DNA of 64,000 bases, taken from NCBI RefSeq assembly GCF_019443405.1, contig NZ_CP080376.1, positions 62,001 to 126,000 of the forward strand, written 5' to 3'. The DNA is from Brevundimonas sp. PAMC22021. GTDB taxonomy: Bacteria > Pseudomonadota > Alphaproteobacteria > Caulobacterales > Caulobacteraceae. This document shows, piece by piece, positions 1 to 64,000 of the stretch (positions are counted from its first letter, which is position 1; every line of letters starts with the position of its first letter). The notes below the pieces were generated by a model. That model was not told the DNA's origin. It ran no database searches and worked only from the letters and a program-made list of their open reading frames with translations. The translations under genes and the position numbers were made by a program.

Positions 1-641
1 TCAAGCACCAGCCGGCCCTGGCTCAGAATCCCGACGTGGGTGGCGACCTGTTCGATCTCGCTGAGAAGGTGGCTGGATACGAGAACGGTGGCTCCGGCGG
101 CGTCGGGCAGGCCTCGCAGGAGCCGACGCATGTCGGCGATGCCTTCAGGGTCGAGGCCGTTGGTCGGCTCGTCGAGGATCAGAACGGCGGGCGCCCCCAG
201 AAGCGCCCGCGCCAGTCCGATCCTCTGGCGCATGCCGAGCGAGTAATCCGAGACGCGACGGTTAGCGTCGCGGCGCATCTCGACGACATCGAGGACCCGG
301 TCGATCTCGCTCCTAGCGAACCCTCGCAGGGTGCAGGTCAGCGACAGGTTCTCGCGTCCGGTCAGATTGGCGTAGAAGCCGTGCGCCTCCAGCAACGACC
401 CTACCTTGCGGGCGGCTGCGATCCGGTCGGCTCCGACATCCACGCCGCCGATGACGGCGGCGCCGGAGGTGGGCTTCAGCAGGCCCAGCAGCATCCGGAT
501 CGTGGTCGTCTTGCCCGCGCCGTTGCGGCCCAGAAACCCGTAGATGGACCCCCGGGGCGCAGACAGCGACACGGCGTCAACCACCGATCGATCGCCGAAC
601 CGTCTTGTCAACCGCAGTGTCTCGATCGCCAGATCCGCCAT
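1..641 (-). CDS. ABC transporter ATP-binding protein (3' part beyond the window)
   Basis: Translating the reverse strand from the ATG at 641 gives a typical ABC ATPase. A Walker A motif (GRNGAGKTT) lies near residues 37-45. The signature is the variant YSLGMRQRIGLARAL, the Walker B/D-loop reads LILDEPTNGLDP, and the H-loop is in VLVSSHLLSEIEQ. This is the CcmA-like class used by drug, bacitracin or lantibiotic exporters, which work with a separate membrane permease that would lie off the left edge. I chose the start at 641 because a GAGGGGCGG stretch precedes it at good spacing; an in-frame ATG at 656 is possible. The gene is divergent from the DUF2975/regulator pair and shares its palindromic control region. 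The substrate cannot be told from the sequence. The open frame runs through base 1. Confidence 0.9.
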   Translation of the reverse strand, partial: MADLAIETLRLTRRFGDRSVVDAVSLSAPRGSIYGFLGRNGAGKTTTIRMLLGLLKPTSGAAVIGGVDVGADRIAAARKVGSLLEAHGFYANLTGRENLSLTCTLRGFARSEIDRVLDVVEMRRDANRRVSDYSLGMRQRIGLARALLGAPAVLILDEPTNGLDPEGIADMRRLLRGLPDAAGATVLVSSHLLSEIEQVATHVGILSQGRLVL

Positions 642-658
642 GCCGCCCCTCGCCATCT

Positions 659-713
659 CTTTAAGTCCAAGCTAAAGTTGCGAAGCTCGCGACTTTAAGT
701 CAAGATTAAAGTT
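659..713. promoter_or_regulatory. Divergent promoter region with repeated palindromic operator
   Basis: This AT-rich stretch in GC-rich surroundings separates the ABC ATPase gene and the DUF2975 gene. Two 21-base direct copies, 659-679 and 693-713, both begin CTTTAAGTC and end AAAGTT. The second contains a perfect inverted repeat, ACTTTAA (692-698) and TTAAAGT (706-712), with a 7-base spacer. A further imperfect palindrome (674-696) spans both copies. The arrangement suggests a dimeric repressor site. The small Cro/CI-type protein at 1232-1474 is the obvious candidate ligand, but that link is inference. Confidence 0.6.
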
Positions 714-734
714 TGGACAGCTTCAGGAGCCGCC

Positions 735-1232
735 ATGACACCTTCGGACCTTTCCCGCTTCCGGCGTATGTGCGGCCGCTTTCGATGGCTGGCCGTCTTG
801 ATGACCGTGACGGTCGGGCTGGTGGTTGTGGCGACGACGATCGTAGTCCCGCTCGTCAGCGGGATCGGCCGATCGCCGGATGACGACAGAAGGGTCTGGG
901 GTGGGGTCGTTCACGCGATTTCGCCGCTCTTCTACCTCTACGGCGTCTGGTCCATCGGTCAGGCCATGGGTAATCTGTCCCAAGGCCAACTGTTCGCGCC
1001 AACGGTGGCTAACGCCCTCAGGCGCGTCGGACTGTCATTGGGGCTAGGCGGCGTGTTCAGCGTCTTTGTCGCCACGAACTTGCTCCGGATCATAGAACAG
1101 TCACGCGGCGGCTATCTGCATTTTGATGTGGCAGGGATGACGCTCGGCATGATCGGCGGCGCGCTGTTCCTCTTCGGGCGTGTGCTGGACCAGGCGGGCG
1201 CCGTGCAGGCCGAACTGGACGAGATGATCTGA
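735..1232 (+). CDS. DUF2975-type integral membrane protein
   Basis: The 165-residue protein has four hydrophobic segments: about residues 20-42, 57-78, 95-113 and 129-147. Its pattern and pairing match the DUF2975 family, whose members are usually encoded directly before a YozG-like Cro/CI regulator. The biochemical function of the family is not known. An AGGAG at 723-727 precedes the ATG at good distance. The stop overlaps the start of the regulator gene, so the two are surely co-translated. A decayed second copy lies at 41728-41943, about 80% identical over the retained part by eye. The protein may sense membrane state for its partner regulator, but that is only a guess. Confidence 0.8.
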   Translation: MTPSDLSRFRRMCGRFRWLAVLMTVTVGLVVVATTIVVPLVSGIGRSPDDDRRVWGGVVHAISPLFYLYGVWSIGQAMGNLSQGQLFAPTVANALRRVGLSLGLGGVFSVFVATNLLRIIEQSRGGYLHFDVAGMTLGMIGGALFLFGRVLDQAGAVQAELDEMI

Positions 1233-1474
1233 TGCCGGTGCAGGTCACGCTGGATGCGTTAATCGTCGCAAAGGGGCTCAAGGCGCGCGATCTGGCGCAG
1301 CAGGTCGGACTGAGCGAGACGCAGCTGTCTCTGTTCCGGTCCGGCAAGGTCAAGGGCATCCGCTTCCGCACGCTTGCTCGCCTTTGCGCGGCCCTGGATT
1401 GCAAACCCGGAGACCTGCTCGACTACCTGTACGCCACGGCCGACCTGGCGGTCGATCCGGACGAGGAAGGGTAG
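1232..1474 (+). CDS. Small Cro/CI (XRE, YozG-like) transcriptional regulator
   Basis: The 80-residue protein is essentially one helix-turn-helix domain. The core AKGLKARDLAQQVGLSETQL is followed by LSLFRSGKVKGIRFRTLARL and a CKPGDLLDYLY tail typical of the HTH_26 group. It overlaps the DUF2975 gene by one base (TGATG). Such regulators commonly control their own operon, and the palindromes at 659-713 are the likely site. A close paralogue is intact at 41987-42229; by eye the two differ at about 16 of the 75 residues that align, mainly in the C-terminal tail. Confidence 0.85.
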   Translation: MPVQVTLDALIVAKGLKARDLAQQVGLSETQLSLFRSGKVKGIRFRTLARLCAALDCKPGDLLDYLYATADLAVDPDEEG

Positions 1475-1482
1475 GGGCCAGA

Positions 1483-1671
1483 CTATGCGCCGACTTGCAC
1501 GCTGTGCTCGGCGCCTGACCACTTGCCGGCCAAGCCAGGCGCCTCCTCCAGCTGGCGCACCTCGTCGAACCGGCCGCGCTCTTCGCGATAGCGCACGATC
1601 TCGAAGCCGTGTTCCGAGAGTGCTTCAACCCCGTCGAGTTCGGAGGCGGTCGCTGAGTTGAGGTCGAGCAA
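1483..1671 (-). CDS. Stand-alone helix-hairpin-helix (ComEA-like) protein
   Basis: The 62-residue product begins with LDLNSATASELDGVEAL, continues with FEIVRYREERGRF and ends its domain with VRQLEEAPGL. These are the marks of the ComEA-type helix-hairpin-helix fold that binds DNA without sequence specificity in competence and repair proteins. There is no signal peptide or membrane anchor, unlike true ComEA, so a cytoplasmic role is more likely. The start is a TTG at 1671 with AAAAGGA seven bases upstream and an in-frame stop shortly before it. The gene is convergent with the regulator at 1232-1474. The usual glycine-rich hairpin (LPGIG) is degenerate here (EALSEHG), which weakens the DNA-binding prediction. 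Confidence 0.55.
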   Translation of the reverse strand: MLDLNSATASELDGVEALSEHGFEIVRYREERGRFDEVRQLEEAPGLAGKWSGAEHSVQVGA

Positions 1672-1889
1672 GGCAAGGTCCTTTTGACGTCACTAGGGTG
1701 GGGGCAAGCCTCGACGTTCTGCAAACGGTCAGATCTTATCGTGGTTCAAGGCCAAAGGCCATCGGCGAAGACGCTCGGAAGCTGGAGGGGCTTTGTCCGA
1801 TCGGCTGTCTCCAGCCCTGTTGTTCTGCGCAGCTTATTGGAAGGTGCGGGCGCCTCAACGCCGAGAACAACGGCTGTCGTGATCTGACG

Positions 1890-2225
1890 GCTGAAGTGGT
1901 TGAGGCCGAAGCCCGCGACGCCGTGTTCACCAGTCCGTTGCCCGGATTGCTCGTCGCTCCGTCCGCGCCGCTGTACGACCGGGATGCCCGGTCCGGCCGG
2001 AGCCCGGTCTCAATGCCAGGCACCCTGGCGATCCATGGCACGCTTGACCCCAACACGCCCTACGAGCGCGCCGTCGCCCATGCCGCGAAATTGTCCGAGG
2101 TCGGCGAGGTGACATTCGCCACCGTCGTGTCCGGGGCTCACATGCTGACCTTCGCGGCGCCCGGATGTTTCGTCCGCATCGTTTCGGCATTCAACGCCGA
2201 GACGGATGTTCCGGACTCGTGTTAG
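1890..2225 (+). pseudogene. C-terminal fragment of an alpha/beta hydrolase
   Basis: The readable part from about 2013 gives MPGTLAIHGTLDPNTPYERA, then a VTFATVVSGAHMLTF segment. This is the end of a TAP-like or serine-protease-like alpha/beta hydrolase: the strand before the acid loop with the catalytic Asp (GTLDPNTP), and the catalytic His in GAHM. The nucleophile elbow and the first two thirds of the enzyme are missing, and the upstream frame has no hydrolase character. I therefore read it as a 5'-truncated remnant. The exact left edge is uncertain. Confidence 0.5.
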
Positions 2226-2278
2226 TCTCGATCTGAGCCAGGCAGCTGAACGCCTGCACGATGAGCAGACGTTTGCCG

Positions 2279-2662
2279 TCAGCGAGCAGGCCTTCGATGC
2301 GGCCAGAACAAAGCGTAGGCTAGCCCGACGAGGAGCAGCGCCTGACCCGTATGAAGCCAGTTCGCTGAATTGTTTCCGCCCGCGAGCGAGACGAGCGCAA
2401 CCACTCCCGCGAACGCCGCGAAGATCCACTTGCCCGGTCGGCTGGGGAACAGGGCGTTGGTCAGTCGCCAACTGGCGATCGTGCCAAGGCAGGTGGAAAT
2501 CGCGGCTTCGGCTGCGAAGCGGGGCCGGTCGTAGCCCATGGGCTCGAGCAGGATCGAAACTGGCCAGCCTACGCACAAGGCGGCCATGATGTATGCCGCT
2601 ACGGCGACCGCGCCCGCCGCGATCCCGTGCGCGACAGCGGAACTTCGGCAGTTACTTATCAC
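2279..2662 (-). CDS. Hypothetical small integral membrane protein
   Basis: The 127-residue product has four hydrophobic stretches: about residues 11-33, 48-66, 79-95 and 104-120. The last is followed by a basic tail, PHRRPAR. I do not recognise a family. The proposed start is a GTG at 2662 without a clear ribosome-binding site, so the N-terminus is uncertain. The opposite strand encodes nothing with protein-like composition, which supports this frame. It lies between the hydrolase remnant and the recombinase, in a patch of transferred or decaying DNA. Confidence 0.5.
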   Translation of the reverse strand: MISNCRSSAVAHGIAAGAVAVAAYIMAALCVGWPVSILLEPMGYDRPRFAAEAAISTCLGTIASWRLTNALFPSRPGKWIFAAFAGVVALVSLAGGNNSANWLHTGQALLLVGLAYALFWPHRRPAR

Positions 2663-2872
2663 AAGATCTCGCTGGAGGGCCTGTCAGTGAGATGAAGCAC
2701 GTTGGCGGGTGGTGCAAGACGCGGCGCCGTCCGGGTCGAAAGCAGTGCTGCCGCCCGGCTCGAAGAATGTCCGTTTACCGGCAACCAACCAGTGTCCGCG
2801 GCCGGCGCGCAGCAGCCGCGTCTGGGGCATCTTGGGCGCGCAGGGAGGCGGCATCCTCGAAGGAGGTTGGCG

Positions 2873-3499
2873 ATGCGCCAGTCTGACCTGTTCATCCAAC
2901 CCAAGCGCCCTTGGAACGCCGGACGTTTGATCGGCCCAAAGGCGCCGCTCAAGCCCAAGCACATCTGGGTTATCCGACAACAGTTGAAGGCCGCAAGGCG
3001 CGTTCGCGACCTGGCGATGTTCAACTGCGCTCTCGATTCCAAGCTGCGAGCTTGTGACCTCGTGCGGCTTCGGGTCAGCGACTTGGCTCCAGGCGGCGTA
3101 CTCCGCCAACGATCGATCGAGGTTCGGCAGAAGACCGGCAGGCCAGTGCCGTTCGAGATCACAGAGCCTGCGCGTGACGCCGTCGCCACTTGGCTGCAGG
3201 TCCGTGGACGACGTCACGACGGCTGGCTGTTCCCGAGCCGCAGCCGGCCCGTTCAGCACATCGGGACTGGACGGTACGCCCGACTGGTCGACCGCTGGAT
3301 GTGCATGATTGAACTCGAGCCGCAGTGCTACGGCACGCACAGCCTCAGGCGGACGAAGGTCTCGCTGATATACAAGAAGACCGGCGACCTGCGCGCATGT
3401 CAGCTGCTGCTCGGTCACCGAAAGCTGGAGAGCACAGTGCGATACCTCGGCATCGAGGTGGACGACGTCTTGGAAATGTCGGAGCAGATCGATCTCTGA
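2873..3499 (+). CDS. Minimal tyrosine recombinase / integrase
   Basis: The 208-residue protein contains the catalytic domain of phage-type tyrosine recombinases. I see the first Arg in KLRACDLVRLRVSDL (R59), a likely beta-hairpin Lys in VRQKTGRPV (K87), the HSLRR box (H156, R159), the later His in LLLGHRKL (H182) and the nucleophile in VRYLGIE (Y191). The N-terminal SAM-like arm is very short, as in the roughly 200-residue integrases common in alphaproteobacterial plasmids and islands. AGGAGG at 2861-2866 fixes the ATG at 2873. No attachment site or excisionase was found nearby, so it could be an orphan from a lost element. Confidence 0.85.
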   Translation: MRQSDLFIQPKRPWNAGRLIGPKAPLKPKHIWVIRQQLKAARRVRDLAMFNCALDSKLRACDLVRLRVSDLAPGGVLRQRSIEVRQKTGRPVPFEITEPARDAVATWLQVRGRRHDGWLFPSRSRPVQHIGTGRYARLVDRWMCMIELEPQCYGTHSLRRTKVSLIYKKTGDLRACQLLLGHRKLESTVRYLGIEVDDVLEMSEQIDL

Positions 3500-3931
3500 A
3501 GTCGAGCCGGGCTCCAAAGCGGGTCCGGCCAACGTCGCCTAAGGGTGGTAAGGCGAAGTAGTCATTGCTTGCAGCAACGGACATATTGCTCACGCGCTGA
3601 GTGCGGAATCTGCGGCTTGGTCTGCATGGCCGCTCTTGGTGCTTCCCGGCCCTGGCAAGGCAACGAGGTGGCTTCGCTCTCCGTTTAATCGCTAGTAGGG
3701 GAATAGCGCCTGTTGTTCGAATTTAGCTGCGACCACCATGGTACAACACTCTGCACTCGACACACCTAGGCCCTTCCGATCTCTCGAAGTCCGTCAGGCC
3801 GCGAAAACTCCGGCGTTCCGCAGCTGTTCCATCATCGAACTCACGACCTCAGGATGGTTCCCCTTTGATTGCGTCAACTTGCGTTGTATCGAGCCGCCAT
3901 GGTCTCAGGGTTAAATGGGTCTGAGGGTTGC
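3500..3931. other. Intergenic region before the FNR-type regulator
   Basis: About 430 bases with no convincing gene. Near 3865-3877 TTGATTGCGTCAA looks like an FNR half-site pair, but the spacing is one base short of the consensus. The 11-mer GCAACGGACAT at 3574 recurs elsewhere in non-coding parts of the window. The promoter of the regulator gene must lie here. Confidence 0.5.
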
Positions 3932-4636
3932 GTGAGCCGTTCCGCCGCTGACAGCTGCCTGCGCTGCGGTGCGAGAGCATACAGCGTGTGCAGCGACGTA
4001 GCCGGCGCCGCCCTTGAGCGCTTGAATGCGCTGGCTGACACGGTGGCGCTTGCAGCCGGCGAGGTGCTGGCTCTGGAGGGCGAACCGGCTCGCCACCTGT
4101 TCAACGTCACGGCGGGCTCACTCAGGGTCTACAAGCTGCTGCCTGACGGCAGGCGCCAGATCACCGGATTCCTTTTCGCCGGCGACTTTCTCGGCCTAGC
4201 GGGCGGCGAGACCTTTGGCTTTACGGCCGAGGCGATGGAGGCCTCGCGACTTTGCCGGTTCCGCCGAGCCGAGTATCAGGCGCTGGTGCGCGACACGCCC
4301 GCGCTGGAGCGAACGCTGCTGACCCGCACCTCGCATGAACTGGCGGCGGCGCAGAACCAGATGCTGCTGCTCGGCCGCAAAACGGCGCAGGAACGGGTGG
4401 CCTCGTTCCTGCTCGACCTGCCGTCGCACGATCCCAGCCGCTCCGCCCCCGAGAACCACGTCCGCTTGCCCATGACGCGGGCCGAGATCGCAGATTATCT
4501 GGGCCTGACCATTGAGACGGTCAGCCGCGTGCTGAGCCGGCTGAAGGCGTCCGGCGTGGTGCGCCTGGTGTCCTTGCACGAACTGCAGGTTCTGCGGCCC
4601 GACCAGCTTCAGGCCATCGCCAGCGGCGAGGGCTGA
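3932..4636 (+). CDS. FNR/FnrL-type oxygen-sensing Crp-family regulator
   Basis: This cytoplasmic transcription factor probably switches on low-oxygen genes. Three N-terminal cysteines are spaced C-x2-C-x7-C (CLRCGARAYSVC), and a fourth sits in the cyclic-nucleotide-like domain (ASRLCRFRR). This is the ligand set for the oxygen-labile [4Fe-4S] cluster of FNR/FnrL/FixK1 proteins. The C-terminal winged helix contains TRAEIADYLGLTIETVSRVL, whose recognition helix E-T-V-S-R fits TTGAT-N4-ATCAA sites. Exactly such a site lies between cydD and cydA. I prefer the GTG at 3932, with GAGGG four bases upstream; ATG 3899 and TTG 3869 are in-frame alternatives. Its 3' end overlaps cydC by 28 bases in convergent orientation. 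Confidence 0.9.
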   Translation: MSRSAADSCLRCGARAYSVCSDVAGAALERLNALADTVALAAGEVLALEGEPARHLFNVTAGSLRVYKLLPDGRRQITGFLFAGDFLGLAGGETFGFTAEAMEASRLCRFRRAEYQALVRDTPALERTLLTRTSHELAAAQNQMLLLGRKTAQERVASFLLDLPSHDPSRSAPENHVRLPMTRAEIADYLGLTIETVSRVLSRLKASGVVRLVSLHELQVLRPDQLQAIASGEG

Positions 4637-6279
4637 AGCGCGTGGCGTCCCGGCGCCAGCCGCACTCGACGATTCCCGTCCCCCCCTTCGATCCAGACGA
4701 CCTGTTCGCAAAGGGCGGCGGGCGAAGGGCGGTGGCTGACCAGCAGGAGGCCTTGACCGGTGCGGGCCAGTCTCTGCTGAAGCCGCCATAGCACCTGCGC
4801 CTCCGTGGCGAAGTCGAGCCCTTCGGTGGGCTCGTCCAGCACCAGCCAAGGCGCCGGCCGCAGATAGGCCCGTGCAAGGCCGAGCCGCCGCCGCTCGCCG
4901 CCTGACAGCGCCTGACCGCCGGCTTTGACCGGCGTGTTCAGGCCGAGCGGGGAACTCTTGAAGCGTACGGACAGCGCCGCGTCCTCCAGCACCGCCCAGA
5001 GCGCTTCGTCGGTGGCGTCGGGGTCCGCAAGCCGCAGGTTGTCCCGAACGGAGCCGTCGATGAGCCGTATGTCCTGGGCGGCGTAGGCGAACAGAGCGCG
5101 GCGCTGCTTCGGCGCAAGGTCGCTGACAGGCACCCCGCCGAGCGTGACTCCCGCCGTGGCCGAACGCAGGCCGATGATCTGCTCCAGCAGCGTGGTCTTG
5201 CCGACGCCTGACGGACCTGTGAGCGCCAGTCGTGCGGACGGCGAGACGGAGACGAGGCCGTCGATGGAGAGGGTGTCGGAGGTCAGGTCCCAGGCGGGGG
5301 CGTCGGGACCGGCGTCGAACAGGGCGTCCAGACGGTCCAATGTCGCCTCGGCCGCGCCAGCCTGACGCAGGGCGGCGACGAGGCCGGAGGCGGACTCCAT
5401 TCCCATGACCAGGGCCAGAGCCGCCAGCGCCGCCAGCGGCTGGGATGCGTCGCGGGCGGACAGCAATACCACAGCGAGGCCCGCCGCAGTGATCGCGGAT
5501 TGCCAGACCATCAGCCACCCCGCGACCGTGGCGGTCTTCTGATTGGCGGCGTCCAGATCCCGCCCGGCGGCCTGCCCTTCCGCCAGAGCCCAGCCGTCCA
5601 GGCCATAGGCGCGCAGTTCGGGCGCGGCGGCGGACAGCGCCGACAGGCGGGTCTTCAGCGCTCCCATGGTCGATGGGACCGCCGCGGCGACAGGCTCAAC
5701 CCAACGCCGCGCAATCACGATCGCTCCGAACGCGCTCAGGCCCATCGCCGCCAGGGTCACGAAGGCGGCGGGGGGGCCGGCCAGCAGCGCCATGGCGGCG
5801 GCGGCCGCTACGCCCGCGCCCGCGCTCCAAGGGGCCGAGCGACGGATAAACAACGTCAGCAGGTTGTCCACGTCCTGGACCATCCGCGCCGAGGCCTCGC
5901 CGGACGCCAGGGCCAGCGCCCGGTCGGGCCGGCTCGAGGCCAAGGCGGCGAACAGCCGAGGGCGCAGCGCCGCCAACCCTTGAAGCCCCGCTTCATGCCC
6001 CGTCAGCCGCTCGCCATAGCGCGCGGCCGTTCGGACGATCGCCAGCAACCGGATAAAGGCACTGGGCAGAAGGTAGTTGAAGGCTTGGGCGACGGCGCTG
6101 CCCGCCAGGCCCGCCAGCGCTGCGGCGGTGATGAACCAGCCGGACAGGCCCAGCAGCGCCACGGAGGCCATTGAGACGAGACCGCCGGTGACTGCGGCGG
6201 CGGCCAGCCGGGGGCGCTGCAGCCGGAACTCGGCGACCAGCAGGCGCCGGACGGGGGACGGTCTTCCAGAGGCGTTCAC
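4609..6279 (-). CDS. cydC: CydC, thiol-reductant ABC exporter subunit
   Basis: The 556-residue protein has an N-terminal six-helix ABC exporter domain and a C-terminal nucleotide-binding domain. The latter carries Walker A TGPSGVGKTT (about residue 351), signature LSGGERRRLGLARAYL (about 455) and Walker B WLVLDEPTEGLD (about 476). With CydD it forms the heterodimeric inner-membrane exporter of glutathione and cysteine needed to assemble cytochrome bd. Its ATG overlaps the cydD stop by four bases (ATGA), so the genes are translationally coupled. The end overlaps the convergent FNR-type gene. Placement beside cydAB supports the assignment over other ABC exporters. Confidence 0.95.
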   Translation of the reverse strand: MNASGRPSPVRRLLVAEFRLQRPRLAAAAVTGGLVSMASVALLGLSGWFITAAALAGLAGSAVAQAFNYLLPSAFIRLLAIVRTAARYGERLTGHEAGLQGLAALRPRLFAALASSRPDRALALASGEASARMVQDVDNLLTLFIRRSAPWSAGAGVAAAAAMALLAGPPAAFVTLAAMGLSAFGAIVIARRWVEPVAAAVPSTMGALKTRLSALSAAAPELRAYGLDGWALAEGQAAGRDLDAANQKTATVAGWLMVWQSAITAAGLAVVLLSARDASQPLAALAALALVMGMESASGLVAALRQAGAAEATLDRLDALFDAGPDAPAWDLTSDTLSIDGLVSVSPSARLALTGPSGVGKTTLLEQIIGLRSATAGVTLGGVPVSDLAPKQRRALFAYAAQDIRLIDGSVRDNLRLADPDATDEALWAVLEDAALSVRFKSSPLGLNTPVKAGGQALSGGERRRLGLARAYLRPAPWLVLDEPTEGLDFATEAQVLWRLQQRLARTGQGLLLVSHRPSPAALCEQVVWIEGGDGNRRVRLAPGRHALQPSPLAMA

Positions 6280-7877
6280 AGCCGCACCACGCGATCGGCC
6301 AGGGCCGTGACGGCCGGGGAATGGGTGGCGACTAGGGTCGTGCGGCCCTCAGCGGCCCGGCGGATCACGGCGATGATCCGGGCCTCGGATTCGGGATCGA
6401 GGTTGGCGGTGGGTTCGTCCAGCAGCAGCAGCGGCGCCGGCTTCAGCAGGGCGCGCGCCAGACCCAGCCGACGGCGTTCGCCGCCGGACAGGCCGCCGCC
6501 GCGCTCGTCCAAGGGGCGCTCGAGATCGCCGTGCAAGCCGGCCAGGCCCGCGGCGCGCATGACGTCGCGCCGGCTGGCCCGCGGGTGGGCCAGAACGATG
6601 TTGTCGAACAGCGTGCCGGGCAGCACGACCGGGTTCTGGCTGGCCCAGGCAATCTGTCCGGCGAAGCCCTCGGGCGGCATGCGCACGCCGCCGACCTCCA
6701 CCTCGCCGTCGGCGAGGGGGACCAGTCCCAGCAGCAAGTGCAGCAGGCTGCTCTTGCCCGACCCGCTCGCTCCGGTCAGGGCGACGATCTGCCCGGGGCG
6801 GATGTCGAGGTCGAAATCCTGGATCACGGGCGCTAGGCCATAGCCGATGGCGACGGATCGGAAGGCGATCGACCCCGCGTGGCGGCCAAGGGGCGTCGGC
6901 GTCGGATCGCGGACGGGGGGCGTCTGAAGCGCGGACACGGCCGCCTCGGCCGCCTGACGGTCGTGGTAGGCGGCGGCCAGCCGGCGCATGGGCGCATAGA
7001 CCTCGGGGGCCAGCGCCAGCACGAAAAGGGCGCGGGGCAGGTCCAGGGTCTCCGGCGCCGGGAAGGGCAGAAGCCGCAGGAGGTTGAAGCCGCAGTAGAC
7101 GGCCACAAGCGCCACCGAGAGAGCCGAAAAGAACTCAAGCACCCCGGACGACAAAAAGGCGACCCGCAGCACCCTGGAGGTGCGCGCCGCCAGACTGGTC
7201 GCGGCATGCTCGATCTCCGCCGCCGCGCGCGCCTCGGCGTCAAAGGCCAGCAGGGCGGGAAGCGCCCGCACGCGGTCCAGGAACAGGCCGCTGAGGCGTT
7301 CCAAGGCGTCGAACTGCCGACGACTTTCGGCGGCGGCGGCCGTGCCGGCCAGCGCCATCCCGGCGACAAAGGGAAGAAGGGTGAAAAGCAGGATGGCGGC
7401 CGACATCGGGCTGGCCAGCGCAGCGGTTGCAATCAGCAGCAGCGGCGACAGGGCCGCGGCCGTGCGCGCAGGCGCGAAGCGGGCGTAGTAGCCATCCAGC
7501 GCCTCCACGCCCTCCACGGCCGCCGTCAGCCGCCTGTCGGCCGATCCATGCGAGGCGAACAGGGCCTTCAGGGCGCCGGTCCGGACGTCTGCCTTTACCC
7601 GTCGCGCCAGCCGGGCCGACAGCGCCAGCGCGCCCTGGCCGAGCAGGCCACGCGCCGGCAGGGCGACCATGGCCAGGGCGATCCACGGAGCGGCGGCGTT
7701 CAGGGATTGCGGCAGATGATGCACCGCCAGCGCCAGGCCGGCTGCAAAGCCCACGGCCAGCGCCACGTCGGCGATCGTCGCCAGGGCGGCCATGCCGGCG
7801 AGACGACGATGCGGCCGGGCGACGTGGGACAACCACGGACGCGGCGAGAGGGAAGAGACGAGGGGCTGTGCGGTCAT
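6276..7877 (-). CDS. cydD: CydD, thiol-reductant ABC exporter subunit
   Basis: The 533-residue ABC half-exporter has an N-terminal transmembrane domain (hydrophobic segments between residues 25 and 290). Its ATPase domain has Walker A TGASGSGKSS near residue 364, signature LSGGERRRLGLARALL near 462 and Walker B LLLLDEPTANLD near 479. It pairs with CydC to export reduced thiols to the periplasm for cytochrome bd maturation. The start ATG at 7877 lies 36 bases from a perfect FNR box, so low oxygen should induce cydDC together with the divergent cydAB operon. The divergent order (cydDC opposite cydABX) differs from the cydAB-cydDC order seen in some Gram-positives. Confidence 0.95.
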   Translation of the reverse strand: MTAQPLVSSLSPRPWLSHVARPHRRLAGMAALATIADVALAVGFAAGLALAVHHLPQSLNAAAPWIALAMVALPARGLLGQGALALSARLARRVKADVRTGALKALFASHGSADRRLTAAVEGVEALDGYYARFAPARTAAALSPLLLIATAALASPMSAAILLFTLLPFVAGMALAGTAAAAESRRQFDALERLSGLFLDRVRALPALLAFDAEARAAAEIEHAATSLAARTSRVLRVAFLSSGVLEFFSALSVALVAVYCGFNLLRLLPFPAPETLDLPRALFVLALAPEVYAPMRRLAAAYHDRQAAEAAVSALQTPPVRDPTPTPLGRHAGSIAFRSVAIGYGLAPVIQDFDLDIRPGQIVALTGASGSGKSSLLHLLLGLVPLADGEVEVGGVRMPPEGFAGQIAWASQNPVVLPGTLFDNIVLAHPRASRRDVMRAAGLAGLHGDLERPLDERGGGLSGGERRRLGLARALLKPAPLLLLDEPTANLDPESEARIIAVIRRAAEGRTTLVATHSPAVTALADRVVRL

Positions 7878-7912
7878 GGACGCCCGATACGCCGATCCAC
7901 GCGCGCTTCTCT

Positions 7913-7926
7913 TTGATCTCGATCAA
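7913..7926. promoter_or_regulatory. FNR/FixK-type box in the cydD-cydA divergent promoter
   Basis: TTGATCTCGATCAA matches the FNR/FixK consensus TTGAT-N4-ATCAA perfectly. It lies between cydD (start 7877) and cydA (start 8004) and can serve both directions. The FNR-type gene at 3932 is the likely binder. Confidence 0.85.
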
Positions 7927-8003
7927 GGCGCGATGCGGTCGCGGGCCTTAGGGCGTCTCTCATAGGGCGCAGGTCGTGGGGGCCGGCGCCATGGAGCCTC
8001 GCC

Positions 8004-9605
8004 ATGATCGACCTTGCGGTCGTCGACCTATCAAGGCTGCAGTTCGCGCTGACAGCCCTTTACCATTTCCTGTTCGTGCCGCTGACGCTCGGCCTGTCCT
8101 TCATGCTGGTCATCATGGAGAGCATCTATGTGATGACCCGCCGGCCGATCTGGCGAACCATCACCCGTTTCTGGGGCGTCCTGTTCGGCATCAACTTCGT
8201 GCTGGGGGTCGCCACCGGCCTGACCATGGAGTTCCAGTTCGGCATGAACTGGAGCTACTTCTCGCATTACGTCGGCGACATCTTCGGCGCCCCGCTCGCC
8301 ATTGAGGGCCTGATGGCCTTCTTCCTGGAGGCGACGTTCGTGGGGCTGATGTTCTTCGGCTGGGACAAGCTGAGCCGGCACGTCCATCTGTTCGTGACCT
8401 TCATGGTGGCGCTGGGCACCAACCTGTCAGCCCTGTGGATTCTGATCGCCAACGGCTGGATGCAGAATCCCGTGGGCTCGGCCTTCAATCCCGAGACGAT
8501 GCGGATGGAGGTCGTGGACTTCATGGCCGTGCTGTTCAACCCGGTGGCCCAGGCCAAGTTCGTCCACACGGTCTCGGCCGGCTACGTGATCGCGGCGGTG
8601 TTCGTATTGGGGATCTCGGCCTTTTATTTGCTGAAAGGCCGGCACAAGGGCTTCGCTAAGCGGTCCATGACGGTGGCGGCGGCCTTTGGCCTGCTGGCCT
8701 CTCTGTCGGTGGTCGTTCTGGGCGACGAGAGCGGCTATGCGCTGACCGACAACCAGAAGATGAAGCTGGCCGCCATCGAGGCCATGTGGAACACCCAGCC
8801 GGCCCCGGCCAGCCTGTCCCTGTTCGGCATGCCGGACATGAAAACGCGCGAAACCCGCTTTGAAGTGCAGGTGCCGTGGGTCCTGGGCCTGATCTCGACC
8901 CGCAGTCTGGACGGCAGCGTGGACGGCATCGTGCAGCTGGTGGCGCTGGCGCAGACCCGCATCGAAAGCGGCGTGATCGCTTACGACGCCCTGGAGACGA
9001 TCAAGGCCGATCCGAACAACGTCGCCGCCCGCGCCCAGTTCGAGGAACACCGGCGCGACCTTGGCTACGGTCTGATGCTGACCCGCTATGTCGCCGATCC
9101 GCGACAGGCGACCCCGGACCAGGTCGTGGTCGCCGCCTGGAACACCGTGCCGAACGTCCCGGTGATGTTCTGGTCGTTCCGCTTCATGGCCTTTATCGGC
9201 TTCGCCATGATCGCCCTGTTCGCCACAGCCTTTGTGCTGTGCACGCTGCGCAGGCACGAGACGCGCTGGTTCCTGCGGCTGTGCGTCCTGGCGATCCCGC
9301 TGCCGTGGATCGCGGCCGAGCTGGGCTGGGTGGTGGCCGAATACGGCCGCCAGCCCTGGGCGGTGGAAGGCGTGCTGCCGACCTTCATGGGCGCGTCCAG
9401 CCTGACGGTCCCGCAGCTGTGGACCACCATCATCGGCTTCACCGTCTTCTACGGCGCCCTGGCCGTGGTCGAGGTCGGCCTGATCCTGCACGCGATCAAG
9501 AAGGGCCCGTTCCACGAGCAGCAGGAACTGGATCGCCCCGCGCCGGCGGGCGGCCCCGACCTGACCGGAACCCAGGACGGCGTGCCCGTTCCGGCCACCG
9601 CCTGA
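8004..9605 (+). CDS. cydA: Cytochrome bd ubiquinol oxidase subunit I
   Basis: The 533-residue multi-helix protein is the quinol-oxidising heme subunit of cytochrome bd, a high-affinity terminal oxidase that reduces O2 to water without pumping protons. A His in the first helix (LYHFLFVPLTLG, H21) fits the heme b595/d ligand. The His of FVHTVSAGYV (about 188) and the Met of NVPVMFWSF fit the b558 ligands. The GRQPWAVEG motif near residue 449 closes the quinol loop. The loop contains the insertion characteristic of the long-Q-loop class (SGVIAYDALETIK to LGYGLMLTRY), as in E. coli CydA. The gene heads the operon cydA-cydB-cydX-hemN behind a perfect FNR box. Confidence 0.97.
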   Translation: MIDLAVVDLSRLQFALTALYHFLFVPLTLGLSFMLVIMESIYVMTRRPIWRTITRFWGVLFGINFVLGVATGLTMEFQFGMNWSYFSHYVGDIFGAPLAIEGLMAFFLEATFVGLMFFGWDKLSRHVHLFVTFMVALGTNLSALWILIANGWMQNPVGSAFNPETMRMEVVDFMAVLFNPVAQAKFVHTVSAGYVIAAVFVLGISAFYLLKGRHKGFAKRSMTVAAAFGLLASLSVVVLGDESGYALTDNQKMKLAAIEAMWNTQPAPASLSLFGMPDMKTRETRFEVQVPWVLGLISTRSLDGSVDGIVQLVALAQTRIESGVIAYDALETIKADPNNVAARAQFEEHRRDLGYGLMLTRYVADPRQATPDQVVVAAWNTVPNVPVMFWSFRFMAFIGFAMIALFATAFVLCTLRRHETRWFLRLCVLAIPLPWIAAELGWVVAEYGRQPWAVEGVLPTFMGASSLTVPQLWTTIIGFTVFYGALAVVEVGLILHAIKKGPFHEQQELDRPAPAGGPDLTGTQDGVPVPATA

Positions 9606-9630
9606 CCGACATCCCCTAGGACATCCTCCA

Positions 9631-10779
9631 ATGGAACTTCCTCTCGACTACGCCACCCTTCGCCTGATCTGGTGGGGATTGCTGGGCGTGCTTCTGATCG
9701 GCTTCGCCCTGACCGACGGCTTTGATCTCGGCGTCGGCGCCCTGCTGCCCTTTGTGGCTCGGACCGATGAAGAACGCCGCGCCGTGATCAACACCATCGG
9801 CGCAACCTGGGAAGGCAACCAGGTTTGGTTCATCCTCGGCGGCGGCGCGATCTTCGCCGCCTGGCCCTTTGTCTACGCCGTCAGCTTCTCGGGCTTCTAC
9901 CTGGCCATGTTCCTGGTGCTGTCGGCGCTGATCCTGCGTCCCGTCGCCTTCAAATACCGATCCAAGCGGCCGCACGGGAAATGGCGCACGGCCTGGGACT
10001 GGGCCCTGTTTATCGGCGGCTTCGTGCCGGCCCTGGTGTTCGGCGTGGCGGTGGGCAATGTGCTCTTGGGCGCGCCCTTCCGGTTGGACAGCAACCTGCG
10101 GTCCTTCTACGAAGGTCATCTGCTGGGTCTGTTCACGCCCTTCAGCCTGATCTGCGGCCTGCTGTCGGTCTCGATGCTGGTGCTGCACGGCGCGGCCTGG
10201 CTAGGCCTCAAGGCCGAGCGCGGCGTGATTGGCGACCGCGCCCGTCGCTTCGGCACGATCGCGGCGATCCTCAGCCTGGTGCTGTTCGCCGCCGGAGGCC
10301 TGTATGTCGCCTTCGGGCCGCTGGGCTTCCGAATCGTCGGCGAGGTCGATCCGAACGGATGGTCCAATCCGCTGCGCACGGCGGTCCAGGCTGCGCCTGG
10401 CGCCTGGCTGGACAACTACGGACGCTATCCGTGGATGGCGATCGCACCGGTGCTGGGCTTCCTTGGTACGGCGGCGGCGCTGATCGGCCTGTGGCGTCGC
10501 TCCGAGCCGCTGGCGTTCGGCGGATCGTCCGTGGGCACGCTGGGCATCATCTCGACGGCGGGCCTGTCGATGTTCCCGTTCATCCTGCCCAGTTCGATCG
10601 ATCCGCAGTCCAGCCTCACGGCATGGAACGCCTCCTCCAGCCATGTGACCCTGTTCATCATGCTGGTGGTGACGATCATCTTCCTGCCGCTGATTCTTCT
10701 CTACACCTCGTGGGTCTACAGGGTGCTGTGGGGTCGCTCGACCACCGCCGCGCTGCGCACCAACCCCGACCTCTACTGA
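9631..10779 (+). CDS. cydB: Cytochrome bd ubiquinol oxidase subunit II
   Basis: The 382-residue membrane protein starts 25 bases after cydA. The N-terminus carries the family marks WWGLLGVLLIGFALTDGFDL and GTWEGNQVWFI-like TIGATWEGNQVWFILGGG, followed by eight or nine hydrophobic helices. CydB packs against CydA in the inner membrane and stabilises the heme d/b595 site and oxygen access. Length and motifs agree with E. coli CydB (379 residues). It is part of the FNR-box-controlled cydABX-hemN operon. Confidence 0.97.
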   Translation: MELPLDYATLRLIWWGLLGVLLIGFALTDGFDLGVGALLPFVARTDEERRAVINTIGATWEGNQVWFILGGGAIFAAWPFVYAVSFSGFYLAMFLVLSALILRPVAFKYRSKRPHGKWRTAWDWALFIGGFVPALVFGVAVGNVLLGAPFRLDSNLRSFYEGHLLGLFTPFSLICGLLSVSMLVLHGAAWLGLKAERGVIGDRARRFGTIAAILSLVLFAAGGLYVAFGPLGFRIVGEVDPNGWSNPLRTAVQAAPGAWLDNYGRYPWMAIAPVLGFLGTAAALIGLWRRSEPLAFGGSSVGTLGIISTAGLSMFPFILPSSIDPQSSLTAWNASSSHVTLFIMLVVTIIFLPLILLYTSWVYRVLWGRSTTAALRTNPDLY

Positions 10780-10797
10780 TCAGGAAGGCGCAAAGCC

Positions 10798-10947
10798 ATG
10801 TGGTATTTTACTTGGGTTCTGGGGCTTGGCCTCGCCGTCGGCTTCGGCGTCCTGAACGGCGTCTGGCACGAGTTCCACCTGTTCGACGAAGGCGATCCCG
10901 GCCTGTCGATCCCGGATCAGGATGCACAGACCGATGTCCCGCTGTGA
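10798..10947 (+). CDS. cydX: CydX, small subunit of cytochrome bd
   Basis: A 49-residue reading frame starts at the ATG at 10798, with AGGAAGG just upstream. It begins MWYFTWVLGLGLAVGFGVLN, the highly conserved CydX/YbgT start, with a single transmembrane helix followed by an acidic tail (FDEGDPGLSIPDQD). CydX binds CydA and is required for stable, active oxidase. The tail is somewhat longer than in E. coli CydX (37 residues). The gene overlaps the start of hemN by 26 bases, which suggests coupling. It is easily missed because of its size. Confidence 0.93.
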   Translation: MWYFTWVLGLGLAVGFGVLNGVWHEFHLFDEGDPGLSIPDQDAQTDVPL

Positions 10948-12310
10948 CCCCGGCGCGGCGCCGTCGACAGGCGAGCTGATCGCCCGCTACGACGCCCGCG
11001 CGCCGCGCTACACCTCCTATCCGACGGCGGCGCAGTTCACGCCCGCCGTCGGGGCCGCGAACTGGGTCGGCTGGCTCCGGTCTGCGCCGGATCAGCCCGC
11101 CTCGCTCTATGTCCACATTCCCTTCTGCAAGCGGCTGTGCTGGTACTGCGGCTGCAACACCCGGGCGATGAACCGGGCGGAAGCGATCTCCGCCTATGTG
11201 GAGCTGGTGCTGAAGGAGGCGGCGCTGGCCGCCGAGGCGGCGGGACGCCGGATCAGGATCGAGCGGCTGCACCTGGGCGGCGGCACGCCCAACATGCTTT
11301 CGCCCGGCGACCTGAGCCGACTGATGGCGGGGCTGTCGGACGTCTTCGACCTGTCGGGCCTCCACGAGTTCGCCGCCGAACTGGATCCGGAAGTGCTGAC
11401 CGACAATTGGATCGCGGCGGCCGGCGCGCTCGGCCTGACGCGCGCCAGCCTGGGTGTGCAGGACCTGTCGCCGGTGGTGCAGGCGGCGGTGAACCGGCCC
11501 GAGAGCTTCGACAGCATCGCGAATTCAGCGACCATGCTTCGGGCCTGCGGCGTCACCTCGCTGAACCTCGACCTCATGTACGGCCTGCCTCTGCAAGGCG
11601 TGGAGGAGGTGCTGGCGACGCTGGAGCAGGTCGCGACCTTGCGGCCGGAGCGCATCGCCCTGTTCGGCTACGCCCATGTGCCGTGGATGAAGCCGCACCA
11701 GAAGCTGATCCATGACGAGGACCTGCCCGGCCCCGACCTGCGCTTCGCCCAGAGCGAAGCCGCGCGCCGCTTCCTGATCGCCCACGGCTGGCAGGCGATC
11801 GGCATCGACCATTTCGCCCTGCGCACCGACAGCCTGGCGCTCGCGGCGCGGAGCGGCCGGCTGAAGCGCAACTTCCAGGGCTACACCGACGATGCGGCGC
11901 CGCTGCTGATCGGCCTGGGCGCCTCGGCCATCAGCCGGTCGCCGCAGGGCTACGCCCAGAACCTGACGGTCGAGCGCGACTGGCGCGCGGCGGTGGGCAA
12001 GGGGCGGCTGTCAGTCGCGCGCGGGGTGGAGATCACGCCGCGCGACGCTTTCATTGCCGAACTGATCGAGCGGCTGATGTGCGACTTCGCCGTGGATGTG
12101 ACGGCGGTCGCCGCACGGCATGGCCAAGGCCTGTGCGCGGCCAGCCGCGTGCGTGAGGCGCTGGACGTTTTCGTCGCGGACGGTCTGGTCCGCATCGATG
12201 GCGGCGCTGTGCGCGTCACCGAGGCGGGGCGGCCGTTCGTTCGGGCGGTCTGCGCCGCCTTCGACCCGCTGGTGCAGCCGACGGCCAAGCGTCACGCCCG
12301 CGTGGTTTGA
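10922..12310 (+). CDS. hemN: Oxygen-independent coproporphyrinogen III oxidase
   Basis: The 462-residue radical-SAM enzyme decarboxylates coproporphyrinogen III to protoporphyrinogen IX without oxygen, a cytoplasmic step of heme synthesis. The cluster motif is IPFCKRLCWYCGC (C-x3-C-x2-C, about residues 69-76), followed by the extra Cys typical of true HemN. The LHLGGGTPNML box and the YTSYPTAAQF N-terminus also fit. The gene overlaps cydX, so heme supply is made together with the heme-rich bd oxidase under low oxygen. An in-frame ATG at 10934 is an alternative start. Confidence 0.95.
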   Translation: MHRPMSRCDPGAAPSTGELIARYDARAPRYTSYPTAAQFTPAVGAANWVGWLRSAPDQPASLYVHIPFCKRLCWYCGCNTRAMNRAEAISAYVELVLKEAALAAEAAGRRIRIERLHLGGGTPNMLSPGDLSRLMAGLSDVFDLSGLHEFAAELDPEVLTDNWIAAAGALGLTRASLGVQDLSPVVQAAVNRPESFDSIANSATMLRACGVTSLNLDLMYGLPLQGVEEVLATLEQVATLRPERIALFGYAHVPWMKPHQKLIHDEDLPGPDLRFAQSEAARRFLIAHGWQAIGIDHFALRTDSLALAARSGRLKRNFQGYTDDAAPLLIGLGASAISRSPQGYAQNLTVERDWRAAVGKGRLSVARGVEITPRDAFIAELIERLMCDFAVDVTAVAARHGQGLCAASRVREALDVFVADGLVRIDGGAVRVTEAGRPFVRAVCAAFDPLVQPTAKRHARVV

Positions 12311-12319
12311 GACAACGGT

Positions 12320-12333
12320 TTGCGCTGGATCAA
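12320..12333. promoter_or_regulatory. FNR-like box upstream of ompW
   Basis: TTGCGCTGGATCAA has one perfect half-site (ATCAA) and one three-of-five half-site at correct N4 spacing. It lies 90 bases before the ompW start and just behind hemN. OmpW genes are known FNR-dependent genes in several proteobacteria, which supports the call. Confidence 0.55.
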
Positions 12334-12422
12334 GGCGAAGCTTCCTGATCCTGCGCATCACCTCTTTCGACGCCTGAACTTCATGGCCGCATTCGCGGCG
12401 CCGGGCGTCAGGATATACTGAG

Positions 12423-13076
12423 ATGACCATCAAGACCCTGCTCCTGGCCGTCGCCGCGGCCGGACTGGCCGCGCCGGCCATGGCGCAGACGCAAGCCGAC
12501 TGGACCCTGCCGCGCGCCGGCGACTGGAACGTGATCGGGCGGGTGACCGACGTGGCGCCCACCGCCGATGACGCCATCGTCACCGCCGCCGGGGCCGACA
12601 GCGGCCTGCATGTGGACGTCAGCGATAGCATCATGCCGACCCTGGGCTTCACCTACTTCCTGACAGACCACCTGGCGGTCGAGGCGATCCTGGGTACGAC
12701 GCGGCACGAGATCCGCGCGCAGGGCGGCGACACAGACGTGGCGGTCCACAAGACCTGGGTGCTGCCGCCGGTCGTGACGCTGCAGTATCGTCCGCTGACG
12801 CAAGGAACGATCAGCCCCTATGTCGGCGCGGGGGTGAACGCCATGGTCTTTCACAGCGGGGACAACAAGAATGGCTTCGATGTCGATCTGGATGACGGCT
12901 TCGGCTACGCGCTGCAGGCGGGCGCGGACATCGGCCTGAAAGGCCCGTGGAGCGTCAACGTCGACGTCAAGCGCGTCTGGTTCAATACCGATGCGAACGT
13001 CAACGACGGAGCGCTGCGCTCCGATGTGCACCTCGACCCGTGGGTGGTGTCGGTGGGGATTGGCCGCCGCTTCTAG
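12423..13076 (+). CDS. ompW: OmpW-family outer-membrane beta-barrel protein
   Basis: The 217-residue precursor has a clear signal peptide cut after AAPAMAQ (about residue 22). The family pattern follows: GRVTDVAPTADDA near the mature N-terminus, MPTLGFTYFLTDHLAVEAIL, LQYRPL, VSPYVGAGVN-like ISPYVGAGVNAM and the end VSVGIGRRF with terminal Phe. OmpW forms an eight-stranded barrel with a hydrophobic channel. Family members are linked to the aerobic-anaerobic switch and small hydrophobic compounds. It follows the cyd-hemN block and has its own FNR-like box. The terminal Phe suits BAM-dependent insertion. Confidence 0.92.
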   Translation: MTIKTLLLAVAAAGLAAPAMAQTQADWTLPRAGDWNVIGRVTDVAPTADDAIVTAAGADSGLHVDVSDSIMPTLGFTYFLTDHLAVEAILGTTRHEIRAQGGDTDVAVHKTWVLPPVVTLQYRPLTQGTISPYVGAGVNAMVFHSGDNKNGFDVDLDDGFGYALQAGADIGLKGPWSVNVDVKRVWFNTDANVNDGALRSDVHLDPWVVSVGIGRRF

Positions 13077-13309
13077 GCAGAAGGCCAGGAGCCTGGCTCG
13101 ATCATCGGTACCCGAGCCTCGCAGCCGGCCGACGCTCTCCCCGGCCGCCTCGTCCGGGCATGCGAGGCGGCGAGGACAGCGTCGGCTGATGAGCCGGAGA
13201 CCACAGCAGCTTCGATCTGGAATACGCGATCGGTCCCCATGGGCTTAGCGTCCACGATCTGATACCTGCGGCTGGCCCGTGGAAGGGCGCCCTTCATCTC
13301 CGCAACCCT

Positions 13310-14422
13310 ATGCCGTTCCTCGTCACGTCCTCGGCTCTCGAGCAGGCTCTTGTCTGGTCGCTGAAGCTCCGGATGTCCATGCCGCGCCGATTGCTGTCGG
13401 CGGCGCTGATCATTCTGATGGTCGCCGTCGCGCGGGCTGCGCTCGGCGCGCTCTTTCTGCCGTTCCTGTTCTACATCCCAGCCGTGCTGGGTGTGACCCT
13501 GATGCTGGGCGCGGCGCCGGGGCTGTTTGGCGCCTTCCTGTCCGTGGCCGCGACGCTCGTCTCCTATCAGATGGAGCAGGGCCGCATCGATGCTGAACGA
13601 TGGACGGCGACGATCCTCTACAGCTTGGTCATGCTCATGCTGATCGGCGTGGCCTACACCCTGCGGCGGATCATCAGGAATCTTCATGCGGTCGCCGACC
13701 GACGCGACCTCATCGATCTTGATCGGGAGGCGAGGGAGGCGGAGCTCAAGCGCGCCGAAGAGGCCAAGCAAGCGGCGCTGTTAGCGGAAGCTGGGCAGCT
13801 GGCGGAGGCGCAGCGCCAGCAGCGTCTGCTCAACGACGAACTCTCCCATCGCCTGAAGAACCAGCTCGCTGTGGTCCAGTCGATCGTGAGCCAGACGCTC
13901 CGCGGCTCGGACGTCGATAAGGCCGCGCGGATTGTCCTCGAGCAGCGTCTCAGAGCGCTCGGCAAGGCCTCGGACGTGCTGACCCGATCCTCGTGGGAGG
14001 CGGCTGACCTCGAAGCGCTTTGTCGAGGAGTCCTTGAGCATGTGGCGGAGGAAGGCCGTGTACGGATTCAGGGGGACCCCGCCCTGTTGGTTCAGCACGT
14101 CGTGATGCCGCTCGCACTGGTGCTGCACGAGTTGGCTACGAACGCGGTGAAGTACGGCGCCCTGTCCAATGCGACGGGCCTGATCGACCTATCGTGGAAG
14201 GTCGAGCCTTCCGCAGAAGGGGAACCGCACTTCCAGCTGCAGTGGAGGGAGCATGGCGGGCCCGAAGTCGTCAAACCGACCCAAAACGGCTTTGGAACCA
14301 AGCTGATCGAGGAGTCTTTGAAGCGGCACTTCGGAGGTGCAGTGGTCGTGGATTACCGATCAGACGGCCTAGTGTTCGAGATCACTTCACCGACGGCGTC
14401 GGTCGTCAGGGTGGGCTCGTGA
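13310..14422 (+). CDS. Membrane-bound HWE-family sensor histidine kinase
   Basis: The 370-residue kinase has an N-terminal membrane region with about four short hydrophobic segments (residues 28-120, DUF4118-like). A coiled linker of about residues 135-172 is rich in E, R and A. The dimerisation helix is LLNDELSHRLKNQLAVVQSI, with phospho-acceptor His180. The ATPase domain has the N-box VLHELATNAVKYGAL (N278) and the W-x-E motif in LQWREHGG (W312, E314), which define the HWE class. The stop overlaps the ATG of the receiver gene (TGATG), so the two form a two-component pair. The N-terminus is not certain; ATGs at 13373 and 13379 are in frame. Confidence 0.85.
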   Translation: MPFLVTSSALEQALVWSLKLRMSMPRRLLSAALIILMVAVARAALGALFLPFLFYIPAVLGVTLMLGAAPGLFGAFLSVAATLVSYQMEQGRIDAERWTATILYSLVMLMLIGVAYTLRRIIRNLHAVADRRDLIDLDREAREAELKRAEEAKQAALLAEAGQLAEAQRQQRLLNDELSHRLKNQLAVVQSIVSQTLRGSDVDKAARIVLEQRLRALGKASDVLTRSSWEAADLEALCRGVLEHVAEEGRVRIQGDPALLVQHVVMPLALVLHELATNAVKYGALSNATGLIDLSWKVEPSAEGEPHFQLQWREHGGPEVVKPTQNGFGTKLIEESLKRHFGGAVVVDYRSDGLVFEITSPTASVVRVGS

Positions 14423-14802
14423 TGGGACAGTCGCAGCCTTATGGAGATCGCTCGATCCTGATCGTCGAGGATCAGTACATCATCCGCATGGAGCTGATGG
14501 ACTTCTTCCGGGAGGAAGGGTTTCGCGTCCTTGAAGCCGACACAGCCGATCAGGCGATCAACATCCTCGCCCACGATGTCGGCGTTCGTGTGGTGCTAAC
14601 GGACATGGAACTGCATGGCGAAATGACCGGCCTGGAGCTCGCGCACATGGTTCGAACGCGGCATCCGCCTACGACCTTGTTTGTGATGTCGACGCGCCAG
14701 GCGCCGGATCAGAGCGCCCTTCCGACACGGACAACCTTCGTCTCCAAGCCCTTAGATCGCCAGCACCTTCTGCGCCAGATCGAGCCTGTGACGCCGAACT
14801 AA
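14422..14802 (+). CDS. Single-domain response regulator paired with the HWE kinase
   Basis: The 126-residue receiver domain has no output domain. The acidic pocket is in ILIVEDQYI, the phospho-acceptor in VVLTDMELHG (D61), the Thr/Ser switch in LFVMSTRQ and the conserved Lys in FVSKPLD (K109). It overlaps the kinase gene by one base. Such receivers in alphaproteobacteria often act in phosphorelays or titrate phosphate for HWE kinases. The downstream partner is unknown. Confidence 0.88.
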   Translation: MGQSQPYGDRSILIVEDQYIIRMELMDFFREEGFRVLEADTADQAINILAHDVGVRVVLTDMELHGEMTGLELAHMVRTRHPPTTLFVMSTRQAPDQSALPTRTTFVSKPLDRQHLLRQIEPVTPN

Positions 14803-14890
14803 GGCCTCCTCGAGGGCGCTTTCAAGCCCGGCAAGGAAGCGGTAAGTCGCGCCGTCTATCATCGGGACTTTCAGCAGCAGGGGTGAGGCC

Positions 14891-15346
14891 GTGCCGCAAT
14901 CCATCGACGGGATCATCCAGCGCCTGGTGGACAGGGGCGGGGTGGATGTCTCTGCTCAAGTCGAAGAGCCGATGCGCCGCCGCGTCGCCGAGTTGATGGC
15001 GCCGCTGAAGGGCCAGGCGCTCTGTCATGATCTCGCAGTGCAGATCACCACCATCCTCAGCACAGACCGTATGCTGCTGGCCTTGCAGCCACCGAGGTTC
15101 TGGATCCACTTTTCGGATCCCGACGCGGCGCCTGCGGAGCGCTTCCTCGGCGTTGTGGTGACGCGCGCCGTCTCGCTTGAGCTCGCGATCCTTTCCGCCG
15201 CTTTGTTCGACATCCACCCCGGTGGTCAGGCCAATGGCGCGGAGTTATCGGCTTACCTCACGATCGACGACGCCTTCTGCGATCGTCTCCTCAGCCCCGC
15301 TGAAGCCGAGCACCTCACTCGTATGCTGGACGCACAGGTCAACTAA
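14891..15346 (+). CDS. Hypothetical cytoplasmic protein
   Basis: The 151-residue product starts at a GTG (14891), has no signal peptide or transmembrane segment, and looks like a folded alpha/beta protein. Features include IHFSDPDAAPAERFLGVVVT and a repeated pattern of acidic-hydrophobic helices near the end (LSPAEAEHLTRMLD). I do not recognise a family. It follows the two-component pair by 88 bases in the same direction and could be co-transcribed. No catalytic motif is apparent. Confidence 0.6.
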   Translation: MPQSIDGIIQRLVDRGGVDVSAQVEEPMRRRVAELMAPLKGQALCHDLAVQITTILSTDRMLLALQPPRFWIHFSDPDAAPAERFLGVVVTRAVSLELAILSAALFDIHPGGQANGAELSAYLTIDDAFCDRLLSPAEAEHLTRMLDAQVN

Positions 15347-15404
15347 CCCTGAGCCGAGGCTCTGTCCCACGACCTGGGCAGAGCCGCTTGTTGATCAGCG
15401 AGGC

Positions 15405-15693
15405 TCACCAGTCGGTGGGAAGCTCCGGACCTTGACCACCACACCGGTAGATTGGCGTGGCGTTGTAGTAGGCGGAAGGGCTGTAGGCGCGCAGCACGTA
15501 GACGTTGTTGCCGAAACCGCCGCAGCCGCGGTCGGCTGTTTCGCCGAGCACCTGCGTCTTTGGCGGCGTCGGCGTAGTAGACGTAGCTGTAGGCCATAAG
15601 CGGATACTCATACGACTGAGCGACGACCGCAGTGGCGCCAGCCGCCGAGACCAGGGCAGCGGCTGCGAGGATACCTTTGACGCGTTTAGACAC
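15405..15693 (-). pseudogene. Frameshifted gene for a small exported DUF6289-like protein
   Basis: From the ATG at 15693 the frame gives a signal peptide (MSKRVKGILAAAALVSAAGA, cut after VVAQ) and then YEYPLMAYSYVYYADAA. At the AAA near 15555 the protein-like sequence jumps frame and continues KTQVLGETADRGCGGFG, then a YNATPIYRCGG end, to a stop at 15405. Removing one A restores a protein of about 94 residues with two Cys, like small secreted DUF6289 proteins. A single-base error in the assembly would explain it equally well. The uncorrected frame runs on with unlikely composition to 15343. Confidence 0.6.
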
Positions 15694-15730
15694 GTGAAGC
15701 CTCCCGTTAAAATCGCCGGATCCGGCCGGC

Positions 15731-16775
15731 GTGGTAATTGTCCGCGCGGCCGGAGGAGCGGCCGGGGCCTTCGCGCTGGCCGACGACGCCGATTATTCCG
15801 GCTTCATCGACTACAGCCTCTTCGTCGAGGACGACGAAGTCCGGCTGCTCGCGTCGCCCGCGGTCTTCGAACTGGCCAAGATCGCCCGCTTCGACCAGCA
15901 GTCGTGGCAGGCCGGGGCGGACGCCTGGTCCTATCGCGCAAGGCAGATCGCCGACGCCGAGGCGGGCGACCGCAGGCGTCGCGTGTCCGGCGAAATTTGA
16001 GGCCAGGCCTTCGGCTCGAGCTTGAGGTGGGGCGAAGGCGGCGAAACGGTCACAGGGTTCGACGGCGAGCAGACGCGCGATCTGGCGTTCGATGCCGATC
16101 GCACTGGTTTCCAGACCGGCGTCGATTGGCTGCGTGGAGGAAGCTACTGGGGCCTCACCAGCGGCGTCAGCCGATCCGAGTACCTATTCCAAACCAGCCG
16201 CACGTCGGTGGACGTGCAGGCGGCCAACCTCGGCGCCTACGCCGGATGGAGCGGCAACGGGCTGCGCGCGGAAGTCTTGGCGAAGGCGGACGCGCTCGAA
16301 CTGCGCCTGACCAACCCAACGGCGCCGTTCCTTGAAACCTTCGACGGGCTTAGCACCGGCGTTCAAACCCAGGTGGCCCGGCGGCTCGGGGACCAACGCA
16401 TCTATGTCGAACCCCAGGCTCAGCTCGCCTATGTTCACACCCGCCTTGACGACTTCGATGCTCTCGGCGCCGCAATAACTTTGGACGATGTGGACGCCGG
16501 AGAAGGCCGGCTCGGTCTTCGGCTAGGCTCGAACAGCGGCGACCTCCGACCCTATGTGAGCGCTCATGCGGTGCAGGAGTGGGGGGGGCAGAGGCCTGTT
16601 CTCCAGCGGAGGCTCCGATCTGCCGTTGGCCGACCAGGACGAGGCCACCTACGGCCTTGTCACCGCCGGCGCCGACGCCTCCTGGAACGGGTTGGAGGCC
16701 TTCATCCAGGGCGAAGCCGCATTCGGCGACATGAAGGGCTGGCGCGCGCGCCTAGGCGTCCGCATCCGCTGGTGA
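15731..16775 (+). pseudogene. Remnant of an autotransporter beta-barrel domain
   Basis: The first segment (DADYSGFIDYSLFVEDDEVRLL) followed by QQSWQAGADAWSYRARQI is the usual linker ahead of an autotransporter barrel. The frame then meets TGA at 15998-16000, exactly where a Trp is expected (GEI-W-GQAFGSS). It continues in the same frame through barrel strands (TGFQTGVDWL, RIYVEPQAQLAYVH). A run of eight G at 16581-16588 shifts the frame, after which GGRGLFSSGGSDLPL to a terminal MKGWRARLGVRIRW completes the barrel with a C-terminal aromatic residue. The passenger and signal peptide are absent. It is therefore a 5'-truncated gene with a nonsense codon and a frameshift. Confidence 0.75.
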
Positions 16776-16780
16776 CAGGG

Positions 16781-16812
16781 GGACGACCCTCCGCAGGAGC
16801 GGAGGGTCGTCC
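16781..16812. terminator. Strong stem-loop, probably bidirectional terminator
   Basis: A perfect 14-base stem (GGACGACCCTCCGC, 16781-16794, with its complement 16799-16812) and a four-base AGGA loop lies six bases after the autotransporter remnant. It is also downstream of the convergent GNAT gene. There is no obvious U tract on either side. Confidence 0.7.
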
Positions 16813-16935
16813 ACTCTGCTGGCCTCAGACGACCCCAAATCCGAACGGCTCCGCCGTTCAACATCCACATCCGGCCATCGTCGCGCATGCCTGAAGAAGG
16901 CGGTTTCGAGCTCCGCCCGCGCGGTGGCGAGGCGG

Positions 16936-17448
16936 TCAGCGCAAGAATCTGCTGACCTGCACAAGCGACGGATCGCCGTCGACAACCTCTTCCTCGAAGC
17001 CCATCTCGCGCTCGATCTCAAGGGCGCTGCGGTTCGCGTGGCCCTCGATGAACTCGATGACGGCGTAGCCGCGCGCCCGAGCGCGGCTGACCAAGTGATC
17101 GAGCAGTGACCAGCCAACGCCCTGTCCTTTCAAATCCCCCCGCAGCACGACTGCGGCCTCGGCACGCTTGCCTGCCCCATCGCTGGCCAGGATCGCAGTC
17201 GCCGCCACGGAGCCGTCATCGACAAAGGCGATCAGGCTCTCGTTGCGGGCGTCGTTGGCGCGGATCATCGCCACCAGACGGTCGTGGCCGACCTCGCGCA
17301 GGGTCGCGAGAAAGCGGAATCGCAGGTCTTCCGGCGTAACTGAAGCGAAGAAGGCGGCCAGAGCGGGCTCGTCCTCATCGCGGGTCCGCCTGACATGCAG
17401 CCGCACGCCGGCGCGGGTAATTATCTGCTCGCTGTCGTGATCGTTCAT
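16936..17448 (-). CDS. GNAT-family N-acetyltransferase
   Basis: The 170-residue protein has the GNAT acetyl-CoA core. A beta4-like strand AAVVLRGDLKGQGVGWSLLD contains the Q/R-x-x-G-x-G/A loop (KGQGVG), followed by SRARARGYAVIEFIEGHANR and the MGFEEE end. The N-terminal LRFRFLATLREV pattern resembles the acetyltransferase half of Pat-type protein acetyltransferases, which modify acyl-CoA synthetases, but the substrate is not proven. An FNR box lies 51 bases upstream of the ATG at 17448. It lies immediately downstream of the CoA-transferase gene and in the same direction, which suggests a role in acyl-CoA metabolism under low oxygen. Confidence 0.85.
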   Translation of the reverse strand: MNDHDSEQIITRAGVRLHVRRTRDEDEPALAAFFASVTPEDLRFRFLATLREVGHDRLVAMIRANDARNESLIAFVDDGSVAATAILASDGAGKRAEAAVVLRGDLKGQGVGWSLLDHLVSRARARGYAVIEFIEGHANRSALEIEREMGFEEEVVDGDPSLVQVSRFLR

Positions 17449-17498
17449 CGCGGTCTCCTTGCATCAGGCGACGATGGACGTTCCTGGTTGGCTCCGCA

Positions 17499-17512
17499 TT
17501 GACCCTGATCAA
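17499..17512. promoter_or_regulatory. FNR-type box before the GNAT gene
   Basis: TTGACCCTGATCAA fits TTGAT-N4-ATCAA with one mismatch. It covers the stop codon of the CoA-transferase gene and lies 51 bases before the GNAT start, a usual distance for an activator site. Confidence 0.65.
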
Positions 17513-19023
17513 GCAGGCAGCATCGTTCCCGTCTCCATGAAGCGTCGGTGCCATGAGAGCGCTTCGCCGGGCAGGGATGGGGCGTGCAGGCCGTATGATC
17601 CGCCGTGAGCCCGGACCGCGTAGTCGCGAAGCAGCGAGCGGTAGTCGGGATGCGCGCAGCGCTCGATCACCAGCTTCGCCCGTTGCCGAGGCGAGAGACC
17701 TCTCAGGTCCGCCAAGCCCTGTTCGGTCACGATCACCTGCACGTCCTGCATGATGTGGTCGACGTGAGAGACCTGCGGCACGATGGCGGAAATCTTGCCG
17801 CCCTTGGCCGTCGACGGCGTCATGAAGATGGAGACATAGGCGTTGCGCGCAAAGTCGCCCGAGCCGCCGATGCCGTTTTGGATGCGCGAGCCCATGACAA
17901 GGGTGGAGTTTACATTGCCGTAGATGTCAGCCTCAATCAGCCCGTTCATCGCAATGCAGCCGAGGCGGCGAACAATCTCCGGGTGATTGCTCATCTCCTG
18001 CGGGCGCAGGATCATGCGGTTTCGGTAAGCGCTCATATCGGCGTTCAGCCGCGTCGCAGCTTGGGGGCTGAGCGAAAAGGCGGTGGCCGAGGCCATCCGC
18101 AGCTTGCCCGCATCCAGCAGGTCGATCATGCCGTCCTGGATCACCTCGGTGTAGGCTGTCATCGGCTCGAACGGGGCGTCGATCAGGCCGGACAGAACCG
18201 CATTGGCGATGTTGCCTACGCCGGATTGGATCGGCAGCAGTTCCGGCGGCAGGCGGCCGCGCGACACCTCGTGCGCCAGGAACTCGATAATGTGCCCGGC
18301 GATGGCCCGGGCCGTATCGTCCGGCGCCGCGAACGGCAGGTTCCGGTCGGGGGCATCGGTTTCGACCACGGCGATCACCTTGTCGGGATCGCAGGCGAAG
18401 TAGGCCGAGCCGATGCGATCGTCTGGCCGCACCAACGGGATGGGCACGCGCTCTGGCGGCAGGCGCGTCCCGTAATAGATGTCGTGCATCCCCTCCAGCG
18501 CCGGGTTCTGCCAGCGGTTGACCTCCAGGATCACCCGCTTGGCACGGTCCAGCCAGGTCTTGTTGTTGCCGACCGACGACGAGGGGATGAGCGATCCGTC
18601 GGCGCGCACCCCAATGACCTCGATGATGGCCGTGTCGAGCGTCCCCAACACGCCTTCCCAGGCCATGGGAGCCACCTGGCTGAGATGCATGTCGAGGTAG
18701 TCGATTTCGCCTCGGTTAATCTTCTCTCGCGCGACGGGATCGGAACTGTAGGGCAGGCGCTGGGCAACGCCGTCGACTGCGGCCAGCGCCCCGTCCAGCT
18801 CGGGCCCAGTGGAGGCGCCCGTCCAGAGATTGACGCGGAAGGGGCGTCCGGCGGCGCCTTCCGCCGCCATGCGTTGAGCCAGCGCCTGCGGCACGGCCTT
18901 GGGATAGCCCGAGCCGGTAAAGCCGCTGGCCGCGATCGTCTCGCCAGGTCGGATCAGGCCGGCGGCGGCGTCAGCGTCCGTGACGCGGGCGCGAAGCGTG
19001 GCGCAACCGATGCGGTCGGTCAT
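17509..19023 (-). CDS. Acetyl-CoA hydrolase / succinate:CoA-transferase family enzyme
   Basis: The 504-residue protein matches the AarC/Cat1/ScpC group, which swaps CoA between succinate and acetate or propionate. Typical features are FTGSGYPKAVPQAL near the N-terminus, the oxyanion loop GVGNIANAVLSGL, the Glu in AYTEVIQDGMIDLL that fits the catalytic glutamate, and GGSGDFARNAYVSIFM followed by IVPQVSHVDHIMQDVQ. The start at 19023 is fixed by GGAGGA six bases upstream; the frame stays open further but without coding character. It is a cytoplasmic enzyme, with a likely role in acetate handling or a variant TCA/fermentative step. Its stop lies inside the FNR box of the downstream GNAT gene. Confidence 0.9.
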   Translation of the reverse strand: MTDRIGCATLRARVTDADAAAGLIRPGETIAASGFTGSGYPKAVPQALAQRMAAEGAAGRPFRVNLWTGASTGPELDGALAAVDGVAQRLPYSSDPVAREKINRGEIDYLDMHLSQVAPMAWEGVLGTLDTAIIEVIGVRADGSLIPSSSVGNNKTWLDRAKRVILEVNRWQNPALEGMHDIYYGTRLPPERVPIPLVRPDDRIGSAYFACDPDKVIAVVETDAPDRNLPFAAPDDTARAIAGHIIEFLAHEVSRGRLPPELLPIQSGVGNIANAVLSGLIDAPFEPMTAYTEVIQDGMIDLLDAGKLRMASATAFSLSPQAATRLNADMSAYRNRMILRPQEMSNHPEIVRRLGCIAMNGLIEADIYGNVNSTLVMGSRIQNGIGGSGDFARNAYVSIFMTPSTAKGGKISAIVPQVSHVDHIMQDVQVIVTEQGLADLRGLSPRQRAKLVIERCAHPDYRSLLRDYAVRAHGGSYGLHAPSLPGEALSWHRRFMETGTMLPA

Positions 19024-19305
19024 GCGGGTCCTCCAAGACAATGGGCAGGGGCGGAGCACCCCTCGCGCGTTCAACTCGCCCTGTCGAGCACATGGCTTCA
19101 GTGCATCAGGGGCGCATCCGGGTGCGGGATGACTTTCGTGGCCGGAGCTCCCAGCGCAGCCGGTGCGTCGCTGGGCGCGGCTAGGTCGAGCCATGCTCAC
19201 GATGGAAGTCGCGTCGAAACCGCCACAGTTCCTGACGTGCTCCCTCGAGGCGGACGCGCGGCCGCTGTCAGCAACAGTTCAGGTTGGGCTGCCTAGTCGT
19301 TTTGC

Positions 19306-19524
19306 ATGACCGATTATCGACTCCACCTCATCCGCGACGGCTTCAGGACCGAAGAACGTTTAGCCGGCATCGATGACGCCGACGCTCTGGCGCTCGCGCG
19401 CATCTATGTGCTGGCCGACAGCTCCATCACTCATGCGACGCTGATTCACCGCGACGGTCGCAGCCTCGGCGACATCCAGCTTGAAGCGAATTCGCCCGCC
19501 TCGGCCAGAGGTAGAGAATCTTGA
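19306..19524 (+). CDS. Small paralogous protein (YRLH family), copy 1
   Basis: The 72-residue protein begins MTDYRLHLIRDGF, continues with GIDDADALALARIYVLADSS and ends in a charged tail. It is clearly related to the product at 32352-32546 (YRLH, G-DD-DA--LAR-YVL-D-SI-HA--DG in common) and more distantly to the one at 31490-31675. I do not know a function. The size and the D-x-DA-x-x-LAR helix suggest a small single-domain soluble protein. No strong ribosome-binding site is visible. Confidence 0.55.
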   Translation: MTDYRLHLIRDGFRTEERLAGIDDADALALARIYVLADSSITHATLIHRDGRSLGDIQLEANSPASARGRES

Positions 19525-19900
19525 CCCGGTCGCCTTTGTGACATGCGGAAGATCCCTCCCAGCCCCGCGGTTCGCCTCTCCGGCCGCAGCGTTCCTCGGC
19601 TTCAGGATGCCGGAAAACCGGCCGCTTGTGATGATCCGACCGACGCCGGCGGAGGTCGGTTCCGAAAGCTTTGCAACACGAGTGGCTGAGACACCCCGCT
19701 TGAAGCTCGTACCGCAACCTAGGCGCACGTTGTTCTTGAACAGCTGCACCCTAGGAGCTGATGTGGAGCCCCTCGATATTCGGAGGCGTATGACCCAGCG
19801 CCCTGACGCGGCGAAGGGTCAAACCAGACCACCGAGATTGACCAAGGGTCTCAAGCTCTGGCATCGCGAGCCCCTTCGCTCTTGCATCGGACGGCGGGTT

Positions 19901-20935
19901 TTGGATTTCTTCAAACGCTTGCGCCGCGCGACCGCTGCGATCCCGCCTTCGCCGACATATTCACCGGGGCCGCCGCCTGCCCAGCTCGATAAGGCGCTGG
20001 ACGGCTCTAATCCGCTGCACCAGCTTCTGAATCAGTTGGGTCTGCCGTGGAAGGAGACGCGCCAGCAGGTCGAAGCCAGGGTCATAGCGTCGCTCGATCC
20101 ATTCTACCGACGGAACGCCCTCTTCTTTCCCGACGCCGTCCGGCCGTCCGGCTTTCTGCAGCCTTGGACCGCCAGCCTCTTTGAGCGCTACGCGCCCGAC
20201 GCGCCCATTGTCAGGTTTTCCGGCTTGGCCTGGTACACCGACGATGCCGGAGCCAACATCGACCGCATCGCAGATTATTTCGCCGCCCGCCTTGGCCCCG
20301 CGCCAGTCGGCAAGCAGTACAACACCCTCTACGGCCGCTGGCAGGCTGGAACCGCCTCTCTCGAGCTCCAGTCCTGGCCCCATGCCTGGCAATCTCCGAA
20401 CCTGCAGAACGACGCCCATGCGCGCGAGCCGAAGCTGATCACGGCCTGCCGCGTCTCCCTGCTGACGGGATTTCGCCTGCCGCTGAGCGTCGAGGAAGAG
20501 CGATGGGTGGCTGACGCCCGCCCCATCGCCGAAACGCGTCCTTTCCTGTCGCCCAATCCCGGCGGCTTGGCGAACACAGCCCCCGGAGAGACGGAAGTTG
20601 AATACGCCCGTGATCCGGCCGGCTATCTGCCTCAAGTCCGGAACCGAATCAGCTGCCCACCCGGTCGGGAAGCCCTGATCCTATGCTCCCACCAGCTGTT
20701 CGTGCTGCCAGCAAGGGACGTGCTCGGGTTCGAGGTGTTGCGGCTGCTGCCGGCGAAGGGCGGAGGGGGCTCCAGCCTATCGGTGCGCGTCCGCACTCCC
20801 TGTCGCGGCGTGCCCTACAAGACGCTGCGGGTGTCGGATCACAGCGATCCGGATGGCGTGACAGGGCTAGGCCAAGACCTCGCTATTCTCTTCGGGACGG
20901 CCTGCGATATCGGCCCCTACTTCGACGACGTTTAG
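19901..20935 (+). CDS. Hypothetical cytoplasmic protein
   Basis: I take the N-terminus as TTG 19901 (LDFFKRLRRATAAI), because it reads like a natural start and has GGACGG upstream. The frame is open back to 19481, and the ATG at 19790 behind GGAGG is the main alternative. From there the product is about 344 residues and soluble, with no recognised family. Segments such as LHQLLNQLGLPWKETRQQVE, SGLAWYTDDAGANIDRIADYFA and YGRWQAGTASLELQSWP suggest a compact alpha/beta protein that may judge allele-like or polymorphic input. No active-site motif is seen. It ends in YFDDV at 20935. Confidence 0.6.
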   Translation: MDFFKRLRRATAAIPPSPTYSPGPPPAQLDKALDGSNPLHQLLNQLGLPWKETRQQVEARVIASLDPFYRRNALFFPDAVRPSGFLQPWTASLFERYAPDAPIVRFSGLAWYTDDAGANIDRIADYFAARLGPAPVGKQYNTLYGRWQAGTASLELQSWPHAWQSPNLQNDAHAREPKLITACRVSLLTGFRLPLSVEEERWVADARPIAETRPFLSPNPGGLANTAPGETEVEYARDPAGYLPQVRNRISCPPGREALILCSHQLFVLPARDVLGFEVLRLLPAKGGGGSSLSVRVRTPCRGVPYKTLRVSDHSDPDGVTGLGQDLAILFGTACDIGPYFDDV

Positions 20936-21076
20936 CGAGATTGGTTTGCGCGGACGCTCTCCACCCGAGCATGCGGCATCAATACAGGCCAACACCGACC
21001 GGGCTTAGCCCCCAAGATCTGAGCTTTGCCTCAGCCTGGGCGGCGCCTCCAGCCCGACCTCGCAAGATCCCCCCGG

Positions 21077-21310
21077 TCACGGCAAGGGCTTGGCCCCGCG
21101 CGCTCCAACGGACACGCACGAGTCGGCTGTTTGCCGAGTCGAGCGCAAGGCTTGCAGCTCTTGCTCATTGAGTTGAAGAATACGCACTGCGATTTCAGTC
21201 GCTCCCAAGATCGGAATGGGCTCGCCGAAGCGCACGCGCCAGAACTCATCAAGAACCGCGTCTTCCGCTGACATGACCAAGGACATGCCAACTAAGCGGA
21301 CCTGTCCCAT
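21077..21310 (-). CDS. Hypothetical small protein
   Basis: From the ATG at 21310 the frame gives MGQVRLVGMSLVMSAEDAV, then LDEFWRVRFGEPIPILGATE and an E/Q-rich helix (ILQLNEQELQALRS). Composition and codon use look coding through about residue 60; the final residues are less convincing. The frame is open upstream to 21382. I recognise no family. It is isolated between the hypothetical gene at 19901 and a gene-poor stretch. Confidence 0.35.
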   Translation of the reverse strand: MGQVRLVGMSLVMSAEDAVLDEFWRVRFGEPIPILGATEIAVRILQLNEQELQALRSTRQTADSCVSVGARGAKPLP

Positions 21311-21382
21311 CTCAGTTGCAGACCCGCGATCTCCCGCGAACGGGTTGGATAACGTCGGCCGACCCCGGTTGTTGACGACCAT

Positions 21383-21945
21383 GCGCTCAAGCGCTTGGCC
21401 ATACGTACAGACCTTCAGCTAAGATCAACAATGAGCGGGACGCGCCTGAGCTCACCCGCTGCTGAAGGTTCGCCCTGCTCCAGCCGAGCCCCGCTGCTAA
21501 GCGTTAAGGTCAACACGCTCGGCTCTTATGAGGCGAGAAGCGCCGTCAGCCCCCGCTGAGCGACAGGCCGTGATGAGGTCTCGGCGCATGTTCGGCCTTG
21601 AAAGTGCGGCGACGTCCGACGCCGGATAGCCCTCTTTCAGCAGCGCTTGTCGAACATCGGCTGAAACCGAGTACGCCCCTGTTTGCGCGAGCTGAAACGC
21701 ACGTTCCGCTGCGCCGATTTTCCCCGCCTTCTCCTCCTTTGGTCAGCCAACAGCACGGCTGAAACCACGTCCCGCCGTCCAGGGTTCCTCCCCCTCGATC
21801 ACACCGCTGAGAGCGGGTTGGCGGTTATGAGAGCGGGTTGGCTGTTCATTGAAAAGACGCCAAGGCGGCGGCGCGTTCGTTGCCTGATCGGTCGGCGTGA
21901 ACGCCCGGCCGAAGTCCTTTGACGAAAGCCCTCGGCACGAAAGCG
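21383..21945. other. Gene-poor stretch with a short tandem duplication
   Basis: No frame here looks coding. A 20-base period duplicates GAGAGCGGGTTGGC at 21809-21822 and 21829-21842. Nothing else could be supported. Confidence 0.4.
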
Positions 21946-22152
21946 TCAACTCGGCCGCGCCTCATCCAGAGTCCCGCGTCGGAAGCGTGACGTGGCGCTT
22001 TTCAAACGCGCTCTGACGCTTTCGTGCAGGCGAGCCTCTTCGACTACAAGCTCTGCTATAGGCTCAACGGCGTCATTGCCAGAATAGACCCCCCGAATCT
22101 TAGCTTCGATAGATCGAGAAGCCGCCTCTACCGCGACATGGAAAATGGGCAA
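21946..22152 (-). CDS. Hypothetical small protein
   Basis: The 68-residue frame reads MPIFHVAVEAASRSIEAKIR, then a helix EPIAELVVEEARLHESVRAR and a basic end. Composition is protein-like and mostly helical. The start is a TTG (22152) with only a weak GGCGAC upstream. No family is recognised. The gene is divergent from the LOV-like kinase at 22239, 86 bases away, and could share its promoter region. Confidence 0.35.
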   Translation of the reverse strand: MPIFHVAVEAASRSIEAKIRGVYSGNDAVEPIAELVVEEARLHESVRARLKSATSRFRRGTLDEARPS

Positions 22153-22238
22153 GCACGTCGCCGTAAAGGCGACGCCAAGGTGAACCCTTCGGACGATCCA
22201 CCGTTGGAGAAAATCTGTGTTGCTGTAGCCGCGCCTCG

Positions 22239-23258
22239 ATGCATCAGAATTGTATTCGTAAAGACGAACCCGCCGCAGCCACGAGCGCAGCGCTTTTCGA
22301 CCGCAGTGACTTGGCGGTGATAGCGGTCGAGCGTACGCGTATGCCGATGACCGTCAGCGATCCGCGGCTGCCGGACAATCCGATCGTCTGGGCCAATCAG
22401 GCGTTTTTGGACTTGACCGGCTATTCTGCTGACGAAGTGCTCGGGCGGAATGGTCGATTCATGCAGGGGCCGGAAACTGATCCGGCGCACGTACAGCTGC
22501 TCGCGAAATGTCTGGCGTACAATGGGCATGTCACAACCGACATTCTGAACTACCGGAAAGATGGGACATCATTCTGGAATCGACTGTCCATCAGCCCCGT
22601 GCTCGCTGAAGACGGCGATGTGCTGTACTATTTGGGATCGCAGATGGACATGACCGCGCAGCGTCGTGCCCAAGATCTCGCCCAGGTTGAGAAGGCGCTG
22701 CTCCGTGAAGTGGATCACCGCGCCCTCAATGCCCTGATGATTGTTGACAGCTTCATGCGGCAAAGCGACGCCTCAAACCCGGAGCAATATGCGCTCGCGG
22801 TGCAAGGGCGTGTCGGCGCTCTGGCTCGGGCGCATCACCTGCTCGCGCGTGGAGGCTGGTCTCCGATGCCCTTGACGGCTGTCATCGACGCCGAACTTGC
22901 ACTGCTTCCGCAGGACCGCATCAAAGTGTCGGGTGATGCAACTCCCCTACCTGCAGAGATCGTTCAGGCCGTCAGCCTCGTTGTTCATGAACTCGCTAGC
23001 AACGCTGCGCGGCACGGCGCCCTGTCCTTTCCCGGAGGCATGCTGGAGATTACGTGTTTTGCAACGGACGATGGTGAATGCGCCCATCTAAGTTGGCTTG
23101 AAACCGGCGTGGCCTTCAAGCGAGCGGTTCAGCCGAGCTTCGGTCTGCGGATGGTTGCAAGCATCATCGAACGGCAACTCGGCGGCGTCCTTAAGCTCAC
23201 CTGGACGCCGAGCGGTCTCCACGCAAGCGTAGTCATACCTGTGAAATCGTGCTTTTGA
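22239..23258 (+). CDS. LOV-like PAS domain fused to an HWE histidine kinase (photoactive Cys replaced)
   Basis: The 339-residue soluble kinase has an N-terminal LOV-type PAS domain (about residues 35-140) and a C-terminal HWE kinase domain. The LOV core is almost complete: GRNGRFMQGPETDP in place of canonical GRNCRFLQGPDTDP, the FMN-contacting Asn residues in NYRKDG (N104) and FWN (N114), and the Gln of GSQ (Q135). Only the adduct-forming Cys is Gly72 (codon GGT, one change from TGT). The kinase has VDHRALNALMIV (His160), the N-box VVHELASNAARHGAL and LSWLETG (W285, E287). Domain order is that of Brucella-type LOV-HK. It may bind flavin without normal photochemistry, acting as a redox or constitutive sensor. 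No adjacent receiver gene is seen. Confidence 0.88.
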   Translation: MHQNCIRKDEPAAATSAALFDRSDLAVIAVERTRMPMTVSDPRLPDNPIVWANQAFLDLTGYSADEVLGRNGRFMQGPETDPAHVQLLAKCLAYNGHVTTDILNYRKDGTSFWNRLSISPVLAEDGDVLYYLGSQMDMTAQRRAQDLAQVEKALLREVDHRALNALMIVDSFMRQSDASNPEQYALAVQGRVGALARAHHLLARGGWSPMPLTAVIDAELALLPQDRIKVSGDATPLPAEIVQAVSLVVHELASNAARHGALSFPGGMLEITCFATDDGECAHLSWLETGVAFKRAVQPSFGLRMVASIIERQLGGVLKLTWTPSGLHASVVIPVKSCF

Positions 23259-23400
23259 AGCTGGCGGCCGATCCTCAAGGCGGAGCATCCATCCAACTCC
23301 AGCACAGCTCAATGCTGACGATCCCGCAGCGAGCTGGATAGAGGCGCGAAGGTAAAAGTCGTTCCGCTCGACCTCCTTACCGTCTGGGTATTCTTCTAGC

Positions 23401-23628
23401 CATGCCCAGTCTCTGGGGCCGATCGTTGTCGCCGACATCGCCTTCGAGGCGGCCGACCGGGAGATGGTAGACCGCTTCTATCGGACCGCGCTCGAGCATT
23501 GCGGAACGGATGTTGGCGTCCTGGGCCTCCGGCCGAAGTATGATCCGAACTCTTACGGCGCCTTCATCCTGGATCCCGAAGGCAACAAGATCGAAGCTGT
23601 GACCTTTTCCGCGGCATCGGAAGGATGA
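23401..23628 (+). pseudogene. C-terminal fragment of a glyoxalase/VOC-family protein
   Basis: The frame gives IVVADIAFEAADREMVDRFY, then LRPKYDPNSYGAFILDPEGN and KIEAVTFSA to a stop at 23628. This is the second half of a single VOC module: helix before the Fy-AAL pattern, Y-P-YGAFI-DPEGN-IEAV strand pair with the metal-ligand Glu. The N-terminal beta-alpha-beta unit is missing and no start codon fits, so it is a remnant. The frame upstream of 23401 is open but not VOC-like. Confidence 0.55.
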
Positions 23629-23697
23629 TGGCCGTTCAGCAGTGAACGACTGGCTCGCGCTTGCGCGCTAGGCTGAAGCCCCGCCATTGAGGGATTG

Positions 23698-24036
23698 CTA
23701 GCCGCAGCTCACCTTGACGATCCGGCGGGTGGCGTCATCGAACTCGACGTTCAGGCGCTCGGGCCGGTAGTCGTCGGTCCTGTCGCAGGTCGTGCAGACG
23801 ACGCGCCAGGTCTCGCTTTCGGGCTGCTCGGGCAGGCTGTGAACCGACTGCCCGACCCAGACCTGGCGTTCCGACGCACGGCACTGATCTGCCGATGGGG
23901 TGCGAGCCGCAATGGCCGCCGTCGCTGGGGCCGGCTCTCGCATCGGTGCGGTCGCGGCTGTTTCGGGCGCGGTGCAGGCGCCGAGCGCGGTCGCGGCGCC
24001 CACGACGATGCAGGATGCCGGAAGTTTTGTCCGCAT
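23698..24036 (-). CDS. I78-type peptidase-inhibitor-like lipoprotein, copy 2
   Basis: The 112-residue precursor begins MRTKLPASCIVVGAATALGAC, a lipoprotein signal with lipobox LGAC. The C-terminal 60 residues have the inhibitor I78 pattern: a first Cys, VGQSVHSLPE, WRVVCTTC, DDYRPERLNVEFDD and a final IVKVSCG. I78 members inhibit serine proteases in the periplasm; activity here is assumed only from similarity. An extra CTTC pair is unusual. It is the last gene of the mucR-like, I78, I78 cluster, 18 bases behind the first I78 gene, and is a tandem duplicate of it. Confidence 0.75.
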   Translation of the reverse strand: MRTKLPASCIVVGAATALGACTAPETAATAPMREPAPATAAIAARTPSADQCRASERQVWVGQSVHSLPEQPESETWRVVCTTCDRTDDYRPERLNVEFDDATRRIVKVSCG

Positions 24037-24054
24037 GATCTAGAACCTCACCGG

Positions 24055-24513
24055 TTAGCCGCAGCTCACGTCGACGATCAGGCGCGAGGTCTCGTCGAAG
24101 GAGATGTTCAGCCGGTCGCGCCTGAGGTCGGAAGTCTGCTCGCAGGTGGAGCAGCCGATGCGCCAGACCGAACCCTCGGCCGGTTCGGGCAGGGCGTCCA
24201 CCGGCTGCCCGATCCAACCCTGGCGCTCCGAAGCCAGGCATTGATCGCCGAAGTAGAATTTGCGGTCCCCATCCGGCGTTTCTGCGATCCAGATGGTCGG
24301 TTCGCGCGGATGGGTTCGGATTGTCGCGCCTTCGGGCGCCCAATAGGTGAAGGGCGGCGGCGGATCCGCCGCCATCGTCACGGCCGGGGTCGGCAGCGGA
24401 ACCGGCAGGAGCGTGCCGGCGTCCGCCGGTCTGGCTGGCTGATCGACGCACGCAGCGAGAGCCATGGCCGCGCCCGCGAGGGGGCCGGATGTCGGGAAAC
24501 ACCAGGCAGTCAT
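24055..24513 (-). CDS. I78-type peptidase-inhibitor-like lipoprotein, copy 1
   Basis: The 152-residue precursor has a lipobox LAAC at about residues 19-22 (AGAAMALAAC). A Pro-rich linker and an extra segment FTYWAPEGATIRTHPREPTI follow, which the second copy lacks. The I78-like domain then reads CLASERQGWIGQPVDALPEP, WRIGCSTC, LRRDRLNISFDE and IVDVSCG. It is presumably an exported or outer-membrane-anchored protease inhibitor. The ATG overlaps the stop of the mucR-like gene (ATGA), so translation is coupled. Confidence 0.75.
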   Translation of the reverse strand: MTAWCFPTSGPLAGAAMALAACVDQPARPADAGTLLPVPLPTPAVTMAADPPPPFTYWAPEGATIRTHPREPTIWIAETPDGDRKFYFGDQCLASERQGWIGQPVDALPEPAEGSVWRIGCSTCEQTSDLRRDRLNISFDETSRLIVDVSCG

Positions 24514-24992
24514 GCTGATGGCTCCGGCTTGGCCGCCTTGGTGCGCGGCTTGCGCGGAGCCTCGGCGAGCGCGGCGGCGGCGCGGGGCTTGCGGCCGAGA
24601 CCGAGCTGCTTGGCGACCTCGCGGCGACGCTCCGAAAAAGCCGGGGCGACCATAGGATAGCTGGCGGGAAGCCCGTAGCGTTCGCGGTACGCTTTGAGCG
24701 TCAGGCCGTGGGCGGAGAGATGCCGCTTGAGGGACTTGTAGGGCTTGCCGTCGATCAGCGAGATGATGTGCTCGCGACTGGCCAACGACTTGCGCAGCGA
24801 GACGGCCGGGGCGGGGCCCACGTCTTGCTTGGCCGTTCCGGCCTCGGCGCCAAGGCCGGAGAAAGCCGCATAGGTCGAAACGATCAGGTCCGGTAGGTCG
24901 CCGACGGCCACCGAGTTGTTCGCCACGAAGGCGCTGACGATGTGCGCGGTGAGCGCCACAAAGTCGGAAGAAGGCGCGGCGTCTGCGGTCAT
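24510..24992 (-). CDS. MucR/Ros-family transcriptional regulator with altered zinc site
   Basis: The 160-residue protein has the MucR layout: LTAHIVSAFVANNSVAVGDL near the N-terminus (oligomerisation part), then the DNA-binding domain KPYKSLKRHLSAHGLTLKAY and YGLPASYPMVAPAFSERR. MucR proteins are H-NS-like silencers and virulence or exopolysaccharide regulators. The first zinc-binding Cys of the family is replaced by Ser (HIISLIDGK, S78), while Asp81, His91 and His95 remain, so zinc binding may be lost as in some rhizobial homologues. GGAGG upstream fixes the ATG at 24992. The basic tail has several RKPR-like patches. Confidence 0.88.
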   Translation of the reverse strand: MTADAAPSSDFVALTAHIVSAFVANNSVAVGDLPDLIVSTYAAFSGLGAEAGTAKQDVGPAPAVSLRKSLASREHIISLIDGKPYKSLKRHLSAHGLTLKAYRERYGLPASYPMVAPAFSERRREVAKQLGLGRKPRAAAALAEAPRKPRTKAAKPEPSA

Positions 24993-25079
24993 GGGACCTC
25001 CGGATCGCAAACGACCGAAGCTAGACGAGGACGCATCGGCGTCCAAGATCGCGCTCGCCTTGCCCTCCCGATCTTGCAC

Positions 25080-25540
25080 ACGCCGAAAGCGGACAAATGA
25101 AAAGTTCGAGACGGGAGGAAAGAAAACGTCACATCGATATGCTGCTCAAATTTCAGCGCGCGCCCTAAACGAGCCTCAAGAGCCCGTATGTCATGCGCAG
25201 ATGTGATCGACGTCCCATCGGCTGTCCAGATGCCACCGCGGGGTCAGCGAGGAAGCGCAGCCGGTGAGCACTCAGTTGGACTCCTGAGTGCTCGGACTCG
25301 CAATGGCCCGGTCAAATCCTCCGCGGTAAATGTCCGTTAGCTAAGTACGTGTACATCCGTTCGTTGAAGGACGTGAAGCCCTAGCGGGCCTTGTCTCCAG
25401 AGCTTCAGGGGGAGTGGCGGCTCGCCAGATCTGCGTTCCTTTGGCTGTCACAGCCACGCGATCGTAGCCGGACCGGCAGCCACTGAAGCTTGGCGTCAAC
25501 ATGTAGCGCCTGCAGAAGGCGGAGTAAGGGGAACTCGTTC
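25080..25540. other. Intergenic region between the mucR-like gene and the chemoreceptor gene
   Basis: No coding frame is convincing. The stretch holds the perfect hairpin at 25266-25293, and the promoters of both flanking divergent genes must lie here. An AATGTCCGTTAGC at 25329 belongs to a short motif recurring in non-coding parts of the window. Confidence 0.4.
25266..25293. repeat. Perfect inverted repeat
   Basis: GAGCACTCAG (25266-25275) and CTGAGTGCTC (25284-25293) form a perfect 10-base stem with an 8-base loop between two divergent genes. The position suits an operator more than a terminator. No regulator can be assigned. Confidence 0.55.
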
Positions 25541-27502
25541 GTGAATAACTTGACCAACCTGCCCGTTGGGCGGAAGTTGTTTGTCGCCTTCGCCGTGGTG
25601 CTTGGCGCCATGGCTATCATGGGCGCCGTAATCGGCATGAGCCTGTTCACAGTGGGAAGCGCCACTAAGACCCGCACCACCGCCAATGCGATCTCCGCCG
25701 CCGCCGACATTGCGGAGTTAAGGCTGGCGAAGCAGGAAAACTCTATACGCGGCTTTCTGCTGTCGCAGGATCCTTATTACTTAGAGCGGCTTGACGGCCA
25801 TCGCGCCGAGTTCAAGAAGGCGTTGGCCGAGGTGCGCGAGAAAGGCTCGGCGGACGTGATCGCCGCCGCTGATGCTGCCGAGGCTGCGGCCGACGCTTGG
25901 TGGGTCAACGTTCGCAACCCGGTGGTTCAGCTATCTCGTGACGCCGCCACGCGTGAACAGGCCCGCGCCATGGTCGCGCCTGACGGCCCGGCCGACCGCT
26001 TCATCGTGCCGGTCGAAGAAGCCGTGGACGTGATCAAGAGCAAGGCCTCAGAACATCTCGGAATTGTCCGTGAGAAGTCGAATGAAGCCGTTCAAGCGGC
26101 CTTGACCAGTCTGGCTATTGGCCTCCCCTTGGCGTGCCTGATCGCGCTGTTCGCCGGTCTGGCGCTGACGCGCGGCATCGCCCGCCCCATCCTGACGACC
26201 ATTGGCGACATGAAGAAGCTGAAGGATGGGGATACCTCCATCCAAGTGCCGCTGGCCGGTCGCAAGGACGAGTTCGGCCTGATGGGACAGGCCGTTCTGG
26301 CCTTCCGCGACGCCGCCATCGAAAAGAAGCGCGTCGAGGCCGAGGCTCTGTCGCAGCGTTCGCTGTCCGAGCAGGAGCGGGCCGCCAACGAGGCCGAAAA
26401 GGCCCGGATCGCCGAGGAGGACCGCGTCGCCCTGGGCGCCCTGGCCTCCGGCCTGTCGGCCATGGCCGAGGGCGACCTGACGCACCGCATGACGGTGGAG
26501 GTCGCGCCCCGCGCCGAACAGCTGAAGGCCGACTTCAACTCGGCCATCGCCCAGCTGCAGCAGGCGGTCGCCGTGGTGGTGCAGAACGTGGCGGGCATCC
26601 GCTCGGGCGCCGGCGAGATCAGCCAGGCCTCCGACGACCTGTCGCGCCGCACCGAGCAGCAGGCCGCCAGCCTCGAGGAAACCGCCGCCGCCCTGGACCA
26701 GATCACCGCCACGGTGAACAAGACGGCCTCGGGCGCCAAGCAGGCCTCCAACGTCGTCCAGGCCGCACGCGGCGACGCGGAGACCAGCGGCAATGTGGTG
26801 CGCGACGCCGTCGCCGCCATGACCGCGATCGAGAGCTCCTCGGCCCAGATCAGCCAGATCATCGGCGTGATCGACGAGATCGCCTTCCAGACCAACCTGC
26901 TGGCGTTGAACGCCGGGGTGGAGGCCGCTCGGGCCGGCGACGCCGGGCGCGGCTTTGCGGTTGTCGCCTCCGAGGTCCGGGCCCTGGCCCAGCGTTCGGC
27001 GGAAGCGGCCAAGGAGATCAAAACTCTGATTTCGGCCTCGACCGGCCAGGTCGATCAGGGCGTCAAGCTGGTCGGTCAGACCGGTCAGTCGCTGCAGCGC
27101 ATCGTGGATCGCGTGGCCGAGATCGACAGCCTGGTGTCCGAGATCGCCGCCTCGGCCAGCGAGCAGGCGACGGGCCTCCAGCAGGTCAACACCGCCGTCA
27201 ACCAGATGGACCAGGTGACCCAGCAGAACGCCGCCATGGTCGAACAGTCCACCGCCGCCAGCCACTCGCTCGCCCAGGAAGCCGACGCGCTGCAGGCCTC
27301 GGTCGCCCGCTTCCGCATCGGCCAGACCCATGCTGCGGCCGCACCAATGCGCGCCTCGGCCGCCCCGGTTCGTCCGGCCGCGTCCAGGCCTGAAGGCCGC
27401 ATGGCGCGGGCGATGAAGACCATCAACCGCGGCGTCACCGCTCTGAAGCCGCAGCTCCAGGTCGTTTCCCACAAGCTCGAGGACGGCTGGGAGGAATTCT
27501 GA
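25541..27502 (+). CDS. Transmembrane methyl-accepting chemotaxis protein
   Basis: The 653-residue receptor starts at GTG 25541 (AAGGGGAAC upstream). It has a first membrane helix at about residues 12-36, a periplasmic helical sensor of about 150 residues (CHASE3/4-helix-bundle-like) and a second helix near 188-210. HAMP and a second HAMP-like unit follow, then the signalling domain with hairpin tip [20 protein letters not shown] (about residue 445). Methylation-helix patterns such as [16 protein letters not shown] flank it. The C-terminus ends GWEEF, a W-x-x-F tail like the CheR/CheB-docking pentapeptide. The ligand is unknown. No che genes are nearby, so it serves a chemotaxis array encoded elsewhere. 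Confidence 0.92.
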
Positions 27503-28266
27503 TGATGGGACGTGTGTGTCGAACCGCGTCCTACGAGAACAACGAATCGCTAGGCTCAGGACTCAGGGCTCACAGCCAGAAAAGCACCGTGGCTGCGGGC
27601 CCAAGAGACACCGTATCGCAGCTGATTGTTCCGACGCCGGGTATGTCGACGAAGCGCGTAATCGCTACGCGAGCGGCTATGCTCCGAGCGGGCCTTGCAG
27701 TGGCGCCTTCGCCTTTCCCGCAGGATCGCTTCTGTGGCCTGCGAGCCCTGGCACGCCAGCGTCAACTGAGAGGGCGGATGTTCTCTGGGGCGTCGGTTCC
27801 AAATGAGGCAACCGACCCTTGAGCAGTGATCACATCGGAGACAGGAGATTCGCGATCTTCGGATAACGCGGACCCGGCTCGGATTGAGGTTGACCACGTT
27901 CGAAGGCCGCAACAGCTCGAAAGTCCAACATCCGCAACAGTTTGGTCTGCGAAGTAGGCGCCGCGCACAGACGCAGACCTCCGGCTCGCGCGTGGAGCGT
28001 TGTATTTACAGCGTGGTCTGTATGACCGCTCCCAGCGAAGCAGCGACATGCTCACGCTGAGTTCGTCTCGTTCGCGACGGCTCGGTCGCCTGATTGACCC
28101 GCCTGAAGGTTTTCACCGATCAGGACGGCTTCATAGCTTTGAGATTGGCGCGCGACGGTACGCCCAGGACATAGATCGTGGTTGATCTCCCGACTGTCTG
28201 GTGATGGGTTGTGAGCGCACAGTGCTCACGAGCACCTGCGACTCACGTCGGACGGGCGGGAAGGCT

Positions 28267-28392
28267 ATGTTGAGACTGTTGTCGAAGAGACGGCGCCGGC
28301 GTTTGTCTGCGCGCCAGTCCAAGCCCGTGAGCGAAGGAAGTTGGCTGTTCCGGCTCTACATGGCTTGGATGAAGCGAAACGTGGGGCGTTAG
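28267..28392 (+). CDS. Possible very small basic protein
   Basis: The 41-residue frame from the ATG at 28267 reads MLRLLSKRRRRRLSARQ, then EGSWLFRLYMAWMKRNVGR. The strongly basic first half and the amphipathic, Trp-containing second half look more like a real peptide than a shadow frame. GGAAGG lies very close to the start. No family is recognised, and the surrounding DNA is decayed, so this is tentative. Confidence 0.25.
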   Translation: MLRLLSKRRRRRLSARQSKPVSEGSWLFRLYMAWMKRNVGR

Positions 28393-28692
28393 GCGTCCGC
28401 ACGTTTCGTGTCAGGGTTGGCTCGGAACTTATTGGCCGAACGGACAGGTCTCGGACAGGGTCGACAGGACCCGCAGGATCATCCCGTGCCCGCTCGCGGT
28501 TGCTGGCGGGATCGTCCTCGGCGCCATCATCGACACCATGGCGATAGGGCTCAGCTCCGGGTTCGAATTCATCACCATCGGCAGAGGCAGAACGTGAATG
28601 CGTGGAGCTCTCGCTGAACCTGAAGGCGCGAAAGGCCGCGACTCATCCGTTAACGTCGGGGTAACCACGTCGGGCGCGTCATGCGCTCAGCC

Positions 28693-28704
28693 GGGGGGGG
28701 GGGG
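28693..28704. repeat. Homopolymer run of 12 G
   Basis: Twelve consecutive G lie in non-coding DNA, flanked by CAGCC and CTGCTC. Such runs slip easily in replication and sequencing, so length may vary or be wrong. Confidence 0.8.
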
Positions 28705-30325
28705 CTGCTCAGGAGGGCGTTATGCCGACTGCCGTTTCCCGTCGCCGTCGCCGCCATCGAGGCGAGAGCGCTTTGCGGCTGTGGAGCTTCGCCGGGATTG
28801 TTGGCTTGGCCGGCTGTCTCGCTGCGTTGTTCTAGTCTTCACGCTCCAGTCAGGCCGTGCTCAGCTCGCCGCTCGCCGCTCGCCGATGGATCTGCATCAT
28901 CACCGGCGACGCGCCCGGGCTTGTCCGCCCCAAGCTTGATTCAGCCGGGCCGTCACCTCATCAAAGATGCGAATAGCCGTCGAGCCTCTGACCAGAACCG
29001 CCCCCGCATATCCGTCACAGCATTCAGTTCTTGCCGGCGGCCCGTAGCTTTCGCATCGAGCGGGCGGCCGCCACGTCGTCCAGTCGCTCGCTTGGTCCTT
29101 GTCGCCCGCCTGCGTCAGGCAGGATGCGACAAGCGTCCTCCTCCCGTCAGGCATGGCCCGGCCTCTATCTAAAACCCGCGCAGCGATGCTCGCTCGGCCG
29201 GTCTGGTGCAATCTTCACCTTGGGACAATATGGGCTCCATGTTGAGGGTGCGATCGGCCTTCGCTTGTGCGAGAGTGTCAGCGGTCGGATGGTGTGACAG
29301 CTCTCTCCCCTCGGCGGCCCGCGTTGTTCCGGTAAGCTCAAAGCGGGCCGCCACCTACCTAATGACCCTCCGGAATGGGCCGTGCGCGAGGCAGGCTGTG
29401 GTGGAGGGCAGAGCCCGCCAAGGTCAGTCGCCGGCGCTGGCGGCCTGATTCAGGGTCAGCAGCAGGATCAAGATGGCCAGCACCGCGGCGGCTCCGAACA
29501 GCATCAACAGCCAAACCCTGCGACGACCGATCTGCAGATGACTGGGTCCTCGCTTGCTGAACCATGCGCAGCGCCGTCAGCTTAAAGCCCGCAGGTCATG
29601 ACCTGCCCGATCCCGATCATCTCAGGCGGCGTCATCCCAAAGCCGCCCATGGGTGGGAAGGGGTCGGAGTCAGGCCGGACATCGCCGCGTTGAGCTCGGA
29701 CGCGCTGCCCCTAGCCGTTCAGATGGCGTCAGCGCAGGGGGCGAAGACGCTCACAGTCCCATCGCAACGGACATCGGCCCGGCAGGCTGAATGTCCGCAT
29801 TGAACGGACGGTGAATGTCCGTTGCTAGTGCCCGGGTCTGAGCCCGCGAGCCGCTCGCGCTCACCAGTTGTGTGGCGGCGACCTCACGCCGTCATGGCCG
29901 GGGTATGAGCCGCAATCGCATTCGCGCCACCACAGCCTCTGCCGGATCGGTCGAAGCGGCTCCTGACGCCGCTGTAGCCGGCGCCTGACGAAGGACAGCC
30001 GTAACCGCCCGCCAGCAGGCCCCGAGGCGAAACACGCGCAACCATCCAACGTGCGAACCGCGCTCAAGACCGTGCCTAGCCCGCAGTCGTCGAGTCTGGA
30101 GCATGTTGGCAGGCGATCTCGAAGGCGGTTGAACGAGACCCTCAAGAGGTCTGAGCAGATCGACCGGGTTGACCGGGGGGCTTTCAGGGGGGGCCGACCG
30201 ACGAAGGCTTAGGCGGTTCAGCAGGCATGTTTGGCCCAGGAGTCGCGTGCAGGCGGGCTCGCACATCCATCAGGCTTAGGATCAGGTCAGGGTCGGCCGC
30301 TTTCCGCCTGGCCGCTAATCGGATG

Positions 30326-30532
30326 TCACCCTTGCGGGATGTCCATACGTAGCCTCGCGCCCACAGCATCCAGAAGATCCATCGATCGTCGCCGCTTCGC
30401 AGGCAGGTCGCCCTGGTCCATTCCGAGGTCGGCTGTCACTTCCGCTGCGACATCCACGATCTCGACAGCATCGGCGTTAGTGATCACCCGCCGCGCAATC
30501 AGCCCGTGAACGAGGCTTTCGACGAGGAGCAA
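30326..30532 (-). CDS. Hypothetical small protein
   Basis: The 68-residue frame starts at TTG 30532 and reads LLVESLVHGLIARRVITNAD, then AVEIVDVAAEVTADLG and a basic end. It is strongly protein-like: helical with regular hydrophobic spacing. The codons just upstream (ADAHGQAA) fit the same helix, but no start codon exists before an in-frame stop. The N-terminus may therefore be truncated. Function is unknown. Confidence 0.45.
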   Translation of the reverse strand: MLLVESLVHGLIARRVITNADAVEIVDVAAEVTADLGMDQGDLPAKRRRSMDLLDAVGARLRMDIPQG

Positions 30533-30725
30533 GGCAGCCTGTCCATGCGCGTCCGCGCAAGGTCGAACCGGACCTCACAGACCTAGATCATCCTGCATAG
30601 AGGGAGACGGGTGGCTTGTGTATAGGTCCTCTGTGGCACCGCGCTTGTCCTGCGCTCGAGAGAGGCCTAACGCTGTTCCGGATCTGAAGGCGTCGACATG
30701 GCCCCTTGTCGCCGGCGCCACCGCT

Positions 30726-30962
30726 ATGGATACCGACTCAACGGCCTACCGCGCTGCGGTGCTGGCTGGCCGCGCCCAAGCCCTCAAAGAGCTTTCCGCT
30801 GAAATGGAGCGGCTTGTGGTCAGAGCCAACGTCGATGCGACTTACGTCGAGGCCGCGCACAGCCTGGTCCAAAGATGGTCGGATCTCGCCTCGTGGCTGG
30901 CGGCCGCCACGCTCGAGATCCGCGACGAAGTCGCGCTGCTCAAAACCGGGACCCAGCGGTAA
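30726..30962 (+). CDS. Hypothetical small helical protein upstream of a receiver gene
   Basis: The 78-residue product starts at ATG 30726 (MDTDSTAYRAAVLAGRAQAL). It is almost wholly helical with two acidic-hydrophobic helices (KELSAEMERLVVRANVDATY and QRWSDLASWLAAATLEIRDE). No family is recognised. The frame is open upstream to 30618, but that part has poor composition. It lies 97 bases before a receiver-domain gene on the same strand and could be a partner, which is only positional evidence. Confidence 0.45.
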   Translation: MDTDSTAYRAAVLAGRAQALKELSAEMERLVVRANVDATYVEAAHSLVQRWSDLASWLAAATLEIRDEVALLKTGTQR

Positions 30963-31059
30963 CTGCTCAGAAAGCCCCCTTGCGCTGACTAGATGGTTTC
31001 TTTGGAACCGCGACGGCCTTCGACCTCTTGGCTATGACCATCATCCAAGAGTGAGCAGC

Positions 31060-31467
31060 ATGGTCCTGTCGACGAACCCGTACGCTCTTGTCGTTGATGA
31101 CGATGCGATCATCCGCATCGATGCCGCGCAGATACTCCAAGACGCGGGCTTTCGCACCTACGAAGCCGGGGATGGTGACGAGGCGAAGCTCGTCTTGGAA
31201 GAGTTCGGGGCTAATGTGATCCTGCTGTTTTCGGACGTCGAAATGCCAGGTTCAACCGACGGCTTCGCCCTTGCGCGGTACGCGGCTGAGAAATGGCCGG
31301 AGCTTGAGATTGTCGTGGCCAGCGGGCGTCGGAAACCGGAAGCAGGCGAGATGCCGGATTGCGCGACCTTTATTTCCAAGCCCTTCGACGATCATGTTGT
31401 ACATAGCCATCTCCGGAAAAAACTGCCCGATGGAAAGAAGCCGGAACCGCTGAAGCGGGCCGTTTAA
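31060..31467 (+). CDS. Orphan single-domain response regulator
   Basis: The 135-residue protein is a receiver domain: ALVVDDDAIIRIDAAQILQD with the acidic triad, phospho-acceptor in LLFSDVEMPG (D59), IVVASGR switch and the Lys in FISKPFD (K107). A basic tail (KKLPDGKKPEPLKRAV) follows. There is no output domain and no kinase gene beside it. The two HWE kinases in this window, especially the one at 22239 that lacks a partner, are possible cognates. GTG at 31051 is an alternative start. Confidence 0.85.
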   Translation: MVLSTNPYALVVDDDAIIRIDAAQILQDAGFRTYEAGDGDEAKLVLEEFGANVILLFSDVEMPGSTDGFALARYAAEKWPELEIVVASGRRKPEAGEMPDCATFISKPFDDHVVHSHLRKKLPDGKKPEPLKRAV

Positions 31468-31489
31468 TGGTCGAGACCCATATCCAGTC

Positions 31490-31675
31490 TCAAGCGTCAC
31501 TGTCGCGGGTGAAGCTGGCTAGAAGGTCGCCGGTTTTACGAACGTCAACGCGCTTGTAAGCCGTGGTCAGAAGCATCCGCATCCGTCCAAGTTCGCAAGC
31601 GTCCTCATCACAACCGGCGTCGATCATCTCGACCGATAAAACCGAGCCGGCGTACAGGTGCAGGCTGTAGTCCAT
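31490..31675 (-). CDS. Small paralogous protein (YRLH family), divergent copy 2
   Basis: The 61-residue product reads MDYSLHLYAGSVLSVEMIDA, then GCDEDACELGRMRMLLTTAY and KTGDLLASFTRDSD. It shares the start pattern (DY-LHL) and the D-x-DA-x-x-L-R helix with the proteins at 19306 and 32352. GAGG seven bases before the ATG at 31675 supports expression. It is convergent with the receiver gene, 22 bases apart. Function is unknown. Confidence 0.55.
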   Translation of the reverse strand: MDYSLHLYAGSVLSVEMIDAGCDEDACELGRMRMLLTTAYKRVDVRKTGDLLASFTRDSDA

Positions 31676-32351
31676 GGAGTCTGCCTCGGATCATGCTGAC
31701 AGGTCTGACACCCTGCCTGCCGTTCGACCTTCCAAGCCAAATATCGCACGGTGAAGCTCGGCAGGCGAGTCGCAGGATCTCTGCCGTCCAACGCTGAACG
31801 ACGCATCCCGGACTCCATCACGGCGCCTGCGAAGCGGGCGGGGAGAGCTTCCGTTGTCGACCGGCTGCCATAGGGTTCCCGACCGCCCAGAGAACACTCA
31901 CGCGCACCAGAGGTAACTGGGGCCTCTCAGGGCCAAAGCCGATGTCGGGTACTGGCGCCTTGCAGCGCCAGCGCAGTCGGAGCCTCAATGGCGGAGGCCC
32001 TCCCGGGCTATGCACGGGGAGGGGCTCTTCGCTACCAGCTTGGAGATGCTGAAACCATGAAGCCTGACCTACATGCTTCAGCGAAGTCCGAGGCAAATGT
32101 CGGAAGGTTGGTCTGTGAGCGGGCCAGCCTCTGCGCCTGATGGAAGGTGCTCCGTAATGTCTTCCTCAACCCTTGGGTCGCGTCTCCGATTGGGGGAGGG
32201 GTTGGATCAGGGGTCGATCAGGGCGTTCAAGCGTCCAGCGCGCTGGTGATCGCGACGTCTCGTCCGGCGCGCCATGGTCAGCGCCTGAACCGCGGTTTGT
32301 CGGGCGCCGCGCGCTTGCCCGAAGTTCCGCAAACCCCCGCATATCCACCGA
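31676..32351. other. Intergenic region
   Basis: About 675 bases with no supported gene, RNA or repeat. It lies between two related small genes on the reverse strand. Confidence 0.4.
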
Positions 32352-32546
32352 TCAATCGTCAAAAGGGTCAGCCAGGTGGTTTCCATCGACGCCGTGGAGT
32401 GCGGCGTGGCTGATGGACGGATCGGACAGGACGTACAGGCGCGCAAGTTCGATGGCATCCCGATCATCTACGCCCGGCAAGAGTTCGACCGTGTTGGACA
32501 GACCGCGGCGGACGTGGAGGCGATAGATGATAAGGATGATCCTCAA
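32352..32546 (-). CDS. Small paralogous protein (YRLH family), copy 3
   Basis: The 64-residue product has IYRLHVRRGLSNTVELLPGV, then DDRDAIELARLYVLSDPSIS and HAALHGVDGNHLADPF. It aligns over its whole length with the protein at 19306, with roughly 25 identities in 57 positions counted by eye. The start is a TTG at 32546, with no clear ribosome-binding site. The first residues (MRIILI) may not be native. Function is unknown. Confidence 0.5.
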   Translation of the reverse strand: MRIILIIYRLHVRRGLSNTVELLPGVDDRDAIELARLYVLSDPSISHAALHGVDGNHLADPFDD

Positions 32547-32688
32547 AGCGGCGGAAGTTCGGGCTCAGCTAGGCTGAGGGCGAGAGGGGATGCAATTGCG
32601 GCGGTAACCGTCATCGATGAAGTGCGATGAAGTAAAATCCCGACGTGGCGTTTAGACTAGATCACCGACAGCACTCCCAAGGGCGGGA

Positions 32689-34131
32689 TCATCCCACCAG
32701 ACGAACCGCGCTCGAGCGCCATCCGACGCCGTCGGGAACCGGCACCAGCGAGCCGCTGTAGTCCGCATTGATGACCAGGATCGGGGAGCCGCGGATTTCC
32801 AGCTGTTCGGTGATCATCACGGTCCAGTCCGATGTCCCGGCAACCTGGTTCTTGCCTTCCACGATCAACTTTGAAGACGGCATGTAGATCACGCCGTTCA
32901 GCGCCTTGACGTTGTCGCTGGCCATCTTGAACTCGCTGCCGAGGCGACAGTCCTTTGGCCGCGACGGCTTGGGCGGCCCATCATCATCGTCGTCGTCGTC
33001 CTCATCATCGTCGTCTTCGTCGTCATCATCGTCTTCCGCCCCAGGCTTGGGCTTGCACCAGGCCGTCTTCGGTCGAAGTCCGACGATGACAAAGCCCGCC
33101 AGAGACCCGGAGCGACGGCCGCCGAGGGTGACCTGCGACTTGTCCAGAAAGTCGAAGCTGGAACGATCAAACACCAACGCGACATCCTGTCCCGCTAGCG
33201 TGGAGTCCGACTTCATCTCAAGGCGGCTGTTGACGAAATAGTGGTCGCCCGCCTGCAGCGTCAGCACCACGTTCTTGCCGGAGACGACGTAGTCGTCGCA
33301 GTGAATGCCCGGAGCAAGGGACCGGCTCTTGTCGACCTTCACGACCTTGGAACTGGTGCAGGCGCCCGGCACGGTGATCTTCATGTCCAGGTACGGGTCG
33401 GCGATCGGAGGCGCGCCAGTCTGCGCGGCGGGCTGGATCTGACCCGTGGCGCGTCCGACGGACTGCGTGATCGCCGCGAAGATGCGGCTGGAGGCGGCCA
33501 CCTTGATGCGGTCATTCGACTGCACCATGCAGGCGGGCGACTTCAGCTGCGCGGAGCCCTCCATCTTCAGGGCGTCGCCTACGCCCTGGCCGTGACCCAG
33601 TACGCAGAGCGGCGCCATGCCCATGGAGCTGGCGGTGGCCTGGACCCCGATGTCCCATCCTCCCGGTGGAAGCATGTTGCCGAAGAAGGACATTCGCTTG
33701 GCGGCGATCTCGACCCGCAACCCGCGTCCGCCGGAGCCCCGTTCGACCACCGCGACTCCCACCGTTGCTTTGGGCGGCCGCGGGAGCGAAGCGAGTTGCG
33801 CGGCGACAAAGGCGCGGGCCCGTTCGATCGGGGCGCTGGACGCCACCCCCAGGTGAAGCTCGTTGGCGCCCGCCAGAGCCGCGCTGTCAGCCACGCCTTG
33901 CAGCCGCTGCTGATCCGCGCGCACGCTCGCCAACTCAATCGATCCAACCGTCAGCAGAACCACGACGGGGGCCACCAGCGCGAACTTCAGCGCGATGTTG
34001 CCACGACGGTCTTGCAGCAATCTGCGGCCGACGACGAGCGCGGCCGGGCGCGCAGGCTCTCCCGCTGCGCCAAGGGCTCGTGAACATGCGCCTTGCACCT
34101 GGCGCAGCAATGACAGTCGCCGACGCGGCAT
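32689..34131 (-). CDS. TadG-like protein with vWA-less secreted domain and acidic tract
   Basis: The 480-residue protein has a cytoplasmic basic N-terminus and then the TadE/TadG module RRGNIALKFALVAPVVVLLT. This is one transmembrane helix with the Glu-containing GSIELASVRADQQRLQGVAD segment and ADSAALAGANEL. Such proteins accompany Flp (Tad) pilus assembly. The rest is predicted periplasmic, with a beta-rich region and a long Asp/Glu run around residues 370-390, coded by repeated GAT/GAC triplets. A final domain ends in NADYSGSLVPVPDGVGW. No other tad genes are in the window. The von Willebrand domain of full TadG is not evident. Confidence 0.75.
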   Translation of the reverse strand: MPRRRLSLLRQVQGACSRALGAAGEPARPAALVVGRRLLQDRRGNIALKFALVAPVVVLLTVGSIELASVRADQQRLQGVADSAALAGANELHLGVASSAPIERARAFVAAQLASLPRPPKATVGVAVVERGSGGRGLRVEIAAKRMSFFGNMLPPGGWDIGVQATASSMGMAPLCVLGHGQGVGDALKMEGSAQLKSPACMVQSNDRIKVAASSRIFAAITQSVGRATGQIQPAAQTGAPPIADPYLDMKITVPGACTSSKVVKVDKSRSLAPGIHCDDYVVSGKNVVLTLQAGDHYFVNSRLEMKSDSTLAGQDVALVFDRSSFDFLDKSQVTLGGRRSGSLAGFVIVGLRPKTAWCKPKPGAEDDDDDEDDDDEDDDDDDDGPPKPSRPKDCRLGSEFKMASDNVKALNGVIYMPSSKLIVEGKNQVAGTSDWTVMITEQLEIRGSPILVINADYSGSLVPVPDGVGWRSSAVRLVG

Positions 34132-34612
34132 AGACGCTCTTTGCGGTGGGGTCGTCGCGAAGGCTTAGCAGGTACGAGTTAACGCCGCGTCGCCCTCCGG
34201 CTCTTACCCCGCGGAGGCTCGACGATCCCCAGGCTGCAGAGGCCTGTCGCGATGGCGCCCTCAGGTCACAACCTGCCCCCGCATCAGCCCATCCGGCAGC
34301 GGCCGCCCAAGCAGCCTGCGCCGCCTCCGGTAGAGGCGGAGGGTGGTCGGCGCGTGAGGTCTCGTTCTGTGTGGAAGGGGATGTAGACGGCGATGGTGAG
34401 GAACCGCTGGGCTCCGTTCTCCATGTTCCCGATGGAGCCTGAGGTCTTCCGGCGTCTCCATGGGGCCAGCTTTACTTAGGTCGATGCGTCTCGCGACAGG
34501 GCGTGAACCGATGTTCGGTTCGGAGCGGTTTGCAAGCCGCGCTCCGGTTGAGACGAGCGTGCAATCGCACCCTCACTGCATCAGAGTCGGCGCCGCAGCG
34601 GCTTGATCGCGT
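34132..34612. other. Intergenic region between the TadG-like gene and the giant repeat gene
   Basis: Both flanking genes are on the reverse strand. The stretch holds two adjacent hairpins (34507-34521 region and 34521-34546) just downstream of the giant gene, and presumably the TadG-like promoter near 34140-34200. No gene is supported. Confidence 0.45.
34521..34546 (-). terminator. Putative terminator of the giant repeat gene
   Basis: CGGAGCG (34521-34527) pairs with CGCTCCG (34540-34546). The next bases on the transcript form a second small hairpin (AACCGA/TCGGTT). It lies about 70 bases after the stop at 34613. There is no U tract, so intrinsic function is uncertain. Confidence 0.4.
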
Positions 34613-37600
34613 CTAGCGGCTGAGGCGGAGGTTGAACATCGCCCTGTGATCGACCTGGTCCTCGGCAATCCCGCTGGTGAGATCCAGACCCCACTCTGCG
34701 GTGCTGTCAGGTCCGAAGCGAGCCCCGTAGCCAAGGCCGAAGATGCTGCGGTTCCTATCGTTCACGGACTCCCAGCGGTAGTCGAAGTGCAGCCCGCCTC
34801 GGCGGCCTTCGGCGTTCAGCCTGCCTCCGAACTGATAACCGCAGACCAGCACGGACCCGTCGGCGGAGGTGTCTTCGCAGAGCAGGCCCGGGCTCAGGCT
34901 GAACAGCGTCCGCCAGTCCGACCCCTCACGATGCGGCAGCGCGAACTCGCTCGTGACGGGGATGCTCAGCCGGGTCATATCGACATCCCCAAGGGCGAAC
35001 TCGATGTCGCGCGCCTCACCGTCGGCGGACGCGACCACATCCATGACGCCGAGGTCTTCCTTGGCGCGCGAGAGGATGGCGTCGGTGGTCAGCTTGACGC
35101 CGGCAAGGTGAACATCGCCGCTCAGCATCGCGCCGTAAAGGCGTCGGTCCGCGCGCGTCTCGCCCGACACCGCAAGTCCGGCCTCGGTCATCTGCAGGTC
35201 GTACCAACCCCGCCCGATCCCGGCGAAGGCGCCGGCTCTCAGGTTCTCTGCGAGGCGCACTCCCACATAGCCGTTCGCCTGCAGCGAGTGGTCGGAGATT
35301 TCACTGTCGATGAAGCCGGGAAGTTCATCGCTCGCGAAGCTGCCCAGAAGACCCACGCCAACCGTGACGTTCGGCTTGAGAGCGCGTTCGACGCGAACCG
35401 AACCCAACCCTCGGCGGCTCCAGCCGCCATCTGTGTGGCTCACCGAAACGGCGGCGTTGGTGAACAGACGGTACGTTTGGTCGCAGCGCGTCCGGTTCCA
35501 GTCGAGCCACGTCTCCTGGTGGGTCTGATCGGCACGCATCCCGCGACCGAGCGTGCCGGCCTCGGGTGTGCTGTGACATTCCGAGCCTTGCCGCACCAGA
35601 CCTTCGTTGAACGCCAGCATGTCGCCAAGACTGCGGAAGGCGTAGCTGCGGATTTCGCCGCGCAACTGCCCGCTGAAGGCGGCGAACCGCGCGCTGACTT
35701 CGTCAACGTCGGTGACGCGCACGGCGACCGTCTGCTGGCTGGCGTTGCCGAGCGCATCGGTCGCCCGAACAACCAGGCGATAGGTGTTGTCGCGATCGAG
35801 ATCGCCCGGGTTCTCGTAATCGGGCGCGGCGATGAAGCTGAGCGCGCCTGTGGTCGGATCCATGGCGAACAGCGCGGCGTCCGCCTCGCCGTCTAACGAC
35901 CAACGGGCGGGCTCGTTGGAAAGGAAGCGCCCGAGCGACTGAGTGCCTTCCCGGATCGATATCTCCGATGTCGCGGCGCCCAGGGCTCCGTCGGGTCCCG
36001 TGATCACCGGTCCGGTGATGTCCACGGCCTGGACGCGAACGATGACCCCGCGCCGAGCGACGCCGCTTGATGCGCCTGTAGCCAGGATGACCAGGGTGTA
36101 GTCATTGTCGCCGTCGGCGTCCGCCGGAGCGTCGAAGTCGGGCGCAGCGATGAACTTCAACTCGCCTGTGCCCGGGTCGATGGTGAAGCGCGCAGCGTCC
36201 GCGCCTCCGGCGATGGACCACCGCACCGATGCGTCGGCGCCCAGAAGGACGACCCGGAGCGATCCGTCTTCCACGCTGAGCACCGCGCCTTCCAAGAGCG
36301 GTCCCTCGGACGTGGTGATTTCCGGCGGGTTGTCGTTCAGGTCCGCGACCGTGACGGTGACAGCCTGGCTCGTGCTCAGGCCGGCATCGTCCGTTGCTGT
36401 GACGGTGATCAGGTAGACGTTGTCTGCGTCGGCGTCCTGCGGAGCTTCGAAGTCGGGGACAGCGACGAACGCTAAGGCGCCGGTCGAAGCGTCGATCAGG
36501 AACCTGGCGGCGTCCGGACCGCCGCTGATCGACCAGGTCACGCGCCGGTTGGCGTTGAAGGCAGCAACCGTGGTCGCGGTCTCATCGACCCGGATTGCGG
36601 TGTTTGACGGAGCAGCTGCGCCGTCGGGAGCGGTGATGACCGGAGGGGTGTCGATCACGTCCAAAACCGTGACGTTCAGGGTCAGGGCGGCGACGCCTCC
36701 GGCGTCGGTCGCGCTGGCGACGACGACGTAGACGTTGTCGACGTCGTCGTCGGCAGGCGCCTCGAAGTCCGGTGCGGATACAAACGTCAGCCCGCCCGTG
36801 GCGGCTTCGATGGCGAAACGTCCGGCGTCGGGGCCGCCGGAGATCGACCATGTGACCGCCCGGCTGGCGCCGAGAGTCGTCACCGGCGTTACGCCCTCTT
36901 TGATCGAGAGGGACGCGACTGAGGCCCCCGGAGCCGCTCCGGGCGCCGTGATGACGGGCAGTCCTTCCAGCACGTCCTGAACGGTGACGGTGACGATCTG
37001 AGCCGACGTCTGGCCACCGGCTCCAGTCGCTGTGGCGTTCAGCAGATAGTCGTTGTCAGCGTCAGCGTCCGTCGGCCCTTCGAAGTCCGGCGGCGCCATG
37101 AAGCTGATCACACCCGTCGCCGGATCGATCGCGAACGCACTGGCGTCGACGCCCCCGGTGATCGACCAGGTCACAGCCGTATCCGCGCTTAGCGTGGTCA
37201 CCGCCGTCTGGTTCTCATCAACGGACGTCGCCGCGTTGGCCGCGCCTGCGCCGCCGCTGGGGCCGCTTATGACCGGTGCGGTGTCTATGATGTTCAGGAC
37301 TGTGACGGTGAGCGCTTGCGTGGCCGCCGTCCCATTGGCGTCGGTCGCGGTCACACGCACGAGGTAGGCATTGTCGCCGTCAGCATCGGCTGGTGCTTCA
37401 AAGTCTGGCGTCGAGACAAAACTCAGCACGCCGGTCGCCCCGTCAATCGTGAACTTGCCGGCGTCAGCGCCACCGGAGATCGACCAGGTCACCGGTCGAT
37501 TGGCGTTGAAGGTCGCTGCCGCTGTCTGGTTCTCATCAACGGACACCACCGACGCCGACGCGCCGGCGCTCCCCCCTGGGCCGGTGATGATGGGCGAGCC

Positions 37601-40600
37601 CTCCAGCACGTCCAGCACCGTGACGGTCGCGGTTTGAGCAGCCGTCGCCCCGTTGGTGTCGGTCGCGGAGACGGTCACGACATAGGCGTTGTCGGAGTTT
37701 GCATCTGCCGGCGCTTCGTAGTCGGGCGCCGAGACAAAGGTCAGCGCGCCGGTGGCGTCGATGGTGAACTTGCCGGCGTCGGCGCCGCCGGAGATCGACC
37801 AGGTCACCGGTCGATTGGCGCTGAAGGTCGTGGTGGCCGACTGGTTCTCGTTCACGGACACCACCGACGCCGACGCGCCGGCGCTCCCCCCTGGGCCGGT
37901 GATGATGGGCGAGCCCTCCAGCACGTCCAGCACCGTGACGGTGGCGGTTTGAGCAGCCGTCGCCCCGTTGGTGTCGGTCGCGGAGACGATCACGACATAG
38001 GCGTTGTCGGAGTTTGCATCTGCCGGCGCTTCGTAGTCGGGCGCCGAGACAAAGGTCAGCGCGCCGGTGGCGTCGATGGTGAACTTGCCGGCGTCGGCGC
38101 CGCCGGAGATCGACCAGGTCACCGGTCGATTGGCGCTGAAGGTCGTGGTGGCCGACTGGTTCTCGTTCACGGACACCGCCGAAGTCGCCGCTCCCGTGCT
38201 CCCGCCAGGACCGGTGATAATGGGCGAGCCCTCCAGCACGTCCAGCACTGTGATGGTCACGGTCTGGGTGGACGTCAAACCCCCGACCCCAGTGCCGGTG
38301 ACGGCGAGCCGGTAGATGTTGTCGCCGTCAGCATCAGCGGGCGCCTCATAGTCGGCTGCCGCGATAAAGGTGATGGAGCCTGTCGCGGCGTCGATCGCAA
38401 ATCGCGCCGCGTCGACGCCGCCGGTGATCGACCAGGCGACGGCTTGATCCGCTGTCAGCGTGGCGACCGTCGCCTGGTTCTCGTTGACCGATGTGGCCGA
38501 GCTCGTCGCGCCCGCGCCGCCGCTGGGGCCGGTGAGAACGGGTGCGGTGTCGAGAAGATCGAGAATCGTGACGGTCAGGGTCTGAGCCGCCGTCGCCCCG
38601 TTCGCGCCCGTTGCGGAGACGATCACGACGTAGGCATTATCAGCGTCTGCATCAGTTGGCGCTTCATAGTCTGGAGCCGAGACAAAGGTCAGAGCGCCGG
38701 TCGCGCCGTTGACCGTGAACTTGCCCGCATCAGCGCCTCCGGTGATGGACCAGGTGACCGGTCGATCGACGCTGAGGGTCGCCGCCGCCGTCTGGTTCTC
38801 GTTGACCGACACGGCCGACGTCGACGCTCCGGCGCCCCCGCCTGGACCGGTGATGACGGGAGAGCCGTCCAGAACGTCCACCACCGAGACGGTCAGCGTC
38901 TGGCTCCCGGTCCGTCCGCCTGCTCCTGTTGCGGTGACGACGAGCAGATAGCTGTTGTTTGCGCCCGTGTCCGTTGGGGCCTCGTAATCAGGGGCGGACA
39001 CAAAGGTGATGGCTCCCGTCGCGGGGTCGATGGCGAACCGGCTATCATCGTCGCCGCCGGCGATCGACCAGGTGACCGTCTGATCCGCGCCCAGCGTGGC
39101 GACCGCCGTCTGGTTTTCGTTGACCGACGTCGCTGAGCTCGCGGCGCCCGCGCCGCCGCTGGGGCCGGTGATGACAGGTGCGGTGTCGAGGAGATCGCGA
39201 ACCGTGACGGTCAGCGTCTGGCTTGTGGTCAATCCGCCGGTTCCGGTCGCGGTGACGGCCAGCACATAGGCGTTGTCCACATTCGCGTCTGTCGGCGCTT
39301 CGTAGTCAGGCGCCGCAACAAAGGTGATGACGCCGGTTGCGGCATCGATGGCGAAGCGGCTCGCGTCCGCTCCTCCGGTGATCGACCAGGTGACCGTCTG
39401 ATCCGCGCTCAGCGCGGCGACCGCCGTCTGGTTTTCGTCGACCAAGGTCGCCGCGGCAGCTGCCCCCGCACCGCCGCTGGGGCCGGTGATGATGGGCGCG
39501 GTGTCGAGCAGATCGCGAACCGTGACGGTCACCGTCTGGGTCGCGGTCAGCCCGCCGGCGCCGGTCGCGGTGACGGCCAGCACGTAGGCGTTGTCCACAT
39601 TCGCATCTGTGGGAGCTTCGTAGTCGGGTGCGGCGACAAAGGTGACGACGCCGGTTGCGGGATCGATCGCGAAGCGGCTCGCGTCCGCCCCTCCGGTGAT
39701 CGACCAGGTGACCGTCTGATCCGCGTTCAGCGTGGCGACCGCCGTCTGGTTTTCGTCCACCGAGGTCGCCGCGGCAGCTGCCCCTGCGTCGCCGCTGGGG
39801 CCGGTGATGACGGGTGCGGCGTCCATGACGTCGAGGACTGTGACGGCTACCGTCTGACTTGCGGTGAGCCCGCCCGCATCGGTCGCTGTAACCACCAGAG
39901 CATAGATGTTGTCGGTGTTGGCGTCGGAGGGGTCTTCAAAGTCTGGCGCTGCGACAAAGGTCAGCGCACCGCCCGTGCTGTTGATTGCGAATTTGGCGGC
40001 GTCAGCGCCGCCGGTGATCGACCAGGTCACGGATCGGTTGGCGCCAAAGGCCGCCGCCGTTGTCTGGTTCTCGTTGACCGACACCGAGGACGACGCCGCG
40101 CCGGCGCCGGCGCTGGGCCCTGTGATGATCGGCGCAGCGGCCGTGACGTTGAAGGTGAGATCGATAGCGCTCGACCAGTTGCCCGCTGCGTCGCCGGCCT
40201 GAACCGCATAGGTGAAGCTGTTTGGCGCTGTGTCGTAATCGTTCTGAGGAACGCCAGCCGACGCGCCCGCCGGGGTCAGCCGTACCTGGCCGGCGGAGTT
40301 GATGGCGTAGTAGCCGTCGCTGCTGGTCTGGGTTCCGGTGGGGGCGAACCGATAGGCGGTGACCCCGATGGCGTCGGAGGCGGCTACTGTCCCGATCGCC
40401 GCGTTGGCGGGTCGATCTTCGACATAGGAAAAGGTCTGGCCGGCAGCCACGACCGGAGCCGTGGTGTCGGCCACCACATTGTTGAAGTTGTAGCCGATGC
40501 TGAAATCGAGGCCGAAGTAGGCGGCGCCGCTCGCGCCCGTGTCGCCGAGCGAAACGGTGACGCTGGAGGCGCTGGTATAGAAGACCCGGGCGCGTATCCT

Positions 40601-41182
40601 ATTGAAGTCGTCGCTACCCTCAACGAAGTTCTGGTTGCTGCCGATGGTGGTGATAAAGCGGGTGCCTCCACCTACGCTCTGTCGGACGACTTGGGTGCCC
40701 GTGGCCAGCGAGAAGCTGGCGAACCCATTGAAGTCGGTATACTGGCGTCCGCCAGCGCTGCCGCCCGACCCGTCCAGATCGTAGGTGTTGGTGTAGAAGT
40801 TCTGCAGCTCGACGGGTTGTCCGTTCGAAAGGAAGTCGATGCGGAAGGTCGCGCTGCCGCCAGCGGCGGAGAGCTGCAGATTGGGCTGGAGAAACGAGGA
40901 CTGGGCGTAGGGCTGGCTTGTTGAGTCAAAGGTCGTCAGCGTCGCTCGGTCGAGGTTCGTCAGCGTGACGCGGGCGTCGATCTGGACGCCGCCGATGTTG
41001 ATGACGTTGGCGTAGTCCCGGGACGAGCCCACGCCGGTGCCCGTGCCGGTCCCGCTGCCGGCAAAGCTCAGAGGGGCGCCTGCAACGTCGAAAGCGGTCT
41101 GCGCCGCGACCGGTTCAGAAAGGCCTGCGGCGAGCACCACCAACGAGGCGGAGCACAGCCAGCCCCGGATGTTCGAACGCAT
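34613..41182 (-). CDS. Giant secreted cadherin-like repeat protein with C-terminal beta-barrel
   Basis: The 2189-residue protein starts with a signal peptide (cut after EPVAAQ, about residue 28). A unique beta-rich N-terminal domain (to about 245) and one atypical domain with YVEDRPANAAIGT follow. Then come 14 tandem domains of about 105 residues, each beginning like PVITGPSGGAGA, with core VTWSITGGADASRFAID and ending APDYEAPTDANVDNAYVLAV then VTVLD. These are cadherin/CHDL-type immunoglobulin-like repeats with Asp-rich calcium-type turns. The last 370 residues have two Cys (SECHSTP, NRTRCDQTY) and alternating strands ending FNLRLSR, which fit an outer-membrane barrel. It is likely a surface adhesin exported by the autotransporter route, but the end lacks the usual terminal aromatic residue. 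Neighbours give no clue to the target. Confidence 0.85.
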   Translation of the reverse strand: MRSNIRGWLCSASLVVLAAGLSEPVAAQTAFDVAGAPLSFAGSGTGTGTGVGSSRDYANVINIGGVQIDARVTLTNLDRATLTTFDSTSQPYAQSSFLQPNLQLSAAGGSATFRIDFLSNGQPVELQNFYTNTYDLDGSGGSAGGRQYTDFNGFASFSLATGTQVVRQSVGGGTRFITTIGSNQNFVEGSDDFNRIRARVFYTSASSVTVSLGDTGASGAAYFGLDFSIGYNFNNVVADTTAPVVAAGQTFSYVEDRPANAAIGTVAASDAIGVTAYRFAPTGTQTSSDGYYAINSAGQVRLTPAGASAGVPQNDYDTAPNSFTYAVQAGDAAGNWSSAIDLTFNVTAAAPIITGPSAGAGAASSSVSVNENQTTAAAFGANRSVTWSITGGADAAKFAINSTGGALTFVAAPDFEDPSDANTDNIYALVVTATDAGGLTASQTVAVTVLDVMDAAPVITGPSGDAGAAAAATSVDENQTAVATLNADQTVTWSITGGADASRFAIDPATGVVTFVAAPDYEAPTDANVDNAYVLAVTATGAGGLTATQTVTVTVRDLLDTAPIITGPSGGAGAAAAATLVDENQTAVAALSADQTVTWSITGGADASRFAIDAATGVITFVAAPDYEAPTDANVDNAYVLAVTATGTGGLTTSQTLTVTVRDLLDTAPVITGPSGGAGAASSATSVNENQTAVATLGADQTVTWSIAGGDDDSRFAIDPATGAITFVSAPDYEAPTDTGANNSYLLVVTATGAGGRTGSQTLTVSVVDVLDGSPVITGPGGGAGASTSAVSVNENQTAAATLSVDRPVTWSITGGADAGKFTVNGATGALTFVSAPDYEAPTDADADNAYVVIVSATGANGATAAQTLTVTILDLLDTAPVLTGPSGGAGATSSATSVNENQATVATLTADQAVAWSITGGVDAARFAIDAATGSITFIAAADYEAPADADGDNIYRLAVTGTGVGGLTSTQTVTITVLDVLEGSPIITGPGGSTGAATSAVSVNENQSATTTFSANRPVTWSISGGADAGKFTIDATGALTFVSAPDYEAPADANSDNAYVVIVSATDTNGATAAQTATVTVLDVLEGSPIITGPGGSAGASASVVSVNENQSATTTFSANRPVTWSISGGADAGKFTIDATGALTFVSAPDYEAPADANSDNAYVVTVSATDTNGATAAQTATVTVLDVLEGSPIITGPGGSAGASASVVSVDENQTAAATFNANRPVTWSISGGADAGKFTIDGATGVLSFVSTPDFEAPADADGDNAYLVRVTATDANGTAATQALTVTVLNIIDTAPVISGPSGGAGAANAATSVDENQTAVTTLSADTAVTWSITGGVDASAFAIDPATGVISFMAPPDFEGPTDADADNDYLLNATATGAGGQTSAQIVTVTVQDVLEGLPVITAPGAAPGASVASLSIKEGVTPVTTLGASRAVTWSISGGPDAGRFAIEAATGGLTFVSAPDFEAPADDDVDNVYVVVASATDAGGVAALTLNVTVLDVIDTPPVITAPDGAAAPSNTAIRVDETATTVAAFNANRRVTWSISGGPDAARFLIDASTGALAFVAVPDFEAPQDADADNVYLITVTATDDAGLSTSQAVTVTVADLNDNPPEITTSEGPLLEGAVLSVEDGSLRVVLLGADASVRWSIAGGADAARFTIDPGTGELKFIAAPDFDAPADADGDNDYTLVILATGASSGVARRGVIVRVQAVDITGPVITGPDGALGAATSEISIREGTQSLGRFLSNEPARWSLDGEADAALFAMDPTTGALSFIAAPDYENPGDLDRDNTYRLVVRATDALGNASQQTVAVRVTDVDEVSARFAAFSGQLRGEIRSYAFRSLGDMLAFNEGLVRQGSECHSTPEAGTLGRGMRADQTHQETWLDWNRTRCDQTYRLFTNAAVSVSHTDGGWSRRGLGSVRVERALKPNVTVGVGLLGSFASDELPGFIDSEISDHSLQANGYVGVRLAENLRAGAFAGIGRGWYDLQMTEAGLAVSGETRADRRLYGAMLSGDVHLAGVKLTTDAILSRAKEDLGVMDVVASADGEARDIEFALGDVDMTRLSIPVTSEFALPHREGSDWRTLFSLSPGLLCEDTSADGSVLVCGYQFGGRLNAEGRRGGLHFDYRWESVNDRNRSIFGLGYGARFGPDSTAEWGLDLTSGIAEDQVDHRAMFNLRLSR
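37590..38240. repeat. Near-identical 315-base tandem units inside the giant gene
   Basis: Bases 37681-37866 and 37996-38181 appear identical, and the flanks differ at only a few positions, giving a 315-base (105-codon) period over about 650 bases. They encode repeats 7 to 9 of the adhesin; other repeats are much more diverged. Recent duplication or gene conversion is the simplest explanation. Confidence 0.8.
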
Positions 41183-41325
41183 AGGTCAGCCCCCGACGCG
41201 GACACGTCAGAGGCGATAGTGCAGCCCTGATGGTTAATCTGCCGCCAACCTCGATAACGCGCCCGGGGGGACGTCAAGCGCCAAGGGCCTTTGTTCGCAC
41301 CACGGCGCGGATTGAGGCCGCGACC

Positions 41326-41730
41326 TCAGTGTCCGATCCCCATGTCAGCGCCTACGATGGCGCTGACAGCAAGGCTCGCGACCAGATAGGCCATGGCGTT
41401 GAAGCGCCAAGTCAGTCCCAGCCTCTGCGAGGCCCAGATCGTGCAGGCGATCAGAGCGAGAGAGACGAGGATGGGCAGGGTCCAAAAGCCAATCCCCAGC
41501 CACGTGCTGACGCGCGCCTCGTCGTTCGGCAGGATGAAGCTGAGGCCCTGAGCGACGACCCGCATGAAGGCGGCGGCGAATAAAAGGGCGAAAGCGGTCA
41601 AGCCATGGCGGGTTCGAACAAAGGTCAGGGCGATCAAGGCTTGCAGGACCGTGATCGCTGGCTCGGCAGTGGAGATTAACGCATGGTCTTGCGGCGACGT
41701 TGGTGAGGATGGAACGGAACCGTTGAGCAT
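41326..41730 (-). CDS. Hypothetical integral membrane protein
   Basis: From ATG 41730 the 134-residue product has four hydrophobic helices: about residues 25-42, 48-67, 79-100 and 110-128. It includes TAFALLFAAAFMRVVAQGLS and a Trp-rich middle (STWLGIGFWTLPILV). No family is recognised; topology resembles small four-helix proteins. The start codon lies exactly at the edge of the truncated DUF2975 copy on the other strand. The frame continues upstream into that copy without coding character, so the promoter and start may have been changed by the rearrangement. Confidence 0.6.
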   Translation of the reverse strand: MLNGSVPSSPTSPQDHALISTAEPAITVLQALIALTFVRTRHGLTAFALLFAAAFMRVVAQGLSFILPNDEARVSTWLGIGFWTLPILVSLALIACTIWASQRLGLTWRFNAMAYLVASLAVSAIVGADMGIGH

Positions 41731-41943
41731 CTGTCGCGCGGCCGCCTCTTCGCACCCACAGTGGCGGTTGCGCTTAGGCAGGTCGGCCTGTCCTTGGGCG
41801 CCGGCGGTGTCTTCAGCGTCTTCGTCGCCACCAACCTGCTGCGCCTGCTTGAGCACACGCGCGGCGGTCATCTTCACTTCGATGTTGCGGGCATAACGCT
41901 CGGCATGATCGGAGGTGCGCTGTTTCTCTTCGGGCGGGTATAG
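41728..41943 (+). pseudogene. 5'-truncated second copy of the DUF2975 gene
   Basis: Translation gives HLSRGRLFAPTVAVALRQVG, then LSLGAGGVFSVFVATNLLRL and GMIGGALFLFGRV, matching residues about 81-150 of the intact protein at 735-1232. The first half is missing and homology ends abruptly near 41728. At the other end the codon after GRV is TAG (41941-41943), where the intact gene continues LDQAGAVQAELDEMI; the homologous bases are still present but untranslatable. The gene is therefore dead. Confidence 0.8.
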
Positions 41944-41986
41944 AGCAGGCCGGCGCCATGTAGGCCGCACAGGGCGATATGATCTG

Positions 41987-42229
41987 ATGCCGGTTCGCGT
42001 CACCCTCGACGGATTGATCGTCGCCAAGGGCCTCAAAGCGCGCGACCTGGCACTACAGGTCGGGCTCAGCGAAACCCAGCTGTTGCTGTTCCGCTCCGGC
42101 AAGGTGAAGGGCATCCGCTTCCGCACCCTTGCGCGCCTTTGCGCCGCCCTCGACCGCAAGCGGGGCGAACTGCTCGACTACCTGTACGACGCGTCCGACC
42201 TGGCGGATGGCGGAGATGAGGACCTGTAG
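41987..42229 (+). CDS. Small Cro/CI (XRE, YozG-like) regulator, second copy
   Basis: The 80-residue protein is a close paralogue of that at 1232-1474: MPVRVTLDGLIVAKGLKARD, LALQVGLSETQLLLFRSGKV and KGIRFRTLARLCAALDRKRG. The helix-turn-helix is intact and almost unchanged, so it should bind the same type of site as the first copy. Its partner membrane gene just upstream is broken. If expressed, it could repress the distant locus at 659-1474 in trans. The C-terminal tail differs (ASDLADGGDEDL). Confidence 0.8.
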   Translation: MPVRVTLDGLIVAKGLKARDLALQVGLSETQLLLFRSGKVKGIRFRTLARLCAALDRKRGELLDYLYDASDLADGGDEDL

Positions 42230-42859
42230 GTGCATCCGCACCAACCTCGAACACCCTGCGACCATCTCGGAAGATGAAGTTGAAACGTCCGGATATCGCG
42301 CGGGCCTTGATGTGCGCGACTGGGGCATGGCGGGCCTGCAGCGGCGATCAGCGAACAGGCGTTTCGGTGATCAACGCCGCCGAATCTTCTTCGACATACG
42401 GCGCGAGGGTGGCGCTAATCCCGACAGCTCTTCTTGAAGGTGTCAACTTATAGCCGCGCCGTCCTCGTCGGGAACGGGCAGCGCGTCACCTTTCTGGAAC
42501 CCCATCCAAGCGCTTCTGCGCCGACCGTTCCAGCATCTCTCCGGTGCCTTGGGCTTCGCGCCAGGTCACCGAGCCGGCCGTGGAAATCAAAGATTCCCTC
42601 ACCAGACCGGTCCGTGGATCGCCGTCGGTTTATCCGGCGGCGACCCCATGCGACTCATCAAGAGCCTCGCCTTATTCAGCTTCGGGCGCGCGTCCGTCTA
42701 TCTCGTAAGCTATGAACTTAGGCGTGGGGCCGGTGTGCCGCGACATCTTAGACCGCGCTGACAGGCAGGTTACGCAGGGCCGGACGCTGGTGATAGGGCT
42801 AAGCATTGCTGAACCACGCGGTTGAGAGCGCGTTGGCCTTCCCTAGCTGTTTTCCAGAA
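42230..42859. other. Intergenic region before the mrp operon
   Basis: About 630 bases with no well-supported gene. A short reverse frame near 42480-42600 (STAGSVTWREAQGTGEMLER) looks protein-like but has no good start. The mrp promoter should lie in the last 100-200 bases. Confidence 0.4.
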
Positions 42860-42876
42860 GGAGACGAGGCGTCTCC
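42860..42876 (+). promoter_or_regulatory. Hairpin overlapping the mrpA ribosome-binding site
   Basis: GGAGACG (42860-42866), AGG, CGTCTCC (42870-42876) is a perfect 7-base stem directly followed by the mrpA ATG at 42877. The purine-rich GGAG/GAGG that should act as the ribosome-binding site lies in the stem and loop. Folding could therefore limit translation of the operon. Confidence 0.45.
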
Positions 42877-45792
42877 ATGTCCATCAGTCTGCTGCTGATT
42901 GTTGTTCTTGGTCTTCCGTTCTGCGGCGCCGTCGCTGCGGCGTGTCTGCCGCGTCATGCGCGAACGGCGGCGGCGATCCTGTCCTGGGTCGTGGCCCTGC
43001 TCAGCCTCGCTTGTCTGACGGCGCTTTGGCCGCTGTTCCAGGATGGAGAGACGCTCAGGCACGAGGTCGCCTGGCTGCCGTCGCTGGGCGTCAACATCGT
43101 GCTGCGGTTGGACGGTTTGTCCTGGTTGTTCAGCGCCCTAATCCTGGGCATCGGCGCCTTGGTGGTGCTGTACGCGCGCTACTACATGTCGCCCAAGGAC
43201 CCAGTGCCGCGCTTTTTCTCCTTCCTGCTCGCCTTCATGGGGGCGATGCAGGGGGTTGTGCTGTCGGGCAACCTGATCCAGCTGGTGGTGTTCTGGGAGC
43301 TGACCAGCCTCTTTTCCTTTCTGCTGATCGGCTACTGGCACCAGAACCCCGCGGCGCGGGAAGGCGCGCGCATGGCGCTGACGATGACGGCCGCGGGCGG
43401 GTTGGCGCTGCTGGTCGGCATGATCATCATCGGCCGGATTGTCGGCAGCTACGACCTGGATGTCGTGCTGGCCTCGCGCGAGGCGATCCAGGCCAGTCCG
43501 CTGTACCTGCCGGCTCTGCTGCTGCTGCTGCTGGGCGCCATGACCAAGAGCGCGCAGTTCCCGTTTCACTTCTGGCTGCCCCGCGCCATGGCCGCTCCGA
43601 CGCCGGTCAGCGCCTATCTGCATTCCGCAACAATGGTAAAGGCGGGAGTGTTTTTGCTAATCCGCTTCTGGCCGGTCATGGCGGGAAGTGAAGCCTGGTA
43701 TCTGATTGTCGGCGGCGCAGGGCTCGCCACGCTGCTGCTGGGCGCATGGTGCGCGATCTTCCAGCACGATCTCAAGGGCCTGCTTGCCTATTCCACCATC
43801 AGCCACCTCGGTTTGATCGTGCTGCTGCTGGGCTTGGGCACGCCGTTGGGAGCGATCGCGGCCATCTTCCACACCGTCAACCACGCCACCTTCAAGGCGT
43901 CTCTGTTCATGGCGGCCGGCATCATCGACCACGAGGCGGGGTCGCGCGACATGCGACGCCTCAGCGGCCTGTTCCGCTTCATGCCCTTTACCGCGACGCT
44001 GGCCATGGTGGCGGCGGCGGCCATGGCCGGCGTGCCGCTGCTGAACGGCTTTCTGTCCAAGGAAATGTTCCTGGCCGAGGCGGTCGCGGGCGCAAACGCG
44101 GACGTGTTCAGCTTCGCTCTTCCAGTGTTGGCGACGCTCGCCAGCGCCTTCAGCGTCCTCTACTCGCTGCGCTTCATCCACAACACCTTCTTCGGGCCGG
44201 CCCCGACCAAGCTGGATCGCACCCCTCACGAACCACCCGCCTGGATGCGGCGTCCCGTCGAGGTGCTGGTCGCGCTGTGCCTGGTGGTGGGCGTCTTTCC
44301 GGCGGTGACGGTCGGGCCGTTCCTGAAGAGCGCGGCGGTGTCCGTCCTGGGCTTCGACCTGCCTTATTACAGCTTGGCGCTGTGGCATGGCTTCAACCTG
44401 CCGCTGCTGCTCAGCGTGATCGCGCTGCTGGGCGGGGTCGCGCTCTATGTCGCTTTCGGCGCACGCATTAACGCCAATTCGCACGGCGGACCTTGGAACT
44501 GGCGGCGGCTGAACGGCGGATGGCTGTTTGAAAGGGCCATGTCGGGCCTGGTTCGCGGCGCGCGGGGCCTTGTGCGGTTGGCGGGCGCAACGCAGATGCA
44601 GCCGCAGCTTCGCGCCATCGTGCTGGTGGCGCTGACGGCTGGCGGCTTGGCGCTGGTCGCCGGCGGGATGGGGCCGATCGCGCCCATCTCGCCTCCTGGA
44701 CTGATGGAGACCAGCTTCGCCATCTTGTGGTTCATCGGCGGCGCGTGCGCCGTGGGCGCGGCCTGGCAGGCCAAGTATCACCGACTAGCCGCGGTCGTGC
44801 TGATGGGGGGCGCCGGGATCGCCAGCTGCTTGTCGTTCCTGTGGCTCTCGGCGCCGGACCTCGCCATGACGCAGCTGCTGGTGGAGGTGGTCACCACCGT
44901 GCTGCTGCTGCTGGGTTTGCGCTGGCTGCCCAAGCGTGTGGAGGCCATCCGCCTGCCGCCGGCGTTGGAACGACGCTCGCGCCGCAGGCGGCGCGTTGAT
45001 CTGGGGATCGCGGTGGCGGCGGGGCTGGCGCTCGCGATCGTCGCCTATGCCGTGATGACGAGGCCGGCCGTCGAGGGACTGTCCCGGTTCTTTGTCGAGA
45101 ACGCCTATGCCGAGGCAGGCGGGCGCAACATCGTCAACGTCATCCTGGTCGACTTCCGCGCCTTTGACACCTTCGGCGAGATCGCCGTCCTGGGCATTGT
45201 CGGCTTGACGGTGTTCGCCCTGTTGCGCCGCTTCAGGCCGGCAAGCGACACCCTCGCCGATCCTGGCCAGAAGCGGGTGCAGGACGCGTCGGACAGGCGC
45301 AGGGATGATCGCAGCGAGGGAGACACCCTGAAGGACACGCTGCTGGTCCCGCGCGTGGTCATGCAGTGGATGTTTCCCTTCATCCTCCTGTTCGCCGCTC
45401 ACCTGTTCCTGCGCGGTCACGACCTGCCCGGCGGCGGTTTTGCGGCGGGCGTTGCGATTGCGATCGCCTTTGTGCTCCAGTACATGGCGTCCGGCGCCCG
45501 TCGGGTTGAGGCGAGGCTGGCGATCCGGCCGGTGGCGTGGGTCGGGTTGGGCCTGCTGATCGCGGTCGTGAGCGGAGCAGGCTCCTGGCTGTTCGGCTAC
45601 CCGTTCCTGACCTCATGGTTCCAATATGCCGATTTGCCGCTGCTGGGGCGCGTGCCCGTGGCCAGCGCAGTGGCGTTCGACCTTGGCGTGGTGGTTCTGG
45701 TGGTGGGCGCGACCGTCCTGGCGCTGATCGCGCTGGCGCACCAATCGTTGCGCAAGCCACGCGAAACAACCAGGGAAGGCGAAAAGTCATGA
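42877..45792 (+). CDS. mrpA: Mrp-type cation/proton antiporter subunit A (fused A and B)
   Basis: The 971-residue membrane protein is the large subunit of the Mrp (Mnh/Pha) Na+(K+)/H+ antiporter. The N-terminal 450 residues are the NuoL/ND5-like channel with RYYMSPKDP, GNLIQLVVFWELTSLFSFLL and AMTKSAQFPFHFWLPRAM (conserved Lys and His). After it come the MrpA C-terminal MbhD/MbhE-like part (LWLSAPDLAMTQLLVEVV) and, from about residue 800, an MrpB domain (FILLFAAHLFLRGHDLPGGG). The A-B fusion is the usual alphaproteobacterial PhaAB form. The complex exports Na+ or K+ against protons for pH and salt tolerance. The stop overlaps the start of mrpC. Confidence 0.95.
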   Translation: MSISLLLIVVLGLPFCGAVAAACLPRHARTAAAILSWVVALLSLACLTALWPLFQDGETLRHEVAWLPSLGVNIVLRLDGLSWLFSALILGIGALVVLYARYYMSPKDPVPRFFSFLLAFMGAMQGVVLSGNLIQLVVFWELTSLFSFLLIGYWHQNPAAREGARMALTMTAAGGLALLVGMIIIGRIVGSYDLDVVLASREAIQASPLYLPALLLLLLGAMTKSAQFPFHFWLPRAMAAPTPVSAYLHSATMVKAGVFLLIRFWPVMAGSEAWYLIVGGAGLATLLLGAWCAIFQHDLKGLLAYSTISHLGLIVLLLGLGTPLGAIAAIFHTVNHATFKASLFMAAGIIDHEAGSRDMRRLSGLFRFMPFTATLAMVAAAAMAGVPLLNGFLSKEMFLAEAVAGANADVFSFALPVLATLASAFSVLYSLRFIHNTFFGPAPTKLDRTPHEPPAWMRRPVEVLVALCLVVGVFPAVTVGPFLKSAAVSVLGFDLPYYSLALWHGFNLPLLLSVIALLGGVALYVAFGARINANSHGGPWNWRRLNGGWLFERAMSGLVRGARGLVRLAGATQMQPQLRAIVLVALTAGGLALVAGGMGPIAPISPPGLMETSFAILWFIGGACAVGAAWQAKYHRLAAVVLMGGAGIASCLSFLWLSAPDLAMTQLLVEVVTTVLLLLGLRWLPKRVEAIRLPPALERRSRRRRRVDLGIAVAAGLALAIVAYAVMTRPAVEGLSRFFVENAYAEAGGRNIVNVILVDFRAFDTFGEIAVLGIVGLTVFALLRRFRPASDTLADPGQKRVQDASDRRRDDRSEGDTLKDTLLVPRVVMQWMFPFILLFAAHLFLRGHDLPGGGFAAGVAIAIAFVLQYMASGARRVEARLAIRPVAWVGLGLLIAVVSGAGSWLFGYPFLTSWFQYADLPLLGRVPVASAVAFDLGVVVLVVGATVLALIALAHQSLRKPRETTREGEKS

Positions 45793-46133
45793 TGGAGCTG
45801 GTGCTCGCCATCGCCATCGGCGTGCTGGCTGCCTCCGGCGTCTGGCTGTTGCTGCGTCCGCGCACGTTTCAGGTCATTATCGGCCTGTCGCTGCTGTCCT
45901 ATGCGGTGAACATCTTCATCTTCGCCATGGGGCGGCTGAAGTCGGGCACGCCGCCCGTGTCTCGGGAAGGCGCCGCCGACCCGGCGCTGTATGCGGACCC
46001 CACGCCTCAGGCGCTGGTGCTGACGGCTATCGTGATCAGCTTCGCCCTGACAGCCCTGTTCCTGGTCGTGCTGTTGGCGGCCCGCGGCGCGACGGGGAGC
46101 GACCATGTAGATGGGCGGGAGCCGGACGCATGA
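45789..46133 (+). CDS. mrpC: Mrp antiporter subunit C
   Basis: The 114-residue, three-helix protein resembles NuoK: MELVLAIAIGVLAASGVWLL, FQVIIGLSLLSYAVNIFIFA and PQALVLTAIVISFALTALFL. MrpC forms part of the membrane core shared with complex I. The start ATG at 45789 overlaps the mrpA stop and a second ATG follows at once; the stop overlaps mrpD. The loop GRLKSGTPPVSREGAADP matches the family. Confidence 0.95.
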   Translation: MMELVLAIAIGVLAASGVWLLLRPRTFQVIIGLSLLSYAVNIFIFAMGRLKSGTPPVSREGAADPALYADPTPQALVLTAIVISFALTALFLVVLLAARGATGSDHVDGREPDA

Positions 46134-47725
46134 TTGGCTGGCACGACCATCTCATCATCGGGCCGATCGTACTGCCGCTAGCGGTGGCTGCGGCGATGCT
46201 CCTGTTTGCCGAGCGGCGACGCAGGCTGAAGACCGGGTTAAGCCTTGCGGCCATGGCGACGGTGGTGGTCATGGCGCTGATCCTGCTGCACGAAAGCGCG
46301 ACCGGCGCCGGCGGAAGCGCAGACGTCACACGGATCTATCGGCTGGGCGCCTGGGCGGCGCCTTACGGGATCGTGCTGGTTGCGGATCGGCTGTCGACGC
46401 TGATGATCGCGCTGGCGGGCGTGCTGGGGGCCTGTGCGCTGATCTTCGCCATGGCGCGGTGGGATCGGGCGGGACCGCGTTTCCATTCCCTGTTCCTGCT
46501 TCTGATCATGGGGGTAAACGGCGCTGTCCTGACGGGCGATCTGTTCAACCTGTTTGTCTTCTTCGAGATCATGCTGGCGGCGTCTTACGGCCTGGTCCTG
46601 CACGGCTCGGGACAGGCGCGCATTCGCGCCAGTCTTGCCTATATCGCCGTCAATCTGACAGCATCCTTGCTGTTCCTGATCGGCGTCAGCCTGATTTACG
46701 GCGTGACGGGCACGCTGAACATGGCCGACCTGGCCGTGCGCATCCCCACCATCACCGAAACCGACCGAGGGCTTTTCCATGTCGGCGCGGCGGTGCTGGG
46801 AACGGCCTTTCTGATCAAGTGCGCCATGTGGCCGACGGGCTTTTGGCTCACGCCGACCTACGCCGCAGCCAGCGCGCCGGCGGCGGCGGTGTTTGCGATC
46901 CTGTCCAAGGTCGGCGTCTATGTGGTCATCCGCCTGAGCCTTCTGCTGTTCGGCCCTGCGGCCGGCGCGTCCGCGGGGTTCGGCCAAGGCTGGCTGCTGG
47001 CGGGTGGACTGGCCACGGTGGCGTTCGGAACAGCGGGTCTGCTCGCATCGCGCGACCTGGCCCGCGCCGCCGGTCATGCGGTGATCGTGTCGTCCGGCAC
47101 TGTTCTTGCGATCGTCGGCGTCGGAGGCGCGGCGGCGCTGAGCGGCGCACTCTTCTATCTGGTCGGCTCGACCCTGGCCTGCGCCGCCCTGTTCCTGCTG
47201 GCCGAAATTCTCCAGCGCGGCGCCGAGCCGGACGTCGGCGCGCACCGCGCGGTGTTTGATGACGAATACCGGGACCCGTTCGCTGATCAGGAACGCAACG
47301 AACCAGGCTTGATCATCCCGGCGGCGGTCGCCGGGGTCGCCGGCGCCTATCTGGTTTGCGTGCTGATGATTGCAGGCCTGCCGCCTCTGTCAGGCTTCAT
47401 TGGCAAGCTGGCCATGATCGACGCTCTGGCGCGAGCGGGCAGCCTGGCGGGATGGTTGGTGATAGCGATCCTGTCGTTGTCCAGCCTGGGCGCCCTGATC
47501 GGCCTGACCCGTTCAGGCGTGGCCGCCCTCTGGACGCGTGAGGCGGAGGCCCCGCCGCTGGTGGTGGGCGCAGCGGAGTTCACGGCGCTGGCCGGCCTGC
47601 TCGGCGCCTGCGTGGTGCTGGCGATCGCAGGCGGACCCGCCCTCATTTACGCCGAGCAGACGGCGGATTGGCTGTGGCGTCCGCAAGCCTATGTGCAGGC
47701 GGTGCTGGGGGGAGGCGGCCGGTGA
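46130..47725 (+). CDS. mrpD: Mrp antiporter subunit D
   Basis: The 531-residue NuoM/NuoN-like subunit has about 14 helices. Landmarks are TGDLFNLFVFFEIMLAASYG (conserved Glu), LIKCAMWPTGFWLTPTYAAA (Lys) and LIGVSLIYGVTGTLNMADL. MrpD is one of the two ion-translocating modules of the antiporter. It overlaps mrpC and mrpE by four bases each (ATGA and GTGA), consistent with one transcript and coupled translation. Confidence 0.95.
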   Translation: MIGWHDHLIIGPIVLPLAVAAAMLLFAERRRRLKTGLSLAAMATVVVMALILLHESATGAGGSADVTRIYRLGAWAAPYGIVLVADRLSTLMIALAGVLGACALIFAMARWDRAGPRFHSLFLLLIMGVNGAVLTGDLFNLFVFFEIMLAASYGLVLHGSGQARIRASLAYIAVNLTASLLFLIGVSLIYGVTGTLNMADLAVRIPTITETDRGLFHVGAAVLGTAFLIKCAMWPTGFWLTPTYAAASAPAAAVFAILSKVGVYVVIRLSLLLFGPAAGASAGFGQGWLLAGGLATVAFGTAGLLASRDLARAAGHAVIVSSGTVLAIVGVGGAAALSGALFYLVGSTLACAALFLLAEILQRGAEPDVGAHRAVFDDEYRDPFADQERNEPGLIIPAAVAGVAGAYLVCVLMIAGLPPLSGFIGKLAMIDALARAGSLAGWLVIAILSLSSLGALIGLTRSGVAALWTREAEAPPLVVGAAEFTALAGLLGACVVLAIAGGPALIYAEQTADWLWRPQAYVQAVLGGGGR

Positions 47726-48210
47726 GGGCGATCCTGCCCCACCCCCTGCTGTCGCTGAGCCTGTTTGTGGCCTCGATTTTGCTGAGCGCCTCGGTCGCGC
47801 CGCCGTCGCTGGTGCTCGCCGCCCTGGCCGCGATTCTTGCGCCGCAGGCGATGCGGCTCTTGGGCGCCGAGCCGGTGAGGGTGCGTCGGCCGTTGACGAT
47901 CCTGACGCTGGCCGCCTTTGTGAGTGTGGATGTCCTGAGATCCAATGCCGCGGTCGCGCAGATCATCCTGATGGGACGGCGGAAGAAGCGGGTTTCGGGC
48001 TTTATCCATGTGCCGCTGGACCTTCGTGACCGCTATGGATTGGCGGTTCTGGCGATCATCCTGACCAGCACGCCGGGCACCCTGTGGGTCGAATACGAGG
48101 CCGCGTCCGGTCGCTTGCTGCTTCACGTGCTCGATCTGGTCGACGAGGAGACCTGGGTGCGACTGATCAAGGACAGATATGAGCGGCGGTTGATCGAGGT
48201 TTTCGAATGA
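47722..48210 (+). CDS. mrpE: Mrp antiporter subunit E
   Basis: The 162-residue protein starts at GTG 47722 inside the mrpD stop. After two or three N-terminal helices it has the family core AFVSVDVLRSNAAVAQIIL and the VPLDLRDRYGLAVLAIILTS segment, with STPGTLWVEYE and a cytoplasmic end HVLDLVDEETWVRLIKDRYE. MrpE is required for assembly or stability of the complex. Confidence 0.94.
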   Translation: MRAILPHPLLSLSLFVASILLSASVAPPSLVLAALAAILAPQAMRLLGAEPVRVRRPLTILTLAAFVSVDVLRSNAAVAQIILMGRRKKRVSGFIHVPLDLRDRYGLAVLAIILTSTPGTLWVEYEAASGRLLLHVLDLVDEETWVRLIKDRYERRLIEVFE

Positions 48211-48488
48211 GCGCGTCGGTTCTCTTCTGGGGGCTGGGCCTTGCGCAGCTGCTGCTGGTCTGCGCCATGGGCATGGCCGCCTGGCGGATCGTGCGGGGCC
48301 CCCGCGCGCAGGATCGGGTGCTGGGCATGGACACGCTCTACCTGAACGGCATGCTGCTGATCGTCGTTTTCGGGGTACGGACCAGCAGCCCCCTGTATTT
48401 CGAAGCGGCCTTGATCATCGGCATGTTGGGCTTCGCCGCGACCGTTGCCTTGTCCAAATTCATGATGCGCGGCGAGGTGATCGAATGA
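48207..48488 (+). CDS. mrpF: Mrp antiporter subunit F
   Basis: The 93-residue, three-helix protein has the MrpF landmarks RIVRGPRAQDRVLGMDTLYL and AALIIGMLGFAATVALSKFM. The conserved Asp in the middle helix (LGMD) is typical and important in the family. It overlaps mrpE and mrpG by four bases. Confidence 0.94.
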   Translation: MSASVLFWGLGLAQLLLVCAMGMAAWRIVRGPRAQDRVLGMDTLYLNGMLLIVVFGVRTSSPLYFEAALIIGMLGFAATVALSKFMMRGEVIE

Positions 48489-48862
48489 CGGACGCGGACC
48501 TGCCGCTGTGGGCGGCCTTCACGGTGGTCGCCCTGGCGGTTGCGGGCTCCGGACTGTCGCTGATCGGAACGATCGGGCTGTTCCAGCTCAGGACGTTCTA
48601 CGAGCGTGTGCACGCGCCAACCCTCGGCGCCACGCTTGGCATGGCGCTCGTGCTGATCGCCTCCGTTGTCTATTTCACCCTGACCGAGCGGCGGTTGATG
48701 CCGCGCGAGATCTTGATCGGCCTGTTCCTAACCGTGACCACGCCCGTGACGCTGATCCTGCTGGTCCGCGCGGCGCTGTTCCGGGACCGCACCGAAGGTG
48801 ACGCGAACGTTCCTGCGCAGGAACAGCCGAGTAAAAAAGCCGCGCTCCTCGGCGGGCCTTGA
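48485..48862 (+). CDS. mrpG: Mrp antiporter subunit G
   Basis: The 125-residue last subunit has three helices and the MrpG marks LIGTIGLFQLRTFYERVHAP and TLGATLGMALVLIASVVYF, then LFLTVTTPVTLILLVRAALF. A hydrophilic tail ends at 48862. It closes the seven-function operon. A GTTCCTGCGCAGGAAC palindrome lies inside the tail codons (about 48808-48823). Confidence 0.94.
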   Translation: MTDADLPLWAAFTVVALAVAGSGLSLIGTIGLFQLRTFYERVHAPTLGATLGMALVLIASVVYFTLTERRLMPREILIGLFLTVTTPVTLILLVRAALFRDRTEGDANVPAQEQPSKKAALLGGP

Positions 48863-49636
48863 GTCGGGAAGGTGGTTAGCGGCGGAACTGCCCCGGCCGG
48901 GATGCGCTTGGGGCTGATGCTCAAGTTGATGGACGCGCTCTCAGAGAGGCTATGTGAGGCCTACACCGCGCGCTTGCGCGTGGGCCTTCGACGTCAAAGG
49001 TACATGCGTCAATACAGAGAGTCCGAACGGCGGTTTCGTCTCAGCCATGCTTAGGCTGATGATCACCATGCCCGTGCCGACAATCCTCAACCGCTGAGAC
49101 GCTGGAAACATCCGCCACGGGTGCCCAACCTGGGATGTGCTGGCCACGGATAGCGGCCGCGCGTCGCCTCAGTTTAGGAAAGAGCGCTTGATCGTCTGCC
49201 AGCGATTACAGTGTGACCTCTGCCCCTGAACAGCTCGGAACGCAGCCGATCAAGGCGTCTTTCCCGGCCATCCAGGCATGACGAAATGTGTATTCCCCTA
49301 TTTTCGCTCACGACAGGGGCGGGGCGCACGTCGCGAGTTTCGTCTCGGCTGGGATGGTCTCGACGGCAGCTGAGCGTCCATTGACGATGTCTCAGTGCGG
49401 GCAATCCCGTAGCGAGGCGTAAAATTTACCAGTACCGACGCCGCCTTAAGCCCCATTCGGAAGGTCGGCGATGACCTCTGATCCGGCGGCCTGATCGCAC
49501 CACGTGTGTGGCGAACAGGGGAAGAGCAAACAGCTCAGCGAATATATTCACCGATCCGGTTGACGCTCTAGGAATACTTGAGTTGTCTGATGGCTGTTGG
49601 CGCTTGTCTTGCGCTTCGACTTCAGGAATACAGATA
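48863..49636. other. Intergenic region between mrp and trb clusters
   Basis: About 770 bases. A 50-codon + frame from 48902 (LMDALSERLCEAYTARLRVG, then a basic end) is the only faintly protein-like stretch. No trbB, coupling-protein or relaxase remnant was seen immediately before trbC. The trb promoter should lie near 49500-49620. Confidence 0.4.
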
Positions 49637-49957
49637 ATGCAACGCCTTCTTCAACGCGGCCTGTCGGCTGCGACGGTGATTTGCGGCCTGGCCTTCGCCG
49701 CGCCGGCTCTGGCGGGCGGAACCGGCATGCCCTGGGAGGGGCCGCTCCAGCAGATCGTGGAGTCGATCACCGGACCGGTAGTCCAGGCAGCGGCCGTCGT
49801 GGCGGTTGTGCTCTTCGGCGCCGGCGTGGCGATGAGCGAGAATGGATCCTCGATGCGGCGGGGCCTGGGCATACTGTTCGGCCTTTCAATCGCCTTTGCC
49901 GCCTCGACGTTTTTTCTGCAGTTCTTCGGCTTCGCCGGCGGGGCGGAGATCGCGTGA
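49637..49957 (+). CDS. trbC: TrbC/VirB2-family conjugal pilin
   Basis: The 106-residue precursor has an N-terminal signal (RGLSAATVICGLAFAAPALA) and two long hydrophobic helices, VQAAAVVAVVLFGAGVAM and GLGILFGLSIAFAASTFFLQ, the VirB2/TrbC topology. The mature pilin would form the conjugative pilus of the P-type T4SS. The stop overlaps trbD by one base (TGATG). Confidence 0.88.
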   Translation: MQRLLQRGLSAATVICGLAFAAPALAGGTGMPWEGPLQQIVESITGPVVQAAAVVAVVLFGAGVAMSENGSSMRRGLGILFGLSIAFAASTFFLQFFGFAGGAEIA

Positions 49958-50235
49958 TGGCGGAGCCCCTGACCGATGTCCGTCCCGCGGGCTGGGAGCT
50001 CCCCATCGCTGCGGCGCTGACCGAACCGATGACCTTGGCCGGCATGCCGCGCGACTACGCCATCCTGATGGGCACCGTCGCCGTGGTGCTCGGCCTGGCG
50101 CTTCGGATCTGGTGGCTGGGCCTTCTGTGGTGGGCGGTCGCCCATGCGATCGGCCTCTACGCCGCTCGCACGGACACGCGGTTCTTTGAGGTGTTGCGGC
50201 GCCATCTGGCCCTTCCGGGCCACCTCGATGCTTGA
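49957..50235 (+). CDS. trbD: TrbD/VirB3-family protein
   Basis: The 92-residue protein has the VirB3 pattern: N-terminal PIAAALTEPMTLAGMPRDYA, one hydrophobic hairpin (ILMGTVAVVLGLALRIWWLG) and the end DTRFFEVLRRHLALPGHLDA. It is an inner-membrane T4SS part that works next to the VirB4-type ATPase encoded nine bases downstream. Confidence 0.9.
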   Translation: MAEPLTDVRPAGWELPIAAALTEPMTLAGMPRDYAILMGTVAVVLGLALRIWWLGLLWWAVAHAIGLYAARTDTRFFEVLRRHLALPGHLDA

Positions 50236-50244
50236 GGTCTGAGC

Positions 50245-52710
50245 ATGCGCTTTCTTGATGAGCATCGCCGCAGGCCCGCGCTCCTGGCCGACCATCTCCC
50301 CTGGGCGGCCCTGGTGGCGCCTGGCGTGGTCCTGAACAAGGACGGCTCCTTCACGCGAGGCCTGCGGTTCCGCGGTCCCGACCTGGAATCCGCGTCGGAC
50401 CTGGAGCTCATGTCGGTCCGAGCCCGCCTGAACAACGCCCTGAAGCGGCTGGGCAGCGGATGGTGCCTGCATGTCGACGCACGGCGTCGCCCTGCCCAGG
50501 CTTATCCACGAAGCGACTTCGACGTCGCCGCCGCCTGGCTGGTGGACGCCGAGCGCCGGTCGCTGTTCGAGACCAGCGAGCCCGCGTATGAGACCGACTA
50601 CCGCGCCGCACTGACCTGGCTGCCGCCAGCCGATGAGACGCGCCGCATCGAGCGCCTGCTGTTCGACGGCGCGGCCCCGGCGGATCGGGACTGGCGCACC
50701 GCCCTGGACGCCTTTGAGCGCGAAACCGCGCTGATCATCGATCTGCTCGCCGACGCCCTCCCCGAGGTCGCGCTCCTTGACGACAGCGACCTTCTGACCT
50801 GGCTGCACGACTGCGTCTCGCCCCGAGACGTTGAGCTGGCGCGTCCAGCCACGCCCATGTTCCTTGACGCCTGGCTGGCGGATGCGCCGTTGCTGGGCGG
50901 GGTTTCTCCCACGCTGGACGGACAAACGCTCAAGGTCGTCTCGGTGCGCGGGCTCCCGTCCAGCACCCGGCCGGGTCTTCTGGACGCCCTGGGCGCCCTG
51001 CCGTTCGCCTATCGGTGGAGTGCGCGCTGGATCGGCCTGGACAAGGCCGACGCCGAGACCGAGCTGATCAAGCTGCGCAAGCGCTGGTTCGCCAAGCGCA
51101 AGGGGGTCGGCGTTCTGCTGCGCGAAGCCATCACCAAGGAAGAGGTTCCCCTTCTCGACACCGATGCGGCGGCAAAGACAGAAGAGTGCGACGGCGCTCT
51201 GGAAGCCCTTGGGTCGGACGCCTGCGCCTTTGGATATCTGACAACCACGGTCACGCTGATGGCCCGTGATCCGGGCCGGGTCGCAGAGCAGGCGCGCGCG
51301 GTGGAGACCGCGCTCAACGCCCAAGGCTTTGTGGCGCGCATCGAGGACCTGAACGCCGTCGAGGCGTGGCTAGGTTCCCTCCCGGGCGAACCCTACGCCG
51401 ATGTGCGCCGCCCTCTGGTTTCGACGCTCAACCTGGCCGACCTCCTGCCGGTGTCGGCGGCCTGGGCCGGTCCAACGGCGGATCCCAGGCTGGAATCCGC
51501 GCCCCTGCTGGTGGCGCGCACCAGCGGCTCGACCCCCTTCCGGCTGGCCCTGCACGTCGGCGACGTGGGCCATGCCATGGTGGTTGGCCCGACCGGTTCG
51601 GGGAAAAGCGCGCTTCTCGCCTTTCTGGCGCTGCAGTGGTTTCGATATCCGGGGGCGCGGGTCGTGGCCTTTGACAAGGGCCGAAGCGCGCGGGCCGCCG
51701 CGCTTGCAGCGGGCGGCCGGTGGCGCCCGCTGCAGCCGGGCGGCGACCTCGCCCTTCAGCCGCTGGCGCGGATCGAGGACGATGCGGAGCGGGCCTGGGC
51801 CGCCGAATGGCTGGCCGATGCGATCCGCCTGGCGGGTCTGGAGCCAACGCCGCAAATCCGCGAGGAGCTCTGGGCGGCGTTGGGCGCCCTGGCTCAGGCT
51901 CCTGTCAGCCAGCGGACCCTGACGGTCTTCTCGGCCCTGGTCCAGAACAAGGCGGTCGCTGCCGCCCTGGAGCCGCTGACCCTCAAAGGGCCGCACGGCG
52001 CTCTGGTCGATGGCGTGGCGACGGAGGACGAGGTCCCCAGCGCCTTCGAGTGCTTCGAACTGGAGGGCCTGATGGCCACGCCGTCCGCGGTCGCCCCGGT
52101 GCTCGGCGCGCTCTTCCATGAGATCGAACGGGGCTTTGACGGGCGTCCGACGCTGCTGATCCTGGACGAGGCCTGGCTCTTCCTGGGCGAGACGGCCTTT
52201 GCGGCTCGTATTCGGGAATGGCTGAAGACGCTCCGCAAGAGGGCGGTGGCGGTGGTGTTCGCCACCCAGTCGCTGGACGACATTGTCCGCTCATCGATCG
52301 CTTCGGCCCTGATCGAGAGCTGCCCGACACAAATCTTTCTGCCGAACCCCCGCGCCCTCGAGCCCGCCTCGGCGGACCTCTACCGGATGTTCGGCCTCAA
52401 TCGTCGTCAGCTTGAACTGATCGCCTGGGCGACGCCCAAGCGCACCTACTACCTGCGGCAGCCCGACGGCCGGCGTCTCTTCGACCTCAAGCTCACGGGG
52501 GCCGGGCTCGCGCTCTGCGGCGCCTCTTCGCCCGACGATCAGGCGCTGATCAGCCGCGTTTGCGCCGCGCTCGACCCGGCCGACGTCCGGCCGGACCGCT
52601 TCGCCCGAGAATTCCTCAAGGCCAAGGGAGTCCACCATGTTGATCGTGTCTTCGACAGCTTCGATCCGCCCGCCGTTGACCCCGCTTCCGCCCATGCCGC
52701 GGCGGACTAG
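50245..52710 (+). CDS. trbE: TrbE/VirB4-family conjugal-transfer ATPase
   Basis: The 821-residue ATPase energises pilus assembly and substrate transfer. The N-terminal CagE/TrbE domain begins FLDEHRRRPALLADHLPWAA. The C-terminal ATPase has Walker A VVGPTGSGKSALLAFLALQW (about residue 450) and Walker B PTLLILDEAWLFLGETAF (about 635), followed by FATQSLDDIVRSSIASALIE and the Q-rich arm. All key residues are present, so this ATPase looks functional. It overlaps trbJ by 74 bases. Confidence 0.95.
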   Translation: MRFLDEHRRRPALLADHLPWAALVAPGVVLNKDGSFTRGLRFRGPDLESASDLELMSVRARLNNALKRLGSGWCLHVDARRRPAQAYPRSDFDVAAAWLVDAERRSLFETSEPAYETDYRAALTWLPPADETRRIERLLFDGAAPADRDWRTALDAFERETALIIDLLADALPEVALLDDSDLLTWLHDCVSPRDVELARPATPMFLDAWLADAPLLGGVSPTLDGQTLKVVSVRGLPSSTRPGLLDALGALPFAYRWSARWIGLDKADAETELIKLRKRWFAKRKGVGVLLREAITKEEVPLLDTDAAAKTEECDGALEALGSDACAFGYLTTTVTLMARDPGRVAEQARAVETALNAQGFVARIEDLNAVEAWLGSLPGEPYADVRRPLVSTLNLADLLPVSAAWAGPTADPRLESAPLLVARTSGSTPFRLALHVGDVGHAMVVGPTGSGKSALLAFLALQWFRYPGARVVAFDKGRSARAAALAAGGRWRPLQPGGDLALQPLARIEDDAERAWAAEWLADAIRLAGLEPTPQIREELWAALGALAQAPVSQRTLTVFSALVQNKAVAAALEPLTLKGPHGALVDGVATEDEVPSAFECFELEGLMATPSAVAPVLGALFHEIERGFDGRPTLLILDEAWLFLGETAFAARIREWLKTLRKRAVAVVFATQSLDDIVRSSIASALIESCPTQIFLPNPRALEPASADLYRMFGLNRRQLELIAWATPKRTYYLRQPDGRRLFDLKLTGAGLALCGASSPDDQALISRVCAALDPADVRPDRFAREFLKAKGVHHVDRVFDSFDPPAVDPASAHAAAD

Positions 52711-53425
52711 GCGGCGCGCGCCCCTAGCCGCCGCGGGCCTGGTGCTCGCTACGGCGCTCGGGCTCTGCGGAGGCGCCGTGGCTCAGCAGATCGTCTACGA
52801 TCCGCGCGCCCATGTGCAGACCAGCCTGCAGGCCGCACGTCAGCTGGAAAGCCTGGCCAATGAGGCGCGGTCCCTGGCCAACGAGGCGCGCACGCTGGCC
52901 ACCTCGCCCTACAGCCACCTGGCTCAGTCCTCCCAGACCCTGCGCGAGATCGGCGAACTGGCCCACACCGTTCGCGGTACGGCGTCGACGCTTGAAGGCG
53001 TCCAGCGCCAGTTCGCCGATCTGTATCCGGACGATCTTTCGCTCTCCGATCTGACGGCGCTGGGCGGGGGCCGGACCGCCACCGCCCGCCGTACGGCCCA
53101 GGACGTCGCCCGCACCGCCGCCGAACTGGAGCGGCTCAGCCAGGGTCGCGACGGGCGGCACCGCGGAGCCTTGGCGGCGAGCGAGGGGGCGCAGGGCCAG
53201 ACGGCCGCGATCCAGTCGTCGACGCAGATGCTGTCGGTGCTGGCCGAGGACCTGGCGAGCCTGCGGACCCTGATGCTGGCGCAGTCGCGGCTTATGGCCG
53301 AAGCGACAGCCCGGCACGCCGCCGAGAACGAGGCCGGGCTGGAGGCGCGCGGGCGCTTGTGGGGACGGGAGGCAAGAACGCCGGCCTCGCCTGTGTTCGA
53401 TCCTCTGCCGCGCGCGCGACGCTGA
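52637..53425 (+). CDS. trbJ: TrbJ/VirB5-family conjugal-transfer protein
   Basis: The 262-residue exported protein starts at ATG 52637 (AAGGGAG upstream), inside the end of trbE. An ATG at 52694 gives a shorter signal peptide but lacks a ribosome-binding site. The signal region APLAAAGLVLATALGLCGGA ends at AVAQ. The mature part has IVYDPRAHVQTSLQAARQLE and long coiled-coil helices rich in EARSLANEART repeats. TrbJ/VirB5 acts at the pilus tip and in mating contact. No lipoprotein TrbK gene follows, unlike in RP4. Confidence 0.88.
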   Translation: MLIVSSTASIRPPLTPLPPMPRRTRRRAPLAAAGLVLATALGLCGGAVAQQIVYDPRAHVQTSLQAARQLESLANEARSLANEARTLATSPYSHLAQSSQTLREIGELAHTVRGTASTLEGVQRQFADLYPDDLSLSDLTALGGGRTATARRTAQDVARTAAELERLSQGRDGRHRGALAASEGAQGQTAAIQSSTQMLSVLAEDLASLRTLMLAQSRLMAEATARHAAENEAGLEARGRLWGREARTPASPVFDPLPRARR

Positions 53426-53436
53426 GGAGACGCGCC

Positions 53437-54840
53437 ATGGCCGGCCCCGGCATGGAGACCCCCAACGAACTGATGGTGGTGTTCTCGAACACGGTCACAG
53501 CCGGCTTCGACGCCCTGTCCGGCTCGGTCAACGGCGTGTTCGGCCTGCTGATCGCGCTTGTGGTCGCCCTTACCGGCATCCAGTGGGCTCTGTCTCCGCA
53601 TCGTGAAGTGCTCGCCGCCGGCTTCGGCAAGGTGCTGCTGATCGGCGCCTTCGCCTGGATCATCAACGACTGGCAGGCGCTTTCGGAAACGATCTACGCC
53701 GGCTTCCTTGAACTGGGCCTGACGGCCGGTGGCGGATCGCTGACCCGGCAGGAGTTCCTGAATCCTGGGGCGATCCTTCAGCAGGGCTGGGAGATCGTCA
53801 AGGCGCTCGGCGAGACGCCTGCGGCGGTCGAGAACCCGCTCGATGTCATGGGCAACATGGCCGACGCCCTGATCCTGGGCCTGGCCATGATCGGCATCAT
53901 GCTGGCCTTCGCGCTCCTGGCCCTGCAGATCATTGTCTCGCTGCTGGAGTTCAAGATCGTCACCCTGGGCGGCTTCGTGCTCCTGCCCTTCGGCATCTGG
54001 AACAAGACCGCCTTTCTGGCCGAACGGCCCCTTGGATATGTCGTCTCGTCCGGATTGAAGGTGCTCGCCCTCGCCATCGTCGTCTCCGGCGCGCGCACGA
54101 TCTTTGATCAACTCCAGCCCTCGTCCAATCCGGACATCTACGAGGCCCTGACCATCCTGGTGGCCTCGCTGCTGCTGGCGATGCTGGCGGTCTTCATTCC
54201 CAACCTGGCCGCCGCCCTGGTTACAGGCGGACCGGCCCTGGGCGCGGGCGCCGCCCTGACGGGCGCGCTCGCCGTGGCCGGCGGTGGAGCGCTTGTGGGC
54301 GCAGGCGTGGCGGGCGCAGGCGCCGCCGCCGGTCGCGCCGCCGCCGTCAGCGGGTCGGTCCGCTCCGCAGCGGGCGCCGCATCGGCGTCCCGGTCGGCGC
54401 CCGGCGGATCGCCGCCCCCAGGAGGCCCCGGCGGACGCGCCGCGCCGTCGGCTCCGCCGCCGACAGCGGCGGGCGGGAGTGCGCGTGAACGGTCAGCCAG
54501 CCCGTCGCCGCCGCGCGGAGAGCCGCCGATCGGACCCCTCGGGCCGAGTAAGAGCCCGTCGGCGAAAGCCGAAGCGCCGCCGCCGGAACCGTCGGCACCC
54601 CTGTCGTCCGAGCCCCGGACGCGCGCCGCCGGATTCCAACCTCAGGGCGGTGACCGAAACGCTCCGGATGGCGGCTGGCCGCCGCTGCCCGGTGACGCGG
54701 TTCCCCGGTTGCGCGGCGCTCGGCCCTCCGGCCGGTCCGCAGCCCTGCAGGCCTTTTTTGTCGCCAATGCCGGTCGCGGCCTGATGCCAGCCGGCGAGAG
54801 CAGCGGCGCCCTTAAACCCACCGTCACCTCCGAGGATTGA
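53437..54840 (+). CDS. trbL: TrbL/VirB6-family conjugal-transfer membrane protein
   Basis: The 467-residue inner-membrane protein has an N-terminal region with about six helices. These include VNGVFGLLIALVVALTGIQW, KVLLIGAFAWIINDW, MLAFALLALQIIVSLLEFKI and ALTILVASLLLAMLAVFIPN. A long Ala/Gly/Pro/Ser-rich cytoplasmic or periplasmic tail (about residues 265-440) follows. GAGGAG precedes the ATG at 53437. TrbL forms the inner-membrane channel. The low-complexity tail varies between elements. Confidence 0.9.
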   Translation: MAGPGMETPNELMVVFSNTVTAGFDALSGSVNGVFGLLIALVVALTGIQWALSPHREVLAAGFGKVLLIGAFAWIINDWQALSETIYAGFLELGLTAGGGSLTRQEFLNPGAILQQGWEIVKALGETPAAVENPLDVMGNMADALILGLAMIGIMLAFALLALQIIVSLLEFKIVTLGGFVLLPFGIWNKTAFLAERPLGYVVSSGLKVLALAIVVSGARTIFDQLQPSSNPDIYEALTILVASLLLAMLAVFIPNLAAALVTGGPALGAGAALTGALAVAGGGALVGAGVAGAGAAAGRAAAVSGSVRSAAGAASASRSAPGGSPPPGGPGGRAAPSAPPPTAAGGSARERSASPSPPRGEPPIGPLGPSKSPSAKAEAPPPEPSAPLSSEPRTRAAGFQPQGGDRNAPDGGWPPLPGDAVPRLRGARPSGRSAALQAFFVANAGRGLMPAGESSGALKPTVTSED

Positions 54841-54842
54841 GC

Positions 54843-55526
54843 ATGCATCCGTTCTTCAGGCCGAAACGGGCCTTGAGCGCCGCCCCCGAGAGCACGCCCT
54901 ATCAGCGGGCGGGACAGGTCTGGGACGACCGCATGGGGCTTTCGGTCGCCCACGCCCGGAACTGGCGCCGCCTCGCCGTCGCCAACCTGGGCCTCGCGGC
55001 GTTTTTGGGCGCAGGCTGGTGGGTTCAGGCCGACCGGGCGGTGGTGCGGCCCTTTGTGGTCGAGGTGTCGGACTGGGGGCAGACCCAGAAGATCACCGCG
55101 CTCGATGGCCGCTACCATCCGACGGAGGCCCAGACCGGCTATGCCCTGGCCTAATGGATCCGAGACGTTCGGTCGAAGTCGATCGATCCCATTGTCATCC
55201 GCCAGAACTGGCTGCGGGCGTATGACCTTCTCACCCCGAAGGCCTCGGGATTTCTCAACAACTGGGCCCAGACAAACGACCCCTTCTCCGACGCTGGTCG
55301 AGAGGCCGTCAATGTGGAGGTCCTCAACGTCGTGCGCCGAAGCGACCGGACGTTTGACCTGCAGTGGCGCGAGACGCGCTTCGTCAACGGCCAGCAGGCT
55401 GGGTCGGAACGCTGGCGCGGCCTGATCACGGTCACTCACCAGCCGCCGCGCACCGAGGCGGAGCTGATGCGCAATCCCCTTGGTCTTCGAATTGAGGATG
55501 TCTCATGGACCCCCGACGCCTCCTGA
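54843..55526 (+). pseudogene. trbF: trbF interrupted by an in-frame stop
   Basis: The N-terminal third (MHPFFRPKRALSAAPESTPY, one helix LAVANLGLAAFLGAGWWVQA, VEVSDWGQTQKITALDG) is TrbF/VirB8. After YALA at 55149-55151 the codon is TAA (55152-55154). The same frame then continues as perfect TrbF: WIRDVRSKSIDPIVIRQNWL, AYDLLTPKASGFLNNWAQTN and VEVLNVVRRSDRTFDLQWRE, to a stop at 55526. One base change from CAA, GAA or AAA would make the stop. VirB8-type proteins nucleate the T4SS core, so loss should block transfer, unless the codon is read through or is an assembly error. Confidence 0.85.
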
Positions 55527-56578
55527 ACCCCATCGCGCTCAGCCTCGGCCTCAGCCTCGCGTTCTCGGCTGGCGGCTGCGCCAGGGTGCGGTCCGCCGCG
55601 CTCACATCCCAGACGGAGATCGCTCCGGTTCCGTTGGGTCCTGACATACCCGCCGTCGAGCTGGTCCTGTCCGCCGCGCCGGACGCAGCGCTCGCCGATC
55701 CGGCTCCGGCCGCCCGACCGTATCTGGAAGAGATCGCCCGCGACGCCGCCACGGCTCCCGAACCGGTGGGCGGGCTGACCGGCAGGGCGACCGGTCAGAT
55801 GACCGATCCGCCCAGGCCGCCTCGCGGGCGGCCGGCGATCGCCGCGGCCAACCGGGCGGCGCGCGCCGCCTCCAGCGGCGTCGGCTTCGTTGAAGGCGTT
55901 CAGGTGTTTCCCTGGAGAGAAGGGCGGGTCTATGAAGTCTGGACCGCTCCGCTCCGCGTCACCGCCCTGACCCTCGCCCCCGGCGAAACGATCACGGCCA
56001 AGGCGGCTGGAGACACGGTCCGCTGGCAGATTGGCGAAAGTCGCTCGGGCGAGGGCGCCCAGGCGCGCACCCTTGTCCTGATCAAGCCGCTGCGATCCGG
56101 CCTGGAGACCAATCTGGTCCTGACCACGAGCCGCAGGGTCTATTATCTGGCGCTTCGCAGCGGAGGCGCCGACAGCTTCAACGCCGCCATCGCCTGGGAT
56201 CACGCCGACAGCCCGATCGATGTCGCCCCGCCGGACGCGGCGCTGGAGCCGCCTCCCCCCAATGTCGCGTCGGCTGCGGCGCAGCCCTCCCTCGACGCCC
56301 GATACCGCATCGACACCGGCGGCCGGGCGCCGCGATGGATGCCCACGGCGGTGTTCAACGATGGCGCCCGGACCTTTATCGCGCTGTCGCCGGAGGCGGG
56401 CGTGGATGAAGCGCCGGCGCTGTTCGTCAAAGCCGGCGGCGAGCTCCAGCTCGTCAACTACCGTCAGGCCGACGGACTCATGATCGTGGATCGTGTGTTC
56501 GATGAGGCCGAGCTGCGCCTGGGCGATCGCCGCCCGATCGTGGTTCGAATCCGCAGACATGAGGGAGCCGCCCGATGA
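55505..56578 (+). CDS. trbG: TrbG/VirB9-family conjugal-transfer protein
   Basis: The 357-residue protein has a lipoprotein-like signal (SLGLSLAFSAGGC) and a Pro/Ala-rich linker. The VirB9 core begins VQVFPWREGRVYEVWTAPLR, followed by VTALTLAPGETITAKAAGDT, and ends with VPTAVFNDG-like WMPTAVFNDGARTFIALSPE and DRVFDEAELRLGDRRPIVVR. It forms part of the outer-membrane core complex with TrbH/TrbI-type proteins. The start overlaps the trbF end by 22 bases. The Cys suggests it may take over the anchoring role of the missing VirB7-type lipoprotein. Confidence 0.93.
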   Translation: MDPRRLLNPIALSLGLSLAFSAGGCARVRSAALTSQTEIAPVPLGPDIPAVELVLSAAPDAALADPAPAARPYLEEIARDAATAPEPVGGLTGRATGQMTDPPRPPRGRPAIAAANRAARAASSGVGFVEGVQVFPWREGRVYEVWTAPLRVTALTLAPGETITAKAAGDTVRWQIGESRSGEGAQARTLVLIKPLRSGLETNLVLTTSRRVYYLALRSGGADSFNAAIAWDHADSPIDVAPPDAALEPPPPNVASAAAQPSLDARYRIDTGGRAPRWMPTAVFNDGARTFIALSPEAGVDEAPALFVKAGGELQLVNYRQADGLMIVDRVFDEAELRLGDRRPIVVRIRRHEGAAR

Positions 56579-57765
56579 TCGAGCTCCAGACCGGCCAGAC
56601 CCCGAGCGGCGCCGGCGGGGCCGCGGGCTCCGAGCCCGGCCCGATCACGCCTCCGCCCCCGTCCAAGACGCCTGCGCCGCCGCTGATGGGCCGTGCGCCG
56701 CGACCCGGTGCGGTCCGGATCCGCAAGCCCGTGGTCCAGGCCGGCGTAGTCCTGGCCGCCCTGCTGGTGTCGGGATCTCTGGCGTGGGCCTTTATTGTTC
56801 AGCCTGAACTCAAGGCTCGGGCCGTCGACGCCGCCACATCGGAGCAGCTCGGGGAGGCGAGGGCAAGCGTCCGGCCTTCGGACATCGTCACCGGGCAGCC
56901 GGCGAGCTATGATCGGCTGCCCGTCGTCTCGTCGACCTTGCCTGAGCCGCGGGGCGGCGCCTTGGAAGAGATAGCCGGCGTTCCTGAAGCGCAGACGCCC
57001 GCGCCCTCACCGTCCTATGCGCGGCAGCGTGAACGCCGGCCGGTCGATCAGGCGGCGGAATCAAGCCTGTTCTTCCCGAACGCAGCCGTCACCCCGGTCG
57101 CAGCCCCGCGGGCAGCCGAAGGCGCCGAGGCCACACCGACCGCGTCAGGGCGGGATCATGAGGCAATCTACAGTCCGCACCAGCTGCTGGCGCCGATCTC
57201 GCCTTATGAGTTGAAGGCGGGCGCGATGATCCCCGGCGTGCTGTTGACGGCGCTCGACACCGCCCGACCAGGCCCTGTGGTGGCGACCGTCACCCAGAAC
57301 GTCTTTGATTCCGTTACGGGCCGCCACCTAGTTATCCCGCAAGGGACCCGGTTGATCGGGCGTCATCTTGGGGAAGGCGTTCACGGCGATCGTCGCGCCT
57401 ATCTGGTCTGGAACCGGTTGATCCTGCCCAATGGCAAGAGCCTGATCCTGGCCGAAGAGCCCGGCGTGGACGCCCAAGGCGCGGTGGGCGTCCGCGGCCA
57501 GGTTGATCGCCGCCTCTGGCCGCTGGGAGTCGCTTCGCTGTTCGCCGGCGCGATCACCACCCTGGGCGAGTTGGCCCGGGCCGGCTCGGACGATCGCTCG
57601 GTTGTGGCCAGTGCTGGAGACGCGGCCTCCATTGAGGCGGCCGAGGTCGGCGGCCGGCTGATCGACCGGGAGCTCGGCGTCCGACCCTCGATCCGTGTCC
57701 GCGCGGGTGCGCCGGTCCGCGTGATGATCACCCGCGATCTGATCCTGGAGCCTTACCGACCATGA
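56575..57765 (+). CDS. trbI: TrbI/VirB10-family conjugal-transfer protein
   Basis: The 396-residue protein has a Pro-rich cytoplasmic N-terminus, one helix (QAGVVLAALLVSGSLAWAFI, about residues 54-73) and a linker. The periplasmic VirB10 beta-barrel domain has SPYELKAGAMIPGVLLTALD, GPVVATVTQNVFDSVTGRHL and VIPQGTRLIGRHLGEGVHGD. The end VRAGAPVRVMITRDLILEPY is canonical. It spans both membranes and couples ATPase energy to the outer pore. It overlaps trbG by four bases. Confidence 0.95.
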   Translation: MIELQTGQTPSGAGGAAGSEPGPITPPPPSKTPAPPLMGRAPRPGAVRIRKPVVQAGVVLAALLVSGSLAWAFIVQPELKARAVDAATSEQLGEARASVRPSDIVTGQPASYDRLPVVSSTLPEPRGGALEEIAGVPEAQTPAPSPSYARQRERRPVDQAAESSLFFPNAAVTPVAAPRAAEGAEATPTASGRDHEAIYSPHQLLAPISPYELKAGAMIPGVLLTALDTARPGPVVATVTQNVFDSVTGRHLVIPQGTRLIGRHLGEGVHGDRRAYLVWNRLILPNGKSLILAEEPGVDAQGAVGVRGQVDRRLWPLGVASLFAGAITTLGELARAGSDDRSVVASAGDAASIEAAEVGGRLIDRELGVRPSIRVRAGAPVRVMITRDLILEPYRP

Positions 57766-58292
57766 CCCGCTTCCGTCGTCTTGCCGTCGTCGCGGCGCTT
57801 CCCGCAGCGCTTTCGGGCGTGGGCGTGGGCGTGGGCGTGGGCGTGGGCGTGGGCGCGGTCGCTGACCATCGCTCGGCGCTGGCCCTGATCAATGAGAGTC
57901 CAAGCCTGCCCAGGGGGCTTTATGTGCTCCGGCCCGCCGCGCGTCCGGACCGGGGCGCGGTGGTCGCCGTTCCGCAGCCTCTATCCGTGCGCCCCTACAT
58001 GGCCCGTCGGGGCATGCCTTCGGCCGTGCTCCTGATCAAGCGGGTGGCGGCGACAGGCGGGGACGCCGTTTGCTCGGACGGCCGGTGGCTGATCGCGCCG
58101 GGCCGCACGGTCGCGATCCTTTCGCGCAACCGCGGGAGCGAGCGGCTGCCGGTGTGGCGAGGCTGCCGCCGACTGGCCGCCAACGAGCGCCTGCTTCTTG
58201 GCGACACGCCGACCAGCCTCGATAGCCGGTACTTCGGGCCGATCACGACCGACCAGATCCGTGGCGTCTATCGGGAGACCTTGAGATGGTGA
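57762..58292 (+). CDS. traF: TraF-type signal peptidase (S26) of the conjugation system
   Basis: The 176-residue membrane protease resembles RP4 TraF, which trims and cyclises the TrbC pilin. The catalytic Ser is in NESPSLPRGLYVLRP (S46) and the Lys in LLIKRVAATGG (K93); the end LLLGDTPTSLDSRYFGPI fits the S26 family. The N-terminal hydrophobic anchor contains an unusual (Gly-Val) run coded by the hexanucleotide repeat at 57815-57850. It overlaps trbI by four bases and the transglycosylase gene by seven. Confidence 0.9.
   Translation: MTRFRRLAVVAALPAALSGVGVGVGVGVGVGAVADHRSALALINESPSLPRGLYVLRPAARPDRGAVVAVPQPLSVRPYMARRGMPSAVLLIKRVAATGGDAVCSDGRWLIAPGRTVAILSRNRGSERLPVWRGCRRLAANERLLLGDTPTSLDSRYFGPITTDQIRGVYRETLRW
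57815..57850 (+). repeat. Hexanucleotide repeat (GGGCGT)6 in traF
   Basis: Six perfect copies of GGGCGT and a seventh imperfect one encode alternating Gly-Val in the membrane anchor of TraF. Slippage would change length by two residues without shifting the frame. Confidence 0.9.
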
Positions 58293-58903
58293 AGTTGCTT
58301 ATGGCCTTGACTGCTGCAGTTGCCCTGGTCGCCGGATCGGCTCGGGCCCAGTCCCCCGTCGACTGGAGCCGCGCCGGCGGCGGCCTGTTCGCCGTACAGG
58401 CGTCAGGCGATCCGATCGCTCTCGACGATCGGCTATCCAGGATCGACCGTGTGCGACTGACCGCGCCAGCTCAGCCGTTGGAAGCGGCCGTCGCAGAGGC
58501 GGCGGAGCGCCACGGCCTGGACCGCAAGCTGCTGCATGCGCTGGTGGTGGTTGAAAGCGCCTACCAGGTCAGGGCCTGTTCACCGGCCGGGGCCTGCGGC
58601 CTGACCCAGCTGATGCCTGGAACGGCCGCCGATCTCGGCGTCGTCGATCGGTTCGACGCCATGGACAACCTGCGAGGCGGCGCCGACTACCTGGCGCGTC
58701 AAATCCGGCGCTTTGGCGACCTTCGGCTCGCCCTGGCGGCCTATAATGCGGGTCCCGGCCGGGTGGCCCGGCTTGGCCGCATTCCCGACATCCCTGAAAC
58801 CCGGAGCTACGTCGCGGCGGTGATCAACTGCTATCTCGCCCTGACCGCCGGACGTGGCGTCAGGTCGTCGCGCCAATGCGCGTCGCCGGAGGCCGGTCTG
58901 TGA
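58286..58903 (+). CDS. Lytic transglycosylase (VirB1-like)
   Basis: The 205-residue exported enzyme has a signal peptide (LMALTAAVALVAGSARA) and an SLT domain. The catalytic Glu is in LHALVVVESAYQVRACSPAG (E90), followed by ACGLTQLMPGTAADLGV and LRLALAAYNAGPGRV. It cleaves peptidoglycan to let the T4SS pass. Extra Cys pairs (C98 and C103) may form a disulfide. The gene is fully embedded in the trb operon. Confidence 0.92.
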   Translation: MVKLLMALTAAVALVAGSARAQSPVDWSRAGGGLFAVQASGDPIALDDRLSRIDRVRLTAPAQPLEAAVAEAAERHGLDRKLLHALVVVESAYQVRACSPAGACGLTQLMPGTAADLGVVDRFDAMDNLRGGADYLARQIRRFGDLRLALAAYNAGPGRVARLGRIPDIPETRSYVAAVINCYLALTAGRGVRSSRQCASPEAGL

Positions 58904-59214
58904 GCGCCGACGTCTCCATCACCGAGGGCGCCCGTGGAACGTCGGCTGAGCTCCAGACCCTGCTGACGCGCGCGGAGGCTTCGGCCTATCTGCAAGGCAA
59001 GGGCATCCGCATGAAGCCGAACACCTTGGCGCGGGCCTATTCAACAGGCTCCGGCGGTCCGCCCTGCCGTCACATCCGGAACAAGCCGTTCTATCCGCTG
59101 GAGCTGCTCAACGCCTGGGCCGCGTCGCAGATCACAGCCCCCGCTTCGTCTTCGAGCGAACGGCAGCGCCTCAGGCGCGAAGCGCGACGCCGGGAGGCTC
59201 CTCATGGCGCATGA
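58900..59214 (+). CDS. Small DNA-binding (excisionase-like) protein
   Basis: From GTG 58900 the 104-residue product has the motif LTRAEASAYLQGKGIRMKPN, followed by TLARAYSTGSGGPPCRHIRN and FYPLELLNAWAAS. This is the winged-helix arrangement of Xis/MerR-like element-encoded proteins (TRAEA-YL-GKGI, GGP--R, Y---L--W). The tail is basic (RQRLRREARRREAPHGA). It may control excision or expression of the element. It overlaps the transglycosylase gene by four bases. Confidence 0.65.
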   Translation: MSADVSITEGARGTSAELQTLLTRAEASAYLQGKGIRMKPNTLARAYSTGSGGPPCRHIRNKPFYPLELLNAWAASQITAPASSSSERQRLRREARRREAPHGA

Positions 59215-59378
59215 GCCGGCTGGACCGCGGCGCTTGCGGCCTGGCACGCCGTCATGCCGCCCACGGCACAAGGCGCATCGGGCGCGGACCGGGTGGCCTT
59301 CCGTCACGGCCGCCTTCGACCGACCCGCGGCGGCTGGCGTCGCCGGGGTCCAGGCGACGTGGATGCCGGACGTGCGTC

Positions 59379-59783
59379 ATGGATTATGAAGAGCCAATCG
59401 AGCGTTTTCTAGGGTGGCGACAGGTGCGCCATCTGACGGGGCTCGGCCGGACGACGGCGTGGCGGATGCGGCAGTCCGGCGATTTCCCGCACCCGGTCCC
59501 CATTTCACCTGGGCGGGTCGCCTGGCGCGAACGCGACATAGTCGCCTGGAACCAGAGCCGCGGCGCGTTGATCCCCGCGGCGCCGCGGTCGACGCCGATC
59601 TCACCCTGTGCGCCTCCCGTGTCGCCGAGCCGGCGGGACGCGGCCTCGCGAACGGTCCCGGCGGTCTCGGCCCCGCTCGCGCAGGGTCAGGTCTGCGCCC
59701 TAAGTCATGTTCCCTGTTCTGTCCGGCCGGGCCGTCGGAAGCGCTCAATCCTCGTGGAAGGGCAGCTGGGCTTTGACTTCTAG
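59379..59783 (+). CDS. AlpA-family regulator
   Basis: The 134-residue product from ATG 59379 starts with the AlpA-type helix-turn-helix: RFLGWRQVRHLTGLGRTTAW, RMRQSGDFPHPVPISPGRVA and WRERDIVAWNQSR. AlpA proteins activate integrase or excision functions in islands and prophages. The remainder is a Pro/Ser/Arg-rich tail ending LVEGQLGFDF. The frame continues upstream to 59211 with poor composition, so 59379 is preferred. It closes the trb operon. Confidence 0.75.
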   Translation: MDYEEPIERFLGWRQVRHLTGLGRTTAWRMRQSGDFPHPVPISPGRVAWRERDIVAWNQSRGALIPAAPRSTPISPCAPPVSPSRRDAASRTVPAVSAPLAQGQVCALSHVPCSVRPGRRKRSILVEGQLGFDF

Positions 59784-59942
59784 CGTCCACAAGCAGGACG
59801 GGCGTTTGCCGACTAGGCGGCAGGAGCCATCGAAGGCCATGCTGGAGTGGGTTCAGTGGAGTGGCTTGTTGTTCCGGTATCCCTGTATGCGCGATTCTTG
59901 GGCCAACAGATTCCAAGATTTACAGTAGAGAGGCCGGGAGCG

Positions 59943-59981
59943 GCCTTTGCCGGGTGGCGCCAATGTCCGCCCGGCAAAGGC
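59943..59981. repeat. Perfect 12-base inverted repeat between trb and the toxin-antitoxin genes
   Basis: GCCTTTGCCGGG (59943-59954) pairs with CCCGGCAAAGGC (59970-59981) around a 15-base loop. It lies about 160 bases after the AlpA gene and 65 before the antitoxin gene. It could terminate the trb transcript or be an operator for the toxin-antitoxin pair. Confidence 0.6.
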
Positions 59982-60046
59982 GAGGAGGGTTAGGCCCGCT
60001 GGCGTTCGTGCTCAAATGGGCTATACTTCTGCTCAAAGGAGCTAGA

Positions 60047-60652
60047 ATGAGCGTCAGAGCCGAAGCTTCCCCCAAGACGCCGTCACGCCGCGCGCGGGCT
60101 TTAAAGCCTCCCGCGAGCTCCATCGCGGTTGGCGAGCTTGCGCAGGGGACGCGGACAAAAGGGTCTGCACGGGAACCGCATGAGAATATGCGCGTGCAGG
60201 CGGCCGATTCGCTTACAGCCCTCAACGCAGACTACGGCCTCATCTATCGCTCAACGCCTTTGGACCGCATCAGGCTCGCTAAACGCGGCGTTTCCGCCCG
60301 CGACGCCAAGTCCCTCCTGTCAGCATTGGCGATCCCCTCCGGGGCTTTGCACGAGGCTCTTCACCTGTCCGTATCGACTCTGAACCGCAGAGCGAAGACG
60401 GCGGAGCGGCTGCCTGTCGACGAGAGCGAGCGGGTCTTGGGGCTGGCTCGGTTGATCGGTCAGGTTGAAGTCATGGTCGCCGAGTCCGGGGACGCTGACG
60501 GTTTTGACGTCCGGGATTGGACAGCGCGCTGGCTTACCGCGCCCGCCGGCGCGCTTGGGGGGCTTCGGCCGATGGATCTCATGGACACCATGGAAGGGCA
60601 GGCCATGGTGTCGGACACGCTGGCCCGCATGCAAAGCGGAGCCTACGCTTGA
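60047..60652 (+). CDS. Xre/MbcA/ParS-type antitoxin (DUF2384)
   Basis: The 201-residue protein starts at ATG 60047 (AAAGGAG five bases upstream). After a basic, disordered N-terminus (about 60 residues, longer than usual) comes the Xre-like helix-turn-helix AIPSGALHEALHLSVSTLNR and the C-terminal DUF2384 part ESERVLGLARLIGQVEVMVA, WLTAPAGALGGLRPMDLMDT and EGQAMVSDTLARMQSGAYA. It neutralises the RES toxin encoded four bases in overlap downstream and likely represses its own promoter. A TATACT at about 60022-60027 may be the -10 element. Confidence 0.9.
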   Translation: MSVRAEASPKTPSRRARALKPPASSIAVGELAQGTRTKGSAREPHENMRVQAADSLTALNADYGLIYRSTPLDRIRLAKRGVSARDAKSLLSALAIPSGALHEALHLSVSTLNRRAKTAERLPVDESERVLGLARLIGQVEVMVAESGDADGFDVRDWTARWLTAPAGALGGLRPMDLMDTMEGQAMVSDTLARMQSGAYA

Positions 60653-61152
60653 GCCAGGCCCTTTGGCGCATCGCCATGGATGCGCCGGCCTATCAAGCGG
60701 ATGACTTGTCCGGCAAGGGCGCCGAGATCACTGGCGGTCGCTGGAACGTCAAGGATGTGCCGGTGGTCTACACATCGCCGACGCAGTCCCTCGCCTGTCT
60801 CGAGACCATCGTTCACCTCAACGCCGGCGGCCTGCCGCTGAACCGCTATCTGGTGAAGATCGATGTTCCCGCTGATTGCTGGAACGCCAAGGAAATCGTT
60901 GACGCCGCGGGCTTGGGAGTTGGCTGGGACGCCGAGCTGCCAGGCAAGGTCAGTCTGGATTTCGGCACGGGGTGGCTGCGGTCGCTACGCTCTCCTCTTC
61001 TCCTGGTTCCTTCCGTGATCGTGCCGGATGAAGCCAACGTGCTGATCAACCCTCGTCACCCTCTCTGCGCCGGTCTTGCCGCCACAAAGGTTCGTAAGTG
61101 GGTCTATGATCCGCGCCTACGCAGTCCGTCGCGGAATCGACCCGGTTCTTGA
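60649..61152 (+). CDS. RES-domain toxin
   Basis: The 167-residue protein has the RES fold marks: LWRIAMDAPAYQADDLSGKG (Arg near the start), GGRWNVKDVPVVYTSPTQSL and ACLETIVHL, the conserved Arg-Tyr-Glu-Ser positions named for the family. RES toxins degrade or ADP-ribosylate using NAD+, stopping growth. The TTG start at 60649 overlaps the antitoxin stop (TTGA); ATG 60676 is an alternative. The pair is complete. Its place next to the trb remnant suggests it may have maintained the element. Confidence 0.9.
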   Translation: MSQALWRIAMDAPAYQADDLSGKGAEITGGRWNVKDVPVVYTSPTQSLACLETIVHLNAGGLPLNRYLVKIDVPADCWNAKEIVDAAGLGVGWDAELPGKVSLDFGTGWLRSLRSPLLLVPSVIVPDEANVLINPRHPLCAGLAATKVRKWVYDPRLRSPSRNRPGS

Positions 61153-61772
61153 TGCGATGTTCGGTCAGTAAAGGTTGAGTTGCACGCCAGCGCCTATGCG
61201 TCTGCAACGCTTTTGACCCGAACGAGGTCAATCACGGCCTCACTTAACCGCAAGAGACCTACAATGATCGATGCGCAGATGAGCCCTAGATGCAAATCGT
61301 TCCGGATCTACAGGGGCGGCCTCAGCTGATGCAGGCTGATGACGCAGCATCCGAGCACCAGCCAGGAAGCAGATAGGTCGGCTTCGAAAGGTAAGCGCAG
61401 GCGCGGTTCCCATTCCAATGCCGACTTTGGCGCTAAGGAGCGACACCACGGTAAGCACCGCTCGAAGGCTGCGGGAAGTCCCGGGTGGGACACCAACAGG
61501 ATGATGAAGTGGGTAGCCCATGCGGTTAACCGGCCGCAACAACGCTCGCCAAGCCCCAACGAATTTGCGGCAATCCGGGTGATCGAGTCGAATGCGCCGC
61601 TACCGCGAAGGCGACATGGACGCCAACGATCATACCACGGCCGCCAAGACCAGCAGGCTGGTTTCATGCTGGTGCTGTATACACTCCAAGACGAGAGGAT
61701 AGATCCAGCTTATCCTCCGATTGTGCAGCTCCAATCTTAAGATCGTAGATCACAATCAAGGACGACGGGACC
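61153..61772. other. Intergenic region
   Basis: About 620 bases with no supported gene. On the reverse strand fragments such as ASIIVGLLRLSEAVIDLVRV (near 61210-61270) and SGAFDSITRIAANSLGLG are protein-like, but in different frames and without starts. They may be scraps of a decayed gene. Confidence 0.35.
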
Positions 61773-62255
61773 TTAAGCCTCTATTTCTGGACCCTGATTG
61801 GGTTCACTCTGAAGCCTCGCTGGCTCCAAAGCCGCATTAAGGTCCTGAAGCAGCGACCGAAGGCTCGCGATCTGTTCAGCATCTAGCGGCAGTTGCTGAA
61901 CCACCTTCTGGCGAACGGCGACGATCTCGTCACGTAGAGCCCATCCCGCGGGCGTGGCCTCGACCCAAACGCGGCGCTCGTCCTGCTGGTCGCGCCTGCG
62001 CGTGACCAGACCTGAAGCCTCCATTCGCTTCACCAGCGGGGTAAGCGATCCGGTCTCCATGGCGACCTTTCCTCCGAGCTGTCCCATGGTGACGGGCTCA
62101 CTCGCTTCCCAGAGCGCGATCAGCACAAGATACTGCGGGTGCGTCAGGCCCAGGGGCTCAAGCTGCCGGCGGTAGAGCCGGGTCACCAGGCTGCTGGTCG
62201 TCTGCAGCGCCAGACACAGTTGCTGGTCGACGTGAAGTTGGCCGTAGGCGTCCAT
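61773..62255 (-). CDS. OhrR-like MarR-family regulator
   Basis: The 160-residue protein starts at ATG 62255 (MDAYGQLHVDQQLCLALQ). A single Cys (C14) sits where OhrR proteins carry the peroxide-sensing Cys of the LCFALY motif. The winged helix follows: VTMGQLGGKVAMETGSLTPL, VKRMEASGLVTRRRDQQDER and RRVWVEATPAGWAL. OhrR represses the organic-hydroperoxide reductase gene ohr, but no ohr is adjacent, so the targets are elsewhere. Tyr pairs typical of OhrR are only partly kept (the LCLALQ segment lacks the Tyr), so another MarR ligand is possible. The frame stays open to 62309. Confidence 0.8.
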   Translation of the reverse strand: MDAYGQLHVDQQLCLALQTTSSLVTRLYRRQLEPLGLTHPQYLVLIALWEASEPVTMGQLGGKVAMETGSLTPLVKRMEASGLVTRRRDQQDERRVWVEATPAGWALRDEIVAVRQKVVQQLPLDAEQIASLRSLLQDLNAALEPARLQSEPNQGPEIEA

Positions 62256-62422
62256 GTTCAGCGTCCGGGTTGGTGGTCCTGATGTTAGCGCCTCAACCCT
62301 GACGGGCAAACCCTAATCACTGATGATCAAGTCGAGTGCAAATAAATCATGTTTGATATGATCGCTGTTAATCCATCGACGGCAAAAGGGGAGCACCACT
62401 CGAGCCGCCAGCGGAGAAACCG

Positions 62423-63934
62423 ATGTTCATGTCAAAGCGAGCCAAGACGCAGGCGCTTCGAGATCGCCGGGACGCGGCCGAGCAGCGCGCTATTGTGGCG
62501 GCCGTTCACAGATCGCAGGCTGTGATCGAGTTTGAGCTGGACGGCACGATCCGTACTGCCAACAACAACTTTCTCAGCGTGGTGGGATACGCTCTCGACG
62601 AGGTGGAAGGTCAGCACCATCGGCTGTTCATGGATCCAGCGGAAGCCGCAACCGACGGCTATGCCAACTTCTGGGCCCGCCTCAACGACGGCGAGTTCAT
62701 CGCCGAGACCTTTACCCGCTACGGCAAGAACGGGCGCCGGGTCGTCATTGAAGCCTCATACAACCCGATTTTCGACGAGGCCGGCAAAGCCTACAAGGTC
62801 GTGAAGTTCGCAACCGACGTCACGGCGAGGGAGGAAGAGCGCGAGCAGCGCGTGCGGGACGACAAGGCGGCCGCCGAGGTCCAGGCTTCCGTCGTCGCCG
62901 GCGTCAGCCGGGCGCTGGAGGCCATCGCGGCCGGCGATCTCAGCTTCCGGATCGAAGAGCCGTTCGCAGGCGAGTACGAAGACCTGCGCGCCAACTTCAA
63001 CGGGGCCTTGGATACGCTTGATCAGGCCATGAGCCGGATCGCCGCCGGCGCTCAAGGAATGCAGGCGGGAGCCAGCGAGATCAGCAGCGCCGCCGAGGCC
63101 TTGTCACATCGGACTGAGAGGCAGGCCGCGAGCCTGGAGGAGACCGCTGCGGCGCTCGACGAGATCACCGCCACGGTGCGCAAGACGGCTGAGAACGCCC
63201 AGAACGCGGATGGCGTGGTCGGGGCAACGCGTAGAGACGCGGACGCCGGCGGGGTGATCGTCGGTTGCGCGGTTGCCGCCATGGGTGAGATCGAGCGCTC
63301 GTCCGGGCAGATCAACCAGATCATCGGGGTGATTGACGAGATTGCTTTCCAGACCAGCCTTCTGGCGTTGAATGCGGGCGTGGAAGCCGCCCGTGCGGGC
63401 GATGCGGGCCGAGGCTTCGCCGTTGTCGCCTCCGAGGTCAGGAGCCTGGCGCAACGCTCGGCGGAGTCGGCCAAGGAGATCAAGGTGCTGATCTCAAACA
63501 GCGCCATGCAGGTCAGTGAAGGCGTGTCGCTGGTGCGTCAGTCGGGAGAGGCGCTCGCCGGAATCGCAGCCCGGATCGACGAGGTCGGATCCATGATGGG
63601 CGAAATCCGCGGTTCCACAACCGAACAGGCCACCGCCCTGGCGGAAGTGAACAGCGCCGTGAACCAGATGGATCAGGTTACCCAGCAGAACGCCGCCATG
63701 GTCGAGGAGTCTACCGCCGCCGCCTTATCCATGAATCACGAGGCGAACCAACTCGCTGACCAAGTTAGGCGGTTCCGGCTTTCATCCTTTGCTCCCGAGC
63801 AGGGAGTCGCGCTCTTAGACGCGCGAGCTCATGTCCAAGACACCCTACAGAAAAGAGCCCGCTCGAAGCCACGGCTGCTGGCGATTGGAGGCGGTCTTGG
63901 CGTGGCGAGGTCTGTGGATTGGCAGGAGTTCTGA
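62423..63934 (+). CDS. Soluble PAS-domain methyl-accepting chemotaxis protein
   Basis: The 503-residue receptor has no transmembrane segment. An N-terminal PAS domain (about residues 25-135: [49 protein letters not shown]) resembles heme- or flavin-binding PAS of McpB/Aer-like cytoplasmic receptors. Then come a HAMP-like unit ([20 protein letters not shown]) and the signalling domain with tip [20 protein letters not shown] (about residue 310). The C-terminus ends VDWQEF, a W-x-x-F docking tail like that of the receptor at 25541. It probably senses redox or oxygen in the cytoplasm. ATG 62429 is an alternative start. Confidence 0.92.
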
Positions 63935-64000
63935 TCGTCGGTCGCGGAGGCAGTCTCGGCGTCGCGGGCAGCGACTCAGATGGTCAGGGGCTTGTGGGGC

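Follow-up and report, generated by a model that had tools for sequence, protein, structure and literature searches.

How could a LOV kinase signal without the cysteine that forms the flavin C4a adduct in canonical LOV photoreceptors? The question is raised by the gene at 22239-23258 of the window, by which we mean the whole 64,000-nucleotide stretch of Brevundimonas sp. PAMC22021 DNA that was analysed. It encodes a LOV-HWE histidine kinase of 339 aa (P0001) with glycine at the adduct position, residue 72. An earlier note, made from the sequence alone, had favoured a changed mode of sensing over decay.

An intact LOV-HWE kinase with glycine at the adduct position

The open reading frame is intact, and its ATG start is supported by the N-terminal stretch, which aligns with relatives. 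All features of P0001 given below lie on the forward strand. The LOV (PAS) domain spans residues 21-145 (22299-22673), with a Pfam PAS_9 match at residues 45-140, and is followed by an HWE_HK dimerisation/phosphoacceptor domain (22707-22937; Pfam HWE_HK at residues 157-233, with His160 at 22716-22718), whose PF07536 score of 54.9 bits passed the gathering cut-off of 22.8 bits. The HWE-type ATPase (CA) region (22941-23246) was assigned by its sequence motifs, the N-box HELASNA and W-L-E, the Pfam match to HATPase_c_2 being sub-threshold (21.4 versus 27.4 bits). Among solved structures the top match was 6ph4 (E 7.6e-58), which we take to be Brucella LOV-HK and which matched over residues 21-154 in the LOV part, while 4r3a, presumably Erythrobacter EL346, covered residues 33-335. 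These Pfam and structure matches uphold the view of P0001 as a LOV-type sensor joined to an HWE kinase, and the reading frame, the coordinates and Gly72, encoded by GGT at 22452-22454, were all as the earlier note had them.

The kinase half carries what we take to define an HWE kinase, namely a phosphoacceptor His (H160), the His, Glu and Asn of the N-box (H250, E251 and N255) and W-x-E (W286 and E288). H160, R161, N164, E251, N255, G260 and E288 are present in all 238 sampled relatives described below, and H250, W286 and G302 in 214, 207 and 237 of them, respectively; P0001 has every one of these residues. With key residues shared by 207-238 of the 238 relatives and present here, the claim that all HWE motifs are kept was confirmed.

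Glycine is found in none of the sampled relatives

Relatives were collected in three protein searches, each listing 120 proteins; as two of the three scored 8000 candidates only, the sample is biased towards similar proteins. After P0002, a shorter record of the same gene, had been set aside, pooling gave 250 different proteins including P0001, from which 11 were dropped before counting (P0122-P0131, with a LOV domain but without a matching kinase half, and P0151, of 225 aa), leaving 238 relatives. In these, the adduct column holds 234 Cys, four Pro and no Gly; with Cys in that column for 234 of the 238, Gly72 is no alignment artefact. The first search taken separately gave 116 Cys and three Pro among the 119 proteins listed, once the two entries of the window itself had been set aside, and of 42 LOV matches read from genomic loci, those of the genus and family searches included, 41 have Cys and the only Gly is that of P0001 itself. 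The nearest relatives among the matches listed are 51-53% identical over the full length, all with Cys, and 65-66% identical over the LOV region; no relative above about 53% identity was among the matches listed. A clade of kinases sharing the NGRF variant, which the earlier note had proposed to look for, was not found, Gly72 occurring in 0 of the 238 sampled homologues. No natural Gly-LOV HWE kinase was found in a search of the open literature that covered titles and abstract openings, with subscription journals and supplements outside it. Its sequence marks P0001 as an intact LOV-HWE kinase that is naturally Cys-less, the sole Gly case among the sampled relatives.

A base-calling error at this one position would also yield such a singleton, as GGT is one base from the Cys codon TGT and no second record of the P0001 protein was among the matches listed. 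We regard it as very improbable: the genome assembled into one 2.9-Mb contig, scored 99.94% complete, and other conserved positions differ as well, among them Ala89, whose codon GCG would need at least two base changes to encode Arg.

The flavin pocket is conserved in large part

The LOV motif of P0001 reads GRN-G-RFMQGPETDP. Alignment with the relatives showed that N71, R73, Q76, N104, N114 and Q135 are kept, including the flavin-ring residues Asn104 (22548-22550; 238/238 sampled relatives) and Asn114 (22578-22580; 230/238) and the signal-relay Gln135 (22641-22643; 213/238). To this extent the flavin contacts are retained as the earlier note had stated, but Ala89 (22503-22505), where 223 of the 238 relatives have Arg, and Thr38 (22350-22352), where 207 have Val, deviate too, so that its phrase 'loss of only the Cys' was too strong. 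The Arg at position 89 is presumably a flavin-phosphate contact, R467 in AsLOV2. Since Arg or Lys is absent from this position in 12 of the 234 Cys relatives too, its loss need not abolish flavin binding. Met75 replaces Leu, and Met is also found in 18 of the 234 Cys relatives.

The only cysteine within residues 21-145 is Cys91, and a moved cysteine that forms the adduct from there could in principle replace the lost one: in AsLOV2, cysteines relocated to F494 and Q513 are described as giving a photocycle that involves a minor fraction of the protein (PMC3903614). By alignment, though, position 91 lies outside the three AsLOV2 relocation sites tested there, two of which are equivalent to Leu116 and Gln135 of P0001. 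Moreover, Cys91 occurs in three of the 119 first-search relatives, all with the usual Cys, while the non-Cys ones differ at 91, and we give this explanation hardly any credence.

Candidate electron donors to the flavin in iLOV are Y416, Y459, W467 and Y484 (PMC5645311, in the text available). Counted back from the conserved Gln, Q489 in iLOV, they map to Tyr62, Tyr105, Trp113 and Tyr130 of P0001 (within 22422-22628). As each of the four positions is common among the Cys relatives (205-232 of 234), these putative donors indicate a capacity and not an adaptation.

Origin and genomic setting

Among 101 genomes of the genus, 40 had a match at E 1e-30, the gene's own at 1.8e-229 and the next best at 1.0e-41; the remaining matches either covered the LOV parts of other proteins or were longer, at about 31-41% identity, and no match comparable to P0001 was found in the 100 sampled genus-mates. 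At 1e-60, 15 of 299 family genomes had a match, with none in the genus besides the window's own. A class-wide protein search at E 1e-70 (385 genomes, at most five candidates scored in each) returned the own match only and says little about rarity. The 6.5-kb stretch around the gene gave short scattered matches only in 60 relatives, with four candidates scored in each. The GC3 of the gene is 0.65, whereas seven other genes in the window have 0.80-0.91; among ORFs of eleven 20-kb stretches, values as low were found in five of 150 when the choice of ORFs favoured high GC3, and in 12 of 114 when the longest ORFs, some of which are perhaps not genes, were taken. Horizontal acquisition of the gene is plausible on these sequence comparisons.

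Response regulators are encoded in the window at 14422-14802 and 31063-31467, neither of which adjoins the P0001 gene. At 13310-14802 (forward strand), another HWE kinase gene precedes one for a single-domain response regulator, and the two are likely to be a two-component pair. Just downstream of the P0001 gene, the open stretch 23380-23628 (forward strand) resembles by eye the end of a VOC/glyoxalase protein and is possibly a remnant; 23404-23628 had no Pfam match. A 2189-aa ORF on the reverse strand (34613-41182) contains many similar repeats ('ITGPSGGAGAA...') and ends, by eye, in an outer-membrane-barrel-like part. Elsewhere in the genome, an HWE-kinase-like match at G000:C1:25892-26836 (L007) contains one in-frame TAG and is perhaps a broken gene, and a BLUF domain, another type of flavin blue-light receptor, was detected above cut-off (88.4 bits) at G000:C1:2817802-2818083 (L164).

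Constraint or decay of the LOV half

Branch lengths of the two halves were compared on a fixed tree of 239 sequences, long tips (n = 126) being those with a kinase branch above 0.3 or a LOV branch above 0.2. The terminal branch of P0001 measures 0.76 for the LOV half and 1.16 for the kinase half, a ratio of 0.66 that ranks 36th from the low end of the long tips, whose median is 0.94. As the ratios of the four Pro variants are 0.90-1.24, a low ratio is no general mark of Cys-less kinases. Because the LOV half is not accelerated relative to the kinase half, long-standing decay is unlikely, and on this point the earlier note's 'rather than decay' was supported. The terminal branch of P0001 is long (0.894, second longest of the 239); the loss of Cys could be late on it, and most of the constraint seen in the LOV half may be older than the loss.

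Two counts of deviating residues were made. Where at least 85% of the first hit set share a residue, P0001 deviates at 10 of 66 positions in the LOV half, the most of 120 sequences, and at four of 47 in the kinase half, where 13 of the 120, P0001 included, have at least four; at the conserved pocket positions of this first count, residue 72 included, it deviates at five of 14. The second count, from which residue 72 was omitted, took in 239 sequences and used 19 pocket positions selected by flavin contacts in AsLOV2; the first is the more sensitive of the two to the long branch of P0001. In the second, P0001 has two rare residues of 19, as have 36 of the 239 sequences, and six have three. General decay of the flavin pocket was rejected, at least two rare pocket residues being found in 42 of the 239 sequences, P0001 included. 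The rate of rare residues in the pocket is 0.105 in P0001 versus 0.037 pooled over the Cys relatives; over the rest of the LOV half it is 0.124 versus 0.076, an excess smaller than in the pocket, and no difference between pocket and rest is seen within P0001 itself (Fisher p 1.0).

A recently inactivated photoreceptor, in which Cys was lost by a single base change, perhaps after transfer, and whose gene is on its way out, would account for the GGT codon, for the low GC3 together with the lack of a comparable match in the 100 sampled genus-mates, for the long terminal branch and for the 10 deviations at conserved LOV positions. Yet the reading frame is intact, the kinase motifs are retained and the LOV half is not accelerated against the kinase half, and we consider such an inactivation improbable.

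A weightier rival is a constitutive or light-blind kinase that retains the PAS fold, with or without flavin, does not switch with flavin state and is controlled through expression or another ligand. The absence of Cys and the pocket changes Arg89 to Ala and Val38 to Thr point that way, as does the score of P0001 in NF052306, the NCBIfam model of blue-light-activated histidine kinases, which at 418.6 bits lies under the curated cut-off of 450 passed by all eight comparators. The four Pro variants are among these comparators, and since they pass without an adduct Cys, caution is due with the gene name 'blue-light-activated'. Light-insensitive PAS-HWE kinases are, moreover, presented in the available text of PMC10359499 as established relatives of EL346, and the BLUF domain provides the genome with another receptor domain of the blue-light type. 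Against light-blindness, P0001 retains the Asn residues and Gln, which would be expected to count only next to a flavin, and its tally of rare pocket residues, residue 72 aside, is unremarkable; on balance this explanation seems to us rather unlikely.

Proline variants and other Cys-less LOV domains

Four database LOV-HWE kinases, P0042, P0053, P0110 and P0181, have Pro at the adduct site and share with P0001 both the architecture and the absence of the adduct Cys. They differ from it in that Gln135 is lost in all four and Tyr56 is present in three, whereas P0001 keeps Gln135 and Phe56. Gln135 is lost in 21 and Phe56 present in 232 of the 234 Cys relatives. The Pro variants are a natural double loss, of Cys and Gln. 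They cluster on the full-length tree (support 0.908) and on the LOV-only tree (0.856), but not on the kinase-only tree, and are probably one lineage, so that Fisher values for the Gln135/Tyr56 comparison overstate independence. On a tree of 70 of the 239 sequences with residue 72 omitted, the five Cys-less proteins need three changes; P0001 and the Pro variants fall into separate starred sets, and the starred branches force at least two changes, while an AU test on the same tree does not reject a single clade of P0001 and the Pro variants (p 0.144).

Position 56 of P0001, a near-flavin site 16 residues before the adduct site, is Phe and not Trp; we take it to be F41 of Chlamydomonas LOV1, and by distance it corresponds to Trp172 of BAT-LOV, where the adduct site is Pro188. 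In the parts available of the respective reports, a change of F41 to Tyr favours flavin photoreduction in Chlamydomonas LOV1 (PMC5645311) and Trp172 lowers or slows it in BAT-LOV (PMC4682037).

For other architectures, the pattern GRN-[G/A/P/R]-RF-x-QG-x-x-T, which leaves His, Ser and Trp replacements outside, was scanned over a genome collection of 84,980 species. It matched 90 stretches, and the 80 listed comprise 69 Pro, six Ala, four Gly and one Arg. Four of the Pro rows seem to be borderline motifs or to match by chance; in the other 65 the residue 16 places ahead of the adduct position is Trp in 26 and Phe in 39. The Gly row L087 was rejected, as it does not look like a LOV domain, leaving three credible Gly LOVs among the 80 of 90 listed: a PAS-GAF protein of an Elusimicrobia MAG, cut off at the locus end, a GGDEF-EAL protein of Billgrantia and a HisKA hybrid kinase of an Acetobacteraceae MAG. 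An HWE domain was found in none of these three. Two Halomonas proteins that carry Ala at the adduct site share 52-60% identity with the Billgrantia one (L106, L068 and L079 form this group), so that a Cys-less LOV persists across species there. Outside LOV-HWE kinases, Gly LOV domains are sporadic.

A possible flavin-redox mechanism

The explanation that we prefer, at a probability of roughly 0.45, is that P0001 is a natural Cys-less LOV-HWE kinase, still selected as a folded, flavin-binding sensor, that signals by flavin reduction and N5 protonation. The LOV domain is predicted to bind flavin. As no adduct can form at residue 72, the signal would, as in Cys-less VVD and YF1, be reduction of the flavin to an N5-protonated form, driven either chemically or by blue light with internal Tyr/Trp residues as donors. 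Gln135 might then pass the flavin state on via the beta sheet to the phosphoacceptor helix, with a change in autophosphorylation at His160 as the result. In both VVD and YF1 without Cys, the flavin is described as photoreduced to the neutral semiquinone with signalling kept, since N5 protonation is common to the adduct and semiquinone states, and the natural Cys-less BAT-LOV as changing conformation on chemical reduction while photoreducing slowly (PMC4682037, in the sections available).

The kept Gln135 fits a relay of N5 protonation, although the relay Gln is described as not strictly needed (PMC9098866). The redox reading is supported by Phe56, in place of the Trp that slows photoreduction in BAT-LOV, and weakened by the loss of the conserved Arg89, the excess of rare pocket residues and the absence of Gly from all sampled relatives. 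Semiquinone yields vary, AsLOV2 C450A being described as poor at NSQ formation (PMC9098866) and iLOV as naturally not photoreducible (PMC5645311), both in the text available, with BAT-LOV a further case, so that the step from the sequence of P0001 to its sensing is one that we infer. More tentatively, P0001 may be a redox or photoreduction sensor acting via the neutral semiquinone and the Gln relay, and LOV-HWE kinases may have dropped adduct chemistry more than once, in the Pro variants with Gln lost and mostly Tyr56, and in the Gly line with Gln kept. If P0001 does signal, adduct-free LOV signalling becomes testable in a natural histidine kinase and not in an engineered mutant, with the natural Pro variants of the same architecture as a comparison set.

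Comparison with known systems

Brucella LOV-HK (6ph4) resembles P0001 in having a LOV domain followed by an HWE kinase, but its adduct position holds Cys, and the two matched stretches are separated by about 100 residues, presumably a further PAS domain. Kinases of the EL346 type likewise combine a single N-terminal LOV domain with an HWE/HisKA2 kinase; the four examined by spectroscopy photocycle with flavin, as far as the available text of PMC10359499 describes, whereas P0001 is without the adduct Cys. Closest in chemistry are the natural Cys-less LOV domains reported by Yee et al. in 2015 (PMC4682037), which in the text available amount to about 70 entries, with replacements that include Ala, His and Pro, and which share with P0001 the conserved LOV residues and the absence of the adduct Cys. 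That study asked for no Cys at the adduct position, where P0001 has Gly72, and for at least nine of 10 other conserved residues, of which its available text names nine; P0001 has eight of the nine named, with Met75 for Leu. BAT-LOV, the example studied there, carries Pro and belongs to an archaeal regulator, whereas P0001 joins Gly to an HWE kinase effector. Natural Cys-less LOV domains were already known in 2015, and to these P0001 adds a Gly case in a LOV-HWE kinase.
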